From contig JARGNG010000004.1 of assembly GCA_029213265.1 (NCBI GenBank), forward strand, positions 62,001-126,000: a DNA stretch of 64,000 nt. The letters are read 5' to 3'. Below are positions 1-64,000 of the stretch, one piece after another. This stretch comes from Verrucomicrobiales bacterium. Its GTDB lineage: Bacteria > Verrucomicrobiota > Verrucomicrobiia > Verrucomicrobiales > DEV007. A model generated the notes under the pieces. The model was given only the letters and a program-made list of their open reading frames with translations. It was not told the origin of the DNA and made no database searches. The position numbers and the translations under genes were made by a program. Position 1 is the stretch's first letter. Each line of letters starts with the position of its first letter.

Positions 1-69
1 AAAGGCGAAGCAGGCCCAGAGCCTAGCCGTTTAGCCATCCGATCCAGAGCCTGAGTCTCGAAAGATTTT

Positions 70-110
70 AGATGTTAACTAAAAGTTTTAAAAACTTTTA
101 GTTAACATCT
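70..110. repeat. 41-nt perfect AT-rich palindrome upstream of the NlpC/P60 gene
   Basis: Two perfectly complementary 20-nt arms (70-89 and 91-110) flank a single base. The centre reads AAAAGTTTTAAAAACTTTT and the flanks carry GTTAAC. It lies 25 nt before the start codon of the next gene. No T-run follows on either strand beyond the arms, so it is not a standard terminator. It could be an operator for a dimeric regulator or a leader hairpin. The remaining bases 1-69 show no feature I can name. Confidence 0.6.
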
Positions 111-135
111 CTTAAATATGAATTAAAGTTATGGA

Positions 136-978
136 ATGGACTTCCATTCCGTATCGCCGCGTCTCTTCATCGCACTCACGATTGTTACGCTTCCCGCCCT
201 TTCCACCATGGCCGGGCCCAAAGCGCGTTCTTTCCGTCCGATCATCCCGATCAAGCAGAACGTAAAGAGTGGTTCCGACAATACCGTGAGCCAGACCGTG
301 AAGCTCACGATTCCTTCCCCTCCCATCCCTGAACCGGCTGTTTCCCTCTTCCCCGACGATACCGTTCCGGAAATCAATCTCCCTCCTGAATCGGAGAAGC
401 CGCTCCACAACGAGGAGGGTGAATTTTCGGAGATGCAGGAAACCGATCTTGACTCAGACACATCGATCGCAAAAGACACGGAGACGTCGCGAAAGAACGG
501 ACCGACACTTCAAAGACTCCGTGAAGAGGCACATATACTTGCCGACATGGGCTTGAAATACAAATTCGGAGCAGACGATCCCGATTCGGGCGGACTCGAT
601 TGCTCGGGAGCGATGCAATATCTTCTCAACAAAATTGGAATCGACGATGTGCCGAGGACTTCCTACGACCAGTACTACTGGCTCAAGAAAAAGAAGAAAC
701 TCGATGATGTCTATGGCAAAGGAGCTGCCCAGAAGATGTTCAAGAAGCTCTCTCCGGGTGATCTCATCTTTTGGGGAGGCACCTGGAAGTCAGGGCATCG
801 CGTATCCCACGTCATGCTCTACATGGGATACAACCCGGCCGAGGAGAAGCATTATGTCTTCGGCGCGCGCAGCAAGAGCTCGGAAGGACTACTCGGACAC
901 GGGGTTGACATTTTTGAACTGGACCCGAGCCGTGGACGTCTTATTGCTCATGGCAAGATTCCCGGACTGATCTATTGA
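136..978 (+). CDS. Secreted NlpC/P60 family peptidoglycan hydrolase
   Basis: This is a probable cell-wall peptidase that cleaves peptide stems of peptidoglycan outside the cytoplasm. The 280-residue protein begins with a short basic segment and a hydrophobic stretch (about residues 9-26), which looks like a signal peptide. A low-complexity Pro/Ser-rich linker to about residue 125 follows. The C-terminal half is an NlpC/P60 domain: the catalytic cysteine is in LDCSG, and the histidine is in SHVMLYMG after the typical GDLIFW strand. An in-frame stop at 124 makes ATG 136 the first start. No Shine-Dalgarno motif is visible. It converges on the SNF2 gene with a 24-nt gap. Family assignment is firm; the exact substrate is unknown. 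Confidence 0.85.
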   Translation: MDFHSVSPRLFIALTIVTLPALSTMAGPKARSFRPIIPIKQNVKSGSDNTVSQTVKLTIPSPPIPEPAVSLFPDDTVPEINLPPESEKPLHNEEGEFSEMQETDLDSDTSIAKDTETSRKNGPTLQRLREEAHILADMGLKYKFGADDPDSGGLDCSGAMQYLLNKIGIDDVPRTSYDQYYWLKKKKKLDDVYGKGAAQKMFKKLSPGDLIFWGGTWKSGHRVSHVMLYMGYNPAEEKHYVFGARSKSSEGLLGHGVDIFELDPSRGRLIAHGKIPGLIY

Positions 979-1002
979 GACAAGAAGGGCACCCTCCCCC
1001 TC

Positions 1003-3639
1003 CTATTTCATCGGAGCGAGAAGATCATCCAGTTCGCTTTCGGAAAAAGCGAGTTTCTGGGGAGTCCCTTCGAGAATGCCTTCGAAGAGCGCTCTCTTCT
1101 TTTGTTGGAGCAATAGGATTTTCTCCTCAATGGTCCCGGCGGTAATCAACTTGTAGACAAAGACAGGATTCTTCTGACCAATGCGGTAGGCCCGATCCGT
1201 CGCCTGCGCCTCAAGAGCGGGATTCCACCACGGATCAAAGTGAATCACGGTGTCAGCTGCGGTGAGATTCAGACCCGTTCCTCCGGCACGAAGACTGATC
1301 AAAAACACCGGAGCTTTTCCGGCCTGGAAATCGTCACACAGCTGTCCCCGGTCTTTGGATTGTCCGGTCAGAATCAAATACCGGATTCCCTCCTTCTGAA
1401 GTGCTTCTTCAATAATCGCCAGCATCCCCGTGAACTGGGAAAAGATCAGGATCCTGCGGCCCGCCTGTACCATAGATGGCACCATGTCCATCAACAGATC
1501 CATCTTCGCAGATCCCTTTACTTTCTGAGCAGACGGAAGCTTCAGAAGCCGGGGGTGGTTGCAAACCTGCCGCAGCTTCATGAGAGCCTCCAGAACGAGG
1601 AGTCGCGAGCGTTCCGAGCCCAAACGCTCAATTTCGTCGTGAACCTCGCGGCTCACGGCGGCTCGAACCGCCTCGTAGAGCTCCACTTGCTTTGGCAATA
1701 GTTCGAGAGTGCGGACGATCTCGTTCTTGGGGGGAAGGTCTTTGGCGACGAGAAGCTTCGTTCGGCGGAGCATCAGGGGCGCGACGCGCTCCGAAAGCCG
1801 TTTGCGAAGCCCTTCATCCCTGTCTTTCTCAATCGGGGCCCGGAAGCAGCGGTTGAAGCTGTCCTCGCTCCCCAGATATCCGGGCATGAGAAAGTGAAAG
1901 AGCGACCAGAGTTCTCCGAGATTGTTTTCAATCGGAGTCCCGGATAGACAGAGCCGGTGCCGGGCATCGATTCGATAGGCAACCTTGGTGACCTGGGAAG
2001 TCGTATTCTTAATCGTGTGTGCCTCATCGAGGACAACGTAGTGAAAAGGCTGGTTCAAGAGTTCCTCCGCATCGCGCAAAAGGACGGGATACGAGGTCAC
2101 GACAAGATCCGTGTATTGCAGAACCTGATAGTATTTTTTCCGGTTCGCCCCTTGCAACGCGAGCACCTTGAGGGACGGAGCAAACTTCTTCGCTTCCTTT
2201 TCCCAGTTGGGGACAACACTCTTGGGTGCCAGAATCAAACTGGGAAGATTGGCCCGACCTTGCGCCTTTTCATAATGAAGATGGCAGAGGGTCTGAATCG
2301 TTTTCCCCAGGCCCATGTCGTCTGCAAGAATGCCCCCGAGCCCCTGCTCGCGTAAAAATTGGAGCCATTCAAACCCATCCTGTTGGTACGGTCGCAAGGT
2401 CGCCAGAAATCCCTCCGGAGCTTCCGGGTCGGACCTGGGTTTCAGCTGTTCCAACTCCGCTGCCGTTGCTTCGAGTGACGCCGGGGCAGTCTGAATCAAT
2501 GAGTCCTCGCCCTGATATCGAATCAACTGCGAAGCGCGGACTTTGTGCAGTTTCAAGGTCCCGTCCTCACTCACCGCATCCCGGTCGAACAGCTCTGTGA
2601 GAATGCTGAGGATCGAATGAAGCTTTCCTGCCGGAATCGCGATGTACTTTCCCGACTCACCCGTTCCAATGGGTATCTTTTTCTGCGCCGGCCAATTCCC
2701 GATCGCACCGAGGCTTGAATTGGAAGGACGACTCTCGAGATATCGTATCAAATGGGGAAGTAGGTTGATCTTGTCGCCATCAAGATTGACCCCGTATTCG
2801 AATCCGAACCAGTCCGTTTCCTGAGCTTCCTCTTTGATATCTCCGTAGTAATCAATCGGCTCAATGACCTGCAGCCCGAACTCTTTGCCGACCGTCACCT
2901 TGCATCCCATCGACTCCAACTCGCTACGCTGGTTGGTAAGGAAATCAGCCCAGAAAACCTCCTGCATGCCGCGGCGCACGGCCGAATAGGCATAGCATTG
3001 ACGGCATTCCGCATCGATTTCGTCCCAGGGATACAATTCGACCAGACGCTTCAGCCCCATTTCCCGAAGGCGAGTCTCGACCCTGGGATCCTCGCCGGTC
3101 ACTCGCGCCAGAGGCATGTTTTCCAGAACCGCCCGGGCATCCGAATCATCCCAATGCAAAATCCCAGCCCTGACATCGCAGGAAAACAGATGGATGTGAT
3201 TAGTTAATGGACTTTCGCCAAATGATTGTCCGTCGAGAACGCCCTTGTCCTTCATCGCCGCGATGAGAAGACCTACGACCCGCTCATCATTCCCACCACC
3301 TTGCCTGCCGGCCCGACCGTCGACTTTCCAGCTTCCGTCAGTTCCGCGGTGAACGACCATACTGATCTCCTCGGCAGCTTCCCCCCTCGTGCCCAGGATC
3401 TGACCGAAGATCCCGGCAAAGGAGCCCTGCACGTTAGCTGTGACCAGCTTTACCTGACCGCTCTCAACCAGCCATCGTCCCTTCTCAATGGCTTCCGCTG
3501 CAAAAATATCTCCGCAAAACGGCTCTCGAAATAAGTCGATCTGCCCCAGAACTCCCGCATCAGAACGAGAGTCCTGACGAGAGCGGGCATCGCTTTCGGG
3601 AAGTGAGGGATTCAAAATGTGGAACGGGTGTCGGGGCAT
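1003..3639 (-). CDS. SNF2/HepA-type DEAD-like helicase
   Basis: This is an 878-residue superfamily 2 ATPase expected to translocate on double-stranded DNA and remodel protein-DNA complexes. Seen motifs are Walker A (ADDMGLGKT), Walker B (LDEAH), the SGTPIEN motif, LRRTK at the lobe junction, and helicase motif VI in ATDRAYRIGQ. Residues before about 390 are the variable N-terminal region of bacterial SNF2 proteins. The part around residues 50-80 resembles the start of a SWIM domain, but the zinc-binding cysteines are absent. A TTG at 3648 is an alternative start; ATG 3639 is preferred. The gene stands alone, between a terminator upstream and a convergent gene downstream. Confidence 0.88.
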   Translation of the reverse strand: MPRHPFHILNPSLPESDARSRQDSRSDAGVLGQIDLFREPFCGDIFAAEAIEKGRWLVESGQVKLVTANVQGSFAGIFGQILGTRGEAAEEISMVVHRGTDGSWKVDGRAGRQGGGNDERVVGLLIAAMKDKGVLDGQSFGESPLTNHIHLFSCDVRAGILHWDDSDARAVLENMPLARVTGEDPRVETRLREMGLKRLVELYPWDEIDAECRQCYAYSAVRRGMQEVFWADFLTNQRSELESMGCKVTVGKEFGLQVIEPIDYYGDIKEEAQETDWFGFEYGVNLDGDKINLLPHLIRYLESRPSNSSLGAIGNWPAQKKIPIGTGESGKYIAIPAGKLHSILSILTELFDRDAVSEDGTLKLHKVRASQLIRYQGEDSLIQTAPASLEATAAELEQLKPRSDPEAPEGFLATLRPYQQDGFEWLQFLREQGLGGILADDMGLGKTIQTLCHLHYEKAQGRANLPSLILAPKSVVPNWEKEAKKFAPSLKVLALQGANRKKYYQVLQYTDLVVTSYPVLLRDAEELLNQPFHYVVLDEAHTIKNTTSQVTKVAYRIDARHRLCLSGTPIENNLGELWSLFHFLMPGYLGSEDSFNRCFRAPIEKDRDEGLRKRLSERVAPLMLRRTKLLVAKDLPPKNEIVRTLELLPKQVELYEAVRAAVSREVHDEIERLGSERSRLLVLEALMKLRQVCNHPRLLKLPSAQKVKGSAKMDLLMDMVPSMVQAGRRILIFSQFTGMLAIIEEALQKEGIRYLILTGQSKDRGQLCDDFQAGKAPVFLISLRAGGTGLNLTAADTVIHFDPWWNPALEAQATDRAYRIGQKNPVFVYKLITAGTIEEKILLLQQKKRALFEGILEGTPQKLAFSESELDDLLAPMK

Positions 3640-3697
3640 CTTCAGCAATGGCGCCGAATTTTCAACCCTTTCGAACTACTTTTTCTTCCGGAGGCCC

Positions 3698-3733
3698 AAA
3701 AAAATGAGCCGGGTGGATTGCTCCACCCGGCTC
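3698..3733 (-). terminator. Intrinsic terminator of the sigma/anti-sigma operon
   Basis: An 11-bp GC-rich stem (GAGCCGGGTGG paired with CCACCCGGCTC) with a 6-nt loop is followed on the minus strand by seven consecutive T residues (3704-3698). It begins about 45 nt after the anti-sigma stop codon. Confidence 0.9.
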
Positions 3734-3777
3734 AACAGGATTACGTCCACGTCCCGGAAAAACCGGGCCGTAAATTC

Positions 3778-4827
3778 TTAGTCCGAGAACTCACGTTTCA
3801 GCTCGTTCACAGCACGGCGACTTCGATCAAGAAGATTGTTCAACTCATTTCTCGAGTCCGAACCTTCGGGCATCGTCTTCACCAACTTCGCCAAATCTCT
3901 TTGGATCGCTTGAAAATCTGAAATCAATCGCAGGTCGACTTCCATTTGTTCGACAGGATTACCAATCATCGAAACGGGGCGGAAACCTGCCAAAACCACT
4001 CCTCCGCTGGAGGGTTGCTCGGCGGATGACAATCCACCATCCATCGCAACGTAGCCGCGCACAAACACGCGGGATCCGTCCTCAGAGGAGGAATCTGCAA
4101 TCGCCTTCAATGTTCTGCGCTGCTCAATCAAACCACTTGGCTTTACAAAACTCGCAGCACTTTCCCCCGGAAGATACGAATCCACCCGGCTGCCAAGATA
4201 CTCATTCATCGAGGCGGCGACGATCGAACCGGATGAAGTGGCCGTTGCCTCCTTTGATTCCAAATAACTGGCATCAACAGGACCTCCCAGATCGTCCAGG
4301 TTAGCGAGAGCTTCCGCCAGTTCCAGATTTCCGGGGTTCTGGACTTCCTCGGTTAAGTAAAGATGAGGAACCGATATACCGGAACCGATTCCGGGAAGAT
4401 TGATCGAATGGCTCACCGAGGCGACCATGGAACCAGAGTAGGGGCTCTCATCGCTCGCGAGACTGCCGGGAGTCTCGACCGATGCGGTCGGCAGAATGGC
4501 TGCTCCAGCAACGAAGAGAACCGCAATGGCTGCTGCGATCGCAGCGTAGGCACGCTTCGACTTACGAAAATCAAATTTCACGATTCGATCGCTTTCCGCG
4601 ACGGATGGGAGGATTTCCAGAGACGGCTCTTTCATCTCCATGCACCACTCATCTTTGAGCGCGCCTGAGAGCAGAGACATCATTTCATCCATGGACTCCA
4701 GCTCCTCCTTCGCATCAGTAGAGGATTCGAGTCGCATTTCGAATTCGGATTTCTCTGAAGTCGATAGTTCACCCAGGGCATAGGCCGTGAGTTGGAGATC
4801 ATCCGGGTTGACAGGTTGACGATTCAT
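3778..4827 (-). CDS. Putative membrane-bound anti-sigma factor
   Basis: This 349-residue protein lies 25 nt downstream of an ECF sigma gene, so it is probably the cognate anti-sigma factor. The N-terminus (LTAYALGELS, residues about 13-22) matches the opening of the cytoplasmic domain found in many anti-sigma and YfbK-type proteins of Planctomycetota and Verrucomicrobiota. There is no HxxxCxxC zinc motif. One membrane segment lies at about residues 90-115. The outer part is Ser/Gly-rich, and its last 110 residues are better structured (FVRGYVAMDG followed by a helical tail). The signal it senses is unknown. The role rests mainly on position and topology. Confidence 0.65.
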   Translation of the reverse strand: MNRQPVNPDDLQLTAYALGELSTSEKSEFEMRLESSTDAKEELESMDEMMSLLSGALKDEWCMEMKEPSLEILPSVAESDRIVKFDFRKSKRAYAAIAAAIAVLFVAGAAILPTASVETPGSLASDESPYSGSMVASVSHSINLPGIGSGISVPHLYLTEEVQNPGNLELAEALANLDDLGGPVDASYLESKEATATSSGSIVAASMNEYLGSRVDSYLPGESAASFVKPSGLIEQRRTLKAIADSSSEDGSRVFVRGYVAMDGGLSSAEQPSSGGVVLAGFRPVSMIGNPVEQMEVDLRLISDFQAIQRDLAKLVKTMPEGSDSRNELNNLLDRSRRAVNELKREFSD

Positions 4828-4852
4828 TCGGTTGGCAGGTGTTGAGAAAATA

Positions 4853-5389
4853 CTAGGAGACGTCGACGCCCATCATGGAACGAAGGCGCTTGATTCCGGT
4901 GTGAATTAGAAAACCGACATTGCTTACGCTGAGGCCGGTTACTTCTGAAATTTCTTTGTAGCTGAGATCCCCCTGAAACTTGAGGCGGATTACTTCCCGC
5001 TGATTTTCAGGTAAGCGATCAAGAAAGCGGAGGACTTCCTCGAACTTCTCTTTCCGCTCCATGGCACGCGATGGATCTGGAGCACCATCGTTGAGGTTTT
5101 CAAATGCCTCACCCCCGGATGTCATCATCGGATTCTCTTTTCGAAGAACATCGATGGATCGATTGCGACAAACGGTGTAGAGCCAACTCTTCAACTTCCC
5201 CCGAATCATCTCAGGGTCCTGACGGTGCAGTTTAATAAAGGTATCCTGCACGACGTCGCGAGCGCGATCCCAGTCTCCTCCAAGAAGCCCGGCGGCATAT
5301 CCCGTCAACGGGCCTTCGAAATTCGCCTGAGCGGATTCGACTAATTCACGGGGAGAAACCTCCATATTGTGGACAACAAGAGCGGACAT
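4853..5389 (-). CDS. ECF-type RNA polymerase sigma factor
   Basis: This 178-residue protein is an extracytoplasmic-function sigma factor directing RNA polymerase to alternative promoters. Region 2 is visible as DTFIKLHRQDP followed by KSWLYTVCRN and RSIDVLRKE. Region 4 is visible as LPENQREVIRLKF with a helix-turn-helix in SYKEISEVTGLSVSNVG. It is the first gene of a two-gene operon with the anti-sigma gene. It is divergent from the NtrC-like regulator across a 288-bp AT-rich gap. Alternative start M9 is possible. The regulon is not deducible here. Confidence 0.88.
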   Translation of the reverse strand: MSALVVHNMEVSPRELVESAQANFEGPLTGYAAGLLGGDWDRARDVVQDTFIKLHRQDPEMIRGKLKSWLYTVCRNRSIDVLRKENPMMTSGGEAFENLNDGAPDPSRAMERKEKFEEVLRFLDRLPENQREVIRLKFQGDLSYKEISEVTGLSVSNVGFLIHTGIKRLRSMMGVDVS

Positions 5390-5677
5390 AGACGTAGGGC
5401 TACAGGAGCTAATACGGTCCGCGAAAAATCTTATTAGAAAAAATTCTTCAGTAATCTAATCCATTTCCGGCAAGACGCCAACAGAGGGATTCTTTCCCCG
5501 CAGTTCAAACTCCTGGAATCCCCGATTCACTTACTCTTTCGACTTTGCTCTTAAATATGAAAATCTCAAATTTGCGATTTTTTTTGTTGCATAAGTATTT
5601 AAGATGTCCGTAGTATCTCGAAGACTGAAACATTTTTCACTCTCCACCAGCTACTCAACGAACCGCACCCCCCTCTC
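5390..5677. promoter_or_regulatory. Divergent promoter region between sigma gene and NtrC-like regulator
   Basis: This 288-bp gap is AT-rich in its right half. CTTAAATA (5550-5557) and TATTTAAG (5596-5603) form an 8-bp inverted repeat around a smaller AAAATC/GATTTT hairpin. A possible plus-strand promoter is TTGCAT (5587-5592), 18 nt, TAGTAT (5611-5616). No ribosome binding site precedes ATG 5678; the leader is C/T-rich. The promoter call is a by-eye match only. Confidence 0.3.
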
Positions 5678-7048
5678 ATGGCAAAAATTCTCATTATCGA
5701 CGACGAAGCCGCAATTCTGAACTTGATGGCGAAATCCTGCCGACAACAGGGTCACGAAGTCACCGCTGTCCAAACCGGCAAGGATGGCATTCAGGCCCTC
5801 GACACGATCCAACCCGACATGATGATCGTCGACCTCCTGATCGGAGACATGAACGGCCTCGACATCATACGCTACAGCGAGGAAAACTATCCCAAAACTC
5901 AAGTCATCATGGTGACCGGGAATGGTTCCATTGAAACCGCAGTGGAAGCGATGCGACTGGGTGCCTTCGACTACCTCACCAAACCGTTTGAACTTGCTGA
6001 CCTTCAGCGAACTGTTTCACTTGGCCTGCAGAATCCGGAAGTCCCGACACGGAAAGAGGCCGAGGATTTCCAATCCTCTGCGATCACGAGCTCCTCCGGT
6101 GGGCTCATTGGTGAAAGTCCCAAAGTGAAGGAAATCCTTCAGGTGATCGGAAAGATCGCGAACAACGACTCCCCCGTTCTTCTGGAAGGTGAATTTGGTT
6201 CCGGTAAACAAATGGTGGCTCGAAACATTCACAACGAAAGTGATCGCAAAGACGCCCCCTTCAAAGTTCTCCAGTGCTCTGCTCTGCCTGAAGAACTCCT
6301 GGAAGCTGAGCTTTTCGGATCCCCCACCAGCCGGGGAGAAACGATCTTCTCGCGGGCTGCGGGTGGGACAATTCTTTTGGAAGAGATTCATGTCCTTCCC
6401 CTTCGACTTCAGTCAAAACTCGACAGCTACCTTGACGAAATCAACACGCGTCGCATGATGAACGATCTGCCTCGCCACATGGACACCCGATTCATCGCAT
6501 CCTCCGCGAAGCCTCTTCAGGAAAGCGTCGAAGCGGGAACGTTTCGTGAAGATCTCTACTACAAGATTTCCGTGATCCCGATTGCAGTACCTCCTCTTCG
6601 GAGCCGCATCGAGGATATTGAGCCGCTTGCAGAGCACTTTCTCTCCCGCCATGCGGAAAGAACAAGCGCATCGATTCCTGAAATCGACAAGTACGCGAAA
6701 CGGCTTCTGGAGGGATACAGCTGGCCCGGTAATGTTGGTGAGCTTCAAAACGCGATCGAACGCGCTTGTGCATTCGCAGAGGACAATCGCATTCGTCCCG
6801 TTGACCTCCCGCCCAAGGTTACCCAGAAAGTGGAAATCACGGATGATGATGAGAAGACCACGCACCACCTTCCGATCGGATCGGCGCTTTCCGAATACAT
6901 CCGGAAGCAGGAAAAACTCTTCATCCGCGAAACCCTTAAGTACAACGGAGGATCGAGAGAGAAAACAGCCAGCATGCTGGGCGTAAGTATCGCGACCCTC
7001 TATCGGAAAATGGGCCTGAAGCTGGAAAAGAATAAGATGACTTCGTAA
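5678..7048 (+). CDS. NtrC-family response regulator with degenerate sigma54-interaction domain
   Basis: This 456-residue regulator has three domains: a receiver (phosphoacceptor Asp52, Lys102 in TKPF), an AAA+ domain (about 142-380) and a Fis-type helix-turn-helix (about 415-446, ending TLYRKMG). Walker A is GEFGSGKQ (171-178), and an arginine-finger-like FREDLYY is present. Two hallmark elements are missing. After ELFG (211-214) there is no GAFTGA loop, and the sensor II arginine of GNVREL is glycine (GNVGEL, Gly354). Walker B reads LLEEI. By family knowledge, loss of GAFTGA prevents sigma54 activation, so I infer a sigma70-dependent or repressor role, perhaps like HupR or TyrR. No partner kinase is adjacent. 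Confidence 0.85.
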   Translation: MAKILIIDDEAAILNLMAKSCRQQGHEVTAVQTGKDGIQALDTIQPDMMIVDLLIGDMNGLDIIRYSEENYPKTQVIMVTGNGSIETAVEAMRLGAFDYLTKPFELADLQRTVSLGLQNPEVPTRKEAEDFQSSAITSSSGGLIGESPKVKEILQVIGKIANNDSPVLLEGEFGSGKQMVARNIHNESDRKDAPFKVLQCSALPEELLEAELFGSPTSRGETIFSRAAGGTILLEEIHVLPLRLQSKLDSYLDEINTRRMMNDLPRHMDTRFIASSAKPLQESVEAGTFREDLYYKISVIPIAVPPLRSRIEDIEPLAEHFLSRHAERTSASIPEIDKYAKRLLEGYSWPGNVGELQNAIERACAFAEDNRIRPVDLPPKVTQKVEITDDDEKTTHHLPIGSALSEYIRKQEKLFIRETLKYNGGSREKTASMLGVSIATLYRKMGLKLEKNKMTS

Positions 7049-7099
7049 GGAATCCCATCAAAACGAGCTCGTTCTGATTCTCCATCGAATGAGTTCCCG

Positions 7100-7136
7100 A
7101 CTCCGACTTGCGATGCCTCGCCAGTCGGAGTTTTTT
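7100..7136 (+). terminator. Intrinsic terminator after the NtrC-like gene
   Basis: A 9-bp stem (ACTCCGACT with AGTCGGAGT) with a 14-nt loop is followed by T6 on the plus strand, about 52 nt after the stop codon. Confidence 0.85.
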
Positions 7137-7192
7137 GGGGCCCGGGACGTAGCTAGCGTGTCACCGGGCGCCCGCCGAAATCTTTTAAAATC

Positions 7193-8329
7193 CTAGTCCG
7201 AGCAAACCGGCTCAAGGACTTCCCGCTGCCAGTTCATGACCCCTTCAAAGCGTTCCTCTTCGGAAAGGTTGGTTGAGGCCATTCGCTCCATGCTGCCACG
7301 AGTGGCGATCATTGTTCCTTCAATGCCCAATGACTCCGCTTGTTTGTTGCGATAAGCCTGGATACGATCGTAGGCGGCTTCGTTGATATCCAGTCGGGAG
7401 CCATTTCCTCTGACTTTCTTGCTCGGATACTCACTCGAATCCACGAGTTGTGCCTTTTGAATCGCCTGTTGCATCCTCCGCACATACTGAGGCTTCAAAA
7501 AACGGGGTGGATCTGGATGCACTCCCTGCTCCAAATTCATCGACATGCGAAAAAGATCCTTGTTCCCGAGGAACTTAAAAGCAGGGCGGTCAAGTTTCCG
7601 ACACTCATCATCCCGCCATTTCCACAGGTGTTGCAGGTAATTCAATCCTTTGGGAGATAGTTTTCCCCAGCCCGCAATTCTCCAGGCTTCATTTTCCGGT
7701 CGGCTGTCTCTATCAAAAACACTGTTTCGTGCCGTATCACAGCTTTCGTAAAACCAGTCCTTCCGCTCCGCTTCTTCGAGCCGCGATTCGAACTTGGCCC
7801 CCAGATTCAGAAGATAGCGGACGTCATTGTAGGCGTAGTCCAGCATTTTCTCACTGAGCGGTCGCCGACTCCAGTCGGCTTTCTGCGATTGCTTCGAAAG
7901 CTTCACACCGTACTCACTCTCAAGAAGGCTGGCGAGACCGAACTTCGTCTCCCCCAACAGGCGGGCTGCGATCTGAGTATCCAGAATCGTGGAGGGAGCC
8001 CAATCAAAAGTCATCGAAAACATGGAAATATCGTAGTCCGCCCCGTGCATCCAAACATTCTGAAACCGGTCAATGAAATCAGGAAAGTCACCCAGGTTTT
8101 CCAAACCAATGGAAAGCGGATCGATAATCGCGAGTCGATCAGGAACAGAAAACTGAATCAAACAAAGCTTGGTTTCATACGAGTGCATGCTGTCCGCCTC
8201 CGTATCGATCGAACACGATTCGAGCGAACTGGAAGATAGGATGAAGTCCTTAAATTTCTCCCACTCGGCGGGAGTATCAACAAACCACTCCGGAAAGGAG
8301 TCAAACGCATCCGTAGAAACAGAACTCAT
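7193..8329 (-). CDS. rnd: Ribonuclease D
   Basis: This 378-residue protein is a 3'-5' exoribonuclease of the DEDD superfamily that trims tRNA and other stable RNA 3' ends. Seen: Exo I as SIDTEAD with the first two acidic residues, Exo II in HGADYDISMF, and Exo III in YAYNDVRYLL. An HRDC-type helical region (from about residue 215) follows. Length and layout match bacterial RNase D. It starts 12 nt after the rho stop codon and is the last gene of the coaE-rho-rnd run. Confidence 0.88.
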   Translation of the reverse strand: MSSVSTDAFDSFPEWFVDTPAEWEKFKDFILSSSSLESCSIDTEADSMHSYETKLCLIQFSVPDRLAIIDPLSIGLENLGDFPDFIDRFQNVWMHGADYDISMFSMTFDWAPSTILDTQIAARLLGETKFGLASLLESEYGVKLSKQSQKADWSRRPLSEKMLDYAYNDVRYLLNLGAKFESRLEEAERKDWFYESCDTARNSVFDRDSRPENEAWRIAGWGKLSPKGLNYLQHLWKWRDDECRKLDRPAFKFLGNKDLFRMSMNLEQGVHPDPPRFLKPQYVRRMQQAIQKAQLVDSSEYPSKKVRGNGSRLDINEAAYDRIQAYRNKQAESLGIEGTMIATRGSMERMASTNLSEEERFEGVMNWQREVLEPVCSD

Positions 8330-8341
8330 CGAACTTTGAGC

Positions 8342-9736
8342 TTATTGAATTCCTCGGAGGAGTAGCTCGATGTTCGAATTTGTTGACTGAATCAACTTCA
8401 AGAGAATTTCCATCGCCTCAGGTGCAGGGCGCTGCGCCATTTGCTTTCTCAAGCTGCTAACCCGCTGGAACTCCTCCGGATCATACAACAAATCATCTTT
8501 CCGGGTGCCACTTTTCAGCAGGTGGATGGCCGGGAAGATCCTTGATTCAGCCATCTCACGATCCAATGTGATTTCCATATTTCCAGTTCCTTTGAACTCT
8601 TCAAAAATTACGTCGTCCATCCGGCTGTCCGTCTCGATCAAGCAAGTCGCCAGAATCGTCAGACTGCCTCCCTCCTCTACGTTTCGGGCCGCTCCGAAAA
8701 ACCGGCGGGATCGCTCCAGCGCTTTCGGGGAAATTCCGCCACTACCGATCGGGCCTCCTCCACCGCCGCCACCTCTGCGTCCCTGACGCTTCCCACCGCC
8801 GCCTCCACCGGACTGGTTGGCGGAGTTGTGGGCACGCGCGAGTCGGGTAAGACTATCGAGAAGAACAACAACATCCTTACCGGTCTCAACAATTCTTTTG
8901 GCACGCTCCAGAACCATGTCGGCCACCTCTACGTGACGTTTCGATGCTTCATCAAATGTGGAACTGTAAACGGATGCATCAACGGTCTCCTGGAAATCAG
9001 TAACCTCCTCGGGACGCTCATCGAGAAGTAGAACAATCAATTCCACATCCGGGTTATTCTTGTAAATAGAAACCGCAATGTTCTTCAACAGGATGGTCTT
9101 CCCCCCGCGTGGAGGAGCAACAATAAGGCCACGCTGCCCTTTCCCAAGTGGTGCAATCAAGTCAATCACGCGGGGAGACGGAGTGCTGTTTTCCGGCGTT
9201 TCCAGAATCAGTCGTTCCGAAGGAAAAAGAGCAGTCAGCTGATCGAAGCCTACAGGCTCCTCCCAGTCTTTCAAATCTTTCCCTTCCACCAGAAGAATCG
9301 ATTCCACAGAGAGAAACTTCTCCCTGTCTTTCGGAGCTCTCACCGTGCATCGAAGGAGCTGACCCACTCGAAGGTCGTTTTGCTTGATCAAGTTGGCCGG
9401 CACGTAAACGTCGTCGGCATTCGATGCAAAAGAGAAGTCGGGCCAGCGGAGAAAACCAAAATTATCGCCGGAAAAATCAAGGAATCCCTCCGCCTCCATT
9501 TCGGTTCCCCTCGCTCCATAAAACTTGAGCAGTTCGAAGATTATCTGATGCTTGGAACGGACACCGGCTACCCGCAAATTGGCTTCCTGTGCAGCTTGAT
9601 GCAACGCATTCAGCGAAAGTTGCTGAAACTCATTGATATTGATTTTCTCCGGGACCTGAATCTCCGGTTCCTGGGGCTTTTCTTCAGCTGCCGGGGTATC
9701 GACAGCATCGGGATCAACAGTGGCTTCGTCAGTCAT
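8342..9736 (-). CDS. rho: Transcription termination factor Rho with Gly/Arg-rich Q-loop insertion
   Basis: This hexameric RNA-dependent ATPase ends transcription. The 464-residue form starts at ATG 9736, whose ATGA overlaps the coaE stop; the longer reading frame back to 9817 lies inside coaE. Seen: an N-terminal helical part, a cold-shock-like RNA-binding domain (GFGFLRWPDF equivalent at about residues 90-105), Walker A APPRGGKT, Walker B VVVLLDSLTR, and an R-loop segment EEFKGTGN. Between LARAHNSANQ and the conserved FFGAARNVEEGG, the usual short Q-loop (GKVLTGGVD in E. coli) is replaced by about 25 residues, mostly Gly with KRQGRR in the middle (8735-8809). Family assignment is certain; the effect of the insertion is unknown. 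Confidence 0.95.
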   Translation of the reverse strand: MTDEATVDPDAVDTPAAEEKPQEPEIQVPEKININEFQQLSLNALHQAAQEANLRVAGVRSKHQIIFELLKFYGARGTEMEAEGFLDFSGDNFGFLRWPDFSFASNADDVYVPANLIKQNDLRVGQLLRCTVRAPKDREKFLSVESILLVEGKDLKDWEEPVGFDQLTALFPSERLILETPENSTPSPRVIDLIAPLGKGQRGLIVAPPRGGKTILLKNIAVSIYKNNPDVELIVLLLDERPEEVTDFQETVDASVYSSTFDEASKRHVEVADMVLERAKRIVETGKDVVVLLDSLTRLARAHNSANQSGGGGGGKRQGRRGGGGGGGPIGSGGISPKALERSRRFFGAARNVEEGGSLTILATCLIETDSRMDDVIFEEFKGTGNMEITLDREMAESRIFPAIHLLKSGTRKDDLLYDPEEFQRVSSLRKQMAQRPAPEAMEILLKLIQSTNSNIELLLRGIQ

Positions 9737-10347
9737 ACAAAAGTAAATAGTGGGTGACATCGTTGGACCAAATGAGACGCCTGCTCGCGTAGGGCATCCT
9801 CCGTGCCATCGTTCCAAATTACGAGATCAGCACGTTTCATCTTTTCTTCCAACAACATTTGAGAGTCGATTATCCGTTCCGCCAGATCATTCTTGATTTC
9901 CCGTGTCCGGGAAAGTCGTGAAAGCTGGGTCGCCCTTGAAGAAGCCACCACTAGATCCATGTCTCTCTTGAGTGGAAACTCCACCTCATACAACAAAGGA
10001 ACCTCGATCAGTAGTAGCTTCGCACTGCCGGAGTGAGATTTTACGAACGCGCAAACTCGCTCAAGCACCAAAGGGTGAAGGACGGATTCTAAGTTCTCAC
10101 GGAAATCGGAATTTTCAAATGCCCGTTCGCGCAAAAGAGACCTATTTACGCCTGAATCGCCCACTAGATCAATTGAGGAATCAAGGCTTGCGACCTGCCT
10201 TTGAACCGAATCCTCGTCGAACAGCTGAGCTACACATCGATCGCTGTCAAAACGGAACACCTGATCCGCGGGGGACTCGTTGAGCACCATCTCTGTGAAA
10301 CTCGATTTGCCGCAGGCAATCCCGCCTGTAATCGCAACGGTGATCAT
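9733..10347 (-). CDS. coaE: Dephospho-CoA kinase
   Basis: This enzyme phosphorylates the ribose 3'-hydroxyl of dephospho-CoA in the last step of coenzyme A synthesis. The 204-residue protein opens with the P-loop GGIACGKS (residues about 8-15). It then has FDSDRCVAQL, the acceptor-site aspartate region, and a HPLVLE motif followed by the IEVPLLYE strand, typical of CoaE. A start at 10371 would place the first codons inside a terminator hairpin, so ATG 10347 is chosen. It is translationally coupled to rho through an ATGA overlap. Confidence 0.88.
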   Translation of the reverse strand: MITVAITGGIACGKSSFTEMVLNESPADQVFRFDSDRCVAQLFDEDSVQRQVASLDSSIDLVGDSGVNRSLLRERAFENSDFRENLESVLHPLVLERVCAFVKSHSGSAKLLLIEVPLLYEVEFPLKRDMDLVVASSRATQLSRLSRTREIKNDLAERIIDSQMLLEEKMKRADLVIWNDGTEDALREQASHLVQRCHPLFTFV

Positions 10348-10354
10348 GAGAACG

Positions 10355-10387
10355 AAAAAAGCGCGACCCAATCTGAGCCGCGCTTTT
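10355..10387 (-). terminator. Intrinsic terminator after the secretin gene, in front of coaE
   Basis: A 9-bp stem (CGCGCTTTT at 10379-10387 with AAAAGCGCG at 10357-10365 on the plus strand) has a 13-nt loop. On the minus strand it ends in T6. It lies 28 nt after the secretin stop codon and just 7 nt before ATG of coaE, so coaE-rho-rnd expression depends on readthrough or on a promoter hidden here. Confidence 0.8.
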
Positions 10388-10415
10388 CGAAAAAGTAGCT
10401 GTACAAGGCCACCGA

Positions 10416-13079
10416 TTACTTCTGGTATGGAATTCCAGCACCAGGAGCAAATGTTGCTGGAGGTGTAATCGGAGGACGCGGAACAGGCTCAGGAAGTGGC
10501 TCGTCCTGAATCCGCCCATGGATTGGCATACCGGCCGGATCCATCAATTGGGCCTTCACAAAGATTGTCAAATTACGCTTCAAGTGAAGCTCAACACTCG
10601 AACGGAACAATCGTCCTACCGCCGGAAGATCACCAAGGAAAGGAATTTTGTCTTCCACATCCTGAATGTCTTCCCGAATCAATCCACCAAGAGCGACCGT
10701 CTGACCATCCCAAATCGTGACCTGCGTCGTGACCTTTCGGGTATTGAAGATCGGCATCTCGATACGGTTTTCGGTGATGATCACCGGCGTAATGATACCC
10801 AAAGCATTGGTGGAAGTGGTCTGAATCGGACTTCCGTAGTTGATGAATCCATCAAACTCCACAACCTCAGGGGCGAGATTCAAGTCAATCGTAAATTCAT
10901 CCGCTCCCAACACAGGATCTACTTCGAGAGTCACACCTGTGTTTCTAGTCTCAAACGCAGTTGGCGTTGCAGGGGTCACGGGGAAACCACCGCCTGTCGT
11001 AGTTCCGCCACCACCGTCGGTGAATCCAATCGATCCAAACTGGTTTGGAATTTCAGGCGGATCATACTCGGTCGGGTAGATGAACTCGCGAATCACTTCG
11101 ATTTTCGCCCTCTGTCCACTTCGGGCCATCACCGATGGAGCGGAGAGAAGGTCGACACCCTTTCGCTGGCTGAGAGCCCTGATCATAACTTGAAACTGTG
11201 GATCAGTGAAAACTCCGGCAATACCAAAGACGGCAGGTGCAAGTGAAGAGGCTCCGCCTGATGATCCGGCAGCCTCGGCAATGAGTGCATCGATCGTATT
11301 TCCATCAATTGCCTGAGAACCGGAACGGTTTCCGGCTGTCAAAGGATTGACACCCACAGGCAACTGAGTGCCAGGGTTTACAAAGGAGAAATCATTCGCT
11401 ATAGCCGGGCTGGAAATATTTCCATTAGTTCCGCCAGCGCCGAAGACACGAGGGGTGGACCCGAGGTTGAAAGGCCCGAGGAGCCAGTCGAATCCGAGTT
11501 CCTCACCATCTTCTTCCGCAATCTCAACAAAACGGGAGGTGATGTAAATCTGCTTTGCCACGTTCTGCTGAATGGAATCGATATACGCTTCCACCAACTC
11601 CATCTGGTCCTGCGTATTCTTCACGATCAACTGCGAGGTTGAGCCGTTGTAGATCGCAGTTGCACCGGTGCCAAAGGTAATCCCGGCGTTCTCAAGAACG
11701 GAGCGTGCCGTCGGGCGACCGCCTCTCAAACCACCGCCACCCGCTTCGACAGGGTCTGCGAAGGGGTCAGCCGCAGCAGCACCGCCACCACCGCCACCAC
11801 CGGCATCGGTGGAAAGGAAGGTCGGAGGAACCACATAGACATTTGTGAATAGATCAGCGTCAGGCGTGGAGAAAGGAACCACGAGCACGGCCTGAGGCTC
11901 TACTTTGTATTTTAGCTGGGCGAGGTTCGTCGTGTAACGAAGCGCTTCCGCCAGAGGAACATTGGAAAGACGCAAGGTAACCAATGTGTCAGCCACACCG
12001 CCACCGCCGCCACCACCGCCAGCAGCACCACCACCTGCAAATCCAAAGCCGCCATCATCACCCGCAGGTGCCGCCGGGGCAGCAGCACCTCCGCCGCCGC
12101 CCATGATGCCTGCGTCGAGAACGATGTTCACACCCTTCTTAGCAGGATTCGTCTCGCTAATATCGAGCTCAACACTACGCTGTTGAAGGAAATCGAGCGC
12201 ATCTTTCAGAGGTGTATCAGAAAACTCAACACTTGGGAGAACGATCGTTTTCAACTTCTCTTCGATGTTACGAATCTCAGTTGTGCTGCTATCAGTTGGG
12301 ATGTCGATGATTGGACCGCCGTCGATCCCAGCAGGGACAGGCATCTCCCAACCTTCGCGAACTTCGCGGAGGAATTTCGAGCGGGTATGGTTATACGCCT
12401 GATCGTAGTAATCCATCTTGTGACGCTCATTCTTTTCCTGACCACGTCGGGCCGCAACATTGAAGCGGTCCTCATTGAGAGCCTTGTTGAACTCACGATC
12501 GGCACGGTCATAGTCACCCAGGTTGATGTATCCATGGGCCGTCTTGAGGGCCAGCTTCACACGACGAACTCGCTCCAAATGGGCAGGAGTAAGAGCTGGA
12601 GAATAGTAATCCGGATCATTCAAACGCTCGAGAAGACGCTTCGCATCGATATTGTCCGGGTCTACGCTCGGGGCGAGGACTTCCTCCACCAGCGCAATCG
12701 CTTCGGGATAACGGCCTTCCTCGGCACGCTGCGTAGCGAGAAGAACGCTGGCACGCGCAAACTGCTTGATGTAAGCCCGACGACGCGGTTCGGTCATTGG
12801 CGCATCAGGAAGAAGATCAAGAGCCGCGCGGTATTGGTCGATCGCGCCCTGGTAGTCACCATCGGCCATCAGCTGGGAGCCACGCAGAGCGGCCTCATCA
12901 GCCTTCTTCACACGCTCCTGGAGCCGGATCACATAGTTGGTAGCGATAGACGGCACGCCTCCACCACTGCCATACCCGGGGCCGGCAATGACTTGTGCAC
13001 TCCCGCCAACCAATGCAGCAAGGATTGTCATCTTGACGCCAACTGCGACAGTCGTATTCAAAATCGATTTGATTTTCAT
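10416..13079 (-). CDS. Secretin of the Amuc_1098-type pilus-like system
   Basis: This is an outer-membrane secretin expected to form the gated channel of a type IV pilus-like or type II-like system. The 887-residue protein has a signal peptide ending near AQVIA (about residue 32). TPR-like helices cover about 60-220, short N-domains about 270-410, and a second N-domain about 465-520. The secretin core (about 620-845) ends in WDGQTVALGGLIRE and KIPFLGDLPAVGRLF. Two linkers are nearly pure Gly/Ala (11988-12110 and 11715-11804). ATG 13079 is chosen because the frame upstream is not signal-like. It is the last gene of the locus and is followed by a terminator. Homology to Amuc_1098 is inferred from gene order and domain layout. 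Confidence 0.9.
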   Translation of the reverse strand: MKIKSILNTTVAVGVKMTILAALVGGSAQVIAGPGYGSGGGVPSIATNYVIRLQERVKKADEAALRGSQLMADGDYQGAIDQYRAALDLLPDAPMTEPRRRAYIKQFARASVLLATQRAEEGRYPEAIALVEEVLAPSVDPDNIDAKRLLERLNDPDYYSPALTPAHLERVRRVKLALKTAHGYINLGDYDRADREFNKALNEDRFNVAARRGQEKNERHKMDYYDQAYNHTRSKFLREVREGWEMPVPAGIDGGPIIDIPTDSSTTEIRNIEEKLKTIVLPSVEFSDTPLKDALDFLQQRSVELDISETNPAKKGVNIVLDAGIMGGGGGAAAPAAPAGDDGGFGFAGGGAAGGGGGGGGVADTLVTLRLSNVPLAEALRYTTNLAQLKYKVEPQAVLVVPFSTPDADLFTNVYVVPPTFLSTDAGGGGGGGAAAADPFADPVEAGGGGLRGGRPTARSVLENAGITFGTGATAIYNGSTSQLIVKNTQDQMELVEAYIDSIQQNVAKQIYITSRFVEIAEEDGEELGFDWLLGPFNLGSTPRVFGAGGTNGNISSPAIANDFSFVNPGTQLPVGVNPLTAGNRSGSQAIDGNTIDALIAEAAGSSGGASSLAPAVFGIAGVFTDPQFQVMIRALSQRKGVDLLSAPSVMARSGQRAKIEVIREFIYPTEYDPPEIPNQFGSIGFTDGGGGTTTGGGFPVTPATPTAFETRNTGVTLEVDPVLGADEFTIDLNLAPEVVEFDGFINYGSPIQTTSTNALGIITPVIITENRIEMPIFNTRKVTTQVTIWDGQTVALGGLIREDIQDVEDKIPFLGDLPAVGRLFRSSVELHLKRNLTIFVKAQLMDPAGMPIHGRIQDEPLPEPVPRPPITPPATFAPGAGIPYQK

Positions 13080-13163
13080 AAAAAATTCTGGCTCAAACGG
13101 TTCGGGGAAGATTCTAGTAGTAGAATCGGAATCAAAACCAGAAAATACCCCTAATGTCAACTT

Positions 13164-14132
13164 TTACTTCTTCTTAATTTCGAGAGTTTTCTCAGGTCCG
13201 TCTGCGCTTTGGTAAGAAATCATGGTGGAATCCTCATTCACCTTCACAACGCGGTATTTCGTATCCGGATCTTTCACGATATTGAAGGCATCTCCTTCTT
13301 TCACGAAAAATTTCTTACCAGGCTCCAGTTCGAACTCCAGCTCGGTAAAATAGGTGGGCAAAACGGTGTCTACGTTTCGTATCAGCTGAAATTCCTCGTC
13401 CTTCGGCAAATAGGTGATCGTAAGAACCGATGCATCCACTTCAATTCCAACGCTGCTCCGGGCGCGCTTCTCCTCGAAAGCGTCCAATCGGAACTGTTTG
13501 TCTTCGGAGATCTCTCCAATTCGAAGATAAAAGTTATCGCGCTGTGGCCATCTATTCGTGGGAAGGCGCATGATTTGAAATCGTTCCGCGTCAGGACGGG
13601 CCGAAAACTTGAGCTTGTACTCCTGCTGCTGCCGCGAATGCATAACGACCTTCCCCGCATAGGAAGGATGAGAGTCAGGATCTCTGGGCGCGGTCTTTTC
13701 ATTCCACTCTGTCAAATTGGTAAATCCATCACCATCTGTATCCTGCGAAAGCACTCCTGCGTTCAAGAAATCCAGCTCGTTCTCCATCAACCAGGAGTTG
13801 GTGACTGGCTCTCTGAGTTTCGGAGCATTCGGATCCAGCATGTCGATCAATTGCCCCCCAGATTCAACCACGGGAATGGAAACAAAAAGAGGCACCACTT
13901 TGGGGGGGGATCCCTTTTCAGGAGTTTTCCATTCAGGATTCACATCGACCACGATTTTCGCGTTGGAAACACGCTCGATCGGAATTTCCGGAAGCTCATT
14001 ATTGGGCTTCGCGGCCTCCATCGTAAACCTCTCCGAAAACCCCAGCGCCTTCATGACGAAAAGGCCGGACAGGCCGAGCACCACCACGCTCACGGCCGCC
14101 AGTAACATTTTATCCCAAGCGTTCTTATTCAT
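13164..14132 (-). CDS. Amuc_1099-like membrane-anchored periplasmic protein
   Basis: This 322-residue protein has one N-terminal membrane segment (about residues 9-30), a linker, and a periplasmic domain. Around residue 135 it carries DTDGDGFTNLTEW, a calcium-binding loop of the EF-hand/thrombospondin type-3 kind. The rest is predicted beta-rich. Its ATG overlaps the TAA of the preceding gene by one base, which suggests coupled translation. Position three genes after the 1102-like gene and next to the secretin matches Amuc_1099 of Akkermansia. Its biochemical role is unknown; bridging the inner-membrane complex to the secretin, as PilP does, is a guess. Confidence 0.75.
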   Translation of the reverse strand: MNKNAWDKMLLAAVSVVVLGLSGLFVMKALGFSERFTMEAAKPNNELPEIPIERVSNAKIVVDVNPEWKTPEKGSPPKVVPLFVSIPVVESGGQLIDMLDPNAPKLREPVTNSWLMENELDFLNAGVLSQDTDGDGFTNLTEWNEKTAPRDPDSHPSYAGKVVMHSRQQQEYKLKFSARPDAERFQIMRLPTNRWPQRDNFYLRIGEISEDKQFRLDAFEEKRARSSVGIEVDASVLTITYLPKDEEFQLIRNVDTVLPTYFTELEFELEPGKKFFVKEGDAFNIVKDPDTKYRVVKVNEDSTMISYQSADGPEKTLEIKKK

Positions 14133-15151
14133 TATCGCTTCTTACTGTTAGAATTGTTTTTCTCATCCTTCTTTGCCGCAGCATTCTGTTCCGCCGGACT
14201 CACGAAGCGGGCGATGTCCACAACCATGAAGACATTGAGCATTTCCTGTCCCATCAGGACTCTCGCATCCTGCTTGTCCATTTCGAAGCCCTCTTCACGG
14301 GCTGCCTGAATCAATTCGTCTTCACTGGCGTCCGGAAATCCCCATTCCACCAATTTGGCGTAATCAGCCTGTTCACCGGATACTGGGTTTTTGAAATTCG
14401 GCAGATCGGTAGTCCCATCTTCGGACACCAACTTGATAGGACCTTCCTGCTGATCATTACGAACTTTCAGGACTCGGAGGATGTAGAAGAAATCCTTGTC
14501 GTTGGCCATCTTGTTGATGAACTCCTGAAAGGCATCATGCCTCGCACGGATCCGCATCCGTATCGGATACTTGTGTACCACGCTGCTTTCATGGTCCTGG
14601 GCTCCACTTTCCTCGCCGGGAATGGGATCCCTCTCAAATGTTTCGAGGGCCACAGCACCGGAATCTACCAATTCGCGGAGCAGGCGATCAATCGCTTCCA
14701 ACTCGTAATCCAATAATGGCACCAGTTCCGGCGCTGGAATATTGGCCGCATAGACATCAAATCCCAATTGGAATTCACCCGGATCTTCGAGCAACGCCAT
14801 CTCATTCTCCTTGGCATATCCGCGAAACTCCTGGACTCGCTGGCGAACTAACTCCTGAAACTCCGTGTTTGTCAGCTCTGTATTGAGCGGCCTCTGAAAA
14901 GTTTGCAAAGCCTCGTAGAGGTCGTTTACAGCCTTTTCGTAATCCCCCTTCTTTTCCGCTAGCAATTGCGAGTTTTCCTCGTTGGGATAGGGGACTTTCC
15001 GTTCCAAGCTCTCGATTGTCCGCACCTTCTCATCCCAGCTGCCAAGGGCGCTCGAATATTTCTGATACTGTGAAAACGCGTAGAAGCCGGCGCCTCCAAT
15101 GACAAGCGCTGCGATCACCCCAAATGTTGTTAACCAAACCTTATGATTCAT
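14132..15151 (-). CDS. Amuc_1100-family pilus-associated protein (PilO-like position)
   Basis: This 339-residue protein has an N-terminal membrane anchor (about residues 7-28) and a coiled-coil region at about 30-110. A periplasmic alpha/beta domain follows (FQLGFDVYAA, then the strand YPIRMRIRARH before a helix FQEFINKMAN). This layout and its position between the PilM-like and 1099-like genes fit the Amuc_1100 family, best known from the Akkermansia protein reported to act on host TLR2. By topology it corresponds to PilO. I infer homology from layout and synteny, not from an alignment. Confidence 0.82.
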   Translation of the reverse strand: MNHKVWLTTFGVIAALVIGGAGFYAFSQYQKYSSALGSWDEKVRTIESLERKVPYPNEENSQLLAEKKGDYEKAVNDLYEALQTFQRPLNTELTNTEFQELVRQRVQEFRGYAKENEMALLEDPGEFQLGFDVYAANIPAPELVPLLDYELEAIDRLLRELVDSGAVALETFERDPIPGEESGAQDHESSVVHKYPIRMRIRARHDAFQEFINKMANDKDFFYILRVLKVRNDQQEGPIKLVSEDGTTDLPNFKNPVSGEQADYAKLVEWGFPDASEDELIQAAREEGFEMDKQDARVLMGQEMLNVFMVVDIARFVSPAEQNAAAKKDEKNNSNSKKR

Positions 15152-15179
15152 AGTCTTTCAGAATCGAAAATCCTAAAGA

Positions 15180-16925
15180 TTACTTCGAAAATTTCACCTG
15201 ATTGTCTTCCGGAAGAGGAATTACCATTTTAAAAGGATAGGCATACCGGTCGTTCCCGGTTCCCGCATCCACCTCAATTACATCGCTGATATCGACTCCC
15301 TCGAGGGCGAAAAAATTACCCCCGACGCCAGCCTCAGCATCTTCTTTCAGGCTTTCAAAGTAGCTGTATACGACCTGAGACTTACCGGGAGCGTTTTCGC
15401 GCCACAGTCCTCCTATCGAGAAGGAATCAATAGTTGATTCCACTCCTGTCGAAACAGCGGAGAGATCCGTCGCATCATCGGAAATGATGGGTCGACCTTC
15501 CGAAAGGGGTTCGAGCAAGGTAAAGAAAATTGCGTCTCCACTCAGTTTCTCACCCAGATAGTTAAAAACCCGAACCCAGTAGGAACGGTGCGTGGTCGCA
15601 TCAACGAAAGGCTGCTGCTGACCATCCAGAGTCACGATGGCCGCCTCTAGATCTTCAATCTCCTCGTTGTATTTTTTGAGATCGTCCGCTTTTCGCTCAA
15701 TCTCCTCCGCCTTCGCAGTGGTTACCTCCGCACCTTTCGTGAAAAAGAATCCCATGGCACCGAGGAACGCCGCCAGACATATCAGAGCAACGATCAGTGC
15801 CGGCTTCCTTTTGTTGAGATCCTTGGCCTTCTGAACGGACTCGGGAATCAATTCAATATCGACCGGAACCTCACCAGCCTGGCTGAGCGCGCTTCCCACG
15901 ACCTCTCCCAGAGTATGGGCATTTGCACTGACCAAATCATGGTCAGCACTGCCCGCTACGCTTACATTTCGAAAGGCATTGAAGTAGTCGACGGGGAGAT
16001 CGAGCTTTTCCGCGAAAAACTCACGGATGAACGGAAGACTGGAAGTCGAACCGCTCAGCAAGACAAATGCGGGAGCTCCCCCGCCCTGCTGGCTCCGATA
16101 AAATGTAATCGTCCGCATGATTTCCGAATGCAGACGGGTCAGAGAGTTTCTTACCACTTTCGAAATCCCGGCAATCTCCGGATCTTCGTGGTCGGCATAG
16201 GCACCGCCCAGGGCGACAAACCCATCTTTCACCTTTCGCTGATCGGCAGAGCTGAAATCAGCTCCAAATTCTTTTGCAATAGCCCGGGTGATGTCAGCCC
16301 CTCCGATCTTAACCGTTCGGATAAAGACCTTTCCGCCCTCCATGAAAATCATGTCCGTGGTCCGTGCGCCGATATCGACGAGAAGCGTAGCCTCCTCAAC
16401 ATCCCCATAATTGAATCGCAAAGCATTGTAGAGAGCCACCGGGGCCACTTCCGCGCCCATCGAACGAAGACCGGAACCCAATACCACCTCATCAATCTCA
16501 TTCAGTTCGTCAGACTTGACCGCGGCGAGAACGACTTCCACCTCGATGTCGTCCGGATCACCGGTCAACTGATATCCCCAAACCACTTCATTGATCGGGT
16601 AAGGAACCTGTTGCTGTGCCTCAAACTCAACAATCTGATCTACTTGAGAACCATCGAGCGCAGGAAGGCTCGCGAACTTCATAAGGACCGGGAAAGAGGA
16701 TACTACATAGGTGGTTTTTGCGCCCTTCGCCTTCAGGCTGGTGACGATCTCTTTCAAAGCGGCTGCACTCTGGGAATTCCGCGTATCTTCGTCAGCAGGA
16801 TCTCCAACAAATTCACGCCGCTCGATACGGTCCAGGCGAAGCCCTCCGCCACCGGTCTTCGAGAACACTGCTCCGGTGATCTGCTGTGACCCTATATTGA
16901 ATGCGATGATTCGATCGTCTGCCAT
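15180..16925 (-). CDS. pilM: PilM-PilN fusion-like protein (Amuc_1101 type)
   Basis: This 581-residue protein combines two pilus assembly functions. Residues 1-350 form an actin-like ATPase of the PilM/FtsA superfamily: the phosphate 1 region is IAFNIGSQQITG, phosphate 2 is LLVDIGARTTDM, and the adenosine-side motif is LLSGSTSSLPFI. Residues about 357-370 (ELIPESVQ) resemble the PilN start. A membrane helix lies at about 374-395, then a coiled coil and a small periplasmic domain. PilM and PilN are separate proteins in Proteobacteria, so this fusion anchors the ATPase-like part directly in the membrane. It lies third from the end of the operon, 28 nt before the 1100-like gene. Confidence 0.85.
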   Translation of the reverse strand: MADDRIIAFNIGSQQITGAVFSKTGGGGLRLDRIERREFVGDPADEDTRNSQSAAALKEIVTSLKAKGAKTTYVVSSFPVLMKFASLPALDGSQVDQIVEFEAQQQVPYPINEVVWGYQLTGDPDDIEVEVVLAAVKSDELNEIDEVVLGSGLRSMGAEVAPVALYNALRFNYGDVEEATLLVDIGARTTDMIFMEGGKVFIRTVKIGGADITRAIAKEFGADFSSADQRKVKDGFVALGGAYADHEDPEIAGISKVVRNSLTRLHSEIMRTITFYRSQQGGGAPAFVLLSGSTSSLPFIREFFAEKLDLPVDYFNAFRNVSVAGSADHDLVSANAHTLGEVVGSALSQAGEVPVDIELIPESVQKAKDLNKRKPALIVALICLAAFLGAMGFFFTKGAEVTTAKAEEIERKADDLKKYNEEIEDLEAAIVTLDGQQQPFVDATTHRSYWVRVFNYLGEKLSGDAIFFTLLEPLSEGRPIISDDATDLSAVSTGVESTIDSFSIGGLWRENAPGKSQVVYSYFESLKEDAEAGVGGNFFALEGVDISDVIEVDAGTGNDRYAYPFKMVIPLPEDNQVKFSK

Positions 16926-16951
16926 ATCCGATACTTTAAAATAAATGCTTA

Positions 16952-16971
16952 GGCCGGAGATCTCTCCGGCC
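16952..16971. other. Perfect 9-bp hairpin between the 1102-like and pilM-like genes
   Basis: GGCCGGAGA and TCTCCGGCC are separated by two bases, in the 73-nt gap inside the pilus operon. No T-run follows on the minus strand. It could be a partial terminator or an mRNA-stabilising structure that sets the ratio of the upstream to the downstream proteins. Confidence 0.55.
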
Positions 16972-16998
16972 CCGAGTTTTTCTTCCTCTCGAAATCTA

Positions 16999-17604
16999 CT
17001 AGTCCTTCTTCACATCAGCGTAGCGATCAATCCAAAGCAACTCGAAAGGCGTTTCGTGCTTCGGAAGGACTCCGGCTGTCGTTCCTGTTTTTTCCCAGAA
17101 CTTCTGACTGGCGCCGGACAGGGAGGATTTCAGTCCCACAAGAACGCCGTTGTAGAAAATCTCAACGCCGTATCCAGCAACATCCGATGCCTGAAAATTC
17201 CGATACTCACCGGTCACTTCCCCCAATGTGTCGGGCGAGATGTAAGCAGCAGAAAAAGTTTCCTCGCCAACCAGAACATTCTTGTGAATCACCTGCCCGG
17301 TGAGTGTTCTTCCATTGCCGCTCTGGTCTTTAAAACCAACGTAGTACTTCACAAGCAATTCCGGGAGGACTGCATTGTCAGGTGCGCGAACGTCCACCTC
17401 GAATTCGATTTCCAACTCCACCCAGTCGCGCGGATTGGGTATATTCTTATCCTTCAGTCCACCGGCCTGGAATTGCGGAGTCTGCTGAACTTCCAGTTCC
17501 AAAGCCTCCACCTTCACATCTCCAGGCTTAATGTTAAGTTGCTGAGCATCCGCTGAAATTGCGAAAAGGCAGCATGCGACAACAAGTATGAGGATTTTTT
17601 TCAT
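16999..17604 (-). CDS. Amuc_1102-like secreted protein
   Basis: This 201-residue protein has a clear signal peptide (MKKILILVVACCLFAISADA, cleavage after ADA). The mature part is rich in beta strands (WVELEIEFEVDVRA, LPELLVKYYVGF), consistent with an immunoglobulin-like fold. It is the first gene of the five-gene set matching the order Amuc_1102-1101-1100-1099-1098. The family is largely uncharacterised. It starts 10 nt after a small unknown gene, so the transcript probably begins further upstream. Confidence 0.78.
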   Translation of the reverse strand: MKKILILVVACCLFAISADAQQLNIKPGDVKVEALELEVQQTPQFQAGGLKDKNIPNPRDWVELEIEFEVDVRAPDNAVLPELLVKYYVGFKDQSGNGRTLTGQVIHKNVLVGEETFSAAYISPDTLGEVTGEYRNFQASDVAGYGVEIFYNGVLVGLKSSLSGASQKFWEKTGTTAGVLPKHETPFELLWIDRYADVKKD

Positions 17605-17614
17605 AAAATGGGTA

Positions 17615-18082
17615 TCAAGGTTGGCTTTGCGAAGAGGCTTCTCCGCCTTTTAACATGGAAACTCTATGATAGTTGTTTCGTGCTCGTAAAGGCTCAATCC
17701 AATCAATTTTCAGTTTTTTTTCTTCGGTATCAGACCGTCTCTCCAATGCCCTCTTCAAAAGGCCCTTGAGGCCCCCACGAAAACAGGTTTCGAACCTGCT
17801 CAATAATTCGCGAACGGACCTGAGAGTGTGGCTTGTATTCGATTGTTGCCCCGGTGTCAACGAGAGTGGGAAAAATTTCTCCAATTTGCGAAAAAAACTC
17901 TCTTGAGGACTCCCTCTGCGAGGAGCCGCACTTTCAAACAAAGCGTTCGATACGTTACCCACCGCCACCTCCTTACGATCTTCCGAAAGACGAAGGACTG
18001 CTTTTCGTGAACAAACATGCAAACCCGTATCATCCATCACCAAAGACAGGCGATATTGAGACGATACATGGAGTTCGGACAT
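17615..18082 (-). CDS. Hypothetical protein at the head of the pilus operon
   Basis: I do not recognise this 155-residue protein. The N-terminal 50 residues look like alternating strands (YRLSLVMDDTGLHVC, then AVLRLSEDRKEVAVG). The C-terminal half is basic and helical (RELLSRFETCF, LKGLLKRALERRS). There is no signal peptide or membrane segment, so it is probably cytoplasmic. A start 33 nt further upstream (18115) is possible. It fills the gap between the OmpA-like gene and the 1102-like gene with only 10 nt to the latter, which argues for a real, co-transcribed gene. Confidence 0.55.
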   Translation of the reverse strand: MSELHVSSQYRLSLVMDDTGLHVCSRKAVLRLSEDRKEVAVGNVSNALFESAAPRRGSPQESFFRKLEKFFPLSLTPGQQSNTSHTLRSVRELLSRFETCFRGGLKGLLKRALERRSDTEEKKLKIDWIEPLRARNNYHRVSMLKGGEASSQSQP

Positions 18083-18158
18083 AGAAAGACGGCTTGAGAA
18101 CGGACCTCTCTTCACCTATTCCCCTTCAGCGGTCAACCAAAATCAGGTCAGGCCTTCC

Positions 18159-18920
18159 CTATCCCGAAATCACACGGACCCGAACATACTTTTTCGGTCC
18201 GGTTTTTCCTTTCGTGGAAACGCTATCGGTTTCTGAGAAAAGCTCCCCGGACACGTTTTTGTACTTCAGGAAATCGACCAGAAAACGAACCCGGTTTTCC
18301 GCAATGACCGAGTCGGAGGATTCATATTCGGTATCGTCAGCCCCGCCCTCCACGCGAAAACGGGCTGACGGGGATCGCTCCAGAACCTGCTCAACAAACC
18401 GGTAGACCTTTTCGCGCCCGGTAAGACTTACGGCAGACCCTGCGGCATATTCGATCAGAATGTTGGCTCCTCCGGCCGGGCTCATCTCCGACTTTGCCGC
18501 ACTCTTTTTATCCGGCGCCGCCTTCACTCCATTCACTTTCCCTGCAATCTCTCCGGGCCGTTCCTTCAAAAGTCGTTTTTTCAATTCGCGAACTTTCTGA
18601 ATCGCTTTAGACAATTTCGCTCTCGTCTCCCGTTCTTTCTCTGATTCAAGAAGAGGAGAATCAGCCTCCGGAGGAAACTCAATTTCATGATCTTTGAGCA
18701 AAGCCTCCAGGGTAGCGACCCGATCGACCATTCGGGCCAGTTCCAAATGAGCCTCATGAAGACTTTCTCGTGCCTTTCTGAGATCCCCTGTCAATTCACG
18801 AATCGTCTCCTTTTCATAGGACTCCGCATGTGAGTCCGGGACCCAGCTGAAGAAAGTCAAAATGCAAAAGAGACACTGCACGATGAAACGAGACGAGATC
18901 ATCGTGGAAAGAATGAGCAA
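18159..18920 (-). CDS. Secreted coiled-coil protein with OmpA-like C-terminal domain
   Basis: This 253-residue protein has an N-terminal signal sequence ending near SHA. A coiled coil of about 80 residues (LRKARESLHEAHLEL and onward) follows, then a basic linker. The C-terminal domain resembles OmpA (ANILIEYAAGSAVSLTGREK, then the Glu/Asn-containing helix VIAENRVRFLVDFL). By family knowledge such domains bind peptidoglycan, so it may tie the wall to an envelope complex. A second ATG at residue 7 is also possible. It lies between khpA and the pilus genes on the same strand, so a link to the pilus-like apparatus is plausible but unproven. Confidence 0.65.
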   Translation of the reverse strand: MLILSTMISSRFIVQCLFCILTFFSWVPDSHAESYEKETIRELTGDLRKARESLHEAHLELARMVDRVATLEALLKDHEIEFPPEADSPLLESEKERETRAKLSKAIQKVRELKKRLLKERPGEIAGKVNGVKAAPDKKSAAKSEMSPAGGANILIEYAAGSAVSLTGREKVYRFVEQVLERSPSARFRVEGGADDTEYESSDSVIAENRVRFLVDFLKYKNVSGELFSETDSVSTKGKTGPKKYVRVRVISG

Positions 18921-18999
18921 AGACCAATGCCGTTGCCGAGAAAAAAGTGAACCGGAAGTTTCCTACCTCCAAGCGCAGCGGAAGCCGTGCCGGGCTTTC

Positions 19000-19257
19000 T
19001 CAATCTTCGTCTTCTTCCAATTCGACATCGACACGGATTCCGTGCTTTTGAGCCGAAGCGATCGCCAGGCTACGAATCGCGCTGATCGTCTTCCCCTTCC
19101 GGCCAATGACGCGACCGGCGTCATCCGGATGGAGTCGAATGCGGTAGAGGTGGCGATCTCCGTCTTTATCGTGGAGAACGCTGGCACTCTCGGGGTGCTG
19201 GATCAGCTGAACCACGACGTATTCCAGAAACTCATGAATCGCGAGCTCCGGTTCCAT
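19000..19257 (-). CDS. khpA: KH-domain RNA-binding protein KhpA
   Basis: This 85-residue single KH-domain protein has the GxxG RNA-binding loop as GRKG in AGRVIGRKGKTISAIR. It binds RNA, with KhpB in many bacteria, and affects translation and cell-division control. It lies 37 nt after rpsP, the usual partner. The genes that normally follow (rimM, trmD, rplS) are not here; an OmpA-like gene follows instead. Confidence 0.9.
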   Translation of the reverse strand: MEPELAIHEFLEYVVVQLIQHPESASVLHDKDGDRHLYRIRLHPDDAGRVIGRKGKTISAIRSLAIASAQKHGIRVDVELEEDED

Positions 19258-19294
19258 GGGACAGCAAAGAACCAGGGGGAATCCCCTGGGAAAA

Positions 19295-19549
19295 TCAGGC
19301 CGAAGCTTCTTCCGCCTTGCGAACCTTCTTGATCAGGCTGCGAACGGTATCTGAAGGTTGAGCACCTTTTTTGATCCATTCGTCCGCTCTCTCCAGATCG
19401 AGGATAGTACTGTTCTCTTCTTTCAGAGGATCGTAAGTACCAATCATTTCAATGAATGCACCTTCACGACGGGCACGCTGGTCCGCTACCACGATGCGGT
19501 AAAATGGGCGGCCTTTTGCCCCTTCGCGTCTCAATCTGATCTTAACCAT
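19295..19549 (-). CDS. rpsP: 30S ribosomal protein S16
   Basis: This 84-residue protein is S16: [23 protein letters not shown] is the family signature region, followed by GTYDPL and the Trp-containing helix [15 protein letters not shown]. It is a structural protein of the small ribosomal subunit. The ATG at 19549 has no Shine-Dalgarno motif; the leader is A/T-rich. It is the first gene of the long minus-strand run. Confidence 0.95.
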
Positions 19550-19743
19550 TGTAATCGAATTTAATTTCGCGGCCCTTCTGAAAGAATGCCGAAAGTCCGC
19601 ATGGAGTGCGGGAAGGGGAACTTGATACGTTCAAAAGGAGAAAAATCAAACGCTAGTTTCCTGATTCTTTCCACTTTTCCTGAAAATCAGAACCTCGATC
19701 AATTTCTCTTGGAATTACCCGTCGGCTCAGGTTGAATGCCCCC

Positions 19744-20748
19744 ATGCCTCTTGAGGAATCCGAAATTGCCGCACATGCCAAAACGATCCGCTCCCTGACT
19801 GACGCTCTCAACGGAGTGTTATTTGGCCAGGAAGAACTCGTCGACCAGGTCGTAACGGGCCTTCTCGCCCGGGGCCACATCCTTCTCGAAGGTCTTCCCG
19901 GACTGGGAAAAACCGAACTCGTAAAAGGACTCGCAAAAACTCTCGAGCTGGAAAACAAACGCATCCAATTCACTCCCGACCTACTCCCCGGCGACATCAC
20001 CGGTAACCCTGTCCTGCAGGAAACCGAAACGGGCCGGGAATTTGTTTTTCAGGAAGGCCCCATATTTGCCAATCTAGTCCTTGCCGACGAGATCAACCGT
20101 GCTTCGCCGAAAACTCAATCAGCCCTCCTTGAAGCGATGCAGGAACGTCGCGTCACTGTTCTGGGAACGTCCCACGAATTGCCAGATCCCTTCTTCGTTC
20201 TCGCCACACAAAACCCGATCGAACTGGAAGGAACCTACCCGCTTCCCGAAGCACAGTTGGATCGGTTTCTTTTCAAATTGGAGGTCTACCGCAACTCGGT
20301 CGAAACCCTGGAGCAGATCGTGAAAAACCGGGAAATTGGAGTGGAGCCAATGGTGGAACCGGTTCTGAGTGGTGAGGAATGGAAGCAAATTTCCGATGCC
20401 GTACGTGAAATCTATCTTCCTGATGTGGTCGCGAGTTACATTGCGAGAATCGTCGATGCAACCCATCCCGGCAGCTCGAAAGCTTCCAGGGTAATCAAGT
20501 ATGGAGCCAGTCCCCGGGCCGCGCTGGGATTGGCCTCCGCAGCAAAGGCGAAAGCGCTGATGGCAGGTCGGATCAACGCAAGCTTCGAAGATGTCGCCGC
20601 AGTGGCGATCCCCGTGCTGCAACACCGTATTATCCTGGAATATGAAGCCCGTATCGAAGGGAAAACGACGCCGCAGGTGGTGAAAGCACTTCTCGAGGAG
20701 GTTCCCCGACAGGAACTCGATCTCCCGGCTACTTTAAAAGAAGCGTGA
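19744..20748 (+). CDS. MoxR-family AAA+ ATPase
   Basis: This 334-residue ATPase is a chaperone-like assembly factor for VWA-domain partners. Seen: Walker A GLPGLGKT, Walker B VLADEINRA, then SALLEAMQERRVT, sensor 1 in FVLATQNPIE, and the C-terminal lid segment GASPRAAL. ATG 19744 is preferred; a TTG at 19732 in the same frame is an alternative. It starts a six-gene block that also encodes a DUF58 protein and a BatA-like protein, the usual MoxR companions. Its stop overlaps the next gene's GTG by four bases. Confidence 0.92.
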   Translation: MPLEESEIAAHAKTIRSLTDALNGVLFGQEELVDQVVTGLLARGHILLEGLPGLGKTELVKGLAKTLELENKRIQFTPDLLPGDITGNPVLQETETGREFVFQEGPIFANLVLADEINRASPKTQSALLEAMQERRVTVLGTSHELPDPFFVLATQNPIELEGTYPLPEAQLDRFLFKLEVYRNSVETLEQIVKNREIGVEPMVEPVLSGEEWKQISDAVREIYLPDVVASYIARIVDATHPGSSKASRVIKYGASPRAALGLASAAKAKALMAGRINASFEDVAAVAIPVLQHRIILEYEARIEGKTTPQVVKALLEEVPRQELDLPATLKEA

Positions 20749-22628
20749 AAGAACATTCTGATCGATTGCGTAATCCCCGCCAACGCTATTTCATGCCCCG
20801 TTTCCAGAAATATCTGATTCCTCTTATCCTTTCTTCGTATGTCTCCGTACTGCCGGCGATCGCAGGAACGGAACTCCTCAGCCACACCTACGAAAATCTC
20901 GGTGGCACCAAGGTGGAATTGGAAAGCGTGTTTGGCGTGGCGGCGCGCAACGGCACACTACCCTATCGTGTTTCGATTCGAAACAACAGCGGCAGCGAAC
21001 GGGTTTGGTTAATCGAACTGAGCGAAGGAGGCGGAGGCCGAACGCTGCGAACCAGTACGTCGCATCGACTCGTAGTCCCGGCGGGAGGAACCGTAGACCA
21101 CCAAATCCTTTTGCCGTTTGCGCCCGAATTCACGACCTATTCCTACCGTAACTTGATATCGACCGTGCGTTCACCCGGACTCCCCGAGATTTCGCGAAAC
21201 ACAGGCTACCAAACAGTTAACAACATCCCCACGATTGCCCTGAGTTCGCAACTGGCTTCCCGAAGTCTTGCGACACTCGATAAAGAAGTCAAAGACCGGA
21301 ACTCGAACGACCCCCGATTCGGGGATCCCTATGAAACGGAAAAGCTACCCGACACCTGGAGAGGCTACGCGGGATTGGATCTGCTCCTCGTTGATCGCCC
21401 ATCCTGGAAGAAGCTTGAGCAAGCTCAACGCCGGGCCATTCTCGAATGGGTCCGGCTAGGCGGAGGCCTTGAGATCTTTCTAACTGATCCGGAAATGGAC
21501 TCCCGTGACTACATTGGCAACTTTGCGAAGCTTGGAATCGAAGGCCTCTTTCACGATCGCCCGTCGAACAACTACGCCCGTTTGAGCCTTGGCACAGTCA
21601 CTCTCCGGGAGTGGGATGGGAAAGAGTTGAACCAAAGCATCATCCGGAACTATCCCGGTCAACCAGTCCGCTCCCAAGCCGTTTCAGTCGACTACGAGGG
21701 GAAATGGACCCTCGCCGATGAATTCGGAAGTCGGGACTTCAACTCCGCTCTCATTTTTATTCTCCTTGTCGTTTTCGCGATCCTCGTAGCACCGGTCAAC
21801 CTGTTCTACTTTGCGGGCCCGGGGAAGCGCCATCGTCTCTTCATCACCACTCCCATAATTTCACTGGGTGCCTGCCTCCTCGTGATTCTCATCATTTTCA
21901 TTGGCGACGGCCTCGGTGGCCGCGGCTACCGGATTGCCTTTGCCGACCTGCAGTCGAAAGCGGGAGAAATGAGGCTCTACATCACTCAAGAGCAAATCAG
22001 CAGAACCGGTGTAATGACCGACTCCGGTTTTCAAAACGACCGGCGAATCGCCCTGGAGCCATTGAATCTGCGGGACAGTGAATTTAACAATTTAAAGAAG
22101 CGCAGCGGAACCTCGATTCAGCATCGCTTCGACGGCGACCGCTTTCTCGGAGGGTTCTTCCGCAGTCGTTCTGAGCAGGGATTCTCTATTCGCGCCGCCG
22201 AGCCAACCCGGGCCCGGATCGAAAGAAAAGCCGCGACTGGTGAGGGCGGTCCGCCGCATCTGATTTCGAATTTCCCGGCTGGCATCCAGTTTCTGGCCTT
22301 TCATGATGAGGCGGGAAATTTCTGGCGAACACCCGAGTCGGTCTATATTGCTCCCGGCAGTTCGATTCCATTGGAGAAAACCGCGGAAGGTGAATTTCGC
22401 AATTGGGTTACCCGGAGTTCTGAGGAATTCGGAGAGACAACCCGTAAGCGAATTCGCTTTCTCTCGAAGGAGCCCGGACGATTTTTTGCGATGAGCGAAA
22501 ATGCTTCCGAACTTTTCCTCGGAACTCATCAAAAAATTGATTGGGAAAAGGAAACCCTCCTCATCAGCGGAAGCGTCACCCCTGCGGCCGGCGTCGTGAA
22601 CCCCGCCCCCCCCGCAGCCAATGAGTAG
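20745..22628 (+). CDS. Unknown two-helix membrane protein of the MoxR-ABC cluster
   Basis: I do not recognise a named family for this 627-residue protein. An N-terminal signal-like segment ends near AIAG (about residue 41). A large extracytoplasmic beta-rich region follows; it includes a glutamine-amidotransferase-like stretch (LDLLLVDRPSWKKL and VRLGGGLEIFL) of the kind seen in DUF4350-type membrane proteins. Two adjacent membrane helices lie at about 335-395, and a second extracytoplasmic domain follows. GTG 20745 overlaps the moxR stop; ATG 20793 would give a better signal peptide. The downstream ABC ATPase ATG overlaps its end by 8 nt, so it probably works with that transporter. Confidence 0.75.
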   Translation: MKEHSDRLRNPRQRYFMPRFQKYLIPLILSSYVSVLPAIAGTELLSHTYENLGGTKVELESVFGVAARNGTLPYRVSIRNNSGSERVWLIELSEGGGGRTLRTSTSHRLVVPAGGTVDHQILLPFAPEFTTYSYRNLISTVRSPGLPEISRNTGYQTVNNIPTIALSSQLASRSLATLDKEVKDRNSNDPRFGDPYETEKLPDTWRGYAGLDLLLVDRPSWKKLEQAQRRAILEWVRLGGGLEIFLTDPEMDSRDYIGNFAKLGIEGLFHDRPSNNYARLSLGTVTLREWDGKELNQSIIRNYPGQPVRSQAVSVDYEGKWTLADEFGSRDFNSALIFILLVVFAILVAPVNLFYFAGPGKRHRLFITTPIISLGACLLVILIIFIGDGLGGRGYRIAFADLQSKAGEMRLYITQEQISRTGVMTDSGFQNDRRIALEPLNLRDSEFNNLKKRSGTSIQHRFDGDRFLGGFFRSRSEQGFSIRAAEPTRARIERKAATGEGGPPHLISNFPAGIQFLAFHDEAGNFWRTPESVYIAPGSSIPLEKTAEGEFRNWVTRSSEEFGETTRKRIRFLSKEPGRFFAMSENASELFLGTHQKIDWEKETLLISGSVTPAAGVVNPAPPAANE

Positions 22629-23673
22629 TTCCCCGACAACACCTCCAGACCCGGACGGTCTTGCCACGGTCGAGGCCACTCACGTGGATGATTCGATCCA
22701 CGAGTCCAAATCCGCGACTCCTGCCATTGAAGTCACCAACCTCTGGCGAAGCTTCAATGGACTCCATGCCGTGCAGGGGATCTCTTTCTCGGTGGAGAAA
22801 GGTCAGGTCGTCGGATTTGTCGGGGCCAACGGAGCCGGAAAAACAACGACGATGCGAATCCTCGCAACCTTGGACTACCCATCTAAGGGGGGCGCGAAGA
22901 TCAGTGGATACGATGTCGTCGACTACCCGGCGGAAGTTCGCCGCCGGATCGGGTGGATGCCGGATCACTACGGGACCTACAACAACATGACGGTGCTGGA
23001 GTATCTCGACTTCTTCGCCCGCGCCCTCGGCTACAAAGGCCAGGACCGGGTCGATCGAATTGTCGACGTGATGAACTTCACTGATCTCACCCCGCTTGCC
23101 GACCGACTCATCGACAAGCTGAGCAAAGGGATGGGGCAGCGACTCTGCCTCGGGCGTGCCCTCATTCACGATCCTGATGTTCTGATTCTCGACGAACCAG
23201 CAGCCGGGCTCGATCCGAAAGCACGCGTCGAATTGAAGCATCTCATTCGCATCCTCGCCGAAGAGGGAAAGACAGTTTTTATCAGCTCCCACATCCTCTC
23301 GGAACTCGGTGAAATGTGTGACTCGCTTCTTTTCATCAACAGCGGAAAGATCATTCACCACGGTTCCGCCGAAAGCCTGCGCAAAGGATCGTCCGAATCG
23401 TGCATCGTCTCCGTTCAATTGGCCGAAGAACCGGAGCAACTCCGCGAATGGGCCGAACTGTCACCCAATGTCGAGTTTCTTGATGCCACAAAGAAAGGCG
23501 GACGAATCAAAATCAACTCTACCGAAGAGAACGTTGTCGCGTCTGTGCTCCGTCGCATGATCAAAGACGAACTGCCCGTCATCGAATTTCATCAGGAAGA
23601 ACGAAAGCTCGAAGATGCCTTTATCGAAATCCTCGGAGAAATCGAGGCTCAGGGTGGCAGCATTGTGAATTAA
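22621..23673 (+). CDS. ABC transporter ATP-binding protein
   Basis: This 350-residue ATPase has an extended acidic N-terminus of about 35 residues and one nucleotide-binding domain: Walker A GANGAGKT, signature LSKGMGQRL, Walker B VLILDEPAAGLD, and the H-loop SSHILSEL. The C-terminal 80 residues form the small regulatory extension common in ABC-2 drug or polysaccharide exporters and gliding-type transporters (GldA-like). Its membrane partner is the permease at 23844. The substrate cannot be told from sequence. Confidence 0.9.
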   Translation: MSSSPTTPPDPDGLATVEATHVDDSIHESKSATPAIEVTNLWRSFNGLHAVQGISFSVEKGQVVGFVGANGAGKTTTMRILATLDYPSKGGAKISGYDVVDYPAEVRRRIGWMPDHYGTYNNMTVLEYLDFFARALGYKGQDRVDRIVDVMNFTDLTPLADRLIDKLSKGMGQRLCLGRALIHDPDVLILDEPAAGLDPKARVELKHLIRILAEEGKTVFISSHILSELGEMCDSLLFINSGKIIHHGSAESLRKGSSESCIVSVQLAEEPEQLREWAELSPNVEFLDATKKGGRIKINSTEENVVASVLRRMIKDELPVIEFHQEERKLEDAFIEILGEIEAQGGSIVN

Positions 23674-23785
23674 CTCCTGACAAACACACCAAAAACCTCC
23701 ATTGAATTGAATCCAGAACGTTCACTCCCATCCCTGCTCCTGCTCGTCGGAGAAGAGAGTAAGAACAAGATAAAGAGAAGAAACC

Positions 23786-23829
23786 ATACTGACCTAACCC
23801 TGTTATCACCCTGACCCAACCCTGTTGAA
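23786..23829 (+). promoter_or_regulatory. 11-nt-period direct repeats (AACCCTGTT) before the ABC permease
   Basis: AACCCTGTT occurs at 23797-23805 and 23819-23827. A related CACCCTGAC lies exactly between (23808), and a weaker CATACTGAC lies in front (23786). The period is 11 nt, close to one helical turn. The last copy ends 16 nt before ATG 23844. The same pair with the same 22-nt spacing occurs at 60995-61025. Direct heptamers every 11 bp are typical of OmpR/PhoB-type regulators, so an operator is my leading guess. Confidence 0.5.
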
Positions 23830-23843
23830 TCCCGCGAATTTTC

Positions 23844-25277
23844 ATGTCGTCCCCCGCCCCAGTTGAACCTCAGCCGCTCGATGCCCGTCTCTCGGACTTT
23901 TCGTCCCGGCTCAGTCCCATTGTGGTGAAAGAACTGCGACAGGGAATGCGAACCAATCTCTTTGTGATCGCATTCATCCTGCTGCAGACATTCATGATCC
24001 TCTGCATGCTAGCCGGACTGGCCAACCCCGGATCAAACGACGCGACCGGCTTTTTCTGGTTCTTCATCATTGCCACCATGATGGTAATCCAGCCGTTACG
24101 CGGATTCAGTGCCCTGAGCTCGGAATACCAACTCAACACCATGGATTTAATCCAGCTCACGAGACTCAACGGTTGGCGCATCACTTTCGGAAAATGGGCC
24201 GCGCTCAATGCCCAGGGACTGCTCTTTCTCGTCGGGGTCCTTCCCTATCTCGTCATTCGATACTTCGTGGGTAATGTGAATCTGGTCTACGATTTTTCAG
24301 CCATCCTCACCATCGGGGTTGCCTCGGCTCTGGCAACGGCCATTACGATTGGAGTCTCTGTCTTTCGCAGTATCGTTCTACGCGGCATTCTTCTCGTAGT
24401 CCTGCTGATTCTCGGCATCGTCGCCATCAATCTATTCAACTACTCGGTCCTCGGTAGGTCTGGTGGAATCACACCAGATCTGGCCAACGGCCTCCTTTAC
24501 GCGGTCGCCTCCGTGTTCGGGATCTTCTTTTTCCTCTCCTTTGGCGCCAGCCGCATCGCACCTTTATCCGAAAATCAGGCCACCCGGAAACGTTTGATTG
24601 CGATCGGCTCTGCCCTTCTTTGTCAAGCCTTTCACCTGTTGGGGAACAGTGAGGAAGCGATTGCCGTAACCGGAGTCATTCTCGGACTCGCCTGCATCGA
24701 TGCTTTGACGGAGCCGCTTCCCATCTTTTCGAGCATTGCGATTCCTTTTCGAAGGAGCCCCATTCTCCGCATCCTCGGCATCTTCCTGTCACCAGGCTGG
24801 TGCAGTGGGATTTTCTTCTTTCTTCTTTGCTCGGGTATCTGGGTCGGATCAATTCTCCTCTGGGACTTGACGGCATCGGCAAAATTCTTCACCAATTTCG
24901 AAGGTCCGGTTCTCTTCCTCTCGCTCTGCAACCTTATCATCTTCCCGCTTCTCATTCTCCACCTCTTCTTCGCAAAGCACAGCTCTCATCATTTCACCTT
25001 CGGCTTATACATTTTCACGCAGGCAAGCCTCTTTGGAATCACCTTGATGGCAACCGTCATCGCCAACGCATTGGGGAAATGGGAAGATTACGTCTACCTT
25101 TTCGTTCCGCTTCCCTCGGTTTTCATTGCCGGAAACGCGGGTGGGAGTGAAGCCGACGAAGCGATTCACTTCTGGATCGCCGTGAGCACATTCTTCGTCT
25201 GCGTTTGCTTTCCTCTTCTGCGACAGCACCGAAGTGCCCGTGCATTCTTTTCCACCCTGTGGCAAAACTCCGACTGA
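23844..25277 (+). CDS. ABC-2 type transporter permease
   Basis: This 477-residue polytopic membrane protein has about 11-12 hydrophobic helices. The N-terminal sequence LSPIVVKELRQGMR is the coupling segment typical of ABC-2 permeases (VxxKELR). It follows the ATPase gene after a 170-nt gap that carries the direct repeats. The stop TGA overlaps the ATG of the DUF58 gene by one base (TGATG). Together with the ATPase it should form an exporter or an envelope-assembly machine; the substrate is unknown. Confidence 0.82.
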   Translation: MSSPAPVEPQPLDARLSDFSSRLSPIVVKELRQGMRTNLFVIAFILLQTFMILCMLAGLANPGSNDATGFFWFFIIATMMVIQPLRGFSALSSEYQLNTMDLIQLTRLNGWRITFGKWAALNAQGLLFLVGVLPYLVIRYFVGNVNLVYDFSAILTIGVASALATAITIGVSVFRSIVLRGILLVVLLILGIVAINLFNYSVLGRSGGITPDLANGLLYAVASVFGIFFFLSFGASRIAPLSENQATRKRLIAIGSALLCQAFHLLGNSEEAIAVTGVILGLACIDALTEPLPIFSSIAIPFRRSPILRILGIFLSPGWCSGIFFFLLCSGIWVGSILLWDLTASAKFFTNFEGPVLFLSLCNLIIFPLLILHLFFAKHSSHHFTFGLYIFTQASLFGITLMATVIANALGKWEDYVYLFVPLPSVFIAGNAGGSEADEAIHFWIAVSTFFVCVCFPLLRQHRSARAFFSTLWQNSD

Positions 25278-26167
25278 TGGCGATTCTCCCTCCAACGCTG
25301 GATAGCGAATCAATCGCCGCTCAGGCGAGGTGCTATGCGGACCTCTTCACGCTCCCGCTGAAGGATCGAAACTGGAGGGGGAATCCAGGAGACTACGCGG
25401 GACTGGGCGTCGGAAGCTCCCTCGACTTTCAGGACCATCGAAACTACCTCCCGGGCGATGATCCACGCCACATCAACTGGCAGGCGTTCGCGCGAACCGG
25501 GGATTACTCTCTGAAACTCTACCGCGAAGAAGTGCGCCCCGTCGTGGAAATCATCTTCGACGTGTCCGGATCGATGTTTGCACTTCCTGACAAAGCGACA
25601 CGGGCGATTGAGCTGCTCTACTTTGCTTTCACCTCCGCCGCAAAAGCCGGAGCGTCGGCGCACGTTTACCTGGTGAAAGGAAACCATGGAAAACCGGTCG
25701 AAGCCCATTCTCTCCTCACCCATCACTGGCAGGAAATCGCCGAGTCGATGCCCGAAACATCGGCCGCCGAACCGCCGAACCTGACGGCACTTCCGTTCCG
25801 GGCGCGTTCGATGCGGCTCTTAATCAGCGACCTCCTCTTTACCTCCCCGCCCGAGGCAACCGTTCGCGCCCTGCAACGGAACAATGGAAGAGCACTGATC
25901 CTGTGCCCCTATGCCAAAGCCGAATCCGATCCGGGATGGGAAGGCAACTATGAGTTCGTCGATTCCGAAACCGCCACCCGCCATGATCGACGAGTCGACA
26001 CCTCGCTCCTGAGGAAGTATCTCGAAACCTATCGCCGCCACTTTGACCGATGGAAGGCCGCGACGATCCGGGCCCGGGCGCCGCTCGCCCGGATCAATGC
26101 CGCCGGATCCTTTGAGGACGCCATGAAACGGGAAGCCATCCCAACAGGAGCCATCCAACTTGCCTGA
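25277..26167 (+). CDS. DUF58 domain protein (VWA-like)
   Basis: This 296-residue protein belongs to the DUF58 family that accompanies MoxR ATPases. The hallmark is RNYLPGDDPRHINWQAFARTG (RxYxxGDxxRxIDW pattern), followed by a VWA-type metal site in FDVSGSMF. ATG 25277 is chosen because it overlaps the upstream stop; a longer frame from 25205 lies within the permease gene. By family knowledge it is a substrate or partner of MoxR. The BatA-like gene follows immediately. Confidence 0.88.
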   Translation: MAILPPTLDSESIAAQARCYADLFTLPLKDRNWRGNPGDYAGLGVGSSLDFQDHRNYLPGDDPRHINWQAFARTGDYSLKLYREEVRPVVEIIFDVSGSMFALPDKATRAIELLYFAFTSAAKAGASAHVYLVKGNHGKPVEAHSLLTHHWQEIAESMPETSAAEPPNLTALPFRARSMRLLISDLLFTSPPEATVRALQRNNGRALILCPYAKAESDPGWEGNYEFVDSETATRHDRRVDTSLLRKYLETYRRHFDRWKAATIRARAPLARINAAGSFEDAMKREAIPTGAIQLA

Positions 26168-26168
26168 C

Positions 26169-27971
26169 ATGCCTCTCGTCTTTGCCAATCCAATCGGCTT
26201 TTGGGCTTTGCTGGGAATTCCCGTAATCCTGCTGATCCACTTTCTGCAGAGACAGTCGCAAACACTTCCCTCCAGCACCTTGTTTCTACTCGATGCGATT
26301 GATCGCCAAAGCATCCGGGGAAGGAAAGTGGATCGGCTTCGCAATTCCATTCCCCTCTGGCTACAGCTTCTGGGCGTGCTTCTGCTCACGTGGTTGCTCG
26401 TCGAGCCTCGCTGGAACTCCGAGAATTCGGTCCAGCGAATCGTTCTTGTCCTCGACAGCTCCGCATCGATGGAGGCATTCCGGGAAGAGGCGATCGAGCA
26501 GATCGGAAGAGAAATCCCCCGCCTCACCCTCCATTCCACGGAAACCGCCTTTACCCTTCTCGAATCCCACATGCAGGGAAATAGACTCTATCGGGGCGTG
26601 AGTCTCACCGAGCTTCTCACCTCCTTCGAAACCTGGGAACCGTCCAACAGCGCCCACTCGCCCGAGGCAGCACTCCGTGTCGGGCGCAGTCTTGCCGGAA
26701 CGACCGGAACCGTGATCTTCGTCACCGATCATCTTGAGGATTCGCTCCCCTATGGCGCCACGCTTCTCAGCGTCGGGGAAGTCATTGAGAATGTTGGATT
26801 CGCCGGACTTTCGATTACCGAAGCAGCAGAGACCGGGGAAACGACCTGGCAGGTCACCGTCCGGAACTATTCGGAGACCCCCCAGAGCCGGGATTGGTTT
26901 CTCGCGGCGGGACAACAGCGAACCTCCGCTCGCACCCTCACTCTCGAACCGGGGGCAACGCGAACTCTTTCCGGCAAGCTCCCCGACGGGGCCGGCCGGG
27001 CCGAACTCGTCCTCGAGCCCGATCTGTTCACCAGGGACGACCGGCTTTACCTTATCGTTCCTGGGCCAAAACCCGTCACCGTTGCCCAGGCGGTGGAGGA
27101 GAACGCCCTCGAACTGGTCACCGGCATCCTCAACAGCCTCGAAAACGCGCCCCTCTTCGAGCGTCCTGACGAAGCCAGCGCGGCGGAACCTGACATTGTC
27201 TTCGCGACCTACAATCCCCTTGCGCCGAAACCACTCCCACGGGTTTCTATTGTTCTCCTCAATCAGAAAAACGTCCCCCAAACCTTCTTCCGCGGCCCAA
27301 TTGTTTCTTCCAACCATGAACTGATCGACCAGTTGAACTGGCAGGGACTGATCGCAAAAAACAGCCCTTCGATCCCACCGATGGAAAATGACACGCCTCT
27401 TCTCTGGCAGGGAGAGCGGCCTCTGATCCTGCTTCGTGAGCAGGGAGGGTTCCAGCAGCTGATTTTTAATTTCGATGTTATCCAGTCCAATGCCGCCCGC
27501 CTCCCTTCTTTCATTGTGTTGATCCATCGCTTCGTTGATCGGATCCGCTCCGGAAAGATCGCACCCCGTCGCGAAAATATGGAATTGAGACAATCCATCG
27601 AGCTCGCTTTCGAAACGACAGAGAACGCCGCACCGCTCCTTCTCCGAACGGATACGAAAGAACGATCCTTTCCCCTGAACCGGGCCGCCCTCCTGCAGGC
27701 ACCCGGCGATCCCGGATTTTTCTCGATCCGGCAGGGCGAGACGTCACTGCTATCCGCCTCTGCCAATTTTGCAGACACGCGGGAAGCCGATTTTTCAAAA
27801 GCGGCGTCCCGGTCTGATCTCTCCGCTCTTCCGACGGAAATTATTGAACACCAAACCGTGGCCGACCCGTGGTGGAAACTGTGGGCCATTCTTCTCCTTC
27901 TCGCTGCGATTCTTTCCTGGCATTTTCTCAAGCAGGCAGACCATACCGATCCTGTTCCGGAGATCAGTTGA
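26169..27971 (+). CDS. BatA-like VWA-domain membrane protein
   Basis: This 600-residue protein starts with the BatA N-terminal module (FANPIGFWALLGIPVILLIH, two helices around 10-30 and 60-80). A VWA domain with the metal site DSSASMEAF follows. A long extracytoplasmic region comes next, and a single helix closes the C-terminus (LWAILLLLAAILSW). ATG 26169 is preferred over TTG 26160, which lies inside the DUF58 stop. BatB and the TPR partners BatC-E of the classical Bat operon are absent. It closes the MoxR block. Confidence 0.85.
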   Translation: MPLVFANPIGFWALLGIPVILLIHFLQRQSQTLPSSTLFLLDAIDRQSIRGRKVDRLRNSIPLWLQLLGVLLLTWLLVEPRWNSENSVQRIVLVLDSSASMEAFREEAIEQIGREIPRLTLHSTETAFTLLESHMQGNRLYRGVSLTELLTSFETWEPSNSAHSPEAALRVGRSLAGTTGTVIFVTDHLEDSLPYGATLLSVGEVIENVGFAGLSITEAAETGETTWQVTVRNYSETPQSRDWFLAAGQQRTSARTLTLEPGATRTLSGKLPDGAGRAELVLEPDLFTRDDRLYLIVPGPKPVTVAQAVEENALELVTGILNSLENAPLFERPDEASAAEPDIVFATYNPLAPKPLPRVSIVLLNQKNVPQTFFRGPIVSSNHELIDQLNWQGLIAKNSPSIPPMENDTPLLWQGERPLILLREQGGFQQLIFNFDVIQSNAARLPSFIVLIHRFVDRIRSGKIAPRRENMELRQSIELAFETTENAAPLLLRTDTKERSFPLNRAALLQAPGDPGFFSIRQGETSLLSASANFADTREADFSKAASRSDLSALPTEIIEHQTVADPWWKLWAILLLLAAILSWHFLKQADHTDPVPEIS

Positions 27972-28016
27972 CTCCGCCCGTTTCGTTTCCCCTATTGACT
28001 CATCCATCCCCTGACT

Positions 28017-29279
28017 ATGTCGCTCTTCGAACTCATTGCCGTCCTTCTCGTAATCGCCGCGCTGCTCGGCTACCTGAACACCCGCTACCTGAAACTGCCC
28101 ACCACGATCGGCATCATGCTGATGAGCCTGCTGATGTCCCTGCTCCTGATCATCATCGGAATTTTCGTTCCCTCCATCGAGCAATTCGCAGAAAGTATCG
28201 TAAGCCAGATAGATTTTGAAGATGCTCTCCTCGACGTCCTGCTGAGCTATCTACTCTTTGCCGGGGCCCTCCACGTCGACCTTTCCGACCTTGCGAAGCA
28301 AAAGTGGGTCATTGCCCTGATGGCAACCGTCGGAGTAATGCTCTCCACTTTGCTTGTGGGAACCGCCGCGTATTTCCTTCTCCCGCTCTTCGGTTTCGAA
28401 ACCAAATACATGTATTGCCTTCTTTTCGGTGCCTTGATCTCCCCGACTGATCCGGTGGCCGTTCTCGGCATTCTTAAGAAAGCAGGTGTCGGAAAAAGCC
28501 TCGAAACCAAAATCACTGGGGAATCTCTTTTCAACGACGGTGTCGGCGTGGTGGTCTTCCTCGCTCTTCTTTCCATCGCCACCGGAAAACACGAACCTTC
28601 TGTGGGCTACATCGCAGAATTGTTCGCCATTGAAGTCCTCGGGGGAATCGCGTTCGGTGCCGCCATCGGCTTTGTCGCCTACTACCTTCTGCGTAAGATC
28701 GATAACTACCAGGTAGAGGTTCTCATTACCCTGGCCCTTGTAACGGGAGGCTACACTCTCGCTTCACACTGGCACCTTTCCGGACCTCTCGCCATGGTCG
28801 TGGCCGGCCTCATGATCGGAAATCACGGGCGACTCCTCGCCATGTCCGATACGACGCGACATCACCTCGATCTCTTCTGGGAACTGATCGATGAAATCCT
28901 CAATGCCTTGTTGTTCGCTCTCATTGGCCTCGAACTATTGATCGTCTCCAATCAATTTTCGCTGAAGACATTCGCACTCGGCCTCATCATGATCGTTGTC
29001 GCACTACTCTGTCGCGGCCTCGCTATTTCAGTAACCATCCTGATCCTGCGTCCATTTCGCAGGTTCAGCAACGGCGCCCTCAAAATGCTTACCTGGGGAG
29101 GGCTCCGTGGTGGTATCTCCGTGGCCCTTGCTCTCGCCCTGCCCGAAGAAGCCGGGCGGGCTCTCTTTCTCAAGCTAACCTATATGATCGTCATTTTCTC
29201 CATTGCCGTTCAGGGACTCACCGTCGGACGACTCTATCAATCGACCTTGCGGAAAGAAGGCGGAGACGCAGGAGGGTGA
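28017..29279 (+). CDS. CPA1-family Na+/H+ antiporter
   Basis: This 420-residue polytopic protein has about 12 helices. The ion-binding elements of the NhaP/NHE family are visible: SPTDPVAVLGIL and GESLFNDGVGVVVF, plus a late WGGLRGGISVALAL. It exchanges sodium or potassium for protons across the inner membrane for pH and salt homeostasis. The N-terminus has no signal and begins in the first helix. It converges with the MoaB/Mog gene with a 22-nt gap, and has no obvious partner genes. Confidence 0.92.
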   Translation: MSLFELIAVLLVIAALLGYLNTRYLKLPTTIGIMLMSLLMSLLLIIIGIFVPSIEQFAESIVSQIDFEDALLDVLLSYLLFAGALHVDLSDLAKQKWVIALMATVGVMLSTLLVGTAAYFLLPLFGFETKYMYCLLFGALISPTDPVAVLGILKKAGVGKSLETKITGESLFNDGVGVVVFLALLSIATGKHEPSVGYIAELFAIEVLGGIAFGAAIGFVAYYLLRKIDNYQVEVLITLALVTGGYTLASHWHLSGPLAMVVAGLMIGNHGRLLAMSDTTRHHLDLFWELIDEILNALLFALIGLELLIVSNQFSLKTFALGLIMIVVALLCRGLAISVTILILRPFRRFSNGALKMLTWGGLRGGISVALALALPEEAGRALFLKLTYMIVIFSIAVQGLTVGRLYQSTLRKEGGDAGG

Positions 29280-29301
29280 CCGAACGGAGGCGTCGTCCTG
29301 C

Positions 29302-29790
29302 TCAGCACGATGTAGGCTCGCCGATCGCAAGCTTCACGGAATGAGGAATCGCGCCGGCCACAAAGCTGAGGCATTCGAGGGCTCCACTGGGTTTTCCGGG
29401 AAGGGCGATCACGAGGGAGCGGTCGACCATTGCGGCAAGACTGCGCGACAGAATAGCGTTGGGAGTGATCTCCAGAGATCGCATTCGCATCGTTTCTCCG
29501 AAGCCGGGAATCTCGACTCTCATAATTCCCCGAATCGCTTCCGGGGTCACGTCGCGAAGGTCGACTCCCGTTCCGCCAGTGGTGAGAATCAGACCGCACC
29601 CCTGTGACGAGAAGGCGCGGATCGTTCGCTGGATTTGCTCGAGGTCGTCCGGTATGACGGCTTCCGCCTCGACTTTCCAACCATACTCCCCGCATGCCTC
29701 TCGGACGGCGGGGCCGCCATGGTCTTCATATTCCCCTGCGGACGCACGATCACTCACCGTGATGATCCCGACAACAATCCCGTGACTCAT
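29302..29790 (-). CDS. MoaB/Mog family molybdopterin-binding protein
   Basis: This 162-residue protein binds molybdopterin and, in the Mog branch, adenylylates it during molybdenum-cofactor synthesis. Seen: GIITVSDRAS at the N-terminus, LTTGGTGVDLRDVTPEA as the pterin-binding loop, and IALPGKPSGALECL near the end. The family cannot be split into MoaB or MogA by eye, so no symbol is given. No other cofactor genes lie nearby. Confidence 0.88.
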   Translation of the reverse strand: MSHGIVVGIITVSDRASAGEYEDHGGPAVREACGEYGWKVEAEAVIPDDLEQIQRTIRAFSSQGCGLILTTGGTGVDLRDVTPEAIRGIMRVEIPGFGETMRMRSLEITPNAILSRSLAAMVDRSLVIALPGKPSGALECLSFVAGAIPHSVKLAIGEPTSC

Positions 29791-29832
29791 ATTCTTTCGG
29801 ATTGTTCTTTCGGAGGGCGTCCAGCGGACACT

Positions 29833-30624
29833 CTATTGAGAAAACTGAACATTTCCGCCGCCGAAACTCGGGGTGGGAAAGGTGGGCGGCGTTGGCGGCG
29901 CTGCAGGAGGAGTTGGTGCCGTGATGGGAGGATAGGAGGTCGACGAGGGAGTTGGAGGCACCGGAACCGGTGGCACCGGTGCAGTGGGGGCACTCACGCT
30001 GGGATAGGAAGGCGAAGTTGATGGCGCAGGAGGAACCGGTGGAGCCGTTACGGAAGGGTAGGCTCCGGGAGCAGACGTCGAGGGAGCTGGCGCAGAAGGA
30101 GCAGTCGGGCTTGTGGAATACGGAGCAGATGACGAAGCCACGGAACCATACCGTCCCCCCGGGCTGCTGTATGCATTCCCGGTCGGAGCCGGCGGGGCCG
30201 AACTCATGGCAAGACTGGGCGGAGCAGAGGTGGGAACCTTGATGGTTTTCCCGGCAAAGATTTTCGTACTCGACATTCCATTCGCCGCCTGGATCCTGCT
30301 GATGCTGGTGTTGTATTTGGTGGCGATCACCGAAAGGCTTTCTCCGGATTGAATCTCGTGATCTACCAACTGCTCTCCTGTTCGGAGTTCGAAAGCAGGC
30401 CGGGAAGGAGCGGCCGGGGCCGGAGACGTAGCAGCGGTGGTCGGGGACATTGACCCCGTGTCCGAAGAGCCCGGATATTCCGAGGGCGAACCGGGATAGG
30501 CAGCAGGGGGAGGTGCCGCCTCCTGTACCGCCAACTCATCGTTCTTTTTGCTGATACAGCTCACAGAAACCATGCCGCTGAAGCACAAAACAGCGAGGCG
30601 TGAAAAGATTCGTCCATTTACCAT
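29833..30624 (-). CDS. LysM-domain lipoprotein with Pro/Ser-rich tail
   Basis: This 263-residue protein has a lipoprotein signal (hydrophobic stretch ending VSVSC, lipobox Cys at about residue 23), so it should be anchored in a membrane by a lipid. A single LysM domain at about residues 80-130 (IQSGESLSVIATKYN, IQAANGMSS, GKTIKVP) should bind peptidoglycan. The last 120 residues are low-complexity Pro/Ser/Ala/Thr, ending in a Gly/Phe segment. ATG 30639 is an alternative start. The gene is monocistronic, with an AT-rich inverted repeat just upstream. Confidence 0.85.
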   Translation of the reverse strand: MVNGRIFSRLAVLCFSGMVSVSCISKKNDELAVQEAAPPPAAYPGSPSEYPGSSDTGSMSPTTAATSPAPAAPSRPAFELRTGEQLVDHEIQSGESLSVIATKYNTSISRIQAANGMSSTKIFAGKTIKVPTSAPPSLAMSSAPPAPTGNAYSSPGGRYGSVASSSAPYSTSPTAPSAPAPSTSAPGAYPSVTAPPVPPAPSTSPSYPSVSAPTAPVPPVPVPPTPSSTSYPPITAPTPPAAPPTPPTFPTPSFGGGNVQFSQ

Positions 30625-30654
30625 GAAAACAAATACCATCGATATGAGTTTTGA

Positions 30655-30685
30655 TAAAGTTGATTTTTAAATTTTCTCAACTTTA
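30655..30685. repeat. AT-rich inverted repeat in the LysM gene leader
   Basis: TAAAGTTGA (30655-30663) and TCAACTTTA (30677-30685) form a 9-bp inverted repeat with a 13-nt spacer, 15 nt upstream of ATG 30639. The surrounding 30640-30735 region is strongly AT-rich and is the only candidate promoter for the LysM gene. Like the palindrome at 70-110, it precedes a cell-wall-related gene and shares the AAAGTT core. Confidence 0.45.
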
Positions 30686-30813
30686 ATTCTCAAATTTTAA
30701 TATTTTCGCTATTTTAAATAAAAGGAATTGGAAAATATACAAAATTCTTCGCCTGTTTACCCAGCATCGAGGCTTTGCGGGCACGACCAAACCGCCAATC
30801 AGGCCTCACTTCC

Positions 30814-32028
30814 CTACGCACCCACCAGCATGCGCTCTGGATTCTCAATGCAGTCTTTCACTCGCACCAGGAAGGAGACCGCTTCTTTGCCATCGACAAT
30901 TCGGTGGTCGTAGCTCAGGGCCAAATACATCATGGGCCGAATCACCACCTCCCCGTCAATCGCGACGGGACGTTGCTGAATGCTGTGCATACCCAGAATA
31001 CCGGACTGCGGTGGATTCAGAATCGGAGTGCTGAGGAGCGATCCGTAAATCCCCCCGTTGGTGATTGTAAAAACTCCGCCCTGCAGATCCGACAATCCAA
31101 TCGACCCTTCGCGGGCTTTGCCAGCGTAATCAATGATATCCTGTTCGATCTCGGCAAAGGACTTGTCATCGCAGTCCCGAACCACGGGAACGAAGAGGCC
31201 TTTCTCGGTACCGACGGCAACACCGACGTCATAAAAATGATTCTGAACCACTTCGTCTCCCTCCATCTGCGCGTTGATCGCCGGCACTGCCTGGAGGGCG
31301 TCGACCACAGCTTTGATAAAGAAGGACATGAACCCGAGTTTCACGCCATGGCGGGACACAAAGTCCTCCTGCACCCGCTTGCGCAGGGCCATGATGTTGG
31401 TCATGTCACACTCGTTGAAGGTGGACAGAATCGCGGCATTTTGCTGCGCGTTGACTAGATGAGTCGCGATTTTTCTACGCAGTGGCGAAAGTTTCGTTCT
31501 TGTCGTGCGTTTTTCCGGGGAAGGAGATGACGTTTCCTGCACCGAATCCGGCTTCGCTACATTCGTGGAAACACTCTCCGAAGCACCGACAACATCGGAC
31601 TTCGTGATCTTTCCACCCGTCCCCGTTCCTGAGATGGAGGCGAGATCGATCCCCTCGTCCTCGGCAATCTTGCGAGCCACGGGTGTGACCTTGATATCCG
31701 GTTTTTCCTCCGACTCGGCCGACGGTGAATCGGTTTCCTCCTGCGGAGCCGCCTCTACCGGCTCACTTTCTTCGCCGGAATCGGCCGGAGCATCCCCTTC
31801 TTCGATTGCAGCCACGGCGGCTCCGATATCCAGTTCATCCCCTTCACTGGCGAGGTGCTTGAGAATTCCGGCCTTGTCGGTTTCCAACTCCGTCGAGATT
31901 TTGTCTGTCTCAATGGTGAGGATGACTTCCCCTTCTTTGACATACGCGCCGTCAGCTTTGTGCCAGGTTCCCAGTGTTGCCGAAGTGATAGATTCTCCTA
32001 CCGAAGGAATTTTGATCTCGTGAGCCAT
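30814..32028 (-). CDS. sucB: Dihydrolipoyl succinyltransferase (E2 of 2-oxoglutarate dehydrogenase)
   Basis: This 404-residue E2 transfers the succinyl group from lipoamide to CoA in the TCA cycle. Seen: a lipoyl domain (IPSVGESI, lipoylated Lys in ETDKIS at about residue 43), an acidic Ser/Pro linker, a peripheral subunit-binding domain ([15 protein letters not shown]), and the catalytic domain with the active site [13 protein letters not shown]. It follows sucA by 39 nt. The E3 gene is not in the window. Confidence 0.93.
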
Positions 32029-32067
32029 GATTGTAAAAGCACCGGAAGCCCCGGCGGGATTGAAATT

Positions 32068-34845
32068 CTATTTGTGAAATGCCTCTTCGATCAAACGGCG
32101 TTGTTCCATTTTGTGAATTGTCTTCGATCCGGTCGACGGGCTTGCCGCCGAGTCGCGGCCGGCATATCGCACGTGATGGTCCGTCATTTTCTGCAAGCGG
32201 GGACCGACAAACGTCCAGGCGCCCATATTGAGCGGCTCTTCCTGACACCACACCCACTTGGTGGCGTTGACGTAGCGGGAGGCGACGTTTTGAAGATGGC
32301 TTCCGAAGAAAGGATAGATTTGCTCGAGACGAATAATCGCCACGTTGTTGATCTCGTTTCGCCGACGAAACTCAATCAGGTCATAGTAAACCTTTCCTGA
32401 GCAGAAGATGAGCCGGCTCACCTTGTCCGGGTCTTCTCGATCGTCGTCGATGACTTCGTGGAATTGCGAATCTTCTCCAAAGTCTTCGACTTTCGAAACG
32501 CACTCGGGATGCGTAAGAAGACTCTTTGGAGTCATGATGATCAGTGGCTTGCGAAATTCGCGAACCATCTGCCTCCGCAAGGCATGAAAATACTGCGCCG
32601 GTGTCGTTAGATTGCAAACCTGCATGTTCTGCTCCGCGCAAAGCTGCAGGAATCGCTCCATCCTCGCGCTGCTGTGTTCCGGCCCCTGCCCCTCGTAGCC
32701 ATGCGGCAAAAGCATGACGAGGTGGCTCGGCCGCTGCCACTTCGACTCTGAGGAGGAAATAAACTGATCAATGATCACCTGGGCTCCATTCGAAAAATCA
32801 CCAAACTGCGCCTCCCAGAGAACGAGCGCGTCGGTGGACACGAGAGAATATCCATACTCAAACCCGAGAACAGCGAACTCGGACAGATGACTGTTGTAGA
32901 CCCAGAGTTTTTGCTTCTGATTCGGCTCGATATTATTGAGCGGGGTGTAGCGCTCCCGCGTCTCGGAGTCATAGAGAACGGCGTGACGCTGGCTGAAGGT
33001 TCCCCTCCGGCAATCCTGCCCGGAAAGACGAACCGCAATGTCATCCATAAGCAGGGAACCGAATGCCAATGCTTCGCCAAAAGCCCAGTTAATCCCCTCC
33101 CCCTTTTCGATTGCCTTTCGACGGGGTCCCAGGAAACGCTTGGCCAGTTTCTGGTTCACTTTGACTCCCTCGGGAATCTCCGTGATACGCATTCCGATCT
33201 CCTTAACGTCCTCCAGCGGAATCCCTGTGACGACCACATCATGAGAAAACTCGGGCTGCGGCTCGATCACCGCTTCCGCCATCGAATGCCCTTCCCCCTT
33301 TTCGGTGGCCGCTTCCAGTTCAGCATGCTCACCATCGAGCTTGGCCTGGTAGGCGTTTTCGATTTCGTTGGCGTCCTCCCGGCTGAGAGCACCACTCTCG
33401 ATCAGTTCCCGACGGAACACGGTCAAAGGGGTATCCTGCCTCTGAATCTCCTGGTAGGTCTTCGGCAGAGTAAAGGCCGGCTCGTCCCCCTCATTGTGGC
33501 CATGGCGACGATAACAAACGATATCGACGACGACGTCCCGTCCGAACTTCTGGCGAAACTCCAGCGCCAATTCGGTGACAAAGAGAACATCCATGGGAGC
33601 ATCCCCGTTCACATGAAACACGGGAGCCTCAATCATCTTCGCGACATCAGTACAGTAGACAGAAGATCGTGCGTCCTTCGGGGTCGTGGTAAATCCTATC
33701 TGATTGTTGACAACCAGATGAATCGTTCCCCCGGTGCGGTATCCGAGGAGCTGGGAAAGGTTTAGCGTTTCCGCGACACTCCCCTGCCCTGCAAAAGCGG
33801 CATCCCCGTGGAGCAGAACCGGAAGAACTTCGCTTCGTTCGACAAACGAGTCGCGCAAACCCGGATCGCGCAACCGCTGTCGGGCTCGCGCCTTGCCCTC
33901 GATCACTCCGTTGACAGCTTCGAGGTGGCTCGGGTTAGCCCCGAGATGGAGATGAACATTGTGTCCATTGAGATCGAGCTCCGCGTCATATCCGAGGTGG
34001 TATTTCACATCCCCGTCTCCCGCTACGAGATTGGGAACATAGTTTTCCGCAAACTCATAGAGAATCACGGTAAGTGGTTTGCGGAGAAGATTGGCGAGAA
34101 CATTGAGTCGTCCCCGGTGCGCCATGCCCATGACCATTTCATGAATACCGTAGCCGGGAAACATTTCCACCATCCCGTTCAAAGCGACCATCAATGAATC
34201 GCCACCTTCCAGAGAAAATCGCTTCTGGCCGACGTACTTCCGGTGAAGGAAACGCTCGAACAACTCGGCCTCCGCCAGCCAGCGAAGAGCCTCCTTCTTC
34301 TTTTCGAGAGGAGGTTCCGGTGCCAGAATCCGGGCCTCGATCCGCTCCTGAATCCAGTCACGCACGTCCGGCGTCTGGATGTGCATAAATTCAAAACCGA
34401 TTTTGTCACAATAGGTTTTCTCCAGCAGCTGGATCATTTCCCCCAGCTTCATCCGTTCCCCGTTGCGATAAAATTGAGTCGACACTTCTTCGTCGAGATG
34501 TTCCGGAAGAAAACCCAACTCATCCAGTCCGAGCAGTGGCTGCTCCGGTGCAACCTGCTCAAGCGGGTCGAGCCAGGCCGCGGTGTGCCCGAGAGCGCGA
34601 TACTGGTGAACCATCGACACGATTCTTGCCCGCGTCGTCATGTCGAGCCCCCCGACAATCTCAGCGCCTGGATTGGTGGCAAAAGCACCTTTTCCGCCAG
34701 GCTGTTCCGGCTGAGTCATGCCGAGTTCAAAGCCCTCAAAAAAGTTGGACCAGGATTCTTCGACCGATTCCGGATTCTTCTTCCACTCTGCGTATTTACT
34801 GTCGATGAGCTCGACGTTGGCCCGAACAGAAAGTGAGTGGCTCAT
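32068..34845 (-). CDS. sucA: 2-Oxoglutarate dehydrogenase E1 component
   Basis: This 925-residue thiamine-diphosphate enzyme decarboxylates 2-oxoglutarate in the TCA cycle. The N-terminal E2-binding segment (NVELIDSKYAEWKKNP) is followed by the conserved GMAHRGRLNVLAN. The diphosphate-binding stretch is HGDAAFAGQGSVAETLNLS, and VNNQIGFTT and CYRRHGHNEGDEP follow. The C-terminal transketolase domain has FEYGYSL and LLPHGYEGQGPEHSSAR. Length is normal. It is the first gene of the sucA-sucB operon. The 203-bp region upstream has no other recognisable gene. Confidence 0.95.
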   Translation of the reverse strand: MSHSLSVRANVELIDSKYAEWKKNPESVEESWSNFFEGFELGMTQPEQPGGKGAFATNPGAEIVGGLDMTTRARIVSMVHQYRALGHTAAWLDPLEQVAPEQPLLGLDELGFLPEHLDEEVSTQFYRNGERMKLGEMIQLLEKTYCDKIGFEFMHIQTPDVRDWIQERIEARILAPEPPLEKKKEALRWLAEAELFERFLHRKYVGQKRFSLEGGDSLMVALNGMVEMFPGYGIHEMVMGMAHRGRLNVLANLLRKPLTVILYEFAENYVPNLVAGDGDVKYHLGYDAELDLNGHNVHLHLGANPSHLEAVNGVIEGKARARQRLRDPGLRDSFVERSEVLPVLLHGDAAFAGQGSVAETLNLSQLLGYRTGGTIHLVVNNQIGFTTTPKDARSSVYCTDVAKMIEAPVFHVNGDAPMDVLFVTELALEFRQKFGRDVVVDIVCYRRHGHNEGDEPAFTLPKTYQEIQRQDTPLTVFRRELIESGALSREDANEIENAYQAKLDGEHAELEAATEKGEGHSMAEAVIEPQPEFSHDVVVTGIPLEDVKEIGMRITEIPEGVKVNQKLAKRFLGPRRKAIEKGEGINWAFGEALAFGSLLMDDIAVRLSGQDCRRGTFSQRHAVLYDSETRERYTPLNNIEPNQKQKLWVYNSHLSEFAVLGFEYGYSLVSTDALVLWEAQFGDFSNGAQVIIDQFISSSESKWQRPSHLVMLLPHGYEGQGPEHSSARMERFLQLCAEQNMQVCNLTTPAQYFHALRRQMVREFRKPLIIMTPKSLLTHPECVSKVEDFGEDSQFHEVIDDDREDPDKVSRLIFCSGKVYYDLIEFRRRNEINNVAIIRLEQIYPFFGSHLQNVASRYVNATKWVWCQEEPLNMGAWTFVGPRLQKMTDHHVRYAGRDSAASPSTGSKTIHKMEQRRLIEEAFHK

Positions 34846-35048
34846 GGGAGGGGTTTACAGTTTAAAAAATGTGGGTGTTAGTCTCGCTTGAATCCATGGC
34901 ACTGGCTAGAGGAATTTCCCGAAAACAAGCACCATACAAACGATAACCCTCGGCTTACGCAGAAACCTTGCCAAAGTTTCTCATGAGTTCGAATTCCGGG
35001 CGGACAACCGGAATGCGCACTCCCGTGGTGCCCAGTTGATTGCCGAGA

Positions 35049-35930
35049 CTACAGGCCGGCTTTGAGGCGACACGCCCGGATTGTATTCGCCATCAACATC
35101 GCAATGGTCATGCGCCCCACCCCCCCGGGAACCGGTGTGATGGCCTCGCACTGATCCGCAACCGCATCAAAATCGACGTCGCCCACGAGCCGGGATCCGT
35201 TTTTCGCGGACGGATCGTCAATGCGGTTGATCCCGACATCGATGACAACAGCCCCCTCTTTGACATGATCCGGGCCAATGAACTTGGGAATTCCAATCGC
35301 AGCGACCAGGATATCGGCGGATCTTGTCAGTGCCGGAAGATCTTTCGTTCGGGAATGCGCTACGGTCACTGTTGCATTCGCCCCCTCTCCCTTCCCCATC
35401 ATCAGGAGTGCCAGACTTTTTCCGACGAGGAGGCTGCGACCGACAATCACGACATTCTTTCCTGTCGTTTCGATCCCGCTTTCGATCAGCATGCGCTGGC
35501 ACCCCGAAGGCGTGCAGGGCGCAAATCCCGTCGGATCCTCCATCGCAAGTTTGCCGAGATTGACCGGGTGCAATCCGTCGACGTCTTTCGCCGGATCGAT
35601 TCGCAGGATCACTTGATCTTCGTCGAGCCCCTTCGGGAGCGGCAGTTGAACCAGAATCCCATGGATCGCGTCATCCGCATTGAGCGACTCAATGACCTCA
35701 TGAAGTTCTTCCTGGGATATCGTAGCCGGCTTTTCGATTTTCACCGAATGCATACCGAGTTCCCGGCATTTCCGCTCCTTCGATCCCACATAGGCACGGG
35801 AAGCCGGATCGTCTCCTACCAACACAACCGCAAGTCCGGGCGTGTGTCCGGCTGCTTTCAGTTCTGCAAATGACTTCGCACACTCGGCGTAGACGGCTTC
35901 AGCAATGGGCTTTCCTTCAATCAGTTTCAT
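35049..35930 (-). CDS. folD: Methylenetetrahydrofolate dehydrogenase/cyclohydrolase
   Basis: This 293-residue bifunctional enzyme interconverts 5,10-methylene-, methenyl- and 10-formyl-tetrahydrofolate. Seen: catalytic Lys/Tyr region [21 protein letters not shown], the dehydrogenase signature [18 protein letters not shown], and the C-terminal [15 protein letters not shown]. Its start overlaps the end of the acyltransferase gene by 14 nt, so it is the last gene of the HK-RR-xylB-acyltransferase run. Confidence 0.95.
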
Positions 35931-36591
35931 GGTTCGGATTCATGACCTGCTCGATGCGGAGACGCTCCGCTTCAAACGACTCGTCGTCGAGGGTTTCGGG
36001 AACATCGATCAGCGGGTCAAAGTAGACGTTTACGGTGGTAAACGGTTTCGGCAATTGGAAACGGTCCCAACTCTTGAATTTCCAGACCGATCCGTATTCA
36101 ACGCGGACGGGGAGAATCTTCGCATCGGTCATTTGAGCCAGCTTTACGATCCCGGGACCGATCTTGTATCGGGGGCCCCTGGGTCCGTCGGGAACGATCG
36201 CCACATCGTAGCCGGCATTGATCCAATCGATCAGTCCCCGCAACGCCGCCGTGCCCCGTCGCGACGACGAACCGCGGATCGAGTAACAACCAAATCGTGA
36301 AACGGTCGCGGCTATGATTTCGCCATCTTTACTCGCGCTGCTGAGGACGGCTCCGCTTCGGCTGCTCAAGTATTTTCGATACATCACCGGGATCGCGAAA
36401 ATCCGGTTGTGCCAGAAGGCCCAGATCATCGGGTGATCGGGAGGATCCCCGGCAATCCCGGCAGAATCATGGAGCCGCCATCGAAAGGTGAAGGAAAACA
36501 ACCGAATCAAAGTCGCCGCAGCCAGGCCGATTCGACGGGACTTTGGCGAGATCGGAATGGCCCGGTCCGGTGGTGGTGCTGGCGTTGCCAT
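35917..36591 (-). CDS. DUF374-type lysophospholipid acyltransferase
   Basis: This 224-residue protein belongs to the DUF374 group of the LPLAT superfamily, proposed to add acyl chains to lipids or lipid A precursors at the inner membrane. Visible blocks are [13 protein letters not shown] (acyltransferase His motif variant), [23 protein letters not shown] and [19 protein letters not shown] hydrophobic helix lies near residues 20-35. ATG 36591 is preferred; a longer frame to 36699 runs into xylB. It starts 11 nt after xylB. Confidence 0.8.
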
Positions 36592-36602
36592 TCCGATGGA
36601 AA

Positions 36603-38087
36603 TCAGAGCAAATCCGCGTCTTTGAGAACCGTGGTCAGCTTGATCTGGCGATCCAGTTTCTCCCGATACAATTCGGCGGCTTCCGGATCGGGTTCGCATC
36701 GGGTGGACTCATCGAGAGCGACGAGGCGCGAGCAAAGTTCTTCGTAACTTCCCTTCCCGTCGGCGTGCGCCGCCTGAATCGCACCGCCCAGTCCGGCGCC
36801 TTCGGCTGTGGCAAGCCCAACAACCGGAACCCCAAACGCATCGGCCGATATCTGGCGCCAGATCCCGCTCTTGCTGCCACCGCCCGTGAGGCGAATCTCC
36901 CCGGGAGTCAGTCCCAGTTCATCAAAGCGTCGCAGGCCGTAGGCAAGTCCCAGGGTCGCACCTTCCATGGCCGCTCTGGCAAGATGAGCCGGGGAAGCAC
37001 TCGATCCGGACAGTCCATGCAGAACGCCACTTCCGTTCGGCAGATTGGGAGTCCGCTCGCCATTCAAGTAGGGCAGGAAACTGACTCCGTCCGCTCCTGC
37101 GGGAATCGAAGCAACCTGCCGTTCCAGTTCCGCCAGATCCCAGCCGAACCAGTCCCGAACCTGCTCGGTCACGACCGTAACGTTCATCGTGCAAACAAGC
37201 GGCAGCCACCGGTCAGTGCTGTCGCAGAAAGCGGCAATTTCCCCGTTCGGATCAATAATCGGCTTTTCGGCGCAGCCATAGAGCGTGCCGGAGGTTCCAA
37301 AACTCGCGGTGATCTTTCCGTCCGCAATGTTTCCCGTACCGATCGCCCCCATCATGTTATCGCCGCCACCGGCACTGACAATCACAGCAGATGAAAGGCC
37401 CCATTTTTCGGCCAGATCCGGGAGAAGCGTACCATGGATGGAATTGGAGGATCCCAGTTCCGGCAGCATTTCACGGACCCGGGGATCAACGAAGTCGATC
37501 AATTCGTTTTCCCACTCCCGCGTGCGAATATTCAGGATTCCCATCCCGGAAGCATCCCCGTATTCCATGCGTTTCACGCCGGTGAGACGAAAGTTGATGT
37601 AATCGTGGGGAAGCAGAATTGAACTCACCCGGGCGAAATGATCAGGCTCGTTTTGCTTCAACCACAGGAGTTTCGGGATCGTGTAGCCGGGAAGCATCGC
37701 GTTACCCGCCTTCGCAATGAGACCTTCGGTACCCCCGAATTGCGCGGCAAACTGATCGCACTGCTCCACCGTAGACGTATCGCACCAGAGCTTCGCAGGA
37801 CGGACGACCTCGTCATTCTTATCGAGAACGACGAGACCATGTTGCTGCCCGCTGACGCCGATTCCCCGAACTTCATTTTTGCGATCTCCCAGTTGATTCA
37901 GACAATCCCCGATCGTCCCCTCCACTGCGGAAATCCAGTCAGAGGGATGCTGCTCCAGGTGGCCTGCGGGAAGACCGGAAATCAAGTCGTAGGCCTGGCT
38001 CGCCTGGGCGACGATTTCACCGGTTTCCAAGTCCAGCACCACCGATTTGGTGCTTTGCGTTCCGCTGTCGATTCCAATGTAGAACAT
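36603..38087 (-). CDS. xylB: Xylulokinase
   Basis: This 494-residue FGGY-family kinase phosphorylates D-xylulose to xylulose 5-phosphate for the pentose phosphate pathway. Seen: phosphate-binding GIDSGTQSTK at the N-terminus, SGQQHGLV, the substrate-binding segment EYGDASGMGIL, the central ASFGTSGTLYG, and the second FGGY signature region GEIRLTGGGSKSGIWRQI. Residue pattern QQHG and length fit xylulokinase better than glycerol kinase. No xylose isomerase gene is adjacent. It directly follows a two-component system, which may control it. Confidence 0.9.
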   Translation of the reverse strand: MFYIGIDSGTQSTKSVVLDLETGEIVAQASQAYDLISGLPAGHLEQHPSDWISAVEGTIGDCLNQLGDRKNEVRGIGVSGQQHGLVVLDKNDEVVRPAKLWCDTSTVEQCDQFAAQFGGTEGLIAKAGNAMLPGYTIPKLLWLKQNEPDHFARVSSILLPHDYINFRLTGVKRMEYGDASGMGILNIRTREWENELIDFVDPRVREMLPELGSSNSIHGTLLPDLAEKWGLSSAVIVSAGGGDNMMGAIGTGNIADGKITASFGTSGTLYGCAEKPIIDPNGEIAAFCDSTDRWLPLVCTMNVTVVTEQVRDWFGWDLAELERQVASIPAGADGVSFLPYLNGERTPNLPNGSGVLHGLSGSSASPAHLARAAMEGATLGLAYGLRRFDELGLTPGEIRLTGGGSKSGIWRQISADAFGVPVVGLATAEGAGLGGAIQAAHADGKGSYEELCSRLVALDESTRCEPDPEAAELYREKLDRQIKLTTVLKDADLL

Positions 38088-38142
38088 GGGATATCGCTAG
38101 CGGCGAATCGCCACTGGATCAAGCAGGGATCTTTGCCGACGA

Positions 38143-38823
38143 TCAGCCTTTCGGAAGGAGGCCTTCCTTGAGCGCCTTGGCAACAGCTCCGGTCATCGTG
38201 TTGACGTGAAGCTTCGAATAAATTCCGCGGATGTGCTTGTCCACGGTGTGGAAACTGAGATCGAGCTGATCCGCAATTTCCTTTTTGGTCAATCCTTCGA
38301 CCATCTGTTCGAGAACCTCTTTTTCGCGCTCCGTCAGACCGTAGTCGCGGCTCTTGGGAGCGAGATCACTGAACATATCCAGCACCCGACGGGCGATGAG
38401 CGCATTGATGGGAGCCCCGCCAGCCTGGATTTCCCGGATCGCATCAGGGATTTCCCCCATGCTGGAAGTCTTGAGAAGATACCCGGAAGCGCCTGCACAA
38501 ATTGCGTTGAAGACCTTTTCGTTGTCATCAAAAACCGAGAACACGAGGATTTCGATTTCCGGAAGCGCCGTCTTGATTCGACGGATCCCCTCGATCCCGC
38601 TCATTCCGGGAAGGCCAATGTCAAAAAGCATAACATCAGGCCGCTCTCCTGCGACAAGTGCCTCGATCGCCTCTTCGCAGCGCTCGAACTTGTGAACGCA
38701 CTTCATGTCCTTTTGACGGTCGAGCACACGGGCTACAGTCGTGGCCAAAGTCGTGTTGTCTTCCACGACCCAGACACGGCTCGGTGCTTTCGGTGTATCT
38801 TCGGTTTCGGTTTCCTCGCTCAT
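38143..38823 (-). CDS. NarL/LuxR-family response regulator
   Basis: This 226-residue regulator has a receiver domain with phosphoacceptor Asp68 in MLFDIGLPGMSG and Lys in YLLKTSS. A LuxR-type helix-turn-helix follows (TEREKEVLEQM, KKEIADQLDLSFHTVDKHI). The extended acidic N-terminus of about 15 residues is unusual but disordered-looking. It lies 64 nt after the histidine kinase gene, so the two form a pair. The gene ahead is xylB, a candidate target. Confidence 0.92.
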   Translation of the reverse strand: MSEETETEDTPKAPSRVWVVEDNTTLATTVARVLDRQKDMKCVHKFERCEEAIEALVAGERPDVMLFDIGLPGMSGIEGIRRIKTALPEIEILVFSVFDDNEKVFNAICAGASGYLLKTSSMGEIPDAIREIQAGGAPINALIARRVLDMFSDLAPKSRDYGLTEREKEVLEQMVEGLTKKEIADQLDLSFHTVDKHIRGIYSKLHVNTMTGAVAKALKEGLLPKG

Positions 38824-38887
38824 TTTGCTGTGACTGTTACTAACTTGGCTTCGCTGACAGGATTTGCATCTGAAATTTCTCTCTGAT

Positions 38888-40993
38888 TCAAGGCATCGGA
38901 ACGGATAGCAGAATGCGGGTGCCTTCGGCCAGCGCGCTCCTCACTTTCAAATTTGCGCCGATCGCCTGCGCTCTCATTCTCAAATTCCGAAGGCCGTTCC
39001 CCTCCCTGAATTCCTGGTCGAGGTTGTTGAATCCAATGCCGTCGTCGACGATGGTCAGATCGAGGCGGTTGCGTCGGCAATCAATTTCGATCTGCACATT
39101 TTCGGCCTGGGCGTGACGGACAATGTTGTTCAGCACCTCTTTGTAAATCAGGAACAAGTCGCGTTTAAATTCGAGGGGCAGCCGAACCTCGCTTGAGCTT
39201 CCGAGCAGGGTAAAGGTGTATTCGTGGGTCCGCAGCAGCTTGGCCGCCGTTTCCCGAAAGCGGGTCAGCATCTGGGCCCAGGTCTCCTCCCCGGGTCGGA
39301 TCAACCAGACGATATCGCGCATCGACTCGATCGTTTTGTCAGCAGTCACCTTGATATCGGTCAGCTCCTCAAGCACCAACTCCGGCTCCTCCACCTCCGT
39401 TTTCCCAAGTTCAGCAAGCAGTGCGATACTACTCAGGTTACTGCCGATATCGTCGTGAAGGTCGCTCGCAATCCTCTGGCGCAATGCTTCCAGATCTTTT
39501 CTCCGTCGTACGCGGCCGCGGGACAGCGCGAAAAAGACGAATCCCAGAACCCCGGCGAGGCCGGATCCGATGGCAGTTACACCGCGGGTCACAGTCCGAT
39601 CAACCAGATCGAGACGGGTTTCCTCTTTCTCAAGCCAGCGCCGCACGAGACGACTGCGTTTATCGAGATTGGAAAGCCATTCCCCGTACGACAATAGGTT
39701 TCGTCGGCTGCTGAAATTGTCGACGAGATACTCCGCTTTCCACCTCTCCGTCGAAACCGCATGCGGCCCTGTAACGGGCTTTCCCTCCGCCACATTGGTG
39801 GTGCCGGAATAGACGGTGAGTTCCGCCAGGTCGAAAGAGATTTTCACCGGCTTCTTGGGGCCCAGAACGGTGACCCTGACATACCTCCCGTAGGCGTCGT
39901 CGACAGGAATAATCAGTGGATTCACTCCGATCATGCTGATCTGGGAAGGATTGAATTTGCCCAGCAACTCCGCCTTCCTCATATCCGGAAACTCGGAGAC
40001 TTCCACCCGCATGGGATACGGAAACCGGACCGTCGGATCGGGAACCGTCCCGGGATTGTCGGCCAGAATGATCTGAATCTGATCGATCGGCATCGACTCT
40101 CCCAGGTCCACCTGCACCCAGCTGTTACTGACCGGTTCCGTCGAGCGGGCTCTAAATCCAAACCCGGGACTTTCCTCGGAACCGTGGGGAATTCCCAAGG
40201 TCGTGATCCCATCGGTGACGAACTGAGTCGACCATTGGTCGGACCGCTCCTCGGTATCGAGCGAACTGACCATTTTTCCAACCGCAAGATTTCGACCGTC
40301 TTCCAGCACCATGATTTCGCTGAGAGCGAATACCTCCTGATTCGTCTTGGGATTGCGCCAAAGCCCGCCGATCGCATTCACGCGAATGTAGCGACCGGTG
40401 TAGCCTTCAATTTCCCGGAGAAACGGCCATCTGCGTGTCCCCAGCGGATTGTCGACCCGACCTTCCACCATCGTTTCGTAGGTTCGAAATTCGGGGTCAT
40501 TGGAAATATCGATCCGGAAGCTCGGGGGAAATCCATAGCCATAAACCGGTTCATCGTCGAGTTGGGCCGTCACTGGAAACAAGGCGATCGCATCCGGGGT
40601 GACCGACTCTCCCATGTCGATCTGAATCCACTTGGGACGTTTATTGACGGATCCGGAGTGATACCCGAAGCCGGTCGAGCGCTGCGTCTCGCGAACTACC
40701 TTAGGAAGTTCCTCCCACTGTTCGACAATATCAGATTGCGCCTCCTCCAGATCACGAAGGTCGCGATTGAAGATACGGACGATACGATCAGCGCTGGTTT
40801 GGCGGGGATTGATAACCGGCTCGATGAGGTCGGGAGGAAGAATCTCCGGGATGTCGCGACCGCCATCCTGCTGCAATCCCACATCAGGAAAGGGCGAAAG
40901 TTGAGCCGACAGCGTGGACGGAAACACGAGTAATCCACCCGCGATAACCACAGGAAGAAAGAGCAATCGAAATCTGGCAGGAAGGAAGATCAA
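38888..40993 (-). CDS. Sensor histidine kinase with two extracytoplasmic discoidin-like domains
   Basis: This 701-residue kinase begins at TTG 40993 with a signal-like segment (residues about 8-30). Two F5/8-type C (discoidin, galactose-binding-fold) domains follow at about 105-235 and 240-400; each has the WIQIDMGES or WVQVDLGES strand and a GRYIRV or GRYVRV strand. One transmembrane helix is at about 471-490. The cytoplasmic part is HisKA_3 (phosphorylated His513 in DLHDDIGSNLSS) plus a HATPase domain (DDGIGFNN). The longer frame to ATG 41215 is rejected because its first codons lie inside a terminator. The double carbohydrate-binding-like sensor next to xylB suggests sugar or glycan sensing. 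Confidence 0.85.
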   Translation of the reverse strand: MIFLPARFRLLFLPVVIAGGLLVFPSTLSAQLSPFPDVGLQQDGGRDIPEILPPDLIEPVINPRQTSADRIVRIFNRDLRDLEEAQSDIVEQWEELPKVVRETQRSTGFGYHSGSVNKRPKWIQIDMGESVTPDAIALFPVTAQLDDEPVYGYGFPPSFRIDISNDPEFRTYETMVEGRVDNPLGTRRWPFLREIEGYTGRYIRVNAIGGLWRNPKTNQEVFALSEIMVLEDGRNLAVGKMVSSLDTEERSDQWSTQFVTDGITTLGIPHGSEESPGFGFRARSTEPVSNSWVQVDLGESMPIDQIQIILADNPGTVPDPTVRFPYPMRVEVSEFPDMRKAELLGKFNPSQISMIGVNPLIIPVDDAYGRYVRVTVLGPKKPVKISFDLAELTVYSGTTNVAEGKPVTGPHAVSTERWKAEYLVDNFSSRRNLLSYGEWLSNLDKRSRLVRRWLEKEETRLDLVDRTVTRGVTAIGSGLAGVLGFVFFALSRGRVRRRKDLEALRQRIASDLHDDIGSNLSSIALLAELGKTEVEEPELVLEELTDIKVTADKTIESMRDIVWLIRPGEETWAQMLTRFRETAAKLLRTHEYTFTLLGSSSEVRLPLEFKRDLFLIYKEVLNNIVRHAQAENVQIEIDCRRNRLDLTIVDDGIGFNNLDQEFREGNGLRNLRMRAQAIGANLKVRSALAEGTRILLSVPMP

Positions 40994-41162
40994 ACCGGGA
41001 ATTTCGGGAAAGGTATCATACGATAAGACTGTCGACCAGTCCTGTGCTGCCGCCTGCGTAGGAAGCAACGACTGCGGACTGAAAAGACAAAAGCGTGGAG
41101 GACTGAAAGCACGCCGGAAATTCGACGCTCCCCCGGTTTCCGCAATCTTCGGATTAGACGCG

Positions 41163-41199
41163 AAAAGGCCCCGCAGAAAATCTTCCTGCGAGGCCCTTT
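41163..41199 (-). terminator. Intrinsic terminator after the DUF5684 gene
   Basis: A 14-bp stem (AAAGGGCCTCGCAG with CTGCGGGGCCTTTT, two G-T pairs) with a 9-nt loop ends in T4 on the minus strand, about 27 nt after the stop codon at 41226. Confidence 0.85.
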
Positions 41200-41225
41200 G
41201 TAAGATTGTTAGCAAACTCCGGAAA

Positions 41226-41642
41226 TCAGGCAGTCGCCGCAGCGGGCCCCTGATACTGGGCGCTTCCGAATCCGAGGATCGGATAGAAGATCGGAGACAA
41301 GAGAATCAATCCGGCAGCAAATCCCCCGCCTTTTCCAAAACTCTTCGCCAGATCAATTGCGAGAATAATGCCGATGACGATGTTCACAAAGGGAATGAGC
41401 ATCAGCACAATCCACCAAACGGGACGGCCTACGATCTCGAGAAGAACAATCGCGTTGTAGATGGGAACGATGGCGGCCCAACCCGGCTTCCCGGCTTTTA
41501 CAAAGATTTTCCACAACGCGATGATAAGAATCGCGATGAAGACGAGATAGACCAGCATTCCAACACCCCCGATGATGGCTTCGAGAACGCCGGGTTCACC
41601 GGTTGGATAGACTTCGGCTTGAGCAAGCAATAGAGTAGACAT
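41226..41642 (-). CDS. DUF5684 small membrane protein
   Basis: This 138-residue protein matches the DUF5684 pattern: an N-terminal helix (about 25-50), then KAGKPGWAAIVPIYNAIVLL, a second and third helix (WWIVLMLIPFVNIVIGIILA), and a short FGKGGGFAAGL loop before the last helix. The function of the family is unknown. ATG 41642 is chosen; a longer frame overlaps ribF and is not hydrophobic. The gene has its own T-rich upstream region and its own terminator, so it is probably monocistronic. Confidence 0.8.
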   Translation of the reverse strand: MSTLLLAQAEVYPTGEPGVLEAIIGGVGMLVYLVFIAILIIALWKIFVKAGKPGWAAIVPIYNAIVLLEIVGRPVWWIVLMLIPFVNIVIGIILAIDLAKSFGKGGGFAAGLILLSPIFYPILGFGSAQYQGPAAATA

Positions 41643-41740
41643 AGGTTTCACAAGATAGCGGTTTTTTTTTGATGCTGAGAGATTCCGAATCGAATCCCTC
41701 GTTCGAATCGTATAGACGAGCGAAAGAAAAAACGATGCAA

Positions 41741-42682
41741 TTATTCGGAAAAAAGTTTCCTTTTTGCCTCTTCGACATCTTTCGCAATCTGCTCTTTCAG
41801 CTCCACAACACCCGCAAATTTCATCTCGGGCCGTAGAAACTCGACAAACTGTATCTCGAGATCCTCGCCGTAGATCTCGTGATCCAGCCCGAACAGGTGC
41901 ACTTCGAGAAGGCGCTTCATTTTCCCTCCTTCGACCGTCGGGCGATACCCGAGGTTGGCGACCCCGTTCCAACCATCACCGGATCCTGTGGCTACCACCA
42001 GGTAAACACCTGTCGGGGGGAGTTGCTCCCGATGCGGATTCATATTGGCCGTCGGAAACCCGATCGTCCGGCCGAGTTTCCGGCCTTCGATGACGGTGCC
42101 ATAGACGGTGTAGTCACGGCCCAGAAGTTCCTTTGCGATCGCAAAGTCCCCAGCTCCGACCGCTTCGCGGATCCTGGTGCTGCTTACCCGCATTCCATTC
42201 ACTTCGACGGTCTCAATTCCACTGACGGAAAATCCGTGCCGCCCGCCCAGAGTCCGGAGCAGATCCGTATCCCCCGAGCGACCTTTCCCAAACTGCCAGC
42301 TTTCCCCCACGCAAATTCTCGAGAGACCTTCCGGCGGAGCCGAATCGAGAAGGGATGCCACAAACTCCTCACCGGTTCGGGAGGCAAAATCAGAATCAAA
42401 CGGGACCACCAGAACGGTATCGATCCCGAAGAGTCGTTCAAGAAGATGCAGCTTGTGAGCCGGAGCGGTTAGAAGCCGAGGAGCATTGCGGGGAGACAGG
42501 ATTTCGACGGGATGAGGATCAAAGGTCACCACCAACGCAGTTCCGCCTGTTTCCCGGGCTGATGCCTTCGCCCGGTTGATCACCGCCTGATGCCCGAGAT
42601 GAAGTCCGTCAAACACCCCGATCGCAAGATGCAGGGGCCCCTTAACCCGTTTCAGATCAGCGATGTCAAAAAGGACGTCCAT
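41741..42682 (-). CDS. ribF: Bifunctional riboflavin kinase/FAD synthetase
   Basis: This 313-residue enzyme makes FMN and FAD from riboflavin. The N-terminal adenylyltransferase domain shows AIGVFDGLHLGHQAVI and, further on, the STRIREAVGAGD segment. The C-terminal kinase domain shows GRTIGFPTANM and GVYLVVATG. ATG 42682 is preferred; a TTG at 42718 overlapping the truB stop is possible. It pairs with truB, the common bacterial order. Confidence 0.93.
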   Translation of the reverse strand: MDVLFDIADLKRVKGPLHLAIGVFDGLHLGHQAVINRAKASARETGGTALVVTFDPHPVEILSPRNAPRLLTAPAHKLHLLERLFGIDTVLVVPFDSDFASRTGEEFVASLLDSAPPEGLSRICVGESWQFGKGRSGDTDLLRTLGGRHGFSVSGIETVEVNGMRVSSTRIREAVGAGDFAIAKELLGRDYTVYGTVIEGRKLGRTIGFPTANMNPHREQLPPTGVYLVVATGSGDGWNGVANLGYRPTVEGGKMKRLLEVHLFGLDHEIYGEDLEIQFVEFLRPEMKFAGVVELKEQIAKDVEEAKRKLFSE

Positions 42683-42714
42683 TTCCAAAAGCGGACACGG
42701 GAGATCCCCCCGCG

Positions 42715-43434
42715 TCAAGCTCCGCGCAAACGCGAAACCTCCGGAAGAGTCATCATTTTGGAGATGATGTCGTCCCGATCGCCGAATTTCAGCTCTTCAA
42801 AAGTGACCGCCCGTTCCAGATCAAATTTTCCGGAGCGCGTCCGGCGAAGGGACTTCATGTGGGCGCCGCAACCGAGATCCTGACCGATGTCATGACAGTA
42901 GGTCCGGACGTAAAATCCCTTGCTGCACTTCACCGTGAATTTCACGACAGGCAACTCGATCCCGTCAATGCGATAGCTGAAGACATGCACGAAACGTGGA
43001 TCGCGCTTCACTTCTTTCCCCTGGCGGGCCAGCTTGTAGAGAGGAACCCCATCCTTCTTGATCGCTGAAACCATCGGCGGCATCTGATAGAAATCCCCTT
43101 TGTATTTGTCGAAGGCTTCGCGAATCTGCTCCTCGGAAAACGCCGGAACCTCCGACTCGGTCTCGACTTCGCCTTCCGCGTCCTGGGTGTTGGTCGTCTT
43201 GCCCAGTTCGAGCGATCCGGTGTATTCCTTGTGCTCCGACATGAGCAGGTCCTGAATCTTGGTCGCTTTTCCGATCACAAGAATCAGCAGGCCCGTAGCC
43301 ATGGGATCCAGCGTCCCGCAATGACCGATCTTCTTGGTATTCAGGGTGCGCCGCGCCACGGCAACAACGTCATGCGAGGTCATGTCCTGGCCCTTGTCCA
43401 CCAACAACACTCCGGTAATAGGTTCCGTACTCAT
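42715..43434 (-). CDS. truB: tRNA pseudouridine-55 synthase
   Basis: This 239-residue enzyme converts U55 of tRNA to pseudouridine. Seen: GVLLVDKGQDMTSHDVV, then the catalytic motif KIGHCGTLDPMATGLL with the active-site Asp, the EYTGSLELG strand, and the KGFYVRTYCHDIG region. The C-terminal PUA-like extension is short. ATG 43434 is preferred over GTG 43440. It starts the truB-ribF pair; rbfA and infB are not upstream here. Confidence 0.93.
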   Translation of the reverse strand: MSTEPITGVLLVDKGQDMTSHDVVAVARRTLNTKKIGHCGTLDPMATGLLILVIGKATKIQDLLMSEHKEYTGSLELGKTTNTQDAEGEVETESEVPAFSEEQIREAFDKYKGDFYQMPPMVSAIKKDGVPLYKLARQGKEVKRDPRFVHVFSYRIDGIELPVVKFTVKCSKGFYVRTYCHDIGQDLGCGAHMKSLRRTRSGKFDLERAVTFEELKFGDRDDIISKMMTLPEVSRLRGA

Positions 43435-43632
43435 ACTCACTCAAAAAACATCCCCGCAGCGTTCGGCACGGGAGCGCGAAAAGTATCGCCGTCCCACAAA
43501 ATGGAAACCGATTTGTTTGGAAATAGTCGGGAACAAATCACACGTGGAGATCAGATCCCCTGATCCGTTTCTCCAAAGCCCCCGTCGTTCAACCCCAACA
43601 GGATTACGTCGACCACCAAACCCTCTTTGCCT

Positions 43633-44955
43633 TCACTTTTTCCGCAAATCGTAGCAGATCAGCCGGGAGCCCATTTCATTTTGATTGATGTAGAGTAAGC
43701 CATTGCTCAGCGCAGGCGGCGCCCAGGTTTCCGGAGCGTAAAAGAGCCGGGCCTTGGATCGAATTTCAAATCCTGCCGGACTCAAATCCATGCGCAGAAG
43801 TGCCCCGTTTTCGCTGATGCAGAAAAAGCCACCATCGACGTAGATGAGGTGAGCATGCCCGAGGCTGATCGGGATCGGGCGTTCTTCCCATAGAATAGTC
43901 GTCTGATAAAAGATCTCGTTCCAATACATGCGCCCACTCGAAGCATCCAGGGCAAGCATGAGCCCCCCGTTTCCACCAAATCCGTAAATCACGCCCTGAT
44001 GATAAATCGGAGTTTGAAACTGGCAGCCCAGTTCAAGCGAGGTCCACAGCACCCGCGCCCGGAAGTCCGGTCCGTATTGGAGCATCACGCCGCCTTTCCC
44101 GTAGTCTTCTGTGAGGAAGATCCGGTTCGGCCCACAGGGAACCGGGGTCGCTGCATTAACACTCGCAAAATTGTCTGACCGCCACGAAAACGCATCATCG
44201 ATGGTCCCGTTTTCCGGCTGAATACAGAGCAAACCTCCGTGAGGTGGTTTCACCATTCCCCCCGCAAACACGAAGAGCCGGTCCTCGCCATTCACCTTTC
44301 CGATCACCGGCGAGGCATAACTTCCGTTCCATTCATGGTCGTTCGTCCAGATCACAGAACCGTCCTTCTTATTCAAGGCGACGACGCAATTTTCCTCCGC
44401 GCCGACGTGGACAATCAACTTCTCTCCGTAGACGAGCGGGCACGATCCATATCCGAAAAAGATAGGCGACGGGCCAAACTCCTTCTCCAGTTTCAGCTGC
44501 CAGGAAACCTTTCCCGTCTCCACTTCAAAACAGATCAGATCACCGTCATTGCCGAGCGTGTAGACCAATTTTGTTTCCGGATCGATCACCGGACTGGAGC
44601 GCGGCGTATCGACGATCCCGTAGCTCTGCGCGACATCAACAGGATACGAATGAGTCCAGATGTCCTCTCCCGTCTCCGCATCGAGGCATCGGATTTCCTC
44701 CTTATCCTCCACCTGATGGATGAAAACCAGCTTTCCGTCAGCAATCACCGGACCCGAATGTCCCTTTCCTCGCTCCACTTCCCAGAGCAAGGCCGGGCCT
44801 TCTTCGGTGTATTCGGTATTCAACCCGGTTTCCGCACTGTGAAGATCGAGATTCGGCCCGAGAAAATGAGGCCAATCGGCCGCCTGCAGGGGGCTCAGTC
44901 CCGAAAGGAGAACCGCACTGGCAAGAAAGTAGTATCGAAGGCAGGAAAGCTTCAT
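43633..44955 (-). CDS. Secreted PQQ-like beta-propeller protein
   Basis: This 440-residue protein has a signal peptide (cleavage near LQA) followed by ADWPHFLGPN, the opening common to PQQ-repeat proteins of Planctomycetota and Verrucomicrobiota. At least five propeller blades are visible as repeats such as CLDAETGEDIWTH, CFEVETGKVSWQL and ALNKKDGSVIWTN. No PQQ-dehydrogenase catalytic residues or haem motif are seen, so it is more likely a structural or binding propeller in the periplasm than an enzyme. The gene is monocistronic, facing away from the SDR gene. Confidence 0.82.
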   Translation of the reverse strand: MKLSCLRYYFLASAVLLSGLSPLQAADWPHFLGPNLDLHSAETGLNTEYTEEGPALLWEVERGKGHSGPVIADGKLVFIHQVEDKEEIRCLDAETGEDIWTHSYPVDVAQSYGIVDTPRSSPVIDPETKLVYTLGNDGDLICFEVETGKVSWQLKLEKEFGPSPIFFGYGSCPLVYGEKLIVHVGAEENCVVALNKKDGSVIWTNDHEWNGSYASPVIGKVNGEDRLFVFAGGMVKPPHGGLLCIQPENGTIDDAFSWRSDNFASVNAATPVPCGPNRIFLTEDYGKGGVMLQYGPDFRARVLWTSLELGCQFQTPIYHQGVIYGFGGNGGLMLALDASSGRMYWNEIFYQTTILWEERPIPISLGHAHLIYVDGGFFCISENGALLRMDLSPAGFEIRSKARLFYAPETWAPPALSNGLLYINQNEMGSRLICYDLRKK

Positions 44956-45033
44956 CCCAAACAGTAAGGCAAATCGTGCAATGCGGTTGCATTTTTCTTG
45001 GAAAAAGACGCCACCTCGCCACAGTGAATACTC

Positions 45034-45792
45034 ATGTCAGAGTCAACATCACTGCAGGGAAAACGGGTTCTTGTCACGGGCGCCTCGAGTGGGATCGGGC
45101 GGGCGATCGCTCTTGCGTTGGGAGAAAAGGGAGCGGAAATTGCAATCCTCGCACGACGCGAAGATCGATTGCGTGACGTCTCGGAGAAGATCATCGAATC
45201 CGGCTCAAAGGGTATTTCGGTCCCGGTGGATCTTTCGGACTCCGGGGCCGCCCAGGATGCGGTCAACTTCGCCGCCAGCGCTCTGGGGGGACTGGATATT
45301 CTCATCAATGCCGCAGGAGTCGCGCGACAGGCCGGACTGAGCGACGGAAAGATCGAAGACTGGAGGACCATGCTCGACGTCAACGTCTTCGCGCTCGCTG
45401 TCGTGACACGGGAAGCACTGACCCATTTTCCCGATCAAGGCGGCCACGTCGTGAACATCAGCAGCATGTCAGGACATCGCGTCCCCGGAAAAGGAGGCTT
45501 CTACGCCGCCACCAAATTCGCGGTCCGGGCGATGACGGAGGGACTCCGACAGGAACTCCGTGCGGCTGGTAATCAGACCCGCGTTTGCAGTATCTCTCCG
45601 GGCTTCGTCGATACCGAGTTGCTCGACGAATATTTCGCCACCTCAGGAGGAGACGAGTCCAAATACGATAAGATCGGATATCCCCTTCTTCAGCCGGAGG
45701 AAATCGCCGACCTCGTGATCCACCAACTCACGATGCCGCCTACAGCCGAAGTGACCGACATCCTCGTGCGACCGACGGCACAGGCGACGTGA
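45034..45792 (+). CDS. Short-chain dehydrogenase/reductase
   Basis: This 252-residue classical SDR has the cofactor motif TGASSGIG, an Arg pair after the second strand (LARREDR) that favours NADPH, NAAG, and the catalytic Ser-Tyr-Lys set (NISSMSG and YAATK). It reduces or oxidises an unknown alcohol or ketone in the cytoplasm. It closely resembles the YdfG-like serine or hydroxy-acid dehydrogenase branch, but I cannot name the substrate. It converges with the large secreted-protein gene with a 17-nt gap. Confidence 0.88.
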   Translation: MSESTSLQGKRVLVTGASSGIGRAIALALGEKGAEIAILARREDRLRDVSEKIIESGSKGISVPVDLSDSGAAQDAVNFAASALGGLDILINAAGVARQAGLSDGKIEDWRTMLDVNVFALAVVTREALTHFPDQGGHVVNISSMSGHRVPGKGGFYAATKFAVRAMTEGLRQELRAAGNQTRVCSISPGFVDTELLDEYFATSGGDESKYDKIGYPLLQPEEIADLVIHQLTMPPTAEVTDILVRPTAQAT

Positions 45793-45809
45793 GCCTACTC
45801 TGAAGATGC

Positions 45810-48800
45810 TCACCTCTTCCGGAGAACCTTCACCCCGACCCGGACACGGTCCGTGACCTCCGAAGCGCTGCTGGAACGTCCCACTACCGTCCCTGTTACT
45901 CTTCTCTTTTTCGGATTCAACAGCTTGAGTCGCATTTCGTAGTTCTCGCGCCCACCCCCGGTGAGACCTTCCGTTTGAAAATTCCCGGACCAAACCGCAG
46001 CGGTGATGTTCTCTTTCGATCCGGAAAGACGGGAATACGAGAATCGGGCACTCCGATGACCCTTCGTCCCGCGGATCAAAATCTCCTCGGGCAACTCATC
46101 ACTCTCCGAGGTAAAGAAGAAGCGGATGCTCTTTCGATTTCCCATTTGAACCTTCTTCATCCCCAGACGGGTCAGACCATACACATCGCCGCCCGCCAGC
46201 GTGGAAAGAGAGGATCCAACCGACAAATCAGGTCGCGCCGGCATCGCCGCCAGCAAAGTTGGCTCTACCGTTTGCCCCGAAATCCCCGCGGCATTGACCG
46301 CCTGCACCCAGTAGTAGGTATCCACAGCCGGGTTCGCCTCGTCATCCTCATACAGAAATCCGCTCGTAATTTCCGTGAGCTCGGCCTCTCCGAAATTCAT
46401 CGTCGTTCCACGGAAGACGCGATAGCTGCCTCCCCCTGCATCGGTCCAGGTAAGCTCATTGGTTCCGGGACTGATCCGGCGGATCGTAAGGGTCACGGGG
46501 ACGGACCTAAGTGGCAGCGGCAATTCCACAGACGTATTCCCAACCGAATAGACCAACCGCACCCCGGCGGTATGGCCTGTGCGAATCCATTCCGGCAGTC
46601 GAAGCCGGACCTCCCCCGGCAGGCTGCCGGGCTCAAAGGAAACCGAAGGATCCAGAGACCACGGACCAGTTGATTCGTCCGCTGTCGTTTCCGCCTTCAG
46701 CCAGGCGTTCTCCGGGATTTCCGAATCGAGGACAAACCGGAGAAATCCCCCCTCTTCGTCGCTGCCCGGCTCAAAGGGGCTTGCAGAAATCTGATCCGGC
46801 AACAATTCGTGAAACTGCTCCGCCAGGTTGGGGAGATCGTCTTCGTCCGGATCATCCGACGGATCCCGATCCTCGACGGCGACTCCCGCGATTCCATTGA
46901 TCCAATCCTCAAACGAGGGCAAATCCGTCCGCCTAAGAACCGCCCGTAGCGTAGGTCGAAGGTTCGCATCCGCCGCTTCCCGCGAAGCATAGCGAAAAAC
47001 CGTCGCCGAAGTTTGCTGCGATTGAATGCGGAAACCGAGCGACAGAATTCCATCCTCCGCGTTTTCGACGCCGGTCCGCGATGTTAGATCGAAGTTCTGA
47101 GTCAGTGTCGGGGCCGGGCTCCAAACCGAAAGCGATTCTCCAAAAGCGGGCCGGCTTGCCCAGGTCAGGCTGGATTCATTCCACGAATCGTCGGAGGTAA
47201 AAAACGTCTCCGCAACGCAGTCAGTATCCGGGATCCCCGCGTGGATTTCCAGGCTCGCAACTTCCACAAGCACCCCGCTCCACTCCGCGAGATCAAACTG
47301 AAGAAAGAACTCCCGGTCATAATCCGTCCCGTTCACGTTTTTCATCCAAAGACTTGTCCCGGTATTGAACCCCTGATTTTGAGAACCGGGATCGCCAAAA
47401 ACAAAGCCGTCCGCCACCGGAGTCATCTCGCCGGAAAACAGAGCCGGTCCAAAGACGCGCACGGTAACCGTATCCGAAGACTCCGCGAGCGGATGATCCA
47501 TGCCATTCAGGCGGGCTACGCAGGTGAACTCGTATTCGCCCGGACCTGGCAGAGCCACCCGGGGCGAGAGAGTCGAGGTGGAATCAAACACCGCCCCGGG
47601 AGGACCGCCCGTCTGGCTCCACGTGATCGTTCCATTCCCGGGAACAACTTCGGCATCGCCCCACCGAACCAAACCCGGAAGCGGAATGCGGTTCACCGGA
47701 AAATAGAAACTCATCTCATCTCCGAGATCGACCTTCGGCAGGCCCAGCCTCCTCCCGAACTGATCCAGGTAGAGCGAAAAAGGATCGAGCGAGTCCCCGG
47801 CGCCGACCCCTTCCACATGATCGACCGGATCTGTTTTCTCCGTCGACGTGCCACCGGTTTCAACCGCCGTCACCGCTCCTCTCGTCCCCACGACGTAGCC
47901 ATAGCGGGACTGCTGCGAATGCACCACTTTCCCAATCGGGCTCGACTCCCCTAACAGATTCCAAAAGACGGTATGGGCCGAAGTCAGATTGTGCTTCGGA
48001 GCCGTGCCGTAGGGCCGGTAGTGAGCCGTAAACCAGGAATTTTTCACCCGGCAAACATCGACCAGATTCGAATGGGAAAAGCGCATGTGATGGTCACTCG
48101 CTTTGCCCGAAGTATTGTAACTGCCCGTTGACCCCGTCGCCTTTCCGGTATCCCTGTCGAGACAATCGTGAATCACATTTCCCGACGAGCCCATGTGGGA
48201 AAAGACAATCCCGTGACGACTGAACTCCGCCGTGCAGCGTTGCACGAGACACTCATTCGAATTGGACAATCGAAACATGTACCCGTTTCCCCCGCCACCT
48301 CCATATTGAGGGCGCTGAAAATGGCAGTCTTCGACGGTGACGCCGCGACACTCCGTCAGAAGAAGACCATTGGATAAAAGATGGGCACCGCTCGTGTTTC
48401 CCGAAGCCTGAAAGGTGTCCACTCTCCGCATCCACGAGTTCCTCGCGTTGCGCCAGCTGATCAGATACGAGGCGTGTGTGTCGTAGGCACTCTTCGCAGG
48501 ATCGGTGTAGTCAGACTCTCCCCAGTTGTTTCCGGGATGCTGCACCCCGCCGATCGAAAAATCCTCCAGCCCCACCTCGGCGAGCGCGTTGTTTCGAATG
48601 TAGACTCTCGCGTTGTCTCTCGTCTTGATCGCATACCGGGTCGGCGCATCGATGATCAGTCGATTGCGGGCGGCATCGATCTCCAGAATTTGACGGGAAT
48701 AGCGCAAGCCTCCGAGAGAAGATTCATATCCCAGCCAGAGAGGCTCTTTGTGTTCCGTCACCCATTCGGGCGTGACGTCCGTGCGAATCACGATCCAGTC

Positions 48801-49388
48801 ACCCACGGCAAAAGGCGCCACATCCGCCACGGGAATCTCGAGAACAGGTCCGGGAAGATCTTCCGTGATCGTATAAGCCGTCCCGCTGTTATACCCCCAG
48901 TGCGGTGTACTCCCCGTGATCTCAATGACGCGCTTGCTCCGCATTTCATAGGATGTGCAGAGGAGAAAAGTCTGGTCTTTCCCCGCCCCTCTCATCACGA
49001 CCGGGGACCCATTGATCCGCAGTGCGAAATTCTGTCCTGTTCCCGGAGCGACCGCAAAGGTCCCCGCAGGAAGATAGACAACGCCTCCTCCGGCCAACTC
49101 GGCGGCATCGATCGCCGCTTGAATCGCCGCCGTGCTGTCGTTCACACCGGTCGGATCCGCTCCGTAGTCGTTCACCACGTGGAAGACCGGTCCCGCCACA
49201 TCAGGAATCGACTGCTCGCCCCGGTGATATCCCGCGTAGGAAAAATCCTGAATCAGCTTGTCGGTGTAGAAATCGAGCGCCGGAACGGGGCTCCAACCCG
49301 CATCATACAGGGGCGACTCCCAGGCCACAACCGGGAGAATCCCCGGCAAAAGAATGGCCAGAAAAAATTGTTTCCACTTCCGATTCAC
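45810..49388 (-). CDS. Large secreted pectate-lyase-like/DNRLRE-domain protein
   Basis: This 1192-residue protein starts at GTG 49388 with a signal peptide (residues 1-22, ending VVA). Residues about 69-110 match the pectate lyase superfamily opening (VVNDYGADPTGVNDST followed by GGGVVYLPAGTF), and a right-handed parallel beta-helix runs to about 500. A PKD-like domain is at about 575-647, a DNRLRE/CBM96-type domain at about 655-815, and a fibronectin-III-like domain near 950-1060. The tail is basic, with no visible sorting signal. It may degrade or bind a polysaccharide; catalytic residues cannot be placed. The longer frame to 49580 is rejected as non-signal-like and overlapping its neighbour. 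Confidence 0.82.
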   Translation of the reverse strand: MNRKWKQFFLAILLPGILPVVAWESPLYDAGWSPVPALDFYTDKLIQDFSYAGYHRGEQSIPDVAGPVFHVVNDYGADPTGVNDSTAAIQAAIDAAELAGGGVVYLPAGTFAVAPGTGQNFALRINGSPVVMRGAGKDQTFLLCTSYEMRSKRVIEITGSTPHWGYNSGTAYTITEDLPGPVLEIPVADVAPFAVGDWIVIRTDVTPEWVTEHKEPLWLGYESSLGGLRYSRQILEIDAARNRLIIDAPTRYAIKTRDNARVYIRNNALAEVGLEDFSIGGVQHPGNNWGESDYTDPAKSAYDTHASYLISWRNARNSWMRRVDTFQASGNTSGAHLLSNGLLLTECRGVTVEDCHFQRPQYGGGGGNGYMFRLSNSNECLVQRCTAEFSRHGIVFSHMGSSGNVIHDCLDRDTGKATGSTGSYNTSGKASDHHMRFSHSNLVDVCRVKNSWFTAHYRPYGTAPKHNLTSAHTVFWNLLGESSPIGKVVHSQQSRYGYVVGTRGAVTAVETGGTSTEKTDPVDHVEGVGAGDSLDPFSLYLDQFGRRLGLPKVDLGDEMSFYFPVNRIPLPGLVRWGDAEVVPGNGTITWSQTGGPPGAVFDSTSTLSPRVALPGPGEYEFTCVARLNGMDHPLAESSDTVTVRVFGPALFSGEMTPVADGFVFGDPGSQNQGFNTGTSLWMKNVNGTDYDREFFLQFDLAEWSGVLVEVASLEIHAGIPDTDCVAETFFTSDDSWNESSLTWASRPAFGESLSVWSPAPTLTQNFDLTSRTGVENAEDGILSLGFRIQSQQTSATVFRYASREAADANLRPTLRAVLRRTDLPSFEDWINGIAGVAVEDRDPSDDPDEDDLPNLAEQFHELLPDQISASPFEPGSDEEGGFLRFVLDSEIPENAWLKAETTADESTGPWSLDPSVSFEPGSLPGEVRLRLPEWIRTGHTAGVRLVYSVGNTSVELPLPLRSVPVTLTIRRISPGTNELTWTDAGGGSYRVFRGTTMNFGEAELTEITSGFLYEDDEANPAVDTYYWVQAVNAAGISGQTVEPTLLAAMPARPDLSVGSSLSTLAGGDVYGLTRLGMKKVQMGNRKSIRFFFTSESDELPEEILIRGTKGHRSARFSYSRLSGSKENITAAVWSGNFQTEGLTGGGRENYEMRLKLLNPKKRRVTGTVVGRSSSASEVTDRVRVGVKVLRKR

Positions 49389-49441
49389 AAGAGGAAAAAC
49401 TATCAGGAAGCAGTAGCAAAGACAACGGCAATCGGAGTCCT

Positions 49442-50227
49442 CTACAGCTTCACCGCACGGCTCGCCGCCATCATCGGCATCCAGCCCTGGAGCCCGGTTG
49501 ACTCCTCGTCCCAGTCGTCTTCGTAGAATCCCGTGATCGCAAAACCGGCGTCGCATTGGCCACCGATCTGCTCTTCCCAACTGTGGCTGAACTCAACACT
49601 CAACTGCGCCTCCATCTGATCGGAGAGCAACTCCGCTTCGGCATGCTCCAGATCAGAATACGGGAGACGATGCTTCACCACCAACTCGCCGGTCTCCTCC
49701 AACAGCTCGTGATCAAACAGGAAAAACGCCGGATTCATAAATCCGCAAAGCAGCGAGCCGCCCGGTTTCAGAACCCGGTGGCATTCCTTCCAGATCGGAG
49801 GAAGCGACTCCGCAAACACATTCGAAACTGGATTAAAAATGAAATCGAACGCCCCGTCCTCCAACCCTGTAAGGTCCGCCATGTCACCCTGTTGAATCAC
49901 GATGGAAAGCCCGAGCCGGGCACAGGTCTCTTCGTCTTTCCGCAACTGCACATCGGAGGCATCGAAAGAAACCACCTCCGCTCCCGCCGAGGCAAAAATC
50001 GGCACCTGCTGGCCGCCGCCACTGGCAAGCGCCAGAATCTTCACTCCCTTCATATCCGGGTAGGAAGGGAACCACGATTCCGGAACCGGCTTGTTCGGCG
50101 TGAGAATGACCGACCACTCCCCTGCTTTGGCCTTTTCAAAGACCTCATCCGGATACGGCGTGCTCCAGCGGCAGCCTTCCTCCGACTGCAGATTCCAGGC
50201 GTTGCGATTGTATTCGGTGATGTTCAT
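49442..50227 (-). CDS. Class I SAM-dependent methyltransferase
   Basis: This 261-residue enzyme has the SAM-binding motif I as ILALASGGGQQVPIFA, the acidic ribose-binding end of strand 2 (VVSFDASDVQL), GDMADL for the adenine site, and FIFNPVSNVF as motif IV. The methyl acceptor is unknown. It resembles the Methyltransf_11 type proteins that act on small molecules. M8 of a slightly longer frame (50248) is used as the start. It is divergent from the ABC exporter genes. Confidence 0.85.
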   Translation of the reverse strand: MNITEYNRNAWNLQSEEGCRWSTPYPDEVFEKAKAGEWSVILTPNKPVPESWFPSYPDMKGVKILALASGGGQQVPIFASAGAEVVSFDASDVQLRKDEETCARLGLSIVIQQGDMADLTGLEDGAFDFIFNPVSNVFAESLPPIWKECHRVLKPGGSLLCGFMNPAFFLFDHELLEETGELVVKHRLPYSDLEHAEAELLSDQMEAQLSVEFSHSWEEQIGGQCDAGFAITGFYEDDWDEESTGLQGWMPMMAASRAVKL

Positions 50228-50326
50228 AGAAAAGGTCAGCGAAGCCATACCATCGCTCGCAGCAGTTGAGTTTCGAGCAAAAATGAGGAAGGGTGTAGGT
50301 AAGTCGGAGATCCGGCTTTTTCACCC

Positions 50327-51049
50327 ATGGATGATTCTGAAACCGCCGAACTCGTCTACGAGGCTCGGGACCTGACCAAGGTCTACCACATGGGAGAGGT
50401 ATCGGTGCAGGCCCTGCGTGGAGTCGACATTCAGCTGTATGAATCGGAACTGATCGTCTTACTGGGACACTCCGGAAGCGGCAAATCCACCCTTCTCAAT
50501 ATTCTCGGCGGCCTCGACGTGCCCTCCTCGGGAGAGGTATTCTATCGTGGCAGCAGGATGTCGGATTTCTCGGAAGCGGAACTGACCCGGTATCGCCGCG
50601 AACATGTCGGGTTCGTCTTTCAGTTTTACAATCTCATCCCCTCGCTGACGGCCCGGGAAAATGTGGCTCTTGTCACAGAAATCGCCCGTGACCCGATGAA
50701 GCCGGAGGACGCTCTCGCTCTCGTCGATCTTACCAATCGAATGGATCACTTTCCCTCCCAGATGTCGGGAGGGGAGCAGCAGCGCGTTGCAATTGCGAGG
50801 GCCATTGCCAAGCAGCCGGATGTGCTTCTTTGTGACGAACCTACCGGAGCCCTCGATTTGGAAACCGGTATCAAGGTTCTCGAAGCGATCGACAATGTGA
50901 ACCGGGAGTTGGGAACGACCACTGCGGTGATCACCCACAACAGCGTGATCTCCGATATGGCTCACCGCGTCATTCGTCTTCTCGACGGGCAAATCGAATC
51001 GATCGAAGAAAACGACGTCATCCGCGCCGCATCCGAACTGAACTGGTAG
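50327..51049 (+). CDS. MacB/LolD-type ABC transporter ATPase
   Basis: This 240-residue ATPase has Walker [10 protein letters not shown]-loop [12 protein letters not shown], signature [14 protein letters not shown], Walker [12 protein letters not shown] and H-loop ITHNS. These features place it in the MacB/LolD/FtsE group of mechanotransmission ABC systems. It is followed 6 nt later by its FtsX-type permease and then by an HlyD-like adaptor, a MacAB-like tripartite set. No outer-membrane channel gene is nearby. Confidence 0.92.
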
Positions 51050-51055
51050 TCGAAG

Positions 51056-53419
51056 ATGAGCGCTCTAAACCGAAAGCTCATTCGCGACCTCCTCCACATG
51101 AAGGGACAGGCAATCGCGATTGCCGCCGTGATCGGTTGCGGAATCGCCATTTTTATCGGAGCGCAATCGACACACTGGTCGCTGCAATCGGCACGCCAGG
51201 CCTACTACGAGAGAAACCGGTTCCCTGAGGTTTTCAGCTCGCTGAAACGGGCCCCCAACTCAATCGCCGGTCGAGTCAGGGACCTACCGGGAGTTCGGAG
51301 CGTCGTGACCCGTATCGTGAAAGGAGTAACCTTGACTGTTCCCGGATTGGAGGAACCGGCCGTCGGCAAACTCATTTCCTATCCGGACCGGGGCGAGCCC
51401 GTCATCAGCACGGTGCATCTTCTTACGGGAAGATTTCCCGATCCGTTGCGAAACGGCGAAGTCCTCGTGGAGGAAGCCTTTGCCTCCGAACATGGCTTTC
51501 AGCAGGGAGACAAAATCGACGCGGTCATGAATGGGAGGCTCCAGACTCTCACCATCACCGGAGTGGCCATGTCGCCGGAATACATCACCACGATCCAGCC
51601 CGGAAGCCTGTGGCCCGACGACAAGCGCTTCGGTATATTCTGGATGCCCCGAAGACAGATGGAGGCGGCCTTCGAGATGGAGGGAGCCTTCAACGATATC
51701 GCCCTGACTCTGACAGGAAATGCGATTGAAGAAGAGGTCATACGCCTTCTCGACCGCACCCTCGCTCCCTCCGGAGGATTGGGAGCCTACGGTCTGGATC
51801 TTCATTACTCGCATCGATTTATCTCCGATGAACTGACGCAGCTTCGAACGATGAGCATCATTCCGCCTACGATCTTTCTGGGCGTTGCGGCGTTCCTTCT
51901 CAATGTGGCCCTGCGCCGAATTCTCAGTTTGCAGCGGGAGCAAATCGCGGCCCTCAAAGCATTTGGATACAGCAATCGCGAGATTGGATTTCACTACGGA
52001 GGCCTGATCAGTGCGATCATTGCACTCGGTTCGATTCTGGGATGCCTGCTCGGAATCTATATGGGGAAAAGCATGACCGCTATGTATGCGGAGTTCTACC
52101 GGTTCCCCATCACGGTCTTTAAAATTGATTTCCGTATTCTGATCGGTGGCGTTTGCCTGAGCTTCCTCGCCGGTCTCGCCGGAGTCGTTTCCGCGGTCCG
52201 AAATGCCGTCCGCATCCAACCGGCGGAGGCGATGCGCCCGGAACCGCCTCCGAGCTACGAGCCCTCATTTATCGAACGCATGGGTTGGCATCGTTTTCTC
52301 AGCCAGGCTCCCCGAATGATTCTCCGGGAACTGACACGTAGGCCGGCCAAGGCGGCACTCACCAGCCTTGGAATTGCTTTCGCCTGTGGAATTCTCATTG
52401 TCGGAAACTTCGGAAAGGATGCCGTCACCTTTCTGATCGATTTCCAGTTCGATCTTCAGCAACGACAGGATGCTACCCTGACCTTTTACGAAGCCGTTCC
52501 GATCCGGGCGATCTCCAGCCTCAAACACATCGATGGCATTGTCTCGGTCGAACCGTTTCGCTCGGTCCCGGTACGGTTTCGCCATGGGCAGTTCTCGCGG
52601 CAGACCTCCATTATGGGAGTAAAGGAGAAACGGGAGCTCTTCCGGCTTCTCAATACCGACGGGCAGGAAGTTCCTCTGCCGGATGACGGCCTCATCCTCT
52701 CTTCTGCTCTTGCCGGGATTCTATCCGCCCACATTGGCGACACGGTTCATGTCGAAGTTCTCGAGGGGGAAAGAGCCAAACGGAAAGTGAAGGTCGCCGG
52801 AGTCGTCGATGATTTTTCGGGAACGGCTTCCTATATGAACATCCGATCGCTCAACCGGCTCATGAGCGAGCCGCCCGTACTCACCGGGGCCTGGATCTCG
52901 ATTCGGGACGGAAGCTCGCATCATGTATTTCAGGAGCTCAAAGAAACGCCTGCCATCGCCGGGGTCACCTTGCAAAAGGTCGCCGTCGAAGGCTTCATGG
53001 ATTCTTTTGCGGAAAACCTTCTTCACATGCGCATGTTCAATGTCGTCTTTGCCTGCATCATTGCCTTCGGTGTCGTCTACAACAGCGCGCGAGTCGCCCT
53101 TTCCGAACGGGGCCGGGAACTCGCCACGCTCCGGGTGATCGGCTTTACCCGCGGGGAAGTTTCCTCGATTCTCCTCGGTGAGCTTGCCTTCCTCACCGTA
53201 ATCGCGATTCCGGTGGGATTTGCGATCGGCTACTCCCTCTGTCTTTTCATTTCCACCGCTCTCGAAACCGAGCTGTATCGAATCCCCATGGTGTTGAATC
53301 CACCCACTTTTGCCTTCGCCGCAGTTGTCGTCGGACTCGCCGCCCTCGTTTCCGGCCTGCTGGTTCGCCGCGGCATTGACCATCTCGATATGGTTTCCGT
53401 TCTCAAATCCAGCGAGTAA
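51056..53419 (+). CDS. FtsX-like ABC transporter permease
   Basis: This 787-residue permease has an N-terminal helix at about residues 17-38 and a periplasmic domain. Three helices follow (about 270-380), then a second repeat beginning with a helix near 440 and a second periplasmic domain, and three final helices. The FtsX-type C-terminal block (SERGRELATLRVIGFTRGEV) appears once, and a related LQREQIAALKAFGYSNREI appears in the middle, so this is a two-repeat (10-helix class) permease rather than a MacB-like single repeat. Mechanotransmission type; the substrate is unknown. Confidence 0.88.
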   Translation: MSALNRKLIRDLLHMKGQAIAIAAVIGCGIAIFIGAQSTHWSLQSARQAYYERNRFPEVFSSLKRAPNSIAGRVRDLPGVRSVVTRIVKGVTLTVPGLEEPAVGKLISYPDRGEPVISTVHLLTGRFPDPLRNGEVLVEEAFASEHGFQQGDKIDAVMNGRLQTLTITGVAMSPEYITTIQPGSLWPDDKRFGIFWMPRRQMEAAFEMEGAFNDIALTLTGNAIEEEVIRLLDRTLAPSGGLGAYGLDLHYSHRFISDELTQLRTMSIIPPTIFLGVAAFLLNVALRRILSLQREQIAALKAFGYSNREIGFHYGGLISAIIALGSILGCLLGIYMGKSMTAMYAEFYRFPITVFKIDFRILIGGVCLSFLAGLAGVVSAVRNAVRIQPAEAMRPEPPPSYEPSFIERMGWHRFLSQAPRMILRELTRRPAKAALTSLGIAFACGILIVGNFGKDAVTFLIDFQFDLQQRQDATLTFYEAVPIRAISSLKHIDGIVSVEPFRSVPVRFRHGQFSRQTSIMGVKEKRELFRLLNTDGQEVPLPDDGLILSSALAGILSAHIGDTVHVEVLEGERAKRKVKVAGVVDDFSGTASYMNIRSLNRLMSEPPVLTGAWISIRDGSSHHVFQELKETPAIAGVTLQKVAVEGFMDSFAENLLHMRMFNVVFACIIAFGVVYNSARVALSERGRELATLRVIGFTRGEVSSILLGELAFLTVIAIPVGFAIGYSLCLFISTALETELYRIPMVLNPPTFAFAAVVVGLAALVSGLLVRRGIDHLDMVSVLKSSE

Positions 53420-53467
53420 CCCATCCGCCTCCCACCCTATCCTGACAAACCCATATTCTCCAATCCA

Positions 53468-54733
53468 ATGAGCACACAAAAGACCAAACCGGCTATGGGA
53501 AAGATCATTCGCTGGCTGCTCACCCTCCTCCTCATCGGGCTTCTCCTCTGGGCAGGATTCCGCCCCCGACCCGTTGAGGTCGATGTAGCCACAGTATCGA
53601 AGGGAACGCTACAGGTTACCGTCGACGAAGATGGTGAGACCCGAATCAGGGAACCCTACCTGATATCAGCGCCCCTCGCAGGACGACTCATGCGGGTAGA
53701 ACTGGAGCCGGGCGATTCGATTTCCAGGGATCAAATCATCGCCTCCATCGATCCGGGTGCGCCGGGATTGCTCGATGTTCGAAGCCAGGCGGAGGCCGAA
53801 GCGCGGGTCAAAGTTACGGAAGCGGCCCACGCGCGGGCCCTGACCCAACTGGATATCGCCAAGGCGCATTTGGAAAAAGCACAGCGCTATTTCGAGCGGG
53901 ACAAGGGCCTCCTTGCGAAAGGAAACATCGCCAAACCGACCCTCGATGATACCGAGCACGCTCTCCGCGTCGCGAAAAGCAATGCTTCCGCGGCGGAGTC
54001 CGCGCTCGAAGTTTCGAACTTTGAAATGGAACAGGCAAAAGCGGCCCTGCTTCATTCCCGATCCCTGGAAAACGAAAACACTCCTTCGGGACGGCAGTTT
54101 GAGGTCCACTCCCCCATCGATGGCGTCGTCCTTCGGCAGTTCAAGGAAAGCTCGACCATGGTCCCTGCCGCCGAAGGCATTCTCGAAATCGGGGATCCCG
54201 ACGATTTGGAAATTCGTATCGATGTTTTATCCGAAGACGCCGTTAAAATCACTCCCGGGCAGATCGTGAAGCTGGAAAACTGGGGCGGATCGTTCCCCCT
54301 GAAAGCACACATCCGACGTGTCGAACCCTCCGCCTTTACCAAGGTCTCCGCGCTCGGAGTCGATGAACAACGGGTTTGGGTCTACGCGGACTTTATCGGT
54401 CAGGAAACGCAGTCCGACGAATTACGGGAACCGGAACTGACCTCCGGGAAAACCTTGCTCGGCGATGGCTATCGCATCGAGGCACGTATCGTCGTTTGGG
54501 AGAAAGACGGTGTCATCAAGGCGCCTTCCGGAGCCCTCTTCCGCGACGAAGAGAGCAACCAGTGGTCGGTCTATCGTGTCGAAGAGAAAAGGGCGGTCCT
54601 GACTCCTGTGACTCGTGGGAAAGACAATGGACTCGAAGCGGAAATTCAATCCGGACTTTCCCCGGACGACAAAGTGATTTTGCATCCGGGCGACAAGATT
54701 CAAGACGGCGTCGCCGTTCTGGAGCGAAAATAG
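53468..54733 (+). CDS. HlyD/MacA-type membrane fusion protein
   Basis: This 421-residue adaptor has one N-terminal membrane helix (about 13-31), a beta-barrel and lipoyl half (YLISAPLAGRLMRVELEPGD), and a long helical hairpin (about 110-215, Ala/Glu-rich). The second lipoyl half follows (VHSPIDGVVLRQFKESSTMV), then a beta-barrel and membrane-proximal domain (YRIEARIVVW). It should bridge the FtsX-type permease to an outer-membrane channel encoded elsewhere. It starts 48 nt after the permease. Confidence 0.88.
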   Translation: MSTQKTKPAMGKIIRWLLTLLLIGLLLWAGFRPRPVEVDVATVSKGTLQVTVDEDGETRIREPYLISAPLAGRLMRVELEPGDSISRDQIIASIDPGAPGLLDVRSQAEAEARVKVTEAAHARALTQLDIAKAHLEKAQRYFERDKGLLAKGNIAKPTLDDTEHALRVAKSNASAAESALEVSNFEMEQAKAALLHSRSLENENTPSGRQFEVHSPIDGVVLRQFKESSTMVPAAEGILEIGDPDDLEIRIDVLSEDAVKITPGQIVKLENWGGSFPLKAHIRRVEPSAFTKVSALGVDEQRVWVYADFIGQETQSDELREPELTSGKTLLGDGYRIEARIVVWEKDGVIKAPSGALFRDEESNQWSVYRVEEKRAVLTPVTRGKDNGLEAEIQSGLSPDDKVILHPGDKIQDGVAVLERK

Positions 54734-54740
54734 AGGCGAC

Positions 54741-55154
54741 TCACTCCAACGACTGATTCTTTGTGCTGTCGAGGCGAAACCGCACCGTCTCCGTTCCGGG
54801 TTGATAGACAATCAATTCGTAGGTTTCGGCAAGCGGGTCGGTTCGATATTGCAACCAGTCGTCCTCCATACCTGCATCGTAGGGAGTCTTCGTCCAGGGA
54901 TTCGAGGGAGGCGTTTCCAGAAATCCCCTCTCTTTGAGAAAGGCAATCAACTCCCCGCCGGACATCATTCGTTTCGGATACAGCTCTTCCTCGACATGAT
55001 AGTTTTGCACGGCCTCCTGGATCTCCAGAAGGAGCGTTCGGATCCGCTTTTCCTGGCGCTTTTCCCGAAGCGGGACCCCGAGAAGAATTGAGGCGATGCC
55101 TGCTACCACCACCAGTCCTGCCAATCGAACCAAAACAGATCTCTTCGCCTTCAT
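54741..55154 (-). CDS. Small GspG-like membrane-anchored protein
   Basis: This 137-residue protein has an N-terminal membrane helix (about residues 7-27), a helix, and a C-terminal beta segment containing PPSNPWTKTPYD and YELIVYQPGTETVRF. The order of helix, loop with NPW and tyrosine, and final strand resembles the major pseudopilin GspG. However, there is no type III signal (no Gly-Phe-Thr-Leu-x-Glu start), so it is not a pilin. The ATG overlaps the upstream TGA by four bases (ATGA), making it the last gene of the AttEFGH-like operon. Function unknown. Confidence 0.6.
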   Translation of the reverse strand: MKAKRSVLVRLAGLVVVAGIASILLGVPLREKRQEKRIRTLLLEIQEAVQNYHVEEELYPKRMMSGGELIAFLKERGFLETPPSNPWTKTPYDAGMEDDWLQYRTDPLAETYELIVYQPGTETVRFRLDSTKNQSLE

Positions 55155-56254
55155 CCTAACCAAACCTCCTGTGGAATCAAATACAGGGCAACCGCCACGC
55201 CCAAGAGAGCCAGCCCCAACCAGTCGCGCTCGCCAAACGAATCCTTACCGGCACGGCGGCGCACGAATTCCAGAAGCCAACCGGTCGGACACCCGAATTT
55301 GCAATACGCCATCGGGAAAAAGAGAGACAGCAGGAGCCCCACGATCGCGACAAGAATGGTCGCCAGACCAGCCGCCTTGAGGAGATAGGCATCAAAGGGT
55401 TCGATTCCGGCGAGATCGAGATCCAGTTGGAGAAAGGAAACTCCCAACACGACGAAAAGCAGCATCACCGGAATGAGGCGCCCGATCCATTTCCCGTCGT
55501 CCGGCAGAGGTCGCTTCCATCGCGCAGGCATCACCTTCATCGCCCACCGTTGCAGATTTCCGTGCGGACAAATGAACTGGCAGTAGAGCGGTTGCTTCGT
55601 GAACCAGGGGATCAGAAACGCAGCCACCACAAAGACAACCAGCCCGGGAGTGGCCTCCCAGGGAACCCGACTCTCCGCCCATCCGACGAGGAGCGATTGC
55701 GCGATGAGATCCCCCAACCAGAATCCCAACAAAGCAATCGTGGCCACCGAATAGATCCATCGCCACTTCTGCACCGACTTGCGTTTCCAGAATGCAAAGA
55801 GGCAGCCTCCCGCGAGAAAAAGCAGCAGCGCCGCGTCACGGAGACCAAAGCTGAGCGAACGTTCCAGACCCGACTCTCCGTTCGCGATCGCGAGACGATG
55901 GGTGATGCTTTCCATGACGGCTTCACTGGTCCGGGTCGCTCCGGAAACGGAATAGAGTTCCGCCTCGTTGAAGTCCGTTATCTCGGCGATGGCATTCCAC
56001 TCACGTCCGTTCCACCGCTCCATGAAAAGGTAGTCCAGTTTGACGTCTTCAACATGACTGGGAGTATCGTAACTGTGCCGGATCCCGATTCCGACGCCTT
56101 TGTCCTCCGCGTCAAACACGGCGAGAACATCGCTGGGACCAGAGTAGCCAACGACCTCACGGGAGTAGGGCATCGTTCGCACCGCGTATCCAATTTCGCC
56201 GCCCTGATCATCCAACACAAAAAGACCACCTCTCGGTCCGCTGTCGACACGCAA
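55151..56254 (-). CDS. NosR-like flavin-binding and polyferredoxin-like membrane protein
   Basis: The frame shown is 367 residues from TTG 56254, but open sequence continues upstream in frame to about 56404 and encodes a plausible membrane anchor and the start of a domain. It has an FMN-binding domain with the flavinylation motif SGATRTS (covalent FMN attachment by ApbE), then about six membrane helices. Two cysteine clusters, CQFICPHG and CKFGCPTG, match the NosR/RnfH-like CxxxCP iron-sulfur motifs. I infer electron transfer between a membrane iron-sulfur centre and a periplasmic flavin. It lies between the AttH-like gene and the GspG-like gene. An ApbE gene is not in the window. Confidence 0.75.
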   Translation of the reverse strand: MRVDSGPRGGLFVLDDQGGEIGYAVRTMPYSREVVGYSGPSDVLAVFDAEDKGVGIGIRHSYDTPSHVEDVKLDYLFMERWNGREWNAIAEITDFNEAELYSVSGATRTSEAVMESITHRLAIANGESGLERSLSFGLRDAALLLFLAGGCLFAFWKRKSVQKWRWIYSVATIALLGFWLGDLIAQSLLVGWAESRVPWEATPGLVVFVVAAFLIPWFTKQPLYCQFICPHGNLQRWAMKVMPARWKRPLPDDGKWIGRLIPVMLLFVVLGVSFLQLDLDLAGIEPFDAYLLKAAGLATILVAIVGLLLSLFFPMAYCKFGCPTGWLLEFVRRRAGKDSFGERDWLGLALLGVAVALYLIPQEVWLG

Positions 56255-56493
56255 TCGATGGGCCTCCGGCAGAAACTCGCGAACCTCCGAGGTCGTGATC
56301 GGCCAGGCTCCCTGAACCCGCAGCCGGTCATGATGGCTGCGGATCAGAAGCGCAATGGCAACAAGAACCGAAAGCCGGAAAATCTGGAGGAGATGCGATT
56401 TGATGAGCAGAAACTAGACGGGATTTCCCTTTGCGCCAATCACTTGAAATCGTGATGTCCAATCGAGACGACGGCCGTTGGGAACCAAAGCCG

Positions 56494-57630
56494 TTACCTC
56501 AGTTTGTCGGCAATGCTTTCCGTGTAGCCTGTCATCTCAAGGAATGCGCGCCCGACGACTTCTCCATTTTCGATAATGTCACAGGCCCCTTCCCAATAAC
56601 TGACGCCGCCGGAACCGCCTGTCATTTCCTGATTCGGCATCGTCGGCTGCAGTTGAAACGACCGTCGATCTCCCGACTCCGGATCGGTTGCTTCAATCGT
56701 CGGGGAAATCGGATAGACCGCGCCGGTCTTCGGGCTTTCCCAGGAGCCCTCATGAATCCACCGGTAGTCGTCCAGCGTCTGGTGCGTCAGTTTTCCGGTC
56801 GGGTCGATCCAGACGAGTTTGGAATATTCAGAAGGCTCCCCGCTGTCGGTTCGGAGGACATAGCCCATAATTTCGCGACCGTCGAAAAATTGAAGGCAGG
56901 CCCAGTCCCACCCCACCTGGTTCCGATCGAGTTGGCTGCTCGAAATCTCGTGATCCATCCACGCCTCACCCGCGACCGAATAGGTTTTCCCGCCAAAAGA
57001 AAGCGTTCCCTCGGCATCGAGTCGCGGAAAGGTGATGTAGTAGCTGGCTGCTGTGCCTTCCGGACCTTTCCGGGAAATCCCCTCTTCTCCGAAAATGACA
57101 TGGGATTTGTGGGGCTGTAACTGGAGATCAAAATCCGCTTCGGAGCGAATCGACCCGACCAGACGCATACCACTTCCTTTTTTGAGCAGCTTCCAGTTTC
57201 CGTTGAAGACGTCCAGCTCCCCCACCTTTGCACCGGCATCCCAGCCTCCCCGGTTGAGACGTTCTTCATGGAGAAACACACCCGTGTCCGGATTGCTGAT
57301 TCCCATGTGCGCCATGTAGATCTGCGACTCTCCAAACGCCTCTCCCTTGGGAACGTCGACCGGACTCTGACCCAGCCGGAAAAAAGTGGCCTGGAACCCG
57401 AACCGTTTTTCATCGGAGAAAAGATGCCCGGTGAGGTACCACCACTCGATCTTGAAATCGGGATGACTCCCATGATCCCCGGGAAAACGAAGTTCGTGGC
57501 CGACCCGCGGGATATTCCAGGCAGGCTCGTCCGCCTGACTCAGGGAGAAAAGAAGCCCAATCACCCAGATCCGGAGATTTCTCCAAAGCAGTACCAAGCC
57601 ACCGCACTCCAAAAGTTCTTTCGATTTCAT
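56494..57630 (-). CDS. AttH-like lipocalin (CrtC/AttH superfamily)
   Basis: This 378-residue protein has a hydrophobic N-terminal segment (about residues 10-35) that is probably a signal peptide, then the AttH/CrtC signature FKIEWWYLTGHL with FGFQATFFR. Further conserved blocks are WMDHEISSSQL and WDWACLQFFDGREIM. The family has a two-lipocalin beta-barrel fold; known members include carotenoid hydratase CrtC and AttH, the secreted partner of the AttEFG ABC system. The ATG overlaps the permease stop (ATGA). A longer frame to 57864 lies inside the permease gene. Confidence 0.85.
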   Translation of the reverse strand: MKSKELLECGGLVLLWRNLRIWVIGLLFSLSQADEPAWNIPRVGHELRFPGDHGSHPDFKIEWWYLTGHLFSDEKRFGFQATFFRLGQSPVDVPKGEAFGESQIYMAHMGISNPDTGVFLHEERLNRGGWDAGAKVGELDVFNGNWKLLKKGSGMRLVGSIRSEADFDLQLQPHKSHVIFGEEGISRKGPEGTAASYYITFPRLDAEGTLSFGGKTYSVAGEAWMDHEISSSQLDRNQVGWDWACLQFFDGREIMGYVLRTDSGEPSEYSKLVWIDPTGKLTHQTLDDYRWIHEGSWESPKTGAVYPISPTIEATDPESGDRRSFQLQPTMPNQEMTGGSGGVSYWEGACDIIENGEVVGRAFLEMTGYTESIADKLR

Positions 57631-60263
57631 TCCTGACGATCCGATTTGAGTTCTGCGTTTCGAAATCCCACCACCCACGCAACGATCGCGGCGGCACCCA
57701 CGGTGAGGAGCCCGAGTAGGAGAAAAGATGCCCAGGGAACCCGGTAGACGAGGGTCCAGCCAAAGCTCTGCGGGTTGATGACATAGATCAGAACCCACCC
57801 TAACAAAAAACTGAGCAAAATTCCTCCAACGTAGCCCACCATCGCCAACCCGGATCCTTCCCACATCGTCGACCGTGCGATTTCCCTCCGCGTCGCCCCG
57901 AGCGACTTGAGAGTGGTCAGTTCGTTTCGCCTTTCCAGCAACAGCCCCGCCAATGCCAGCCCCAGCCCGCTCACCGCGATAATCACGGCAATGGCCTCGA
58001 GCGCATAGGTCACTGCAAAGGTCTGGTGAAAAATCCGGATCGATTCCTTCCGCAACTTGGCATTGGTCCTCGCATTCAAAAACGGAAACTCAGAGTGGAT
58101 TCGCTCAATCAGTTGCTCGTGGTCCGTGCCGTTCTCCGCATAGAGCGCGATATTGGAAATGCTCGTATCTGAAAACCAGCGACTCGTGTGCTGTCGGGAC
58201 ACGATCAGCGTACCGGTTTCGTTTCCATATTCAGCAAAAACCCCCGCTACCGTGATCGGCTGAATCCCCGCAGGCGTCGGAAGAGCAATCGGGCTTCCCA
58301 GCTCGATATCAAATCTCCGGGCCATTGATTGCGAGATCCAACCCGGATAGCGATCTCCTGTCATTTCCTCGAGCGCATGCGGCCCCTTGTCCTTCGGCGG
58401 GTCGACCCAGATCAGCTGCAAATATCGCTCGGGGTCGTCGTTGTAGTCGGCTCCGCCCAGGAAGAAATCCCCGCCCCTGGAGGAAATTGTGTAGCGCCTC
58501 AACTTGTCCATCCCGGCCACTCCCGGCATCTCCGCAATCCTTTGCCAGGTCTCTTCCGAAACCGTGTTTTCGTTCGCCACGGAATTCGCGCCTGCCGCAG
58601 CGATGTAGATATCCGCCTTCAGCAATTGATGAATCCATGAGGTCAACGTCGTTTCAAAACTTGCCACGAGAATTCCCATGGCTGCCGACATCCCGATCGC
58701 GACGGCAAGACCTGCCGCAGTCAAACGATGACGGCCTTCCGGTCTTTTGAGCTGACTGGCCGCATACGACCACATTACGTTGCCCTTCAGGCGGGCCAGA
58801 AGAGCCGCCATCGGCCGAAACAGCGAACCGATCAAAATGCTCGCACTGAAAACGAGCACCATCGCGGAAAGATAGCCGCCGATCGGGACGGTCGTTCCCG
58901 AAGACATCGTGACCGGTTGGAGAAACGCCAGACCGAGGCCCACCGCAAGCAGGAACCAACCCAGCGGACGGTTCCGAAGCAAGGCCAGTCCCCCGCCCTG
59001 CGTGCCCTGGCGCATCGTCTGAGCCGGGGGAGTCATCGACGCCTCCCGGGCCGGGATCATGGCCGCCACGACGCTGGCAGCGAGACCAAAAAAGAGACAG
59101 AACAGAATTTCGCTTCGCTCCAGCACAACCGCCGTGGTCGTCGTTTGGTAGTAGATCGTATTCACGGTTTGAGCAATCGCGCCCACCATTCCAATTGCGA
59201 GGAGCCGGCCCAACAGAATTCCCACGACCGCTCCGACCAGGCCCAGAATGATCGCCTCAAGCAGCCAGGCGGAACGGATCTGACCCGGCGTCACCCCGAG
59301 CGACCGCAGGATCGCAATCTCGGATCGCCGTTTCACGACCGATGCCTCCATTGCCTGCAGGATCAGATACATTCCAACGAGCAGGGCGAGCCCCGAAAGA
59401 ATCGTAAGATTGAGCCGGAAAGCGGCGCTCATCTGGGTGACCGACGATTTCCGGTCCTCCGGTGTTTCGAGGAGAAACTGGTTCGCGGCCGCGTAGTCCC
59501 ACACCCGTGCGAGGGCCTCGTTCTTCACCTCTTCACTCTTCGGACCGGGAGGAACCCGAAATTCGACCCGGGTGACGGATTGGGGATGCCCGGACAAAGT
59601 CTGCAAGCCCGGCAGGTCGAGAAGGACCAGGTTATCGGGAACTGCCGCACGATTCGGGTCTTCCGGGAGGACACCCGCGATGGTAAGATCGACCGAACGA
59701 TCATTCACAATGATCGCCAGAACATCGTCGACCTCCACCCCGAAGCGCTTCGCGAAAGAGGTCCCTACAAATCCCCGGTCGGGCTTTCCAAGAACGCTGT
59801 TTTCTCCGCCACGGGCCCCACCCCCGAAAGACTGCGCCCCGCCCTCGGCGTAATTCCCCGCATTTTGCAGAGCGACAAGGTCAGCCCCGACAAGGCGCAG
59901 GAGCCCCTGTTTCTCATCGCTCCCAACGACTCCGGTTGCTTCCAATACCGGAAAAATCCCGATGGGATGGGAGCCGGTCAGATCTCTCAATTCCCGCAGC
60001 ACACCTTCCTCCAGTATTCCCGAGCGCGGACGCAAAATCGCATCACTCTCCCCCGCGATCGATTCGGTGAACATTCCGAAGCCGGAAACCGCCGCCTTGT
60101 TGGCAAGACGGACCGAAAGGAATACCGCCACGCCCAGCGCGAGGATGAGGATCAGAACCAGCGTCAGCCGAAATTCCTTTTTCCAATGCCTCCAGATCAG
60201 GCGGGACCACAAAAGCCGCCCGATCGCCCAATTGCCCGGAGGCGATGACCCGGGTCTACTCAT
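57627..60263 (-). CDS. Long FtsX-like ABC permease (AttFG-type)
   Basis: This 878-residue permease has an N-terminal membrane helix near residues 30-50 and a first periplasmic domain. Helices at about 280-400 surround RRSEIAILRSLGVTPGQIR. A four-helix middle part follows, then a second periplasmic domain and a final three-helix set around RRNELTTLKSLGATRREIA. This two-repeat layout corresponds to AttF and AttG of Agrobacterium joined in one chain. It is coupled by ATGA overlaps to the ATPase gene upstream and to the AttH-like gene downstream. The cargo is probably a lipid or lipoprotein; that is inference. Confidence 0.88.
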   Translation of the reverse strand: MSRPGSSPPGNWAIGRLLWSRLIWRHWKKEFRLTLVLILILALGVAVFLSVRLANKAAVSGFGMFTESIAGESDAILRPRSGILEEGVLRELRDLTGSHPIGIFPVLEATGVVGSDEKQGLLRLVGADLVALQNAGNYAEGGAQSFGGGARGGENSVLGKPDRGFVGTSFAKRFGVEVDDVLAIIVNDRSVDLTIAGVLPEDPNRAAVPDNLVLLDLPGLQTLSGHPQSVTRVEFRVPPGPKSEEVKNEALARVWDYAAANQFLLETPEDRKSSVTQMSAAFRLNLTILSGLALLVGMYLILQAMEASVVKRRSEIAILRSLGVTPGQIRSAWLLEAIILGLVGAVVGILLGRLLAIGMVGAIAQTVNTIYYQTTTTAVVLERSEILFCLFFGLAASVVAAMIPAREASMTPPAQTMRQGTQGGGLALLRNRPLGWFLLAVGLGLAFLQPVTMSSGTTVPIGGYLSAMVLVFSASILIGSLFRPMAALLARLKGNVMWSYAASQLKRPEGRHRLTAAGLAVAIGMSAAMGILVASFETTLTSWIHQLLKADIYIAAAGANSVANENTVSEETWQRIAEMPGVAGMDKLRRYTISSRGGDFFLGGADYNDDPERYLQLIWVDPPKDKGPHALEEMTGDRYPGWISQSMARRFDIELGSPIALPTPAGIQPITVAGVFAEYGNETGTLIVSRQHTSRWFSDTSISNIALYAENGTDHEQLIERIHSEFPFLNARTNAKLRKESIRIFHQTFAVTYALEAIAVIIAVSGLGLALAGLLLERRNELTTLKSLGATRREIARSTMWEGSGLAMVGYVGGILLSFLLGWVLIYVINPQSFGWTLVYRVPWASFLLLGLLTVGAAAIVAWVVGFRNAELKSDRQE

Positions 60264-60940
60264 TCCGACTCGGCCTCGTCCTGACCGACAATCTTTCCGT
60301 CACGCATTTCGAAGGTTCTTTCGCAGATCCGGGTGACGTTGCGACTGTGCGTTACGAGAAGCATCGCGATTCCATGGCGATCGCTGAGGGATTCGAGAAG
60401 ATCGAGAATCGCATCTCCGGTGGTGGAGTCGAGATTACCGGTTGGTTCGTCAGCCAAAATCAATCGCGGACGAATCGAAAGCGCCCGCGCAATCGCAACC
60501 CGCTGCATTTCCCCACCGCTCAGTTCATGCGGCATGGCATGGGCGCGATGGGAAAGTCCCACTTCTTCGATCAATTCGGTCACCCTTTCCTTCCTTTCCC
60601 CATCGCTCAATCCGGCCAATTGGAGCGGAAATTCCACATTTTCCGAAGCGTTCAAAGTCGGGAGCAGGTGAAAAAACTGAAAAACCGTGCTGACCGTGTT
60701 TCGCCTCAACTGGCAGAGACCTTCCTCATCGAGGCCGGACAAAGAACGACCATCCACTGTGATTTCGCCCTCGTCGACACGGTCGATTCCCCCGACACAG
60801 TTGAGCAGCGTGCTCTTTCCGGAGCCGGAAGGCCCCATTAGAGCAGCTCTCTCGCCGGCCTCGAGGACGAGAGAAACGCCCCGAAGCACCGGATCAGCGT
60901 CGTATGATTTTGTGACCTTGGATACTTGCAGGGCTTTCAT
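60260..60940 (-). CDS. LolD/AttE-type ABC transporter ATPase
   Basis: This 226-residue ATPase has Walker A GPSGSGKS, a Q-loop in FQFFHLLPTLNA, signature [15 protein letters not shown], Walker B LILADEPTGNLD and an H-loop THSRN. It is the first gene of the minus-strand operon ending at 54741. Its promoter must lie in the 93-bp gap to the divergent E2 gene, a gap that also holds the AACCCTGTT repeats. Confidence 0.92.
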   Translation of the reverse strand: MKALQVSKVTKSYDADPVLRGVSLVLEAGERAALMGPSGSGKSTLLNCVGGIDRVDEGEITVDGRSLSGLDEEGLCQLRRNTVSTVFQFFHLLPTLNASENVEFPLQLAGLSDGERKERVTELIEEVGLSHRAHAMPHELSGGEMQRVAIARALSIRPRLILADEPTGNLDSTTGDAILDLLESLSDRHGIAMLLVTHSRNVTRICERTFEMRDGKIVGQDEAESE

Positions 60941-60994
60941 TTTTCTACACCGTAAGGAGTTACGACAACGAACGTTCTCCGGACCATTAAACTA

Positions 60995-61025
60995 AACCCT
61001 GTTAGGTCGTTGATCTAACCCTGTT
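60995..61025 (+). promoter_or_regulatory. Direct repeat AACCCTGTT (22-nt spacing) before the E2 gene
   Basis: AACCCTGTT lies at 60995-61003 and 61017-61025, starts 22 nt apart, exactly as in the leader of the gene at 23844. The last copy ends 8 nt before ATG 61034. The middle copy present at the other site is lost here (GTCGTTGAT). It could be an operator for this gene, for the divergent ABC operon, or for both. Confidence 0.5.
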
Positions 61026-61033
61026 CACTCATC

Positions 61034-62278
61034 ATGCCCCGCTTCCCGATCCACATGCCGCAACTGGGAGAATCCATGGCTGAGGCCACGGTTCAAGAAA
61101 TTTTCATTTCCCCGGGCGATACCGTCTCGGCCGACCAGAATATCTTCGAAGTCGAGACCGACAAAGCCATGATGGAGGTAACGACGCCCTGCGGAGGAAC
61201 CATTTCGGAAATCACCTGCGAAGTGGGAACCAGCTACGCAGTCGGTTCGCAGCTCGCCTTTATCGAAGCGAGCGAGGAAGACGCCATCAAAGCGGGATTG
61301 GTGAAACCTGATTCCGGAGAAACCGAAGAGGTTTCGGAGGAACCGGAGACCACCGACGAAGACTCGGTGCATTTCAAGGTGGATGAGGAAAGCATGATTC
61401 ACCATAACCAGAAGGAGGAGCCGCGCTCGGTCAAACCGACGGTCGACGGCAGTCTTCCCGTTCCGATCCGGTCCAGCGTCTATCTCAGCCCGAGAATGCG
61501 CCACCGCATGGAGGAACTGGGTTTGAACTCCGCCGACCTTGCCGGGCTTCCCGGAAGTGGTGCCGGCGGTCGCGTCACCGTGGAAGACTTTGAGAACTTT
61601 ATCAGCGACCTGGAGCAGAATCACATGACCGATGCTTCGCCCATGCGAATTGCGGTCGCCGATTCGATGCGTCGAAGCTGGACCCGCCCACTCGCGACTG
61701 TGACCGTCCCGATCCTGATGGACCGGGTGCTCAATCACCGGAAGTCTCTCGATCCCAAGCCCGGGGTCACTCTCTACGCGATGCGGGCTCTCGCGATCGC
61801 TCTTTCGGAAAACACGGCCGTGGCCGGTCGGCTCATCGGCAACCGGATCGTGCACCCGAATGCGATCGATATTGGATTTGCCGTCGAAGTGGAGGACGGG
61901 GTTCTCGTTCCCGTCATCCGGAACGTCGAGCAAAAGGGACTGCAGGAGTTGCAGGCTCCCTACGAAGATCTCGTCAAACGCGGCCAAAACCGGAAACTTC
62001 CTCTGGAGTCAACCGGGGGCGGAATTGCCACGGTCACCAACGTCGGCCCCTTCGGAATCACCGATGCGACCCCAATTCCCCTTCCGGAGCAGAACCTGGT
62101 TCTTGGAATGATGGCCGGACGGAAGCTTCCGATCTGGGATAGGGAGAAAGACGATTTTGTGCCGAAAATCGAGTCCAATTTCATCCTCAGCTTTGACCAC
62201 CGAATTCTCGACGGAGGAGCCGCTGGACGACTCCTGCAACGAATCGATCAGCTTCTTCAGGAGCCGGAAAAGTTGTAG
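61034..62278 (+). CDS. Lipoyl-dependent acyltransferase (E2-like)
   Basis: This 414-residue E2 of a 2-oxo acid dehydrogenase type complex has an N-terminal lipoyl domain (HMPQLGESMAEATV, lipoylated Lys in ETDKAMMEV), an acidic linker, a subunit-binding domain (YLSPRMRHRMEELGL) and a catalytic domain with the active site SFDHRILDGGAAG. It differs from the sucB gene product in the window and has no E1 alpha/beta or E3 gene next to it. Candidates are a branched-chain, acetoin or pyruvate complex E2; I cannot choose. A repeat element precedes it. Confidence 0.88.
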   Translation: MPRFPIHMPQLGESMAEATVQEIFISPGDTVSADQNIFEVETDKAMMEVTTPCGGTISEITCEVGTSYAVGSQLAFIEASEEDAIKAGLVKPDSGETEEVSEEPETTDEDSVHFKVDEESMIHHNQKEEPRSVKPTVDGSLPVPIRSSVYLSPRMRHRMEELGLNSADLAGLPGSGAGGRVTVEDFENFISDLEQNHMTDASPMRIAVADSMRRSWTRPLATVTVPILMDRVLNHRKSLDPKPGVTLYAMRALAIALSENTAVAGRLIGNRIVHPNAIDIGFAVEVEDGVLVPVIRNVEQKGLQELQAPYEDLVKRGQNRKLPLESTGGGIATVTNVGPFGITDATPIPLPEQNLVLGMMAGRKLPIWDREKDDFVPKIESNFILSFDHRILDGGAAGRLLQRIDQLLQEPEKL

Positions 62279-62374
62279 AATTTCGCTCCCTTACAGGGCG
62301 AAGGCCGAATGAGCCGGCGCAAGTCCCCTCCCAAAGCAGCGGCGAGCCGGCGCACTCCGGAATCTCTACCACGT

Positions 62375-63373
62375 TCAATCTTGCGAGTGACAGCGGCCCC
62401 ACTGCCAGACTGCGAGAAATGCGGCCACGCCGAGACCAAAGGTGGAGACAGCCAACAAAACGAGCGACTTTGTAAACGGCACGATCAGGAGCGCGCCGAT
62501 GAATTGCGCGGCGATGACGAAGAGCAGAAGTCGGATTACGAACTCGTGTCCGCGTCCGGAAATGAACCGGGCTCCCATCGGGGCACCCACAGCAACGATG
62601 GGCACACAGACCCACCAGTAGTTCCAGATTTCCGGAGAGATCGGATCGCCCCCTCCGCCTGAAGCCCGCCACGCAAATCCGACCAGGCTGTTGGCGGCCA
62701 TGAGAACCACCGACGTCGGCGTGGCGACCAATTCACATACGCGAAAGCCGAGCACCAGCATCGCGAAAACGAGGATGTCGAGACCGCTTCCCAGCAATCC
62801 CGTAATGATCCCGCCCAGAAACCCGGCTGCCACCAGAATCAGAATCGTCCCGGGCGAGCGATCCCGCAATTCCATGCGCCGGACCGGTCGCTTGAGGTGA
62901 TTAATTCTCCAGAGCGCAAATCCAAACGCCATCCACATCGCGACAAAGAACACTTTCGTCGGATCCGATGCGAACCACCACTGAACCGTCTCGAGGCCGA
63001 CAATGACACCGGCGGCGCCGGCAATGCCTGCGACGACAAGGGCGGTTCGTTCCACCTGGATCCTGCGCCAGAAAATGGCAACTGCTGCGGAAGTCATCCC
63101 GACCGATTGAATCATCATCGAAAAGTCGCGGGCTCCCTTGGGCTCGATCCCGAATCCAAGGGTCATAACCGGAAACGCCACCGCTCCCCCTCCCTGACTC
63201 GTCGAACCGGCGACAAAGGACCCAAACGCCATCGTCACCGACATGAACCAGTTTTCTACAAAGAGATGCCACTGATGCAACCAGGCCATCGCCACCATCC
63301 AGACAAGCCAGACGAGGAGGATGAAGGCAATGTCCAGATTCTTACGAAAGTAGCGAAACATGCGGCGGAACAA
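62375..63373 (-). CDS. TSUP-family sulfite exporter/permease
   Basis: This 332-residue membrane protein of the TauE/SafE (TSUP) family has about 8-9 helices. Visible family elements are SFVAGSTSQGGGAVAFPVMTL, a repeated GGIITGLLGSGLDILVF, and GAPMGARFIS in the second half. The N-terminus is basic with an additional helix (about residues 12-32). TSUP proteins move organosulfonates, sulfite or sulfur-containing anions; the substrate here is unknown. It converges with the E2 gene over a 96-nt gap that has no gene. Confidence 0.85.
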   Translation of the reverse strand: MFRRMFRYFRKNLDIAFILLVWLVWMVAMAWLHQWHLFVENWFMSVTMAFGSFVAGSTSQGGGAVAFPVMTLGFGIEPKGARDFSMMIQSVGMTSAAVAIFWRRIQVERTALVVAGIAGAAGVIVGLETVQWWFASDPTKVFFVAMWMAFGFALWRINHLKRPVRRMELRDRSPGTILILVAAGFLGGIITGLLGSGLDILVFAMLVLGFRVCELVATPTSVVLMAANSLVGFAWRASGGGGDPISPEIWNYWWVCVPIVAVGAPMGARFISGRGHEFVIRLLLFVIAAQFIGALLIVPFTKSLVLLAVSTFGLGVAAFLAVWQWGRCHSQD

Positions 63374-63453
63374 CAGCTACGCTACGTCTGACGAATGGAA
63401 AATGGAAACAGGGAATTTGCGCCCTCCTTTCCACGGAATCCCCCCTTTTCTAA

Positions 63454-64000
63454 TCAAGGCGCAGGAGGAGGCCTGGGAGGGTCAAATTTGTCCTGGGAAA
63501 AGTCCCTCCACATTCTCGATAGGTCCAGATTGAGAATGAAGGTCTCCCCCTCCGCGACCGGCGCGTTGGGATCTTCGATCTTTCGCGTCTCCCCGCTGAT
63601 GATCACTCCAACATATCCATTGCTGCGGTCGATCTCTTTCATTGGTGGCTGCTCCACCTTGGCCGGCTCCTCCTTTTCCTCCTTATCGCTTCCCTTGCCT
63701 TTGCCTTTCCCATCGTCCGCCCCTTCCGGCTTGGGCTCCTCTTTGGGTGGATCGGGCACTTCGTCGGGAATTCGCAGCTCGATCATTTCTTTCAGGTATT
63801 CCCTCGCAAAATGCTCGACGAGAGGATTCAAACCGGCGCGTCCCCGATATTCTCTCGCACTGGTCCAGTTAAGCGGCATTCCGGCGTTGTCCGCGAAAAG
63901 CTTCGACGCGGTCGCCTCCGTTTGCCAGATTTCCGGCATATTCGAATACTGCCCCCAGACGAAGAGCATCGGCACCTTCGCTGACGCTTCGGTGGGCTTC
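63454..64000 (-). CDS. Unknown protein, 3' part only (gene continues past the window)
   Basis: The reading frame is open to the window edge, so the start is missing; the visible part is about 182 residues. I do not recognise the family. It contains MPMLFVWGQYSNMPEIW, a helix ending EYLKEMIELRIP, a highly charged Lys/Glu/Gly segment (about 40 residues) and a structured end (NGYVGVIISGETRKI, GETFILNLDLSRMW) with a final Pro-rich tail. A GTG at 63975 could be mistaken for a start, but the frame is equally protein-like upstream of it. Confidence 0.6.
   Translation of the reverse strand, partial: KPTEASAKVPMLFVWGQYSNMPEIWQTEATASKLFADNAGMPLNWTSAREYRGRAGLNPLVEHFAREYLKEMIELRIPDEVPDPPKEEPKPEGADDGKGKGKGSDKEEKEEPAKVEQPPMKEIDRSNGYVGVIISGETRKIEDPNAPVAEGETFILNLDLSRMWRDFSQDKFDPPRPPPAP

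Follow-up and report, generated by a model that had tools for sequence, protein, structure and literature searches.

The closest described system is the Amuc_1098-1102 (MUL2) locus of Akkermansia muciniphila, with its aquatic orthologues. Mucin accumulation requires the MUL genes (Davey 2023, as summarised in PMC12418764), Amuc_1098 is located in the outer membrane (PMC4960237), and a likeness of Amuc_1100 to pilus and type II secretion system (T2SS) proteins is already published (Wang 2020, as cited in PMC13119276). Aquatic Akkermansiaceae and other Verrucomicrobiales are already known to carry a MUL2 locus with coaE/rho synteny, and Methylacidiphilales to lack it (PMC13174399, April 2026 ISME J). 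The locus studied here, found in a 64,000-nucleotide stretch of DNA (the window), is of this already known kind, in a further Verrucomicrobiales genome: it has the same five genes, of the same families and in the same order, and the same coaE and rho neighbours. It differs from Akkermansia MUL2 in sequence divergence only, PilM being 31% identical to two Akkermansia-type sequences (G111 and G021), and the window's lineage is a separate family within the same taxonomic order. What we add is small, namely a parts list, a co-occurrence analysis and a structural match for the 1099-like protein. We read the locus, with high confidence, as belonging to a distributed type IV pilus: it would encode the trans-envelope alignment complex and the outer-membrane gate, and the other parts would act in trans. 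This reading would settle the puzzle of the locus: an Amuc_1098-1102-type locus would supply a single module of an ordinary type IV pilus whose genes are distributed, the remaining modules being unlinked to it.

Window positions 10416-17604 hold five minus-strand open reading frames, transcribed in the order Amuc_1102-, 1101-, 1100-, 1099- and 1098-like. The genes, order and strand given in a preliminary description of this DNA are all confirmed, and the Akkermansia Amuc_1102-1098 order that it claimed is borne out by NCBIfam matches to the five families in sequence; the HMM searches that it proposed matched all five, the curated cut-off being exceeded by four of the proteins and the Amuc_1101 match falling slightly under. 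The first gene (16999..17604) encodes a 201-aa periplasmic protein of the Amuc_1102 family (MUL2A; NF042424, 126.6 bits, cut-off 55) with a Sec signal peptide (ADA/QQ). Between it and the PilM gene lies a GC-rich palindrome, GGCCGGAGA/TCTCCGGCC (16952..16971, minus strand; z -2.6), a possible attenuator or RNA-processing hairpin; an A-run precedes it on the transcribed strand. The second gene (15180..16925) encodes a 581-aa putative PilM-PilN fusion of the Amuc_1101 family (MUL2B; TIGR01175 pilM; PF11104), whose score against NF045709 is 619.1 bits for a cut-off of 650, yet this is its best family and it is in place among five adjacent, ordered families. There follow a 339-aa Amuc_1100-family protein with an N-terminal transmembrane (TM) helix and a PilO-like fold (14132..15151; NF038287, 187.2 bits, cut-off 180), a 322-aa Amuc_1099-family protein, likewise with an N-terminal TM helix (13164..14132; NF042425, 198.6 bits, cut-off 50), and an Amuc_1098-family secretin (PilQ) with an N-terminal TPR region (10416..13160; NF042912, 971 bits, cut-off 750; PF00263, 4e-31; TPRs by Pfam). 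The secretin frame as listed begins at an upstream TTG, and its true start is likely the ATG at 13079, judging from the signal peptide.

The terminator that had been noted past the secretin gene is real (10356..10388, minus strand; 15-bp stem, U-run, -21.6 kcal/mol, z -3.9); it is missing from the list of a consensus scan, and Rfam gave no match anywhere in the window. Beyond it, on the same strand, are the conserved neighbours coaE (dephospho-CoA kinase; 9733..10347; TIGR00152, 98 bits above cut-off) and rho (8342..9817; NF006886, 507 bits), both outside the machine. We also looked through a few genes further on for the 3-dehydroquinate dehydratase that belongs to the published synteny and did not recognise it there; 4853-5389 is a sigma-70 factor. 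On the other side of the locus, 18159-18920 encodes a coiled-coil protein (253 aa, secreted) for which Pfam gave no significant match; about a dozen close relatives have homologues of it upstream of the locus.

Across Verrucomicrobiales and Chthoniobacterales the genes keep their order. We compared 80 named loci, picked for having PilM and coming mostly from MAGs of these two orders, and found adjacency in 76/77 for 1102-1101, 77/77 for 1101-1100, 67/72 for 1100-1099, 56/63 for 1099-1098, 39/41 for 1098-coaE and 37/37 for coaE-rho; the five genes themselves therefore stay together in relatives (56/63 to 77/77), which was the comparison called for at the outset. The 1098-family model, which picks up other secretins too, has a match in 187 of the 195 genomes sampled from the phylum, only 19 of them above the cut-off. 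For the 1100 family, which is more specific, the figure is 149/195, with the match near the secretin in most genomes for which both places are listed. The non-Akkermansia copy singled out in the preliminary description thus exists and is not unusual, given these 149 genomes and the locus already described (PMC13174399). In two families, f5 (probably Methylacidiphilales) and f8 (small genomes), the locus, an above-cut-off PilT and a prepilin peptidase are all absent.

Within the window the locus has no linked gene for a pilin, motor, platform or prepilin peptidase, and the contig that carries it (C121) has no T2SSE ATPase and no N_methyl match. The genome-wide search for pilins and motors that had been suggested found 11 T2SSE ATPase and 23 N_methyl matches, all off C121. 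Contig C160 ends within PilB1, and C147 opens with the last PilB1 codons; PilB2, PilC and an N_methyl pilin come next, and the two contig ends share an exact 55-bp overlap. The PilB1-PilB2-PilC-pilin order is intact in three other genomes (G066, G188 and G013), and G021, which we take to belong to Akkermansia, has a tandem PilB and a pilin at matching places. PilB1 and PilB2 score 584 and 590 bits against TIGR02538, whose strict cut-off (675.65) neither reaches. C47 carries a PilT/PilU tandem (422 and 429 bits, cut-off 319) and C168 a prepilin peptidase (PilD). The genome holds, then, the extension ATPase, platform, pilin, prepilin peptidase and PilT retraction ATPase of a type IV pilus, alongside secretin, PilM and PilO homologues. 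The earlier statement that pilin, motor and prepilin peptidase are absent nearby is correct for the neighbourhood but does not extend to the genome, and of the two options drawn from it the results favour distant parts over a different sort of complex. The genome has further T2SS/pilus-like sets on C42 (a GspE-like ATPase, several pilins and a secretin), C152, C155 (GspE/GspF) and C125.

The distribution of one of these distant parts tracks that of the locus. As the scored feature we took an adjacent pair of high-scoring PilB genes, in a panel of 32 hand-chosen genomes that includes all locus-negative members of the class seen in the 1100-family survey; the locus-negative set covers families f4, f5, f6, f8, f11 and f35. 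The pair was found in 16/16 scorable locus-positive and 1/14 locus-negative genomes (Fisher p 1e-7, uncorrected for phylogeny; the panel genomes are related, so this value overstates the evidence). Two genomes were excluded from the count because of contig breaks (G136, with the pair on different contigs, and G146, with PilM at a contig edge), the window's own genome, with the pair split across two contigs, was counted by means of the 55-bp overlap, and in G116 the pair is 8 kb apart. The single exception, G108, has PilB-PilT-PilB and a prepilin peptidase (C6:17130-21654) without the locus, and thus the motor cassette can persist alone. This is a nearly complete small genome, with no recognisable Amuc_1101-type PilM, Amuc_1098-type secretin or 1100. 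PilT was tried as a marker of the locus and found uninformative; since it also occurs in locus-negative genomes (G010, G088, G108 and G143), the tandem PilB pair is the better marker.

Among the individual proteins, the 1101-like one has a PilM actin-like domain at about 10-347 that matches the solved M. xanthus PilM (3jc8, E 1e-26), a TM segment at about 375-398, and then a periplasmic tail. The INLLP motif of PilN binds PilM; past the PilM domain of the 1101-like protein is a PilN-like L-x-P motif (359-361), with L359 and P361 invariant in the PilM-N alignment. The motif, TM segment and periplasmic tail are what one would expect in sequence if PilN were fused to PilM. The 1100-like protein matches the solved Amuc_1100 (6kny, 6lad), and its AlphaFold2 model (pLDDT 91) aligns to 6kny with Z 21.5, to P. 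aeruginosa PilO with Z 10.5 (2rjz) and 8.8 (5uvr), and to PulM with Z about 7, above unrelated rows; by the fold of this model it is a PilO relative. The Pfam families displayed for 62 homologues of 1100 did not include PilO, nor did the Pfam matches of 61 homologues of 1099 include PilP/T2SSC, so the relation of both proteins to these families rests on structure. For the 1099-like protein (AlphaFold2 model, pLDDT 90.6), the best solved match is the GspC HR domain of a GspC-GspD complex (3oss_C), which aligns to the C-terminal beta domain over 65/65 residues (rmsd 2.5) with Z 8.4, the sole row at Z >= 8 and barely over the level where chance resemblance is common. Foldseek alone gave the model no significant match, and the link to GspC/PilP was not found by sequence profiles, so that the GspC-HR-like assignment is suggestive; we did not find it in the literature searched. 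The calcium loop that had been noted in this protein is real and conserved: within the DxDxDG loop (131-142), D131 is invariant and D133, D135, F137 and E142 are each at least 90% conserved among 61 homologues, and when the 1099 profile is compared to solved structures only EF-hand loops match, weakly (E 0.03-0.1).

The 1102-like protein matches the solved Amuc_1102 (7dsz) at E 8e-19. Amuc_1102 is reportedly similar in structure to an archaeal pilin, and we examined it as a candidate for the missing pilin. This was rejected: its homologues have Sec signal peptides, with a crude signal-peptide rule satisfied by 64/76 and the inspected failures resembling normal signals that the rule missed, and the prepilin motif occurs in 0/76, so 1102 is probably not a pilin. 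The likeness to an archaeal pilin should be treated with caution, given a protein that lacks the prepilin signal. A lipoprotein is likewise unsupported, with the lipobox pattern in 2/76.

Computed homologies, conserved order, the presence of the distant parts, their co-occurrence and the PilO fold lead us to infer that the locus and these parts form one machine. The putative PilM-N fusion would sit on the inner membrane alongside the PilO-like 1100. The 1099-like protein, GspC/PilP-like and anchored in the inner membrane, with a predicted calcium-binding loop, would reach the secretin, whose N-domain it may bind, going by the modelled fold. The 1098-like PilQ secretin, with its built-in TPR domain, would form the outer-membrane gate, and 1102 would be a secreted periplasmic accessory. 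PilB1/PilB2 for extension, PilT/PilU for retraction, the PilC platform, the pilin and the prepilin peptidase would act in trans. By analogy with what is reported for Akkermansia MUL2, complex glycans are most likely what the pilus attaches to or helps take up. Like the type IVa PilMNOPQ set of Pseudomonas and Myxococcus, the locus has a PilM domain, a PilO fold, a secretin and an inner-to-outer-membrane layout. It differs in that PilM and PilN are apparently fused and the motors unlinked, the place of PilP appears to be taken not by a lipoprotein but by a TM-anchored protein with a calcium loop and a GspC-like domain, the secretin carries a TPR region at its N-terminus, and there is an extra periplasmic protein, 1102.

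The likeness to T2SS GspC/GspD/GspL/GspM lies in the HR-like domain of 1099 and in a ferredoxin-like fold that the locus has in common with GspM/PulM and PulL, and raises the question of whether the secretin and the GspC-like 1099 instead export proteins, driven by a distant GspE/GspF-like set. The best solved match of 1099 is indeed a T2SS protein, extra GspE/GspF-like genes exist on C155 and C125, the score of the PilB2 on C147 is slightly better for GspE than for PilB, and with these other sets in the genome the secretin could in principle serve them. We nevertheless consider a T2SS improbable: the 1101-like protein is a strong match to PilM, with GspL reaching only E 0.03, the best family of the secretin is the type IV pilus-type Amuc_1098, a pseudopilin cluster is absent at the locus, and the companions are a PilB pair and PilT/PilU. 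To our knowledge T2SSs have no PilT/PilU retraction motors, and these are above cut-off in 186/195 genomes of the phylum.

The unlinked motors and pilin might also be taken to mean that the locus makes some other kind of secretin-based complex, for glycan uptake or attachment, which works without them, and Akkermansia MUL2 is indeed discussed as a mucin attachment/uptake system. We hold this to be very unlikely. Such a complex would be at home in a genome without motors or pilins, which the T2SSE and N_methyl counts contradict; since PilB1, PilB2, PilC, a pilin, PilT/PilU and PilD are all in the same genome, and the PilB pair tracks the locus, a motor-less machine is not suggested, and a PilM-N fusion and a PilO-like fold are typical of pilus/T2SS-type machines. 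That the genes are non-functional or repurposed leftovers seems extremely unlikely, as we found no point in favour, and the frames are open, a terminator is present, PilM is 68-81% identical in related MAGs, and the genes are kept together there.

If the distributed pilus holds for Akkermansia as well, the list of trans-acting genes (PilB1-PilB2-PilC-pilin, PilT-PilU and PilD) lets mutants probe the motor dependence of mucin uptake and of Amuc_1100 display. Should Amuc_1100 be a pilus part, we lean towards its host effect being incidental rather than an evolved surface signal.

We finally note some peculiar secretin arrangements. A second, solitary Amuc_1098-family secretin (815 bits, above cut-off) is found in the window's own genome (G000) on contig C175:20467-22839 (L069:6360-8945), where the other four genes are absent and the neighbour is an M28 peptidase/beta-propeller gene; genomes taken to be Akkermansia likewise have two secretins of this family. 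Five loci (L191, L195, L199, L210 and L217, at ~10-17 kb in each) have tandem full-length Amuc_1098-family secretins between 1099 and the coaE position, G125 has a tandem pair, and in G078 two secretins apparently share one frame of 1954 aa. Two loci (L172 and L188) keep 1102-1101-1100-1099, with the adjoining 1098-family secretin absent after 1099. Elsewhere in the window, the 1256-aa product of 45810-49580 combines a pectate-lyase-like domain with a carbohydrate-binding module (CBM96), which fits a glycan-degrading lifestyle.

Follow-up and report, generated by a model that had tools for sequence, protein, structure and literature searches.

Tandem ARG boxes, the operators of ArgR/AhrC, consist of two 18–19 bp palindromes that are separated by a short spacer, lie on one face of the helix, and are bound by a multimer. 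OmpR/PhoB boxes are direct repeats in phase with the helix and lie close to gene starts, and integron core sites carry RYYYAAC/GTTRRRY arms in an attC hairpin and are accompanied by an integrase. The DNA uptake sequences of the Neisseriaceae form species dialects (PMC3630211), and some of their copies are located within genes. Opitutus terrae is described as rich in REPs of the GTAG family (PMC3733652).

The window analyzed here, a stretch of 64,000 nucleotides, carries a two-box element, GACCT-AACCCTGTT-ATCACCCTGACCC-AACCCTGTT-GAATC (23791–23831, + strand; delimited from the sequence and a profile of 50 direct sites), in the gap between an ABC transporter ATPase gene (PF00005; 22621–23673, + strand) and the gene for a 477-residue ABC-permease-like membrane protein (23844–25277, + strand). 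Both box 1 (23796–23804, + strand) and the gene-proximal box 2 (23818–23826, + strand), which lies 17 nt 5′ of the permease ATG (23844), read AACCCTGTT, and the profile resolves the 13-nt spacer between them (23805–23817) as degenerate, with half-site arms and a 3-nt centre. The product of 23844–25277 is presumed to be a permease from its position and hydrophobic appearance; no Pfam match was found for it. The initial annotation had described four related 11-mers at 11-nt steps, and these are present (CATACTGAC at 23785, AACCCTGTT at 23796, CACCCTGAC at 23807, and AACCCTGTT at 23818), as is the second exact direct pair that it had noticed elsewhere in the window (60995–61025, + strand), which lies between two divergent genes, one for an ABC ATPase (60260–60940, − strand) and one for an E2 2-oxoacid dehydrogenase acyltransferase (61034–62278, + strand). 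Two degenerate pairs, each with two mismatches, were also observed: a head-to-head pair (43597–43627) in the codirectional gap upstream of a gene that by eye is truB-like, and a direct pair (49863–49893, + strand) within a − strand gene, which may be a chance match. In the window the 9-mer AACCCTGTT occurs four times (mean in shuffles, 0.25) and the AACCCTGTT pair, with up to three mismatches, three times (0.01 in shuffles). Elsewhere in the window (14132–16925), neighbouring − strand genes resemble, by eye, those for PilM/PilO-type pilus assembly proteins.

We searched the host genome (a 5.87 Mb draft in 182 contigs) using the reversed motif as a control. The initial annotation had made its reading depend on an excess of the pair over chance genome-wide, and the exact pair AACCCTGTT-N13-AACCCTGTT was found 29 times versus 0 for the control; with up to one mismatch there are 58 direct pairs, and with up to two mismatches 97 versus 0. 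Head-to-head pairs of the form AACAGGGTT-N13-AACCCTGTT occur at the same 22-nt pitch (32 exact, 80 with up to one mismatch; control 0), as do tail-to-tail pairs (4 exact, 12 with up to one mismatch; control 0), and the lone 9-mer was counted 296 times versus 35. The window element is one of roughly 150 putative operator arrays of two to four boxes in the host genome. Genomic context was analyzed for 85 sites with no more than one mismatch, comprising all 29 exact and 21 of 29 one-mismatch direct sites, 30 of the 32 exact head-to-head sites, and, for the tail-to-tail form, all 4 exact and 1 of 8 one-mismatch sites; 6 more sites with two mismatches were listed and excluded from the context counts. 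Genes were called for this purpose with a purpose-made simple caller, not a standard one.

The core unit is the polar 9-mer AACCCTGTT, with a central CCT (AGG in reverse), in the middle of an imperfect palindrome of ~19 bp that is longer in another genus. When any central trinucleotide was allowed in the left box, CCT or AGG was found in 61 of 67 sites, indicating a polar word that can face either way. Profiles built from 50 direct sites and 30 head-to-head sites show an arm on either side of the box, so that the full unit reads GACYCAAC-CCT-GTTGRGTC and adjacent units are separated by a 3-nt centre. Boxes form arrays at a strict 22-bp pitch, i.e. two helical turns. In two array-dense genomes, G127 (stretches chosen regardless of single sites) and G016 (another genus; mostly contigs known to carry the pair), boxes are spaced by 22 (28 and 36 cases, respectively), 44, or 66 nt; no other spacing recurs and 11 is never seen. 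Arrays in these stretches contain two to four boxes each and occur about once per 14–18 kb. Lone boxes are near the control level (39 versus 28 in G127, and 46 versus 47 in G016), implying that two boxes are the minimum unit. The middle of the 50 direct sites shows just a weak GRNTC-NNN-GACYC, and the two intermediate 11-mers of the window lie outside the recurrent motif; the 11-nt step seen in the initial annotation is the alternation of two symmetry centres, that of the box and the 3-nt centre, and the true period is 22. In G016 the arrays end in a fixed TTTCCGATC...GATCGGAAA extension (L311–L330), as if the putative operator there were ~29 bp long. The arrangement is like that of tandem ARG boxes in that two palindromes (here 19-bp units with 3-nt centres, close to the ~3 bp separation of ARG boxes) with a short spacer share one helix face; the arrays differ in their sequence, polar core, three orientations, and number of boxes (up to four), and have no arginine gene theme.

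Of the 85 sites, 70 are in gaps and 15 are inside genes, whereas the window is 91% coding, so the pair is not equally frequent inside genes, the second point on which the initial annotation had made its reading depend. The gap sites are distributed over 50 codirectional, 13 divergent, and 7 convergent gaps. No preference for starts over stops was observed in codirectional gaps, the nearer gene end being the start in 25 of 50 cases in the host genome and in 33 of 81 among other loci (a set, L031–L145, that includes four viral contigs and species with repeated genomes, so that its counts are not independent); the corresponding values are 0 of 10 in G127, where all ten arrays are nearer the stop, and 3 of 8 in G016. 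Direct pairs are oriented toward the gene that follows them in 22 of 29 codirectional gaps of the host genome and in 53 of 71 of the other loci, with 30 of the 147 one-mismatch direct sites of the latter, located at contig edges, excluded from the orientation counts. For exact sites in codirectional gaps of the host genome, the box nearer the gene is oriented toward it in a ratio of 30:8 and the distal box in a ratio of 16:22; the gene-proximal bias was not reproduced in the small samples from G127 (5:5) and G016 (5:3). The genes adjoining arrays are functionally mixed, by eye, and include pheS, dnaG, recF, ligA, tpiA, thrS, folA, pyrF, a thiE-like gene, and sulfatases. No regulon by gene function was apparent, the adjoining genes being unrelated housekeeping genes, and no regulator theme was found in the 25 commonest of the 109 Pfam families among 95 flanking proteins.

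These observations bear on the proposal that the arrays are operators of an OmpR/PhoB-type response regulator and that a second transcript, for the permease half of the cluster, starts there. Like OmpR/PhoB boxes, the window element is a helically phased direct repeat just 5′ of a start codon, and direct pairs mostly face the downstream gene. However, a direct repeat of ~7 nt every 11 bp, as the initial annotation supposed, is not what is found: spacings are 22, 44, and 66 only, the units are palindromic and used in both orientations, head-to-head pairs are no rarer than direct ones (80 versus 58), and the flanking genes show no regulatory theme. The profile of 50 direct sites shows no conserved −10 at a fixed distance. 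A second transcript is not favoured, because sites in codirectional gaps are no closer to starts than to stops. What stands of the regulator-box reading is a recurrent, gap-enriched motif with the appearance of a protein site; its assignment to the OmpR/PhoB type is improbable.

Covariation between the arms, tested for the 85 host sites about either centre, did not exceed what the number of tests allows, which argues against a hairpin. In a mixed-species set of sites two positions covary, equally about both centres, which we read as species dialects. No left-right covariation was found between the ends of G016 arrays at single sites. The identity distribution of spacers within the host genome shows no excess of near-identical pairs, indicating that the arrays are not recent copies. 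Orientation relative to the replichore is not significantly biased (GC skew on the box strand is positive at 27 of 50 host and 64 of 147 other sites). The arms fit the integron consensus RYYYAAC/GTTRRRY, although hairpin covariation is absent in the arrays. An RNA element, i.e. a leader or 3′-end hairpin acting on translation, processing, or termination, would account for the palindromic arms, the orientation bias with transcription, and the placement of all ten G127 codirectional-gap arrays just past stop codons, but is hard to reconcile with the absence of within-genome covariation and with in-gene direct sites in both orientations (four the same as the gene, five opposite). No Rfam match was found at the element site, where the only matches (E 0.2–0.9) were to eukaryotic families and below the cut-off. 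We consider such an element improbable to a similar degree as the OmpR/PhoB assignment.

Among 239 genomes of the order, a dialect-tolerant direct pattern matched 41, almost all from one family (genera g1, g4, and g8). The highest numbers of direct pairs per genome are 643, 312, 302, and 198, compared with 0 or 1 per genome for the control, and within one genus array number ranges from 0 to hundreds. The box exists in species dialects (GACCCTGTC, TACCCTGTT, and AACCCTATC). A scan over 84,980 species returned at least 111 loci, and all 80 titled loci are from Verrucomicrobia. Three genomes of a second family of the order (G088, G145, and G165) have four isolated matches, all containing ACCCTGTTTAATTCAACnCTTAACCCTGTT or a close variant of it, at both 11- and 22-nt spacing; these are possibly a different, older conserved site. 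Neither AACCCTGTT nor AACAGGGTT gave anything relevant among the matches listed in open-licence PMC full text, and the matches listed there for palindromic repeats or binding motifs in Verrucomicrobia contained no prior description of the element.

Comparison of orthologous positions revealed that matched genes of other species are also beside an element for 14 of 19 element-downstream genes versus 10 of 35 control genes. Alignments show boxes and pitch retained and flanks diverged, e.g. in five species before the gene for an NA37 nucleoid-associated protein (PF04245); at one orthologous site the pair is direct in one species but head-to-head in a second. With up to three mismatches, and with the host included, the pair is present upstream of 15 of 29 NA37 orthologues (0.8 expected) and 14 of 27 permease orthologues (0.7 expected). 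At the ATPase-permease junction of relatives the remnant differs in place and sequence, with four boxes of the TACCCTGTT dialect in one congener and AACCCTATC in another. Within dxr (L008), codons covered by the element have an identity of 0.75 versus 0.46 elsewhere, a level reached in 4 of 355 non-overlapping windows, and the peptide QGCLxDPTGL at codons 58–68, where array-poor congeners have other residues, appears to be imposed by the DNA element. The dxr site is intact (no more than one mismatch) in 15 of 19 array-rich versus 2 of 10 array-poor congeners, in a comparison that is confounded by relatedness, excludes G127, and uses a threshold for array-rich (15 pairs) set after the counts were seen; such a distribution is expected of a shared trans-acting factor. 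In G127 (643 pairs, TACCCTGTT dialect) the dxr site is destroyed.

A DNA-uptake or recombination signal of the DUS/USS kind, with species dialects and tolerated in-gene copies, would explain both the dialects and lineage limits of the arrays and the in-gene copies that shape a protein, as in dxr. The arrays differ from the uptake sequences of Neisseriaceae in needing two boxes at 22 bp, in being far fewer (about one per 14–18 kb in G127 and G016), and in being enriched in gaps, with strong avoidance of genes in the host genome. Uptake signals of this kind depend on a single word over-represented genome-wide, whereas here lone boxes are near chance in both dense genomes, so the unit is more than a single word. 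We regard this explanation as very unlikely.

The chief competing explanation is a selfish REP-like repeat, i.e. a short palindromic intergenic element, mostly in head-to-head dimers, that is spread by a transposase and slowly decays. Similar to REP/BIME repeats of the GTAG and CGTC families (PMC3733652), the arrays are intergenic (70 of 85 host sites in gaps) and palindromic, are commonly head-to-head (80 versus 12 tail-to-tail), and are uneven between species, ranging from 0 to hundreds of copies among congeners; the lack of a regulon fits as well. In contrast to such repeats, they show no stem with compensatory changes, either among the 85 host sites or at G016 array ends, and form no families of near-identical copies. 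Their 22-bp pitch is rigid in arrays of two to four boxes, direct pairs are common whereas head-to-tail REP dimers are said to be rare (PMC3733652), and sites are retained at orthologous positions and in dxr codons. We judge this alternative unlikely, though less so than the others; were the arrays mobile after all, they would constitute an odd, phase-locked class of REP-like repeat.

We favour, with a probability of a little under 0.6, the interpretation that the arrays are cooperative two-box operators for one putative, globally acting DNA-binding protein. They lie mainly in gaps, irrespective of the neighbouring genes, and persist at orthologous positions across large divergence while their sequence drifts as dialects. 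A single cooperative trans-acting protein, which would recognize all arrays and co-evolve with them, fits the rigid two-turn pitch, the need for at least two boxes, the polar core between symmetric arms, the dialects, and the way sites have decayed in parallel where this family of elements is scarce. It would probably bind as a dimer per box, with cooperativity between neighbours on the same helix face, in a geometry like that of tandem ARG boxes. The lack of both a regulon and a start preference argues for a global role over pathway control, and the protein probably acts as a global factor, perhaps in nucleoid structuring or at operon gaps. Several observations count against operators: the lack of a regulator theme among the 25 commonest Pfam families of the flanking proteins, the range from 0 to hundreds of arrays in one genus, the destroyed dxr site of G127, the in-gene arrays of G016 (12 of 28 inside called genes, the gene calls being uncurated), and the unreproduced orientation bias. 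The position of the array inside a gap also differs between orthologues, which is odd for a fixed operator, and the arrays could be selfish rather than useful.

A broader proposal, which we put forward only tentatively, is that the arrays belong to a lineage-specific global chromosome system, in which a cooperative binder restricted to about three genera of one verrucomicrobial family would mark hundreds of gaps via two-turn-phased arrays, its dialect having drifted per species to the point of shaping the proteins encoded by genes that carry a site. The presence, with no evident regulon, of up to several hundred conserved arrays in a genome would imply an abundant DNA-binding protein unrecognised in the phylum, and the strict two-box grammar and dialects make identification of the binder and protein-DNA co-evolution directly testable.

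Exact pairs also occur in four viral contigs (L142–L145). Those in L142 and L145 look like chance matches, and the other two (L143:488–518 and L144:4591–4621) are the same region of a verrucomicrobial-looking phage in two IMG/VR contigs. A phage origin of the arrays was rejected. The direct pair of this phage lies 5 nt upstream of the ATG of a short gene that has no assigned family. Arrays are additionally observed within conserved coding sequence at L190 (lipB-like) and L153 (iscS-like), and the iscS orthologues L031 and L135 likewise carry an array in the gene.
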